DNA of 17,405 bases from Pseudomonadota bacterium (GTDB lineage Bacteria; Pseudomonadota; Gammaproteobacteria; Acidiferrobacterales; Acidiferrobacteraceae). The stretch lies in NCBI GenBank assembly GCA_021797365.1, contig JAJZZU010000015.1, positions 1 through 17,405 on the forward strand. The letters run 5' to 3'. A program made the position numbers and the translations under genes. Positions 1 through 17,405 of the stretch are shown here, piece after piece. Position 1 is the stretch's first letter, and the number at the start of each line of letters is the position of its first letter. The notes beneath the pieces were generated by a model. That model was not told where the DNA came from. It saw only the letters and a program-made list of their open reading frames with translations, and ran no database searches.

Positions 1-376
1 TGATCGCCGTCTGCGCCCGGATCTGCGCCGTGTCCGACTGGACATACAGCCTCTGCAGCAGGTTGTCCTCATGCCGGAACTGGGTATCGATGGTACTCGC
101 GAGCGACTGGTTTCCCGCGGAAACCGCCGCCCCCAGCCGCTGGAGCTGCATGGCCAAGGAACCCTGCAGGGAGGTGATCTGGGCTGACACCGCCGACACA
201 TCCGTCGCCGAGGCGATGGGGCCTATCGCGGTCGCATAGCAGTAACCCGCGACGCCCACGCCCGGCATGACGGCGAAAGCGGATGGGGCGGCCAGAGTCA
301 AAAGCGCCGCCGATACCATGACAAGAACGCGGCGTGGCCAAATATTCCGAGGATGCTTCTGTTTTGCGCGCGCCAC
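1..376 (-). CDS. Exported protein, unknown function (3' end outside window)
   Basis: Reading leftward from a GTG at 376-374, an open frame of 125 codons continues off the window edge. An excellent ribosome binding site (AAGGAG, plus-strand 384-389) lies seven bases upstream, which decides this start and frame over the other leftward frame in the region. Residues 1-16 are basic (MARAKQKHPRNIWPRR), 17-30 form a hydrophobic core and 31-35 read PSAFA, a classic signal peptidase I site, so the protein should be exported to the periplasm. After a short Gly/Ala-rich stretch with one Cys (GYCY), residues from about 50 onward are Gln/Ser/Leu-rich and look like an amphipathic coiled coil. Exported coiled-coil proteins of this kind occur in conjugative transfer operons (TrbJ/VirB5-like), but I see no diagnostic motif, so function stays open. 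It is divergent from the gene at 463. Confidence 0.75.
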   Translation of the reverse strand, partial: MARAKQKHPRNIWPRRVLVMVSAALLTLAAPSAFAVMPGVGVAGYCYATAIGPIASATDVSAVSAQITSLQGSLAMQLQRLGAAVSAGNQSLASTIDTQFRHEDNLLQRLYVQSDTAQIRAQTAI

Positions 377-383
377 CGCGGTG

Positions 384-389
384 CTCCTT
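384..389 (-). promoter_or_regulatory. Ribosome binding site of the leftward exported-protein gene
   Basis: AAGGAG on the minus strand, seven bases before the GTG start. It fixes the GTG start and the reading frame of the partial gene at the left edge. Confidence 0.7.
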
Positions 390-398
390 TTCTGTGAT

Positions 399-422
399 GT
401 GGTATACTGCACAGTATAACAC
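399..422. promoter_or_regulatory. Palindromic operator in divergent promoter region (site A)
   Basis: A perfect inverted repeat TATACTG-CA-CAGTATA (403-418) lies in the gap between the leftward exported-protein gene and the rightward gene at 463. The flanks (GTGG on the left, ACAC on the right) are conserved at a second site at 2347-2370, where 19 of 24 bases match in opposite orientation. Both arms contain TATACT, a good -10 hexamer on either strand, so a bound protein would cover both promoters. Convincing -35 boxes are not visible. No regulator is assigned. Confidence 0.6.
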
Positions 423-462
423 TATGTTGCGGACCGGCTAATACCCAAACGGGGAGACACCT

Positions 463-1617
463 ATGTCAAGACCTGCATTTTTGCAAAGCGGCGTTTCTCA
501 TCATGCGCCGCCACCCGAGACGACGGATGCGGATCCGGTGTCGGCGCCCGAGGAGACCACGATCGATGCCGGCCTACAGGCCGCGAGCGACACCCTGCCC
601 GGCGCGCTCGCAACAGAGGCCACAGCCACGGCGGAAGATAAAACGGACAATGGGCCGTCCGACCCCGACCCGGGAGAGTCGCCAGACGACGCCCCGGAAG
701 ACTCACATGGCCTGGACGGGACTCTCGATGGGCCGGCGGATCTCGCGGAAAGCCCCCCACCGCTTGCCTACCGGCTTTTTGTCGGCATGGCGGCCGCTGC
801 GGGAATCCAGGGCGCGCCCACTGCGGATGGACAGGATCTTCTGGAGACACCCTGGCGACGGTTATCCGCCGCCAACCGCATGCTGTTCCACGTGCCCGCC
901 GGCACCGAGGATGCGGCCATCGCCCGGGCTTCAGTTCTCCTGAAACAGGCTGCGGCCAGCCGGCAGGCCAATCCCGATCCGACGGCGAGCCAGGGGCAGG
1001 CCTCTCTGGCGGCCTACGCAACCCATGCGGTCGCCACAAGCCTCTCGGCCTTCGGGCGGGCCCTGCGCAAGGGGGCCGCGTTCACAGCGGAAGAGGCCGC
1101 TTCCCGGGTCGCCGCCTGGCGATCGAAGCGCGCGCTCGCGGCCCGCGGGGACGTCCTGGAATCTCTGTCCACCCTCGAGCGGCAGGCGGATTCCCTCCTG
1201 AACGATCCCGATACCGGGCACATCATCCGGCGCATGAACGCCTTGTACCAGGAAGGTGTGGCGGTGGCGGATGCCGGCGGGCAGACGCGATGCGCCAAAG
1301 CGGCCGGCGATTGCGCGCGACTGATCTCCGAGTGGCCGGGTGACCCCGCCACCGCGATAGCTCATGAGACCGCGCACTTTTCGCGCGCACTGCGGCGGGC
1401 GCGCGACATCGGAGCGCTGGATGAACGGCAAATCGGCGACATCCAGGCGCGTCTCGAGTCCCTGGACGAGCGCGCAGGCGTGCTACCGGCCCATGACGGG
1501 CGGTCGCTGCACGAGCACATCGAACAGCTCATGGAGCGCGTCATGCGCTTCCTGCGCGGGTTCGTGGCCCGCCTGGCGCCTGGTCAGGAGGCAGAGGCGG
1601 AAGGCCCCTCGCCATGA
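463..1617 (+). CDS. Hypothetical protein, acidic disordered N-terminus, helical C-terminus
   Basis: The 384-residue protein is unrecognised. The ATG at 463 is preceded by GGGGAG eight bases upstream. Residues 1 to about 100 are rich in Pro, Asp, Glu, Ala and Thr and should be disordered. Residues from about 100 to the end are Ala/Arg/Leu-rich and look all-helical, with probable coiled-coil stretches near 210-260 and 310-345 and an amphipathic helix (EQLMERVMRFLRGFVARL) near residue 360. No signal peptide or clear membrane helix is seen, and there is no catalytic motif. It overlaps the next gene by four bases (ATGA), so the two are translationally coupled and form a two-gene operon. The pairing with a small HTH protein suggests a DNA-related or plasmid-maintenance role, but this is inference only. 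Confidence 0.8.
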   Translation: MSRPAFLQSGVSHHAPPPETTDADPVSAPEETTIDAGLQAASDTLPGALATEATATAEDKTDNGPSDPDPGESPDDAPEDSHGLDGTLDGPADLAESPPPLAYRLFVGMAAAAGIQGAPTADGQDLLETPWRRLSAANRMLFHVPAGTEDAAIARASVLLKQAAASRQANPDPTASQGQASLAAYATHAVATSLSAFGRALRKGAAFTAEEAASRVAAWRSKRALAARGDVLESLSTLERQADSLLNDPDTGHIIRRMNALYQEGVAVADAGGQTRCAKAAGDCARLISEWPGDPATAIAHETAHFSRALRRARDIGALDERQIGDIQARLESLDERAGVLPAHDGRSLHEHIEQLMERVMRFLRGFVARLAPGQEAEAEGPSP

Positions 1618-1862
1618 CCGTTAGCACTTGCGACGGTCATGAGTTTCTGGATATAGCGGACATGTTGAAGCGGCTGGGCGTCACCCGTGCCCAGTTTTCT
1701 CAGATGATAAAACGGGGAGAGGTTCCCGCCCCCTTGCGGTTACGGGAAGCGGGGATGCGTCCGGAGGTCAGGCGCAGGAGTGTCTGGCGGCCCCAAGACA
1801 TCGAGGCTTGGTTCGCGGCCCATCCGCGCGGAGAGTCAGAGGAAGAGAGCCCCTCGCCATAA
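1614..1862 (+). CDS. AlpA/excisionase-like helix-turn-helix protein
   Basis: The 82-residue protein starts with an ATG overlapping the upstream stop (ATGA). Residues 11-62 read like the winged HTH fold of AlpA/MerR-type phage regulators: FLDIADMLKRLGVTRAQFSQ is a helix-turn-helix, MIKRGEVPAPLRL the turn and wing entry, and SVWRPQDIEAWFAAH the closing strand and helix. Proteins of this family act as excisionases or as transcription activators of integrase and mobility genes. Its target is unknown; the palindromic sites near 403, 2347 and 10452 are candidates. The last ten codons closely resemble those of the upstream gene at nucleotide level (24 of 30 bases), an odd local repeat. Confidence 0.8.
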   Translation: MTVSTCDGHEFLDIADMLKRLGVTRAQFSQMIKRGEVPAPLRLREAGMRPEVRRRSVWRPQDIEAWFAAHPRGESEEESPSP

Positions 1863-1893
1863 AATGTACCGGCGCCCTTCGCCTTCCACAAAG

Positions 1894-2313
1894 CTATTTG
1901 CCCGTTTGACCCAACCACCACGCCCGGAAGAGCGTGTACCGCTTCTCACGAACACACGCCGCCTGCCAAAGCTTTACGGCAATGATGTAGATGAAGGCGA
2001 TCCCGCTCGCCGCCAGAATGACGCCGGCCATTAATAGCCGATCACGAAGACTCCACAGAACGTCAGCCCCGCACACGATACCCGTAAAACCCAACAATAC
2101 CGCCTCGCGACGGCGCGCCTTGGCAAATTGCACAAGCTTCTCCGCGTCGGCTGCATCGAGTTCCCAGATTCGACACAACTCGCCAAAATCCTCTGGTAAC
2201 GACCCTTTCGTGCGCATGGGCGGTAGTCGCAGTCGCGTCCTCATCCTGAACACGGATTGCGCCTGTGCCCTCACGCCCGCCATTCTTTTGCTGATTTCTT
2301 TGTTCCACCACAT
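1894..2313 (-). CDS. Small inner-membrane protein, unknown function
   Basis: This is a 139-residue leftward gene with ATG at 2313 and GGGAG eight bases before it. Residues 1-36 are strongly basic (many Arg and Lys, cytoplasmic by the positive-inside rule). Residues 37-70 form a soluble acidic/helical segment, and two hydrophobic segments follow at about 71-89 and 93-113 with a charged hairpin (RDR) between. The tail is basic. Both ends would therefore be cytoplasmic. I do not recognise the family. Small two-helix proteins of this type are frequent in conjugation and entry-exclusion loci, but no motif supports that here. It is convergent with the HTH gene (31-bp gap with no obvious terminator) and divergent from the methyltransferase. 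Confidence 0.75.
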   Translation of the reverse strand: MWWNKEISKRMAGVRAQAQSVFRMRTRLRLPPMRTKGSLPEDFGELCRIWELDAADAEKLVQFAKARRREAVLLGFTGIVCGADVLWSLRDRLLMAGVILAASGIAFIYIIAVKLWQAACVREKRYTLFRAWWLGQTGK

Positions 2314-2346
2314 GCTCTGCGCTCCCTTATCAAGTCATCTATGAGC

Positions 2347-2370
2347 GTGTTACACTGTTGCATATACCAC
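2347..2370. promoter_or_regulatory. Operator-like repeat upstream of methyltransferase (site B)
   Basis: Read on the minus strand this segment starts GTGGTATA and ends ACAGTGTAACAC, with 19 of 24 bases identical to site A at 399-422. It lies between the divergent membrane-protein and methyltransferase genes and overlaps the -35 box proposed for the latter, as expected for a repressor or activator site. The palindrome is less perfect than at site A. Confidence 0.5.
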
Positions 2371-2385
2371 ACCATGTTATATTAT
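2358..2385 (+). promoter_or_regulatory. Promoter of the methyltransferase gene
   Basis: TTGCAT (2358-2363) and TATTAT (2380-2385) with a 16-bp spacer, about 30 bases before the ATG at 2415. The region is distinctly AT-rich against its surroundings. The -35 lies inside operator-like site B. Confidence 0.5.
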
Positions 2386-2414
2386 AAACCGCGCAAGGGG
2401 ACTCGGAGAAGCCG

Positions 2415-4238
2415 ATGCTGAACACAGAGATTCGCCACTTCCACCTGTTCTGCGGCCTGGGCGGCGGCGCCCGCGGGTTCAACGCCGGGCAGGCCCGTGT
2501 GGGTACCCAGACGGCGCGTTTTCGGTGCCTGGGCGGCGTGGATTCCGACCCCAAGGCCATTGCTGATTTCGGACGGGCCGCCGGCACGGCGGGCACGGTC
2601 CTCGACCTTTTCGGCCGAGACCAGTATGTCGCTTTCCACAAGCACGAGCCGCCGGCGGCGTGGCGTGAGGCGACGCCCGCTGATATTCGCCGGGCGGCGG
2701 GCAACGAGCGACCCCACATCGTCTTCACCAGCCCACCGTGCAAAGCCTTTTCCGGGCTCTTGTCCGAGGATAAGAGCAAGACCGCCAAATATCAGGCGTT
2801 GAGTCATCTCGCCTTGCGCGGGATTTGGCTGGCGCTCGAGGCCTGGGGCGACGATCCGCCGGAGTTTTTCTTGCTGGAGAACGTACCACGCATCCAAAAT
2901 CGAGGCCGGTATCTGCTTGACCAGATCAGGCCGCTTCTGGAGAGCTATGGCTACGTGGTCGCGGAAACCACCCACGATTGCGGTGAGTTGGGCGGCTTGG
3001 CGCAATCTCGCAAGAGGTTCCTGCTGGTGGCCCGCCACCAAGAGAAGGTGCCACCGTTCCTGTATGAACCGCAAAAGCGCCCTTTGCTGGGCGTGGGCGA
3101 CATCCTGGGGCGCATGCCGCTACCCGGGGATCCTGCCGGTGGCGTGATGCATCGCGTGCCACATCTCCAATGGAAAACCTGGGTGCGACTCGCATTCGTC
3201 GAGGCCGGGTCCGATTGGCGATCGCTCAACAAGCTGGAAATTGAAAATGGATACCTGCGGGATTACCTGATTGTGCCGGAATACCGGTCCGGCTATCTGG
3301 GCGTAAATCGCTGGGAAGATACGGTTGGTACCGTGGCCGGGCGCTCCACTCCGAGCAATGGCGCATTCTCCATCGCAGATCCCCGCGAGTTTTCTGGCGT
3401 TCATGACGGAATACTCGGTGTCCGCTGTTGGAGTGAGCCGTCTGGCACGGTAACCGGGAATGGAAGACCGATGACGGGGGTATTCAGTGTCGCGGATCCG
3501 CGCTTCACCCACTCATGCCAGTGGCACGATGGGCAGGCCTACGGCGTGCGCCGGTGGGACGAGACCACCGGTACCGTGGCAGGCCAGCAAGGTCCCGGGC
3601 AAGGATACTATTCGGTGGCGGACCCCCGGCCCCATTCACCGGGGCGACTGTTCAGCAAATACGCGGTGACACGATGGGACGCAAGAACCGGTACCGTGAT
3701 AGGAGGGGACGATTCCGGCGCCTATGCGGTGGCGGATCCGCGGACTGGTCTTACCCGCGGCCGCGGTGACCATTACCTGACGGCCGCCCATTACGGTGTT
3801 GTTCCCTGGACAGAACCATGCGGAGCGGTGTCGGCCGCCGCCGGCCACGACAACGGCAAGTGGAGCGTCGCGGACCCCCGCATCGCTCCAGGGGACGCCG
3901 TTCCCGCAGACGCTCTGCCGGCCGCCAACGACACACTCGTCGCCATCATCCGCGCACTCGATGGGACATGGCACCGGCCATTCACGACCCTGGAACTCGC
4001 GGCCCTGCAGGGGCTTGTGGATCCGGAGGAAAATCTGGAGTTGGAAGGTTTAAGCGACTCGGCGTGGCGGGAACGGATTGGCAACGCCGTGCCGCCTCCC
4101 GCCGCGCAAGCGATCGCAGGAGTGATGGGGCGGACACTCCTGCTGGCTTGGTCGGGTGAGACGTTCGTTCTCGATGCGATGCCGATCTGGGTGCGCAAGA
4201 TCGCCATTGCGACGAGCGTGGCCACAAATCCCATTTGA
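2415..4238 (+). CDS. DNA (cytosine-5-)-methyltransferase with five internal repeats
   Basis: The 607-residue enzyme transfers methyl from S-adenosylmethionine to C5 of cytosine in duplex DNA. Motif I is FHLFCGLGGGARGF (9-22). Motif IV SPPC places the catalytic cysteine at 109. ENV of motif VI is at 155-157, and QSRKR of motif VIII starts at 197. The motif IX-like TTLELAALQGL lies near 525, and IGNAVPP of motif X is at 555-561. It is longer than typical M.HhaI-class enzymes (about 330) because residues 294-490 hold five tandem units of about 40 residues. Each has the pattern G-V-x-R-W-x-E-x-x-G-T-V-x-G and ends in S-V-A-D-P-R. The region occupies the target-recognition-domain position. No restriction endonuclease gene is adjacent, so it is an orphan enzyme, plausibly self-protection against host restriction or regulation. 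GGAG eight bases before ATG 2415 supports the start. Confidence 0.93.
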   Translation: MLNTEIRHFHLFCGLGGGARGFNAGQARVGTQTARFRCLGGVDSDPKAIADFGRAAGTAGTVLDLFGRDQYVAFHKHEPPAAWREATPADIRRAAGNERPHIVFTSPPCKAFSGLLSEDKSKTAKYQALSHLALRGIWLALEAWGDDPPEFFLLENVPRIQNRGRYLLDQIRPLLESYGYVVAETTHDCGELGGLAQSRKRFLLVARHQEKVPPFLYEPQKRPLLGVGDILGRMPLPGDPAGGVMHRVPHLQWKTWVRLAFVEAGSDWRSLNKLEIENGYLRDYLIVPEYRSGYLGVNRWEDTVGTVAGRSTPSNGAFSIADPREFSGVHDGILGVRCWSEPSGTVTGNGRPMTGVFSVADPRFTHSCQWHDGQAYGVRRWDETTGTVAGQQGPGQGYYSVADPRPHSPGRLFSKYAVTRWDARTGTVIGGDDSGAYAVADPRTGLTRGRGDHYLTAAHYGVVPWTEPCGAVSAAAGHDNGKWSVADPRIAPGDAVPADALPAANDTLVAIIRALDGTWHRPFTTLELAALQGLVDPEENLELEGLSDSAWRERIGNAVPPPAAQAIAGVMGRTLLLAWSGETFVLDAMPIWVRKIAIATSVATNPI

Positions 4239-4265
4239 GCGACGAACCACAACGGAGGGCCAACA

Positions 4266-4487
4266 ATGGTGCCAATAGCCGTTTGTCTGGAATGCGGTTG
4301 CGATGACTTCCACGCCTGCCACGATGGCTGCTCGTGGTTGCGCGTAGACTATGACGCCGGGCTCGGCGTGTGCAGTGAATGCGCTCATCGTGTCGACGAT
4401 TGGGATCACGGCAATCGCACACTGGGCGAAGAGGCGCGTTTGGTGAGCGAAATGCCGCCACCGTCCGTCGGTGGAGAGCGGCCGTGA
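4266..4487 (+). CDS. Small Cys-rich zinc-binding-type protein
   Basis: The 73-residue protein has an ATG nine bases after GGAGG. Residues 8-40 contain CLECGCDD..HAC..GCSW followed by C..C, i.e. seven cysteines plus His spaced as in a compact treble-clef or ribbon-type zinc site. The CxxCGCxxxxAC..GCSW pattern is common in short proteins of proteobacterial prophages and integrative elements, whose function is unknown to me. The rest is acidic and likely disordered. The gene follows the methyltransferase by 27 bp and overlaps the next gene by four bases (GTGA), so it belongs to an operon leading into the integrase. Confidence 0.75.
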   Translation: MVPIAVCLECGCDDFHACHDGCSWLRVDYDAGLGVCSECAHRVDDWDHGNRTLGEEARLVSEMPPPSVGGERP

Positions 4488-4615
4488 AAGGGCAAACGGG
4501 ACGCACACACTGGACGGATGCTGAGATCGCCACGCTCCGACGTCTCTACGCGGATACGCCAACTGGCGTTGGTCTGCCAGAACCGCCAGTTTCCCGGGAG
4601 CGCCGCCTGTTGTGA
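4484..4615 (+). CDS. Short Myb/SANT-like HTH protein, probably truncated
   Basis: A 43-codon frame begins at a GTG overlapping the upstream stop (GTGA) and ends in TTGTGA, which itself overlaps the GTG start of the next gene. Residues 7-27 (GRTHWTDAEIATLRRLYADT) match the first helix of Myb/SANT-like DNA-binding domains found in many phage proteins, where the sequence normally continues with a second and third helix. Here it ends in an unrelated Pro/Arg-rich tail, so the domain looks cut short, possibly by an old frameshift. The 3' part contains an 8-bp perfect inverted repeat (4561-4568 and 4584-4591). Coupling on both sides argues that it is translated. The small size limits confidence. Confidence 0.5.
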   Translation: MKGQTGRTHWTDAEIATLRRLYADTPTGVGLPEPPVSRERRLL

Positions 4616-4962
4616 CGACACTGGATCTCCATCAAGCCGCGGCTCTTCTCCACATGCACCCGGACACGGTGCAACAGAGAGCCAGGGCCGGACAGATCCC
4701 GGGTGCAAAGCCGGGGAAGCGCTGGGTGTTCGTCGAAGCGGACTTGATAGAGTGGCTGCGTACCCATTACGCTGGCGAGAAAACGAGGAGGATGGCGTGC
4801 TCAGAAAGCGCGGCAAGACGTGGTGGGTCGATATCCAGCACCGCGGACGCCGAGTTCGATGCTCTTGTGGCACCACGGACCGGACGCAGGCCCAGGAATA
4901 CCACGATCGTCTTAAAGCCCAATTTTGGCGCGAAGTCCGGATCGGCGAAGCCGCAGACATGA
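4612..4962 (+). CDS. Excisionase-like helix-turn-helix protein
   Basis: The 116-residue product begins at a GTG overlapping the previous stop. Residues 3-54 form an HTH_17/MerR-like excisionase domain: LDLHQAAALLHMHPDTVQQR is the helix-turn-helix, ARAGQIPGAKPGKRW the wing and VFVEADLIEWLRTHY the last helix. Such proteins bend DNA at attachment sites and direct a tyrosine integrase towards excision. The final 55 codons (about 4797-4962) overlap the start of the integrase gene in another frame. The tail is Ser/Arg-rich. Stop-codon-free overlap of this length between xis-like and int genes recurs in related prophages, so I take it as real, but the functional part is probably only the first 60 residues. 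Confidence 0.75.
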   Translation: MTTLDLHQAAALLHMHPDTVQQRARAGQIPGAKPGKRWVFVEADLIEWLRTHYAGEKTRRMACSESAARRGGSISSTADAEFDALVAPRTGRRPRNTTIVLKPNFGAKSGSAKPQT

Positions 4963-6104
4963 GCCTGCGCACAGCCGCGGTCGAGTGGATCAAGGCGGTC
5001 GGCTGTCACAAACGCAGCGCCGAGGATGACCGGCACCGCCTGCGGGTCCTGGGGCCCTCGCTCGATGGGCTCACCATCCGCACCGTCACGGCCGACGATC
5101 TGCGCCGGATCCGCGCCAAGGTGCTCGAGCGGGACATCGCGCCATCGACCGCCAACCGATACATGGCGGTCCTCTCGACCATTCTGCGCTACGCCCACAA
5201 ACAGGGCTGGTGCGAATCCGTCCCGGCTATCCCGAAGACACCCGAGCCGCGAGGCCGGATTCGCTGGATAACGCGCCATGAGGCCGCCAGACTCCTCGAT
5301 GAGCTGCCGATACACCTGCGCCGCATGGCCGCCTTTACGCTCGCCACAGGACTTCGTAGGGCCAATGTCACCGGACTCGAGTGGTCACGGGTCGACCTCG
5401 AGCGCCGTATGGCGCATGTCGTGGCCGACCAGGCCAAGGCTGGCCGTGCGATCGGGGTTCCCTTGAACGATGACGCCATGGCCATCCTCGCCGACTGTGC
5501 CGATGATCACCCGCAGTTTGTGTTCGTGTGGCGCCACCAACGGATCAAAGACACCGGGCAAAAGGCGTGGGCTCGCGCATGCGCGCGCGCCGGCATCCAG
5601 GACTTCCACTGGCACGACCTGCGCCACACCTGGGCGTCATGGCACATCATGGCCGGGACGCCCGTTCAGGTGCTCAAAGAGCTGGGGGGATGGGCAAGTC
5701 TTGAAATGGTCTTGCGCTACGCCCATCTGTCGCCGGCGCACCTGTCGGACGCGGCCCGAAACATCACCGGGCTGGCACAAATGCGTCACACTGGGGACGA
5801 GCACCTAGGTGATTATGATGCTAAGTCATTGATAAATTGGGGTGAGCGATGGGATTCGAACCCACGACAACCGGAATCACAATGGGGGGTATTTCGGCCT
5901 GACCCTTTTGCTAGTGTCATATATATCAATGCCTTAAATAAATCGCTCGCAAAAAATTCTGCCGTTTGCGACAATCCTGCGACAAGTCCATCGAACAGAG
6001 GCGCGTATGGCCACATTTGTTCAGCGTCCGGGCCCAGGCGGCAAGCGGGTCTGGCAGGCGCTTGTCCGGCGCAAGGGATACCCACAGCAGACCCAGACCT
6101 TTGA
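4797..6104 (+). CDS. int: Tyrosine recombinase / integrase 1, with read-through C-terminus
   Basis: The frame is open further upstream, but GTG 4797 is chosen because GAGGAGG lies six bases before it and the protein then starts at the N-terminal arm-binding domain (MLRKRGKTWWVDIQ). Of 435 residues, 1-60 form the arm-binding domain and about 63-150 the SAM-like core-binding domain. The catalytic residues R187 (TGLRR), K214, H273-x-x-R276 (WHDLRH) and Y308 (LRYAHL) are all in place, with GGW in the His/Trp position. The natural domain ends near residue 325. The frame then continues without a stop through the attachment site (residues about 340-365 are a translation of tRNA-His antisense) and into the start of the second recombinase gene. 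The true C-terminus therefore depends on what DNA is joined at the att site. Its partner is the upstream HTH excisionase. Confidence 0.9.
   Translation: MLRKRGKTWWVDIQHRGRRVRCSCGTTDRTQAQEYHDRLKAQFWREVRIGEAADMSLRTAAVEWIKAVGCHKRSAEDDRHRLRVLGPSLDGLTIRTVTADDLRRIRAKVLERDIAPSTANRYMAVLSTILRYAHKQGWCESVPAIPKTPEPRGRIRWITRHEAARLLDELPIHLRRMAAFTLATGLRRANVTGLEWSRVDLERRMAHVVADQAKAGRAIGVPLNDDAMAILADCADDHPQFVFVWRHQRIKDTGQKAWARACARAGIQDFHWHDLRHTWASWHIMAGTPVQVLKELGGWASLEMVLRYAHLSPAHLSDAARNITGLAQMRHTGDEHLGDYDAKSLINWGERWDSNPRQPESQWGVFRPDPFASVIYINALNKSLAKNSAVCDNPATSPSNRGAYGHICSASGPRRQAGLAGACPAQGIPTADPDL
5802..5811. repeat. 10-bp perfect palindrome near attachment site
   Basis: CACCTAGGTG lies at the end of the conserved part of integrase 1, 27 bp before the tRNA-His segment and beside the left IHF site. 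Whether it is part of the left att arm is unknown. Confidence 0.3.
5822..5834 (-). promoter_or_regulatory. IHF binding site, left arm of attP
   Basis: On the minus strand this matches the IHF consensus WATCAANNNNTTR without mismatch (TATCAA-TGAC-TTA). It lies four bases from the tRNA-His segment. IHF bends DNA so that lambda-type integrases can bridge arm and core sites. Confidence 0.6.
5838..5883 (-). other. attP: Attachment site core: 3' half of a tRNA-His gene
   Basis: Read on the minus strand, the segment is the tRNA-His gene from the anticodon loop (ATTGTGATT, anticodon GTG) to the encoded CCA. It contains the 3' anticodon strand CCGG, variable loop TTGTC, T arm GTGGG-TTCGAAT-CCCAT, acceptor strand CGCTCAC, the His-type C73 and CCA. 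The 5' half is absent: upstream of the loop one finds CCCCCC instead of the CCGGA needed to pair. Duplicated tRNA 3' halves are the standard core of tRNA-targeting integrases, since insertion then restores the tRNA. It lies at the end of integrase 1 and 123 bp before recombinase 2. The host target is inferred to be the chromosomal tRNA-His(GTG) gene. Confidence 0.85.
5924..5936 (+). promoter_or_regulatory. IHF binding site, right arm of attP
   Basis: TATCAA-TGCC-TTA matches WATCAANNNNTTR exactly and lies in a markedly AT-rich stretch 41 bp right of the tRNA-His segment. Together with the left site it brackets the core, as in attP sites of lambda-family integrases. Confidence 0.6.
5967..5985 (+). 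repeat. Direct repeats, candidate integrase arm-type sites
   Basis: TGCGACAA occurs at 5967-5974 and again at 5978-5985, spaced 11 bp (one helical turn) on the same DNA face. A related ACGACAA lies in the core (5864-5870). Tandem short repeats in this position usually bind the N-terminal domain of the integrase or the excisionase. Which of the two recombinases would bind is unknown. Confidence 0.45.
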
Positions 6105-7023
6105 TACGAAGGGCGAGGCGCAGGAATGGGCGGGCACCATTGAGAGCGCCATGCGTCGCAGGGTCTTTGTTTCGCGCGCCGAGGCTGAGAATACGACCCT
6201 GGCTGAGGCGCTGGATCGGTACGCGTCAGAAATCTCTGCGACCAAGAAGTCGGCCGATCGTGAGATTTATGTGATCCGCTGGTGGCGTGCCTCCGCGCTC
6301 GGCCCGCGGTCGCTGGCCTCAATCCGCGGCAAGGATATCGCGGATGCGCTGGCCGAAAAGGCAGCAACAGGGGCTGCCCCCAACACGATCCATCGCCACC
6401 TGGCACTCCTGTCCCACTTATTCACTGTGGCCCGTAAGCGTTGGGGCATCGAAGGTTTGAGGAATCCTGCAGAGATGGTACATAAGCCTCGCCTCCCCCA
6501 AGGGCGCGACCGCCGCCTGGCCGCTGGCGAACTCCTGCGCCTCTTAGCCGCAGCACAGGTCTACAGCGACTCGCCTCCCCATGCGTGGAGCCATATCGGC
6601 CCGATCATCACCTGGGCCATAGAGACCGCTATGCGCCGCGGGGAGATCGCGGCGATGCGTTGGGAGCACCTGGACCGGAAAGCCCGGGTGTTGTTGATCC
6701 CGGAAACAAAAAATGGGACACCCAGGCGGGTGCCGCTCTCCACGGCCGCGCTGGCGGTTTTAGATGGCCTGCCAAGACGTATTGATGGGCGCGTATGGGA
6801 CATGCACGCCCGCTCGATCTCCCATGCCTTCAGGCGAGTCTGTAAGGCCGCCGGTATCGAGAGCCTGGCCTTCCACGACCTGCGCCATGAGGCGACCTCC
6901 AGGCTCTTTGAGAAGGGGCTGAACCCGATGCAGGTGGCCGCCATTACGGGGCACAAGACCTTGCAGATGCTGAAGCGGTATACGCACTTGCGCGCCGAGG
7001 ATCTGGTGGGTATGTTGGGATAA
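6007..7023 (+). CDS. Tyrosine recombinase / integrase 2
   Basis: The 338-residue protein is a complete phage-type tyrosine recombinase. Residues 1-60 form an N-terminal arm domain (MATFVQRPGPGGKRVWQALV) and about 62-150 the core-binding domain. The catalytic residues are R210 (TAMRRGE), K235 (ETKNGTPRRVPL), H290-x-x-R293 (FHDLRHEATS), H316 (GHK) and Y325 (KRYTHL). The ATG at 6007 is the first in frame after the att region, with a moderate GAGG-like site upstream. It shows little similarity to integrase 1 outside the catalytic boxes, so the two are not a recent duplication. Its 5' end overlaps the read-through tail of integrase 1. It could serve the same att site, belong to a second nested element, or act as a resolvase of multimers. 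It is convergent with the zinc-ribbon protein gene. Confidence 0.92.
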   Translation: MATFVQRPGPGGKRVWQALVRRKGYPQQTQTFDTKGEAQEWAGTIESAMRRRVFVSRAEAENTTLAEALDRYASEISATKKSADREIYVIRWWRASALGPRSLASIRGKDIADALAEKAATGAAPNTIHRHLALLSHLFTVARKRWGIEGLRNPAEMVHKPRLPQGRDRRLAAGELLRLLAAAQVYSDSPPHAWSHIGPIITWAIETAMRRGEIAAMRWEHLDRKARVLLIPETKNGTPRRVPLSTAALAVLDGLPRRIDGRVWDMHARSISHAFRRVCKAAGIESLAFHDLRHEATSRLFEKGLNPMQVAAITGHKTLQMLKRYTHLRAEDLVGMLG

Positions 7024-7069
7024 ACACAAGAGGCGAAAGATCGGGAGGGGCCGCTCTTCACGGATCCTT

Positions 7070-7939
7070 TCACCAATCGCACTCGTCTGGGCCGGATGAC
7101 CCCGGAATCGGTTCTCGTGGGTAGTGTCGCTTCGGGTGAGATCCTGCCGACGTCTGACGCTGAAAGGCCTGGACAAGGTTCCCTTGGGGGTCGATTTGGG
7201 GTTGTCCCCAGGCCCGGTAACCTTGCCGTACCAGATCACTGCACGCTGTTGAGAATCCTACCGGATCTGTGGAGGAATGAGAGACAACCCGATAGGGAAT
7301 GCGCTCTTTTTCGATGCGACGCCCCTCCTCTTCGTGCCCCTTTTGTCGACGCTGTTCCTCATTCCGCTTGGCATCGTCGAGGATTTTTTTCTGGCCGGCC
7401 AGACCGGCGATAGTCGGCCAACAGGTAGCACATACGAGATACATATCGCTGAAGCGGCTGAATGGCGCAATATAGTCCGGAGTATGATCGGCGATATCGG
7501 ATATTCGGTGAGAGTAATAGCGAACAGCATCATCAGTTGTTCGCCGATCCAAGAAGCGGGAGACGTCCGCGCCGGAACGCAACATCTCGCGAACAATGGG
7601 CCACGAAACCGATGTTTCGACAGAATGTTTTCCGCAAATATGGCATGGACGCGTCAGGCGATAGACAAATTTTGGCGCGAAGGCTTGGAGATTGGCTCGG
7701 CGGGTTGCGGGATTTCGTAAGCCTTTTCTCCCTCGATCGATAAGGGGAATCGCTTCCGCAATTCTGGGGTGATTTGCGATCGCCGTAATGAGGCTGCCCC
7801 ATTCCCGTAGTGCTCTCCCGGATTCCTGCATGATCTCCAGGAAGACGGCACCGTTCATGGTGGCGTCCGGTGGGATAACCGTTATCTTGAGGGCGTCAGA
7901 TAGGGAAGCCACGCCCATAGGCAAAGATGAGTCTGTCAT
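7070..7939 (-). CDS. Zinc-ribbon protein with C-terminal DUF1737-like domain
   Basis: This 289-residue leftward gene overlaps the upstream nuclease gene by four bases (ATGA), so it is the third gene of the dnaB operon. Residues from about 97 contain CHICGKH and, about 75 residues on, CATCW, two CxxC knuckles that could bind one zinc ion. A charged helix rich in Glu, Arg and Lys follows (about 180-212). Residues about 216-262 (YRVVSHSS...LVRQGYRAWGQPQIDPQGNLVQAFQRQ) resemble the small DUF1737 fold (pattern Y-x-V-V, GW/GY-x-P-x-G, D-x-x-G-x-L-x-Q-A). I know no biochemical function for that domain. Position after helicase and flap nuclease suggests DNA metabolism, but this is inference. The tail is basic and Pro/Ser-rich. 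Confidence 0.8.
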   Translation of the reverse strand: MTDSSLPMGVASLSDALKITVIPPDATMNGAVFLEIMQESGRALREWGSLITAIANHPRIAEAIPLIDRGRKGLRNPATRRANLQAFAPKFVYRLTRPCHICGKHSVETSVSWPIVREMLRSGADVSRFLDRRTTDDAVRYYSHRISDIADHTPDYIAPFSRFSDMYLVCATCWPTIAGLAGQKKILDDAKRNEEQRRQKGHEEEGRRIEKERIPYRVVSHSSTDPVGFSTACSDLVRQGYRAWGQPQIDPQGNLVQAFQRQTSAGSHPKRHYPREPIPGSSGPDECDW

Positions 7940-8961
7940 GCCGTCTCCTTTTCTTCTTCGTCCGGTGCGTGGTGATGTCCCAACCGATCACCGACACCCG
8001 CCACATCCTCCGCGAGCGCCATCAACGACCTCCGGTCCCACTTCTCGGTAAGTTTGGCCCACTTCTCGGACTGGAGTCGCTCCCAAAGTTTGGTCAAACC
8101 AAACTCAGCACAGATGGATCGAGTGCTGTCGGCATCATAGGCTCCGCTCCACAATCCCGAAGAGCCGGCGAGCAGCGGTGGGGCTTGCCGCCAATCCATA
8201 AGGCGCCTGTTCCGCTGAATCCGATAGACGTGGGCCGCAACCGCATGGGAACGCTTGTCGGTCACTTGGCCTGCGGCGACCGCCTCACAGAGCGCCTCGA
8301 TGGTCTTGTGGGTCTGCAACAGCTTGACGGCGGTCTTGAGTCCAATACCGGGCACTCCGTCGATCCCGTCGGATTTGTCGCCCGCCCAAGTCTTGGCCGT
8401 CAGGTATTCCTCGGGATTGGCGAACGGCCCATCTTTCACATCCGGGGTCGACAGGGTCTCTATGGTGACGGTTTTCTCGGTTGCGGGGACAAAGATATCG
8501 ATGTGGGGCGCCAGGGCCTGCCGCCAATCCTGGTCGTCCGAGACCAGGGTAATGCGGTCGATCCCATAGCGGGCGAGAGTTTCTGCGTCCTGACAAAGGC
8601 GCCCGGCCAGATCATCGGCTTCAGTGTTCTCGTTACGCAATTGCGGTATCCCGAGCGCGTGCAAGAGCCGCCCGGCGTGGGGTTTTTGGAGTCGCCAACT
8701 GTCGCGCGCCACCTGTTGTTCCGGGGTCTTGTTGCGGTTTTGCTTATACCCCGGATAGAGGGCCTCGCGCCAGGCGGCGTGTCCGTCCCAGACCACTACA
8801 GGAAGCGCTCCGGGGGTACGCTCCACGATCCGCATAACCGATTGCGCCATCCCAAAAATACCGCCGGTAGGGAATCCCTCATGGCTCATTTTGGCTAATT
8901 GGGCGACGTGGAGCGAGGCATACCCGATATTGTTGCCGTCGATGATGAGAAGATGGGTCAT
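7936..8961 (-). CDS. 5'-3' exonuclease / flap endonuclease (FEN family)
   Basis: The 341-residue protein belongs to the PolA-N/T5 D15-type nucleases that remove RNA primers and 5' flaps. The frame is open upstream, but the ATG at 8961 is chosen because MTHLLIIDGNNIGY begins the fold exactly. Metal ligands are visible: D in LIIDGNN, VVVWDG, the EADD box (NTEADDLAGRL) and SDDQDW. The helix-3-turn-helix DNA-binding element WAGDKSDGIDGVPGIGLKTA follows. No polymerase domain is attached, as in phage stand-alone enzymes. The ribosome binding site is weak, and the gene starts 34 bp after the dnaB stop, so it is probably translated from the same message. It would process Okazaki fragments made behind the element's own helicase. 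Confidence 0.93.
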   Translation of the reverse strand: MTHLLIIDGNNIGYASLHVAQLAKMSHEGFPTGGIFGMAQSVMRIVERTPGALPVVVWDGHAAWREALYPGYKQNRNKTPEQQVARDSWRLQKPHAGRLLHALGIPQLRNENTEADDLAGRLCQDAETLARYGIDRITLVSDDQDWRQALAPHIDIFVPATEKTVTIETLSTPDVKDGPFANPEEYLTAKTWAGDKSDGIDGVPGIGLKTAVKLLQTHKTIEALCEAVAAGQVTDKRSHAVAAHVYRIQRNRRLMDWRQAPPLLAGSSGLWSGAYDADSTRSICAEFGLTKLWERLQSEKWAKLTEKWDRRSLMALAEDVAGVGDRLGHHHAPDEEEKETA

Positions 8962-8995
8962 GGCGCACCCATCGACGCTACTGAAACCCTGATCA

Positions 8996-10393
8996 TCAGA
9001 ACACATCGTCATGCTCCGGCCCAAGATTGACAAAACGCGTGTACTGCCCCTGGAAGGAGACTCGGACGACGCCGGTCGGACCATTGCGCTGTTTGCCGAT
9101 GATGACCTCGGCGATACCCTTATCTTCCGTGTCCGGGTTGTAGACCTCGTCGCGGTACAGGAACATGACGGTGTCCGCGTCCTGCTCGATGGATCCAGAC
9201 TCCCGCAAATCAGACAGGACGGGGCGCTTGCTCGGCCGCTGCTCGATAGCACGATTCAACTGCGACAAGGCGACCACCGGGGCGCCGATTTCGCGTGCCA
9301 GGGCCTTCAGGCACCGGGTGATGTGGGACAACTCCGTTGCTCGGTTATCCTGAGAACGGCGGCCGGCGGTCCCCGACTGTAGAAGTTGCAGGTAGTCGAC
9401 TACGATCAGCCCGAGACGCGGCGCGCTCCTCTTCTCTTGGTCTCGCTGTAAACGGCGCGCGCGCGCGACCATGTTCTCGACCGACAACGAAGGCGTTTCG
9501 TCGATGAACAGCGTTTCCTGCTCGACCATTTCCGCCACGGTTGCCGTCAGCCGCGGCCAGTCGTCATCCCCGATGCGTCCGATGCGTAGATTGTGGGCCG
9601 ATATCCGTCCCCGGCTCGACAGCATGCGCATAGCCAGCTGCTTCCCGGACATTTCCAGGGAGAAGAAGCCCACCGAGACACCCTGCGCCATAGCCTCTTC
9701 CGTCAACGCCAGAGCGAAGGCCGTCTTACCCATGGAGGGCCGCGCGGCCACGATCACGAGATCGTCCGGTTGGAGCCCGGCGGTCATCTCGTTGATATCG
9801 GCAAACGGTGTCTTGAGCCCTGTGATCGCGGAATCGGCATGGAAGCGCTTGTCGATGTCGTCTACCACCTCAAGCAGGAGCGGCTTGATGGGCAAGAATC
9901 CCCGCTGCCCGCCTTGATGGCCTTCCACGGCAGCCCGGATCTTTTGTTCCGCGGACGCCACTGCGCGCGCAGCGTCGGGCCCGGGGTTGGCTTTGGCGCA
10001 CTCTTCCTGGATCTGTTGCGCGGCGGCCATGACGCGCCGCAACAAGGACCGCTCTAAAACGGCCTGGACGTAAGCCGGTAAGTGATCGATGCCCCCAGTG
10101 TTTGATGCGGTAAACGCTAGGTCCGCGAGAAAATCCGCGCCGCCCAGTCCCTCCAGAACCTTGGTGGGAATCGCTCCCGCCACGGTAATAGGGTCGATCG
10201 GCCGCCCGGAGGCTTGGACTTGCCCGATGGCCGAAAAGATGTGCGCGTAGGCAGCTTGCGTAAAATCCTCGGATGCCACTTGCCCGGCCACGGCGTCCCA
10301 GGCCTCCTGCCCCTTGGCAAGCAATAGGGCGATGATGGCTTCCTCCGATTCCGGGGAAGAAGGCAGGTTTTCCTGCAACATGCGCGCGTTCAT
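8996..10393 (-). CDS. dnaB: Replicative DNA helicase DnaB
   Basis: The 465-residue protein is a full-length DnaB-family hexameric 5'-3' helicase. Residues about 10-110 are the N-terminal collar domain (primase-binding, with LPSSPESEEAIIALLL). The RecA-like ATPase domain has Walker A ARPSMGKT with K223 and Walker B LIVVDYLQLL with D333. Sensor/arginine region SQLNRAIEQRPSKRPVLSDLRESGSIEQDAD and the C-terminal FLYRDEVYNP and KQRNGPTG boxes follow. ATG 10393 is preferred over the upstream in-frame ATG at 10477, because CGGAGA precedes it and the extra 28 residues would span the promoter. It heads a leftward operon with the flap nuclease. An element-encoded DnaB implies self-directed replication, but the loader and initiator are not in the window. 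Confidence 0.97.
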   Translation of the reverse strand: MNARMLQENLPSSPESEEAIIALLLAKGQEAWDAVAGQVASEDFTQAAYAHIFSAIGQVQASGRPIDPITVAGAIPTKVLEGLGGADFLADLAFTASNTGGIDHLPAYVQAVLERSLLRRVMAAAQQIQEECAKANPGPDAARAVASAEQKIRAAVEGHQGGQRGFLPIKPLLLEVVDDIDKRFHADSAITGLKTPFADINEMTAGLQPDDLVIVAARPSMGKTAFALALTEEAMAQGVSVGFFSLEMSGKQLAMRMLSSRGRISAHNLRIGRIGDDDWPRLTATVAEMVEQETLFIDETPSLSVENMVARARRLQRDQEKRSAPRLGLIVVDYLQLLQSGTAGRRSQDNRATELSHITRCLKALAREIGAPVVALSQLNRAIEQRPSKRPVLSDLRESGSIEQDADTVMFLYRDEVYNPDTEDKGIAEVIIGKQRNGPTGVVRVSFQGQYTRFVNLGPEHDDVF

Positions 10394-10423
10394 TAGCGTC
10401 TCCGTTGTTGGTGTAGCACGATC

Positions 10424-10452
10424 TTGCACCGTGCTCTTGCGTGTAGCATAAT
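10424..10452 (+). promoter_or_regulatory. Promoter of the rightward sigma-factor operon
   Basis: TTGCAC (10424-10429) and CATAAT (10447-10452) with a 17-bp spacer. The predicted start is about 40 bases before the GTG at 10498. It overlaps the leftward dnaB promoter, so the two probably interfere or share a regulator. Confidence 0.5.
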
Positions 10453-10477
10453 ATACTGGCACTATACACCTATGCAA
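10450..10477 (-). promoter_or_regulatory. Promoter of the dnaB operon
   Basis: On the minus strand TTGCAT (10477-10472) and TATATT (10455-10450) are separated by 16 bp. The spacer holds GTATAGTGC four bases after the -35. The promoter of the tRNA array has the same spacer word at the same position, so the two promoters look co-regulated. Confidence 0.6.
10452..10466. promoter_or_regulatory. Operator-like palindrome between divergent promoters (site C)
   Basis: TATA-C-TG-G-CA-C-TATA is a near-palindrome and differs from the perfect palindrome at 403-418 mainly by one missing centre base and one changed base. It lies within the -10/spacer region of the dnaB promoter and just downstream of the -10 of the rightward promoter, so one bound protein could control both operons. 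Confidence 0.45.
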
Positions 10478-10497
10478 TATAACAAGGAGGGATATTT

Positions 10498-11076
10498 GTG
10501 ACCGAACAAGACGCGACTGAACAACGACTGACAGTCCCGGTTCAACGTCGGCCCGGATATCGGACCTTCTATGCAGCCACCCTGAAGGTCGGGTGGAGCC
10601 CGTATGCTCAAGGCGCCTTATCGATCGATGCCCTACTCTGTCGCGGGACCCCTTCTCGATGGGAATGCCTAACCACCATCATCATTCATGAAGTGGCCCT
10701 ACGCGCTTTCCTGTTGAGCAACCGGAAAGATCGCAAGCGTGGCACGCCCCTCAAGATCGAGCCGGACATCAGTAACATCGTTGACCGCAACGACCATCAG
10801 GTGTTGACCGCAAGCGGGATATTTCTACGACAGCCCGAACGCAACGAAAACAACAACCTGTACCTGATCGACTGCCTTATGGATAGCGCCCTGATCGTCG
10901 AGGAACAGTTCGCGCTCAAGAACGGTTTTTGGGTCCCCGCCGGCGAAGGAAAGGTGGTCAAGGTACGCGAGGTCATTGGGACGCTGGTCGTCCAGGAGCC
11001 GGCCCTGGCCCGGCTTTACGAGGACATCAAAGCCCTCATCAAACCACAACAGACTGAAGCGAGGATGGAGCCGTGA
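10498..11076 (+). CDS. Hypothetical protein, first gene of sigma-factor operon
   Basis: The 192-residue protein starts at GTG 10498 with a near-perfect AAGGAGG seven to ten bases upstream. I do not recognise the family. It is soluble, with alternating strand and helix character: a hydrophobic helix TIIIHEVALRAFLL near residue 60, and a stretch NENNNLYLIDCLMDSALIVEEQFAL near 115-140. The C-terminal part has a short beta segment (KVVKVREVIGTLVV) and an amphipathic helix. There is no transmembrane segment and no obvious nucleotide-binding motif. It overlaps the next gene by four bases (GTGA). Being first in an operon with sigma factor and exonuclease, it may act in early replication or expression, but that is inference. 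Confidence 0.8.
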   Translation: MTEQDATEQRLTVPVQRRPGYRTFYAATLKVGWSPYAQGALSIDALLCRGTPSRWECLTTIIIHEVALRAFLLSNRKDRKRGTPLKIEPDISNIVDRNDHQVLTASGIFLRQPERNENNNLYLIDCLMDSALIVEEQFALKNGFWVPAGEGKVVKVREVIGTLVVQEPALARLYEDIKALIKPQQTEARMEP

Positions 11077-11474
11077 CCAAAGACACACAAACCTCCGCGA
11101 CCGACAAGCTCGCGCGCCTAGCCACAAGCTCGCCGCCTGCCGCGCGCGGACTGACCATGCTGGTGAACGAAAACTATAACCAGATCAAGGCCGCCCGCAA
11201 AAAAGGGTGGCCTTGGGCCGATATTGCGGATGCCCTTGATCTGCCGTCCGACAGGGTTTCCGCTCTCTCCTCGGCCTATGCCCGGCGCAGGCAACGCAGC
11301 AAGGCCGTTGCGGCGCGCAAGGAAAGGGGTGGCGACGAAACAAGGGCCGCGGCCCCCTCACCACCGCAGACGCCCAATAATGCGGAGCCCGCGGCAGAAC
11401 CAGATACCGCCGAGCCGGAGACGCCCCTCGATAGCTGCGGTGCGGACGACGATTTCGATGATTGCGATTTTTGA
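11073..11474 (+). CDS. Small HTH protein with SSB-like acidic tail
   Basis: The 133-residue protein starts at a GTG overlapping the previous stop. Residues about 25-75 contain an HTH of the type seen in plasmid TraK/MobC-like and phage regulators: NYNQIKAARKKGWPWADIADAL followed by LPSDRVSALSSAYARRR. A basic linker, then a long Pro/Ala/Glu disordered region follow. The extreme C-terminus is DDDFDDCDF. An acidic patch closing in Asp-x-Phe resembles the tip of single-stranded DNA-binding proteins that recruits replication and repair partners, though no OB fold is present here. It could therefore be a DNA-binding adaptor. Function is not established. Confidence 0.75.
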   Translation: MTKDTQTSATDKLARLATSSPPAARGLTMLVNENYNQIKAARKKGWPWADIADALDLPSDRVSALSSAYARRRQRSKAVAARKERGGDETRAAAPSPPQTPNNAEPAAEPDTAEPETPLDSCGADDDFDDCDF

Positions 11475-11490
11475 GGAGCGGAAGGACACA

Positions 11491-11769
11491 ATGCAGCCCC
11501 GATACATCACGCAGCGCAACCTGATTCACGAAGGAACGTCTTTCTTCATCGGCCAGGGATTCGTCAACGACCAGCGCGAACAGTTTGTGCTGCGAGACAT
11601 TCAAATCAGCACCGCCACAAGAAAGGCGCACCTCGTGCTCGAGGAGATCGATAACACCGGGCGCGGGCCGCTCATGTTACGAGAACCGTCCGACATGGTG
11701 CGCGATCTTCGTTGCGGGGCGTGGGTTGCTGGATTCGCTGAAACCCGATGGGGGGGACGTTTCGCATGA
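11491..11769 (+). CDS. Hypothetical protein, 92 residues
   Basis: The frame is open far upstream, but ATG 11491 is preceded by GGAAGG at the right distance and follows the stop of the previous gene by 16 bp. The product (MQPRYITQRNLIHEGT...) alternates beta-like stretches (SFFIGQGFV, QFVLRDIQISTA, KAHLVLEEI) and ends in a Gly/Trp/Arg-rich segment. This suggests a small beta-barrel or SH3-like fold. No known motif or signal peptide is seen. Its stop overlaps the start of the sigma factor gene (ATGA), so expression is coupled to sigma production. It could be a sigma regulator, but only position supports this. Confidence 0.7.
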   Translation: MQPRYITQRNLIHEGTSFFIGQGFVNDQREQFVLRDIQISTATRKAHLVLEEIDNTGRGPLMLREPSDMVRDLRCGAWVAGFAETRWGGRFA

Positions 11770-12722
11770 GCGCCTTGGCTGAAGACCTGGAGATCGCTGA
11801 ACCGCCTCCGGAACCGGGCGAATCGCTCACCGCTATGGCGGTGCCGCCCAATGAGATTCCGCCAGATGAACGTCCTGCGCCCAACAGGGACACCAGCGCC
11901 TTTCGCCTCTATATCGGTGAGATTCGCCGCGCGCGGCTCTTGACCGCCGAGGAAGAGCGGGAACTGGCGCGCCGCGTCCGGGCGGGCGATCGCGCCGCCC
12001 GCGACCGCATGGTGGCCGCCAACACCCGGTTGGTCGTACAGATCGCCCGCCGGCACACCTCCAACGGCATGGAGTTGGCGGACCTGGTGTCCGAAGGAAA
12101 TGTCGGGCTACTTCATGCCGTTGACAAGTTCGACCCGGACCGCGGCTTCCGGTTTTCCACCTACGCTTCGTGGTGGATCCATCAGGCTATCCAGCGCGGC
12201 GTCATGAACCAGTCGCGAATGATTCGGATCCCCGTCCACATCCTCAAGGAAAGAACGACCTATCACAACGCCGAGCGCGACCTCTGGCGCGCGACCGGAC
12301 GCAAACCAACCCCTGAAGAGGTCACCCAAAAGACAGGGCAGTCCGTTAAGCGAGTCCGCGACTTGCTGGCCCTGAATGATACCGTCACGTCGGCGGATGC
12401 GGTCAACAACTCCAACCCGGATAACGACGCCACCCTCATGGACACCTTTGCGGCCGAGGCGTCTTACGCCCCGGAGGCCCGCATGGAGGGGGAACAGGTG
12501 CTGTCCGGACTCGAAAACCTGTTGAGTATCCTGAAACCACGACACCGGCTGGTGATCAAGCGCCGATTCGGGTTGGGCGGATACGATACCAGCACGCTGT
12601 CCGAGATCGCCGCCGAGATCGGCGTGACACGCGAGCGCGTGCGCCAGATCCAGACGGAATCGCTCAGGCTGTTGCGCCAGCATGCTCGCGCCATGGGCAT
12701 CAATATCACCATGTTCATTTAG
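11766..12722 (+). CDS. RNA polymerase sigma factor, RpoS-like (sigma-70 group 2)
   Basis: The 318-residue protein directs RNA polymerase to promoters. ATG 11766 (overlapping the upstream stop, behind GGGGGGA) is preferred over ATG 11748. Residues 1-40 are acidic and disordered. Region 1.2 is DTSAFRLYIGEIRRARLLTAEEERELARR (about 44-72). Region 2 has RLVVQIARR, DLVSEGNVGLLHAVDKFDPDRGFRFSTYASWWIHQAI (to about 142) and NQSRMIRIPVHILKE. Regions 3 and 4.1 follow, and 4.2 is EIGVTRERVRQIQTESLRLL (from 284). The ending ARAMGINITMFI parallels RpoS. There is no region 1.1 or non-conserved insert of RpoD. Region 2.4 reads WWIHQAIQR, with His139 where RpoD and RpoS have Arg. A stress-type sigma factor on a mobile element could favour element promoters over host ones. 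Confidence 0.95.
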   Translation: MSALAEDLEIAEPPPEPGESLTAMAVPPNEIPPDERPAPNRDTSAFRLYIGEIRRARLLTAEEERELARRVRAGDRAARDRMVAANTRLVVQIARRHTSNGMELADLVSEGNVGLLHAVDKFDPDRGFRFSTYASWWIHQAIQRGVMNQSRMIRIPVHILKERTTYHNAERDLWRATGRKPTPEEVTQKTGQSVKRVRDLLALNDTVTSADAVNNSNPDNDATLMDTFAAEASYAPEARMEGEQVLSGLENLLSILKPRHRLVIKRRFGLGGYDTSTLSEIAAEIGVTRERVRQIQTESLRLLRQHARAMGINITMFI

Positions 12723-12745
12723 CGGCCGATCAAACAGGAGCCCTC

Positions 12746-13753
12746 ATGACCACGATCCCGGAAGCCCTTGCCACACTGGCCCAGTCGCCAGACCATAAGG
12801 TCCTGCATCGCGTCCCAAACCATGATGTCGTCTACCGGCCGGCCTCGGGCCGCGTATTTCGCGGCGCGGTCCTGGACACCGAAACAACCGGGTTGACCGC
12901 GGATGACACAATGATCGAAATCGCGATCGTGTCGTTCGAGTACGATGCCCGCGGCATCACCCGGATCGTTGATGTGGTCGACGAGCTTCAGGACCCGGGC
13001 GTACCCCTGAAACCGGATATCGTGGCATTGACCAGGCTGACCGACGCGGATCTGGCCGGCAAGCAGTTCGATAAGGAACGCATCGAGGGCGCGCTTCATG
13101 ACGCGCGCCTCATCATCGCGCACAACGCGGGCTTTGATCGTCCGCACATGGAACGTGTTTTCCCGGTCGCCGCGGACAAGCCTTGGGCGTGCTCCCAGAC
13201 CCAGATCCACTGGGTCAAGGAATACGGCATGGCTTCCGCTAGACTCGAATACCTGCTTGTGGCGCACGGTTTTTTCTACGAGGCCCACCGCGCCGAGACC
13301 GACTGCCGCGCGCTCCTGCACCTGCTGGCCCAGCCTGCCCCTGAGTGGTACGAGAATCGGCAACTGTTCCAGGTGTTGCGGGACCAAGCCGCCCAGCCCA
13401 GCCTCCACGTCTGGCTGGTCGATCTGCCTTTCGACAAGAAAGACGCGGCCAAGGCTGCTGGATACGTCTGGAGCGACGGATCGGCGCCGGGGAGCCACAA
13501 GGCCTGGCACAAGGACATTGCGACGCCCCAGGAGGCTCAAGAGGCGTTGGAAGCGATCAAGTCCTGGTATCGCCGTCAGGCCCTGCCGGTCGTCGTGACG
13601 ACCCATACCGCCGCCACCCGGTTTTCGCAAAGGAAGGTTGCGGCCGAGCGGATCGATGTGCTTGAGCACTTAGCCGCAGAGGGCGTGATCGCGAAGGCGC
13701 GCGCCAAAATGGACGCCAAAAAGGACGATCTCGCCGAGATAACTCTGACCTAA
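12746..13753 (+). CDS. DEDDh 3'-5' exonuclease (DnaQ family) with extra C-terminal domain
   Basis: In this 335-residue protein the nuclease active site is complete: D44 and E46 (VLDTETTGL), D131 (IIAHNAGFDRPHMER), H181 and D186 (HRAETDCRALLHLL). It removes nucleotides from 3' ends, as proofreading subunits and RNase T-like enzymes do. Residues about 215-255 contain a second module, WLVDLPFDKKDAAKAAGYVWSD followed by KAWHKDI. The pattern of a Lys-Gly-Tyr-x-Trp and a Lys-x-Trp occurs downstream of exonuclease domains in other bacterial DnaQ-like proteins. The tail is Lys/Asp-rich and helical. ATG 12746 follows ACAGGAG and lies 23 bp after the sigma gene. No polymerase is encoded nearby, so it may proofread for the host enzyme or trim intermediates. 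Confidence 0.92.
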   Translation: MTTIPEALATLAQSPDHKVLHRVPNHDVVYRPASGRVFRGAVLDTETTGLTADDTMIEIAIVSFEYDARGITRIVDVVDELQDPGVPLKPDIVALTRLTDADLAGKQFDKERIEGALHDARLIIAHNAGFDRPHMERVFPVAADKPWACSQTQIHWVKEYGMASARLEYLLVAHGFFYEAHRAETDCRALLHLLAQPAPEWYENRQLFQVLRDQAAQPSLHVWLVDLPFDKKDAAKAAGYVWSDGSAPGSHKAWHKDIATPQEAQEALEAIKSWYRRQALPVVVTTHTAATRFSQRKVAAERIDVLEHLAAEGVIAKARAKMDAKKDDLAEITLT

Positions 13754-13769
13754 AGAAGGTATCCCCAAA

Positions 13770-14369
13770 ATGCTATCGATCTATTTTGCTGGCCCTGATC
13801 TCTTCGACCGTCTGCGGTGGCCGGATCATGTCGCGGAAATCCGACTGATCTGCGAATCCCTCAACCTCCACCCCGTTTTTCCGGTTCCCGATGAACCGAT
13901 GTCCGGTCTTGGTGTGGAACGGCCCGGAACGGCGCGTGACGGTCGTGTCGTCCGCGATGCCCGTCTCCACGCAATCGACAATGCCGACGCTGTGGTGGCC
14001 AACCTAACCCCGTTTCGCGGGGCCGAACCGGACGCCGGGACCGTGGTCGAGGCGTTTTACGCCGCCTTCGTAAAGGGCAAACCGACCGTCGGTTACATCG
14101 ACTGGTCGAACCCGCATGTCGATGTGCATGAACTTTACGGACCCGACGGCAAGCCAATAACAGATGACAACGACGTCTACATAGACCGGCACGGGCGCGT
14201 CGTCGAGCAGTTTGGTTTGCCTATCAACTTGATGATCGCAACGACGGTGCATGCGCTGGTCGAAGGTCACGCCAAACGGGAACCGCTGCTGCGCAATGCG
14301 ATCGAGACGGTCCGTCGTATCTACATGGGACGGCAGCCGTCCAATGAATCGGCGCGCAAGGCGGGGTGA
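13770..14369 (+). CDS. Nucleoside 2-deoxyribosyltransferase
   Basis: The 199-residue protein matches nucleoside 2-deoxyribosyltransferases, which exchange bases on deoxyribonucleosides in nucleotide salvage. The N-terminal IYFAGPDLF is the beta-strand/phosphate-type loop. D72 in DNADAVVANLTPFRG and E94 in EPDAGTVVEAFYA correspond to the conserved Asp and catalytic Glu nucleophile. The helix after E94 and KGKPTVGYIDWS complete the Rossmann-like core. There is a good AGAAGG site before ATG 13770, 16 bp after the exonuclease stop. Next to a nuclease and a helicase it would recycle bases for element replication. The protein is about 30 residues longer than the smallest family members because of a C-terminal helix. 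Confidence 0.9.
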   Translation: MLSIYFAGPDLFDRLRWPDHVAEIRLICESLNLHPVFPVPDEPMSGLGVERPGTARDGRVVRDARLHAIDNADAVVANLTPFRGAEPDAGTVVEAFYAAFVKGKPTVGYIDWSNPHVDVHELYGPDGKPITDDNDVYIDRHGRVVEQFGLPINLMIATTVHALVEGHAKREPLLRNAIETVRRIYMGRQPSNESARKAG

Positions 14370-15089
14370 ATGACGATGACTGGTGTGTCCGACCAGAAGC
14401 CCAAAACCCAACAGCGCGGCCATTGCCAGTGTTGCGGCGGGGAATGGGCGGTGCCGGTGAAGACCGGACACATGAGCAAACACGGTTACCAGGTCAAGAA
14501 TGGCTGGTTTGAAGGGCCTTGCGCGGGCGAGCGCTACCGCCCGATCGAGATCGAGCGGACCGTGGCCGACACCATCGTCGTGCAGGTTCACAGAGACGTT
14601 GCCGCACTCAGGAAACGTGCGCACGACCTGCGTAGTGGCACCATTGTCCCAGATACCGCCAAAGAGGGGCCATGGTCACGGGCCAAAGATATCCCGTTCC
14701 CACAGGCCTCCGTGTGGGAACAGAAAAGGGCGGTCGAATCGGAGATCCGTCGTTGCGAATCACGCGCGGATATGGGAAAGAGCTTTGCGAACCAGATTGA
14801 ATCTATCGCAAACACTTTTTACGGGAAACCGTTGCGAACGGTTGCGGTGGATCCGCATCCACCGCCCATTCGGATCGGTGAGCAACGGGTTCTGCCCGCA
14901 GGCCCCGTCACCGTGATCCGTATTGATCAAGGATCCATCATCTGTCGTGACGACAGCGGACGCAAGAGGCGAATCAGTACGCGCCAGTGGCGCACTCTTC
15001 CCCAACCAGAAACGCCGCCTGTAAGAAGGAGCGCGCCCGCAGACACTGCGAGCCGAATGGCGAGGTTTCACGGAGACACTGATGAATGA
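14370..15089 (+). CDS. Cys/His-containing phage-type protein, unknown function
   Basis: The 239-residue protein starts at an ATG abutting the previous stop, behind GGCGGGG; a second ATG two codons on is equally possible. Residues 18-55 read HCQCCGGEWAV...GHMSKHGYQVKNGWFEGPC, a zinc-binding pattern (Cys-x-Cys-Cys, His-x-x-x-His, Cys) that I know from many short proteins of phages and integrative elements without assigned function. A helical segment (about 65-130) follows, rich in Arg and Glu. A small beta-rich C-terminal region then appears (IRIGEQRVLPAGPVTVIRI, GSIICRDDSGRKRRIST), possibly an SH3-like or KOW-like module. The last eight bases overlap the next gene. Function is not assigned. 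Confidence 0.8.
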   Translation: MTMTGVSDQKPKTQQRGHCQCCGGEWAVPVKTGHMSKHGYQVKNGWFEGPCAGERYRPIEIERTVADTIVVQVHRDVAALRKRAHDLRSGTIVPDTAKEGPWSRAKDIPFPQASVWEQKRAVESEIRRCESRADMGKSFANQIESIANTFYGKPLRTVAVDPHPPPIRIGEQRVLPAGPVTVIRIDQGSIICRDDSGRKRRISTRQWRTLPQPETPPVRRSAPADTASRMARFHGDTDE

Positions 15090-15339
15090 CGACTTTTATC
15101 GAGGACTGCCGATATTCCGGCACCGGCTGATCGCCATGGCCCGCGCCCTGGGGACGGGCGCGGCCGTCATCGGTTGGGCGCTGTGCCTGTGGTTGATGGT
15201 CGTCGACTGGACGTTACCGGCCGGAGAACACGCCGGCCCGATCGGCATGGCGGGGGCGACCGTCATCTGGGTGCTTTTGAGCGCCGTCCTGGTCTACCGC
15301 CATATCACGAAACTGGGGCGGGAGTCCGGATACCGATAG
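15082..15339 (+). CDS. Small two-helix membrane protein
   Basis: The 85-residue protein, last gene of the operon, starts at ATG 15082 inside the end of the previous gene. Two hydrophobic segments are clear: about 22-43 (ALGTGAAVIGWALCLWLMVVDW) and 53-72 (PIGMAGATVIWVLLSAVLVY). They are joined by a short loop, with basic residues before the first and after the second, so both ends should be cytoplasmic. I do not recognise the family. Small membrane proteins at the end of phage-like operons include exclusion factors and antiholins, but no motif supports either. Confidence 0.75.
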   Translation: MNDDFYRGLPIFRHRLIAMARALGTGAAVIGWALCLWLMVVDWTLPAGEHAGPIGMAGATVIWVLLSAVLVYRHITKLGRESGYR

Positions 15340-15357
15340 AACGATTACTCTGCCCGC

Positions 15358-15470
15358 CTCACAGGGTTCCCTGAAGGGAATAGAGAGAGGGCCCAGCCGG
15401 AGGTGGCGAACACCGGCAGCCGGGAGCGAGCGGGTTCCTCAGGATACACATCCTTTCGCTCGTGATCTCG
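15358..15470 (+). ncRNA. Candidate structured RNA before the tRNA array
   Basis: No convincing gene lies between 15340 and 15787. The first part is a run of stems: TTCCC-TGAA-GGGAA (15367-15380), GCCGG...CCGGC (15396-15417), and CGAGCG...CGCTCG (15427-15462) enclosing AGGAT-ACAC-ATCCT (15441-15454). The set followed by a terminator (15490-15511) is reminiscent of the C4/Ash leader regions of P4- and P1-like elements, where a short antisense RNA acts in immunity. That assignment is from memory of the general layout and is tentative. It may also be just the structured 3' end of the upstream operon mRNA. Confidence 0.35.
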
Positions 15471-15489
15471 GCAGCGATGGACCGCTCCG

Positions 15490-15511
15490 CGCCATGGATG
15501 GCGATTTTTTT
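15490..15511 (+). terminator. Rho-independent terminator
   Basis: A CGCCA-TGGA-TGGCG hairpin (15490-15503) is followed by ATTTTTTT (15504-15511). It would end the long rightward operon that begins at 10498 and isolates the tRNA-array promoter ten bases further on. Confidence 0.75.
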
Positions 15512-15520
15512 GCAGACCTA

Positions 15521-15548
15521 TTGCAATGCGGTATAGTGCGTGTACAAT
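15521..15548 (+). promoter_or_regulatory. Promoter of the tRNA array
   Basis: TTGCAA (15521-15526), 16-bp spacer, TACAAT (15543-15548). The spacer contains GTATAGTGC at the same offset as in the dnaB promoter (minus strand 10472-10455). It lies just after a terminator and about 230 bp before the first tRNA, so it is the natural start of the array transcript. Confidence 0.65.
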
Positions 15549-15692
15549 ACCGACCATGAGATACACCATGACGCCAATTAGCATATTGAATCCGCGATCC
15601 TGCCAAGAGCAGGCGAGCATTTCTTTGTGCGCATGGCATTTTTACGGAATGGCAGATACAACGATTTCCCCCCCTCTCTGACCTCACGGTCG

Positions 15693-15721
15693 GTCCGGGG
15701 GCCAAGGCTTCCAGACCGGAC
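15693..15721 (+). promoter_or_regulatory. Leader hairpin, boxB-like
   Basis: An inverted repeat GTCCGG (15693-15698) / CCGGAC (15716-15721) forms a stem-loop in the tRNA leader, about 40 bases before boxA. In rRNA operon leaders a boxB hairpin precedes boxA in the same way. Identity as boxB rests on position only. Confidence 0.4.
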
Positions 15722-15762
15722 ACCAAAGCACCATCCATCCGATCCCGAAGCCCGAGCCCGAA

Positions 15763-15777
15763 GCTCTTTAACAATTT
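15763..15777 (+). promoter_or_regulatory. boxA antitermination element
   Basis: GCTCTTTAACAATTT equals the boxA core of gammaproteobacterial rRNA operon leaders (GCTCTTTAACA, with the same following AATTT). It lies 10 bases before the first tRNA. NusB and ribosomal protein S10 bind boxA RNA and make RNA polymerase resistant to Rho-dependent termination, which is needed for long untranslated transcripts. Confidence 0.8.
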
Positions 15778-15787
15778 GGCGTAGTAC

Positions 15788-15862
15788 GCAGGCGTGGCAT
15801 AGTGGCTTGTGCCCGAGCCTTCCAAGCTCGAGACGCGGGTTCGATTCCCGCCGCCTGCTCCA
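15788..15862 (+). tRNA. tRNA-Gly(TCC)
   Basis: Acceptor GCAGGCG pairs with CGCCTGC. Anticodon stem CGAGC/GCTCG holds loop CTTCCAA (anticodon TCC at 15821-15823). T loop is TTCGATT, with Gly-type T73 and encoded CCA. All arms are canonical. First gene of the array. Confidence 0.93.
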
Positions 15863-15903
15863 TATTTGTGCGCCCCGTCCTTGTGACGCGGACGCGAGGC
15901 TCT

Positions 15904-15978
15904 GGTCGCGTGGCTGAACGGCTAGGCGGCGGTCTGCAAAACCGCTCAAAGCAGGTTCGACTCCTGCCGCGACCTCCA
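15904..15978 (+). tRNA. tRNA-Cys(GCA)
   Basis: Acceptor GGTCGCG/CGCGACC, anticodon stem GCGGT/ACCGC with loop CTGCAAA (anticodon GCA), T arm GCAGG-TTCGACT-CCTGC, T73 (correct for Cys) and CCA. Canonical. Confidence 0.93.
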
Positions 15979-16162
15979 GTACAACCCAAGAGAGCGCGGG
16001 GATGTTTCCCGCCATGCGAGGCATTCTGGTCGGCCGTGTCGAGAAAGATGCGTATACCGACAGGAACGTGTGTTCCGGACACACCGATCGGCTCGGATCG
16101 GCCACCAAGAGTAGTCGTCGCGTTCCCCGGGCATCCTGTGGACTCGGTGGCGCGGCGCATTG
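15979..16162 (+). other. 184-bp structured spacer in the tRNA array
   Basis: I see no tRNA or gene here. It holds several hairpins: GCGGG-GATGTTT-CCCGC (15996-16012), the mutually exclusive pair GGAAC-GTGT-GTTCC and GTGTG-TTCCGGA-CACAC, and CCGATC...GGATCGG. The rest has no repeats. It may be a decayed tRNA or a processing spacer. Confidence 0.5.
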
Positions 16163-16250
16163 GGTTGGTGACATAAGACGGGCTGGGCCCGTGACCGGCT
16201 GTAACCCGGTTCCCTCAGGGCACGAGGTTCGATTCCTCCACCGCCCACCA
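16163..16250 (+). tRNA. tRNA-Tyr(GTA), unusual D arm
   Basis: The anticodon arm ACCGG-CTGTAAC-CCGGT (anticodon GTA at 16201-16203) and the long variable arm with CCC-TCA-GGG are those of class II tRNA-Tyr. A73 and CCA are encoded. Deviations: the acceptor GGTTGGT/ACCGCCC has one T-C mismatch, the T stem has one C-C mismatch, position 8 is G rather than T, and the D region can only form ACGGG-CTGGG-CCCGT instead of a normal D arm. Confidence 0.75.
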
Positions 16251-16255
16251 TTTTT

Positions 16256-16331
16256 TGGTCGATAGCCAAGCGGTAAGGCGCCTGCCTGTTAAGCAGGAGA
16301 TGCGCAGGTTCGAATCCTGCTCGACCAGCCA
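16256..16331 (+). tRNA. tRNA-Asn(GTT)
   Basis: Acceptor TGGTCGA/TCGACCA, anticodon stem CCTGC/GCAGG with loop CTGTTAA (anticodon GTT), T arm GCAGG-TTCGAAT-CCTGC, G73 and CCA. The D arm (AGCCAAGCGGTAAGGC) is of the kind usual in tRNA-Gln, so the body may have a Gln-type ancestry. T1-A72 and G73 are shared by Asn and Gln tRNAs. Confidence 0.9.
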
Positions 16332-16336
16332 GTTTT

Positions 16337-16413
16337 GGGTCAGTAGCTCCAATTGGTAGAGCGGCGGTCTCCAAAACCGCATGTTGGGGGTTCGAGTCCC
16401 TCCTGGCCTGCCA
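16337..16413 (+). tRNA. tRNA-Trp(CCA)
   Basis: Acceptor GGGTCAG/CTGGCCT has G-T pairs at 1-72 and 4-69. The anticodon loop CTCCAAA (anticodon CCA) is on a GCGGT/ACCGC stem. T loop TTCGAGT, G73 (correct for Trp) and CCA follow. One extra C lies in the D loop. Confidence 0.9.
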
Positions 16414-16457
16414 TCTTTCTTTTCCGTGTTGGTCTGACCTCCACGCGGAGTCATTTT

Positions 16458-16540
16458 CGGGGTGTAGTTCATAACAGTAGAACATCCGCGCGGTCGCACC
16501 GCGGGGAAGAAATCTGGCGCAAATCCAGACACCCCGGCCC
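16458..16540 (+). tRNA. Aberrant tRNA-like gene, possible anticodon CGC
   Basis: Acceptor CGGGGTG/CACCCCG, D arm GTTC...GAAC and T stem TCTGG/CCAGA are perfect, so a cloverleaf is intended. The T loop is CGCAAAT, lacking the usual TTC. The anticodon region can fold as a four-pair stem with loop GTCGCAC (anticodon CGC, Ala) or as a competing longer hairpin with a three-base loop. Three extra bases follow the D stem, the variable loop has eight bases, and the 3' end reads GCCC rather than N-CCA. It may be decaying or specialised. Isotype is uncertain. Confidence 0.5.
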
Positions 16541-16545
16541 TTTTC

Positions 16546-16621
16546 GGGCCCCTAGCTCTAACGGGAGAGCGTCTGCTTTGCACGCAGAGGGTTGTCGGTT
16601 CGAATCCGACGGGGTCCACCA
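16546..16621 (+). tRNA. tRNA-Ala(TGC)
   Basis: Acceptor GGGCCCC/GGGGTCC includes the G3-T70 pair that defines alanine tRNAs. Anticodon arm TCTGC-TTTGCAC-GCAGA (anticodon TGC), T arm with loop TTCGAAT, A73 and CCA. Its first bases pair with the end of the preceding gene (GGCCC-TTTTC-GGGCC), so the two are nearly fused in a hairpin. Confidence 0.92.
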
Positions 16622-16626
16622 TTTGT

Positions 16627-16697
16627 TGCGGGACAGCGGTCGCGTCCGGGTCTCATAAGCCAGGGACGGGGTGGTTCGACTCCATCTCCCGCTACCA
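16627..16697 (+). tRNA. tRNA-Met(CAT), shortened D arm
   Basis: Anticodon loop CTCATAA (CAT at 16654-16656) is the exact Met loop. Six acceptor pairs GCGGGA/TCCCGC sit behind an unpaired T1-T72, then A73 and CCA. An unpaired 1-72 is otherwise the mark of initiator tRNA. Only 13 bases lie between acceptor and anticodon stem, where about 19 are normal, so the D arm is at best a three-pair stub. The anticodon stem has one mismatch. Total length is 71. Confidence 0.7.
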
Positions 16698-16701
16698 TTC
16701 C

Positions 16702-16867
16702 GTGGTCATAGCTCAGACGGGAGAGCGCTTGCCTCGCATGCAAGAAGTCGCCGGCATTGCATTGCAGGCCGTATGGCCTGTGGGCCGTAACATTGTAGGC
16801 CGTGTATAACCCCCTCTTTGTGGGGGCATGGCCTATGGCCCATTCGACTCCGGCTGACTCTCCACCA
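16702..16867 (+). tRNA. tRNA-Ala(CGC) interrupted by an 88-nt structured insertion
   Basis: Everything up to the T stem is canonical: T8 A9, D arm GCTC-AGACGGGA-GAGC, anticodon arm CTTGC-CTCGCAT-GCAAG (anticodon CGC), and 5' T-stem strand GCCGG (16750-16754). The T loop TTCGACT and 3' strand CCGGC (16843-16854) follow only after an extra 88 bases. The 3' acceptor side is two bases too long (TGACTCT before CCACCA), against 5' GTGGTCA. G3-T70 is kept. It is either a disrupted pseudogene or a tRNA that must be processed. Confidence 0.75.
16755..16842 (+). other. Structured insertion in tRNA T arm
   Basis: The insert folds into CAGGCC-GTAT-GGCCTG (16765-16780) followed by three nested helices. 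They are TGGGCC/GGCCCA (16781-16786 with 16837-16842), TAGGCC/GGCCTA (16796-16801 with 16830-16835) and CCCCC/GGGGG (16810-16814 with 16822-16826). GGCCGT occurs three times and CATTG three times. It is too short for a group I or II intron and codes for nothing. Confidence 0.75.
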
Positions 16868-16871
16868 GAAC

Positions 16872-16961
16872 GGAAGGTACCTAGCCGATGCTGACGGCTC
16901 GGTGAAAGGCGGCGAGGGGCGATCCGTCAATCGTCTTGATGACCCACCGAAGGGCCTTCCA
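16872..16961 (+). ncRNA. tRNA-like three-way-junction RNA candidate
   Basis: The 112-bp spacer between two tRNA genes contains a seven-pair closing helix GGAAGGT/GCCTTCC followed by A. Inside lie a five-pair, seven-base-loop hairpin AGCCG-ATGCTGA-CGGCT and a CGGTG/CACCG helix. The hairpin loop could present GCT (Ser), but there is no D arm, no TTC T loop and no CCA. It may be a degenerate class II tRNA or chance structure. Confidence 0.3.
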
Positions 16962-16979
16962 CTTTTATCAACGACGATC

Positions 16980-17055
16980 GGGGATGTAGCTCAGATGGGA
17001 GAGCGCCTGCGTGGCACGCAGGAGGCCACCGGTTCGACTCCGGTCATCTCCACCA
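16980..17055 (+). tRNA. tRNA-Ala(GGC)
   Basis: Acceptor GGGGATG/CATCTCC with G3-T70, D arm GCTC...GAGC, anticodon arm CCTGC-GTGGCAC-GCAGG (anticodon GGC), T arm ACCGG-TTCGACT-CCGGT, A73 and CCA. Canonical. Confidence 0.94.
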
Positions 17056-17154
17056 AATTCCGGTGTCCACGAGCAAGGTCGTGGCGTGTACCGACAAGGA
17101 TGTCTGCGGCAGGAGCGATATGCCTGCGCCGGATTCGTCACCGGCATCCTTTTC

Positions 17155-17230
17155 GCCCGGGTAGCTCAGAGGCCAGAGCGGCTGCCTTGTAAGCAGCGGG
17201 TCGGGGGTTCGACTCCCTTCCCGGGCTCCA
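17155..17230 (+). tRNA. tRNA-Thr(TGT)
   Basis: Acceptor GCCCGGG/CCCGGGC, D arm GCTC-AGAGGCCA-GAGC, anticodon arm GCTGC-CTTGTAA-GCAGC (anticodon TGT), T loop TTCGACT, T73 and CCA. Canonical apart from strong GC in the acceptor. Confidence 0.93.
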
Positions 17231-17237
17231 ATATCCT

Positions 17238-17325
17238 GGATGGTTGGCAGAGCGGTCGATCGCGCCGGCTTTGAATACCGGAGGCCCGCAGGGGTCCGTG
17301 GGTTCGAATCCCACACCATCCGCCA
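17238..17325 (+). tRNA. tRNA-Ser(TGA)
   Basis: A class II tRNA with long variable arm. Acceptor GGATGGT/ACCATCC, anticodon TGA in loop TTTGAAT (stem CCGGC/ACCGG has a C-A closing mismatch), variable-arm stem GCCC/GGGT-type, T arm GTGGG-TTCGAAT-CCCAC, G73 and CCA as in bacterial Ser tRNAs. Confidence 0.92.
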
Positions 17326-17341
17326 ATTCAAGGGTTGCCAT

Positions 17342-17405
17342 GCGCGCATGGTGGAATGGCAGACACGCTGGGCTTAGGACCCAGTGCCGCAAGGTGTGGG
17401 GGTTC
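17342..17405 (+). tRNA. tRNA-Leu(TAG), cut by window end
   Basis: Starts GCGCGCATGGTGGAATGGCA as in Leu tRNAs, with anticodon arm CTGGG-CTTAGGA-CCCAG (anticodon TAG) and a variable arm TGCCGCAAGGTGT of the Leu class. The T loop begins at the window edge. The array clearly continues. Confidence 0.9.

Follow-up and report, generated by a model that had tools for sequence, protein, structure and literature searches.

Group I introns are usually about 200 nt or more in length, and in bacterial tRNA genes they mostly occupy the anticodon loop. Archaeal and eukaryal tRNA introns of the bulge-helix-bulge type are also found at sites other than the anticodon loop, in some cases the T arm. Bacterial 23S rRNAs carry intervening sequences that are excised by RNase III, and we know of no RNase III-excised intervening sequence in a tRNA. 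Excerpts of PMC3984707 describe group I introns that interrupt bacterial tRNA genes, and excerpts of PMC9897764 describe tRNA pseudogenes and tRNA fragments of mobile elements, which are mostly partial genes.

The window, which is the whole stretch of DNA analysed (17,405 bases, 62% GC), ends in a tRNA array that runs off the window end. By reading, the array contains 12 complete tRNA units and one Leu gene cut by the window end, and the same eight tRNAs are detected in the window by ARAGORN and by Rfam. Upstream of the array are a methyltransferase-like ORF, 61.6% identical to a Pseudomonas aeruginosa phage protein, as well as two integrase-like ORFs, an exonuclease, a DnaB-type helicase and a sigma-70 factor (PHROGs and Pfam). 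The element carrying the array is phage- or plasmid-like. Two overlapping ORFs at 4518-7023 both match the integrase family phrog_1. The ORF at 14370-15089, beside the array, encodes only 239 aa; its relatives have 383-392 aa at 72-86% identity, and its product lacks their C-terminal part.

The tRNA-Ala(CGC) gene at 16702-16867 (forward strand, as are all window features below) has its T stem and T loop separated by 88 nt. It reads as the acceptor 5' strand GTGGTCA (16702-16708), TA, the D arm GCTC-AGACGGGA-GAGC (16711-16726, aligned by the Rfam tRNA model), G, the anticodon arm CTTGC-CTCGCAT-GCAAG (16728-16744, anticodon CGC at 16735-16737), AAGTC and the T-stem 5' half GCCGG (16750-16754). 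The structured insert follows (16755-16842), and after it come the T loop TTCGACT with the T-stem 3' half CCGGC (16843-16854) and an acceptor 3' strand, TGACTCTCC, of 9 nt and not 7, with ACCA (16855-16867). The T-stem halves pair 5/5 (16750-16754 with 16850-16854), and the anticodon arm is uninterrupted. The insert lies at 53|54, and the coordinates, anticodon and length agree with the preliminary description, which had placed an exact split between T stem and T loop here.

This gene resembles each of the described systems in part. Like the tRNA genes with group I introns it is interrupted, but its insert is 88 nt long and lies in the T arm, and Rfam gives no sensible match for the insert and no match to an intron family. 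The earlier view that it is too short for such an intron is right. It shares with the bulge-helix-bulge introns a short insert in a tRNA gene, and differs in its phage-like context and irregular acceptor; the predicted folds at the insert borders have no bulge-helix-bulge motif by eye. The 23S rRNA intervening sequences are likewise stable stem-loops inserted in a structured RNA at the end of a helix, but for the window insert no conserved copy was found in the searches described below. With the mobile-element tRNA pseudogenes, as far as excerpts of PMC9897764 describe them, the gene has in common a tRNA-like character, defects in the acceptor or other arms, and a low model score. Those pseudogenes are mostly partial, whereas the window gene keeps nearly all arms around a structured insert.

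The gene is probably a decayed tRNA-Ala(CGC) pseudogene in the array of a phage-like mobile element, with a hairpin-rich insert at the T stem/loop border and an irregular acceptor, a second defect that the preliminary description had overlooked. In the CCA register, GTGGTCA pairs with the 9-nt strand at only 3/7 positions, whereas eight intact neighbouring tRNAs have a 7/7 acceptor beside an NCCA end and a T stem of 5/5, with G-T pairs allowed. When the 3' strand is taken to begin right behind the T stem, 6/7 positions pair (two of them G-T) and two extra bases are left before ACCA, so that the acceptor is irregular and not destroyed. A 7-bp in-register acceptor with discriminator and CCA is absent. 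The Rfam tRNA model gives the gene 24.8 bits against a cutoff of 29, with the T arm misplaced, and ARAGORN makes no prediction for it with the intron option on or off. The low score need not follow from the insert alone, since the same Rfam model assigns 42.6-55.1 bits to eleven phage tRNA genes that are 114-131 nt long and contain additional sequence in their anticodon region. The model is an imperfect judge, since two insert-bearing phage genes (1393-1529 in L345 and 4031-4141 in L387) are absent from the Rfam-scored list, and an 88-nt insert in the T arm is a harder case for it than inserts in the anticodon region.

The neighbouring units of the array also bear on the pseudogene. Intact genes for tRNA-Ala(TGC) (16546-16621) and tRNA-Ala(GGC) (16980-17055) are both found by ARAGORN and Rfam with 7/7 acceptors, the latter with 80% identity over 46 nt in the D and anticodon arms. 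Three of the 11 other complete units fall below the Rfam cutoff. These are a Tyr(GTA)-like unit with an abnormal D region (16160-16252; tRNA-Sec model 27 bits, cutoff 47), a Met(CAT)-like unit with a short D arm (16626-16698; tRNA-Sec model 18.8 bits, cutoff 47), and a unit at 16457-16540 that has the T loop CGCAAAT and lacks CCA. The last is called by ARAGORN under the intron option only (anticodon CGC plus 2 extra nt), and the Rfam tRNA model has no match to it. Together with the tRNA-Ala(CGC) gene, four of the 12 complete units therefore look damaged. The pseudogene is supported by the difference in acceptor pairing, the sub-threshold Rfam score, the lack of an ARAGORN call and the two intact Ala genes. 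Further support comes from the three aberrant units nearby, the direct repeats inside the insert, and the absence of another credible T-arm insert from the scans below. What remains is a recognisable tRNA with lesions in conserved structure, as in a pseudogene.

The insert has a predicted minimum free energy of -47.5 kcal/mol (z -3.87), and none of 200 shuffles is as stable. The whole 166-nt gene folds at -73.9 kcal/mol (z -2.54; 3 of 200 shuffles as stable), with the T stem still closing around the insert. Because four intact tRNAs of the array have fold z values of -1.23 to -2.26, only the z of the insert itself stands out. The predicted fold reproduces the hairpin and three nested helices that had been proposed. 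The 7-bp hairpin occupies 16764-16781 (16764-16770/16775-16781), and the nested helices lie within 16782-16841, with 5 bp at 16782-16786/16837-16841, 10 bp at 16795-16804/16827-16836, and 5 bp around a 7-nt loop at 16810-16814/16822-16826. This last stem and loop (16810-16826) was considered as part of a nested tRNA, a reading rejected because the insert has no T arm by eye. The repeats CATTG and GGCCGT are each present three times by reading, CATTGYAGGCCGT occurs twice 31 nt apart, and ATGGCCTGTGGGCC and ATGGCCTATGGCCC form a repeat pair 55 nt apart. The repeats from which growth by duplication had been proposed are therefore present, and the growth itself is possible.

If the gene has decayed, the 88-nt segment probably grew by, or arrived with, small local duplications and inversions. 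The insert parts the T loop from its stem and should thereby weaken the contact between D loop and T loop, on which tRNA maturation depends; the product would be neither matured nor charged. Loss of the CGC tRNA would be tolerated if Ala(TGC) reads GCG by wobble, and would be bearable because the array also has intact Ala(TGC) and Ala(GGC) genes. A common origin of the two ends, in a single ancestral gene, is suggested by the five pairs of the T stem and the four inner pairs of the acceptor (GTCA/TGAC).

Several features speak against decay. Random decay would not be expected to spare so neatly the D arm, anticodon arm, five T-stem pairs, T loop and CCA, and the insert lies exactly at the stem/loop border with a fold well beyond that of shuffles. 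The 6/7 register of the acceptor could mean a single mismatch plus two extra bases before ACCA. The GCG codon is common (43 per 1000 in the 14 window ORFs counted), so a CGC tRNA could be useful.

The preliminary description also raised a new mini-insertion element, for which no second copy of the insert was found in the window, IMG/VR, or named phages and plasmids. Against the rest of the window the best score of the insert is 22, a value reached by 91 of 100 shuffles. In named phages and plasmids the matches are confined to pieces of 20-28 nt with E values of at least 2, and a 36-base piece of the insert has no exact match in IMG/VR. The tRNA body of the gene likewise has no exact pattern match in IMG/VR, and the nearest named-phage tRNAs are 80-89% alike. 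The neighbouring gene 14370-15089 has no IMG/VR relatives as a single-protein query, and an alignment query gives 80 IMG/VR loci. Among 159 neighbour-gene loci, each up to about 20 kb, none has a tRNA array, and ARAGORN finds any tRNA in only three. No relative was found in GTDB by the neighbouring genes, and the sigma-factor query gave no relatives.

Other T-arm inserts were sought in 233 sources including the window, where the scan recognised 1222 normal tRNAs and gave two T-arm-insert candidates, the window gene itself and one in L348 that is a chance pairing with a neighbouring tRNA. The scanner required the D and anticodon arms to be intact and at least 6 acceptor pairs. Of the eight intact window tRNAs it recovered seven, and its total of 1222 tRNAs compares with 2064 by ARAGORN with introns on (240 loci), so many irregular cases would escape it. 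Pattern scans for tRNAs with long inserts, which are samples and not censuses, gave at least 255 places, of which 30 lack a normal T arm; on reading, none of these 30 has a T-arm insert. A search of GTDB contigs for a T-arm insert with the same T stem gave seven matches; six are two neighbouring tRNAs, and the seventh (L397) is an intact tRNA that has its own 3' part repeated behind it.

Jumbo phages have tRNA genes in which an insert of 38-74 nt separates nt 28 from nt 29 and so interrupts the 5' strand of the anticodon stem after its second base. A sound insert was taken as one with a 7/7 acceptor and a perfect 5-bp anticodon stem across the insertion point, and 19 distinct sound inserts are found among 50 candidate rows. 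The other 31 rows include two in L323 that lie one base further and one in L353 at the loop border. L335 2506-2581 has both the acceptor and the anticodon stem, but spans two neighbouring tRNAs, and the remaining rows look like neighbouring tRNAs or chance. The carriers include Serratia phage BF, Erwinia phages pEa_SNUABM, Xanthomonas XbC2, Erwinia Kaldavass and Vibrio D479, and Cronobacter GAP32 and Pectobacterium CBB have inserts in one Lys and one Glu gene each. The insert-bearing genes (Lys, Glu, Asn and others) are at 905-1029 in L340, 2306 and 4001 in L402 (GAP32), 2300 and 4001 in L403 (CBB), 2353 and 4001 in L404, 852 and 2501 in L405, 2494 in L406, 1181 and 1332 in L407, and 2494 in L408, with further jumbo-phage and other viral genes in L324, L376, L387, L345, L330, L337 and L297. 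The tRNA-Glu-like gene at L402 2306-2419 (GAP32 298388-298501) is without annotation in the GAP32 record.

Fifteen of the 19 inserts were aligned; those of L297, L330, L337 and L345 were left out because they lack the motif by eye. The aligned inserts have a common hairpin followed by CNGCA. For five of the six hairpin pairs, at least one sequence has both partners changed, although 0 to 4 of the 15 break or lack any given pair and covariation contributes little (a term of -0.3 kcal/mol). A model of the fifteen inserts (R1) gives 4 to 8 matches per genome at E up to 1 in seven named genomes, a count that includes its own members and weaker matches that are not all sound. The inserts at 28|29 may represent a new class of short introns in phage tRNAs.

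The window insert is like these inserts in being short, hairpin-bearing and in a phage tRNA gene. The jumbo-phage inserts have a fixed site in the anticodon stem and 7/7 acceptors, are conserved among phages and mostly carry the motif, none of which holds for the window insert. It was considered as a member of this family and rejected, as it sits at 53|54 and leaves the anticodon arm whole. Without filtering, R1 has two matches in the window, of 3.9 and 3.3 bits, and since neither falls on 16755-16842 the window insert lies outside the jumbo-phage family.

A processed intervening sequence and a tolerated extension of the T arm had both been suggested for the window insert, and neither gains support, as the gene is otherwise unsound in its irregular acceptor and its Rfam score. 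In the first case the T stem would hold the parts of the tRNA while a double-strand RNase excises the rod, and the ends would be rejoined or the tRNA would work nicked. The T stem is indeed kept, closing the insert in the predicted fold; the rod is stable and lies exactly at the stem/loop border, the acceptor pairs at 6/7 in one register, and short tRNA-gene inserts exist elsewhere in phages. Processing is nevertheless improbable, given the irregular acceptor, the lack of a homologue in the searches above, and a position, motif and size unlike those of the phage inserts, with no R1 match here. It is also disfavoured by the lack of a match to an RNA ligase family among 10 ORFs compared with PHROGs and 9 with Pfam, although several of these ORFs have no match at all and the window covers the element only in part. 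Slightly more doubtful is the specific version in which a phage tRNA-Ala(CGC) loses the 88-nt rod, as an intervening sequence of its T arm, by removal or nicking as it matures, while its irregular acceptor is either tolerated or trimmed. If true, the rod would be an unusual T-arm interruption and the T-arm counterpart of the short jumbo-phage tRNA inserts.

A rearrangement is unlikely to a similar degree. Here the 5' part and the 3' end of two tRNA genes would be joined across a spacer, or the insert would be the scar of a site-specific integration at the T loop. The poor fit of the acceptor strands in the CCA register and the two integrase-like ORFs of the window are consistent with it, but the T-stem halves fit 5/5 and the inner acceptor pairs fit as well, which suggests one original gene. 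Moreover, no other part of the window resembles the insert more than chance would allow, and the insert borders have no clear target-site repeat by eye. A tolerated long extension in a working tRNA is very unlikely; the D, anticodon and T stems and CCA are present, but the T loop is no longer closed by the stem that belongs to it, the acceptor strands are out of register and the Rfam score is below the cutoff. An assembly artefact is the least credible reading, since composition resembles the neighbourhood (insert 58% GC, array 61%), nearby open frames are long and gene borders are clean, although the upstream gene 14370-15089 is shorter than its relatives. Decay of the gene copy is the preferred reading for the window gene.

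The jumbo-phage motif also occurs in a permuted order, in which the 3' half of the insert is followed by the 3' part of a tRNA, its 5' part (or an anticodon stem-loop only) and the 5' half of the insert. A script for the 3' motif locates 14 places on one strand of a 32-kb stretch of GAP32 (L434, 279500-311500); three are cis hairpins, and for the other 11 a perfect 6-bp partner lies downstream at a distance of 32-143 nt. Kaldavass has 13 such places in 35 kb (L435, 71500-106500), two of them cis, nine with a downstream partner and two without. The opposite strands have four places in each phage and a partner in none of the eight, a small control in which a chance partner is estimated in about 1 of 20 places. 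The counts of the script are low, since the Lys inserts at GAP32 300108 and Kaldavass 76258, if not others, escaped it although R1 matches both. Several of the units with a downstream partner look like circularly permuted or split phage tRNA genes; one of them, at GAP32 310123, consists of a T arm, CAGTACT, TTCG, AGTACTG and a D arm. In others an anticodon stem-loop is all that is present. GAP32 305265 and 305963 are preceded by TATAAT-like boxes.

Other tRNA genes are unusual in different ways. In ARAGORN output read by eye, the anticodon loop seemingly holds a second tRNA-like unit, with acceptor-like ends, a T-arm-like hairpin and, in several, CCA; these are L212 8138-8294 (minus strand), L280 14-147 and 5316-5510, L282 4219-4339, L327 7555-7680 and L339 1418-1565 (minus strand). 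ARAGORN also gives anticodon-loop inserts of 54-73 nt, too short for group I introns, in L330 476-609, L353 629-758 and L316 12693-12841 (minus strand). Lone tRNA 5' halves, with the acceptor strand and D arm, lie directly 5' of complete tRNAs in the viral contigs L302, L305, L307, L314 and L364, among the matches listed.

The literature matches listed, mostly outside subscription journals and preprints, include none on T-arm inserts in bacterial or phage tRNA genes and, within the same scope (subscription journals and bioRxiv mostly outside), none on short tRNA introns or permuted tRNAs in phages. The topic of PMC11878797 is self-splicing introns of Bastillevirinae phages, and that of PMC11946776 is giant-virus tRNAs. 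The CBB genome paper (PMC5259590), in the excerpts available, gives 33 tRNAs, of which 31 are taken as functional, two RNA ligases, one perhaps for tRNA repair, and one general mention of introns. By word search of the available text, introns appear only as general remarks or references in the large-phage papers PMC5107563 and PMC6892783, and are absent from the tRNA array and cluster papers PMC6409571 and PMC5966550. Novelty against the literature is provisional, because most subscription journals and bioRxiv preprints fall outside the literature covered.

On its own, the window gene is probably just another decayed member of a mobile tRNA array, and a warning that a structured insert in a tRNA need not be an intron. 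The jumbo-phage inserts are of more interest than the window gene. If the permuted units are what they look like, inserts at one place and permuted units with the same motif would together be an unfamiliar organisation of phage tRNA genes.
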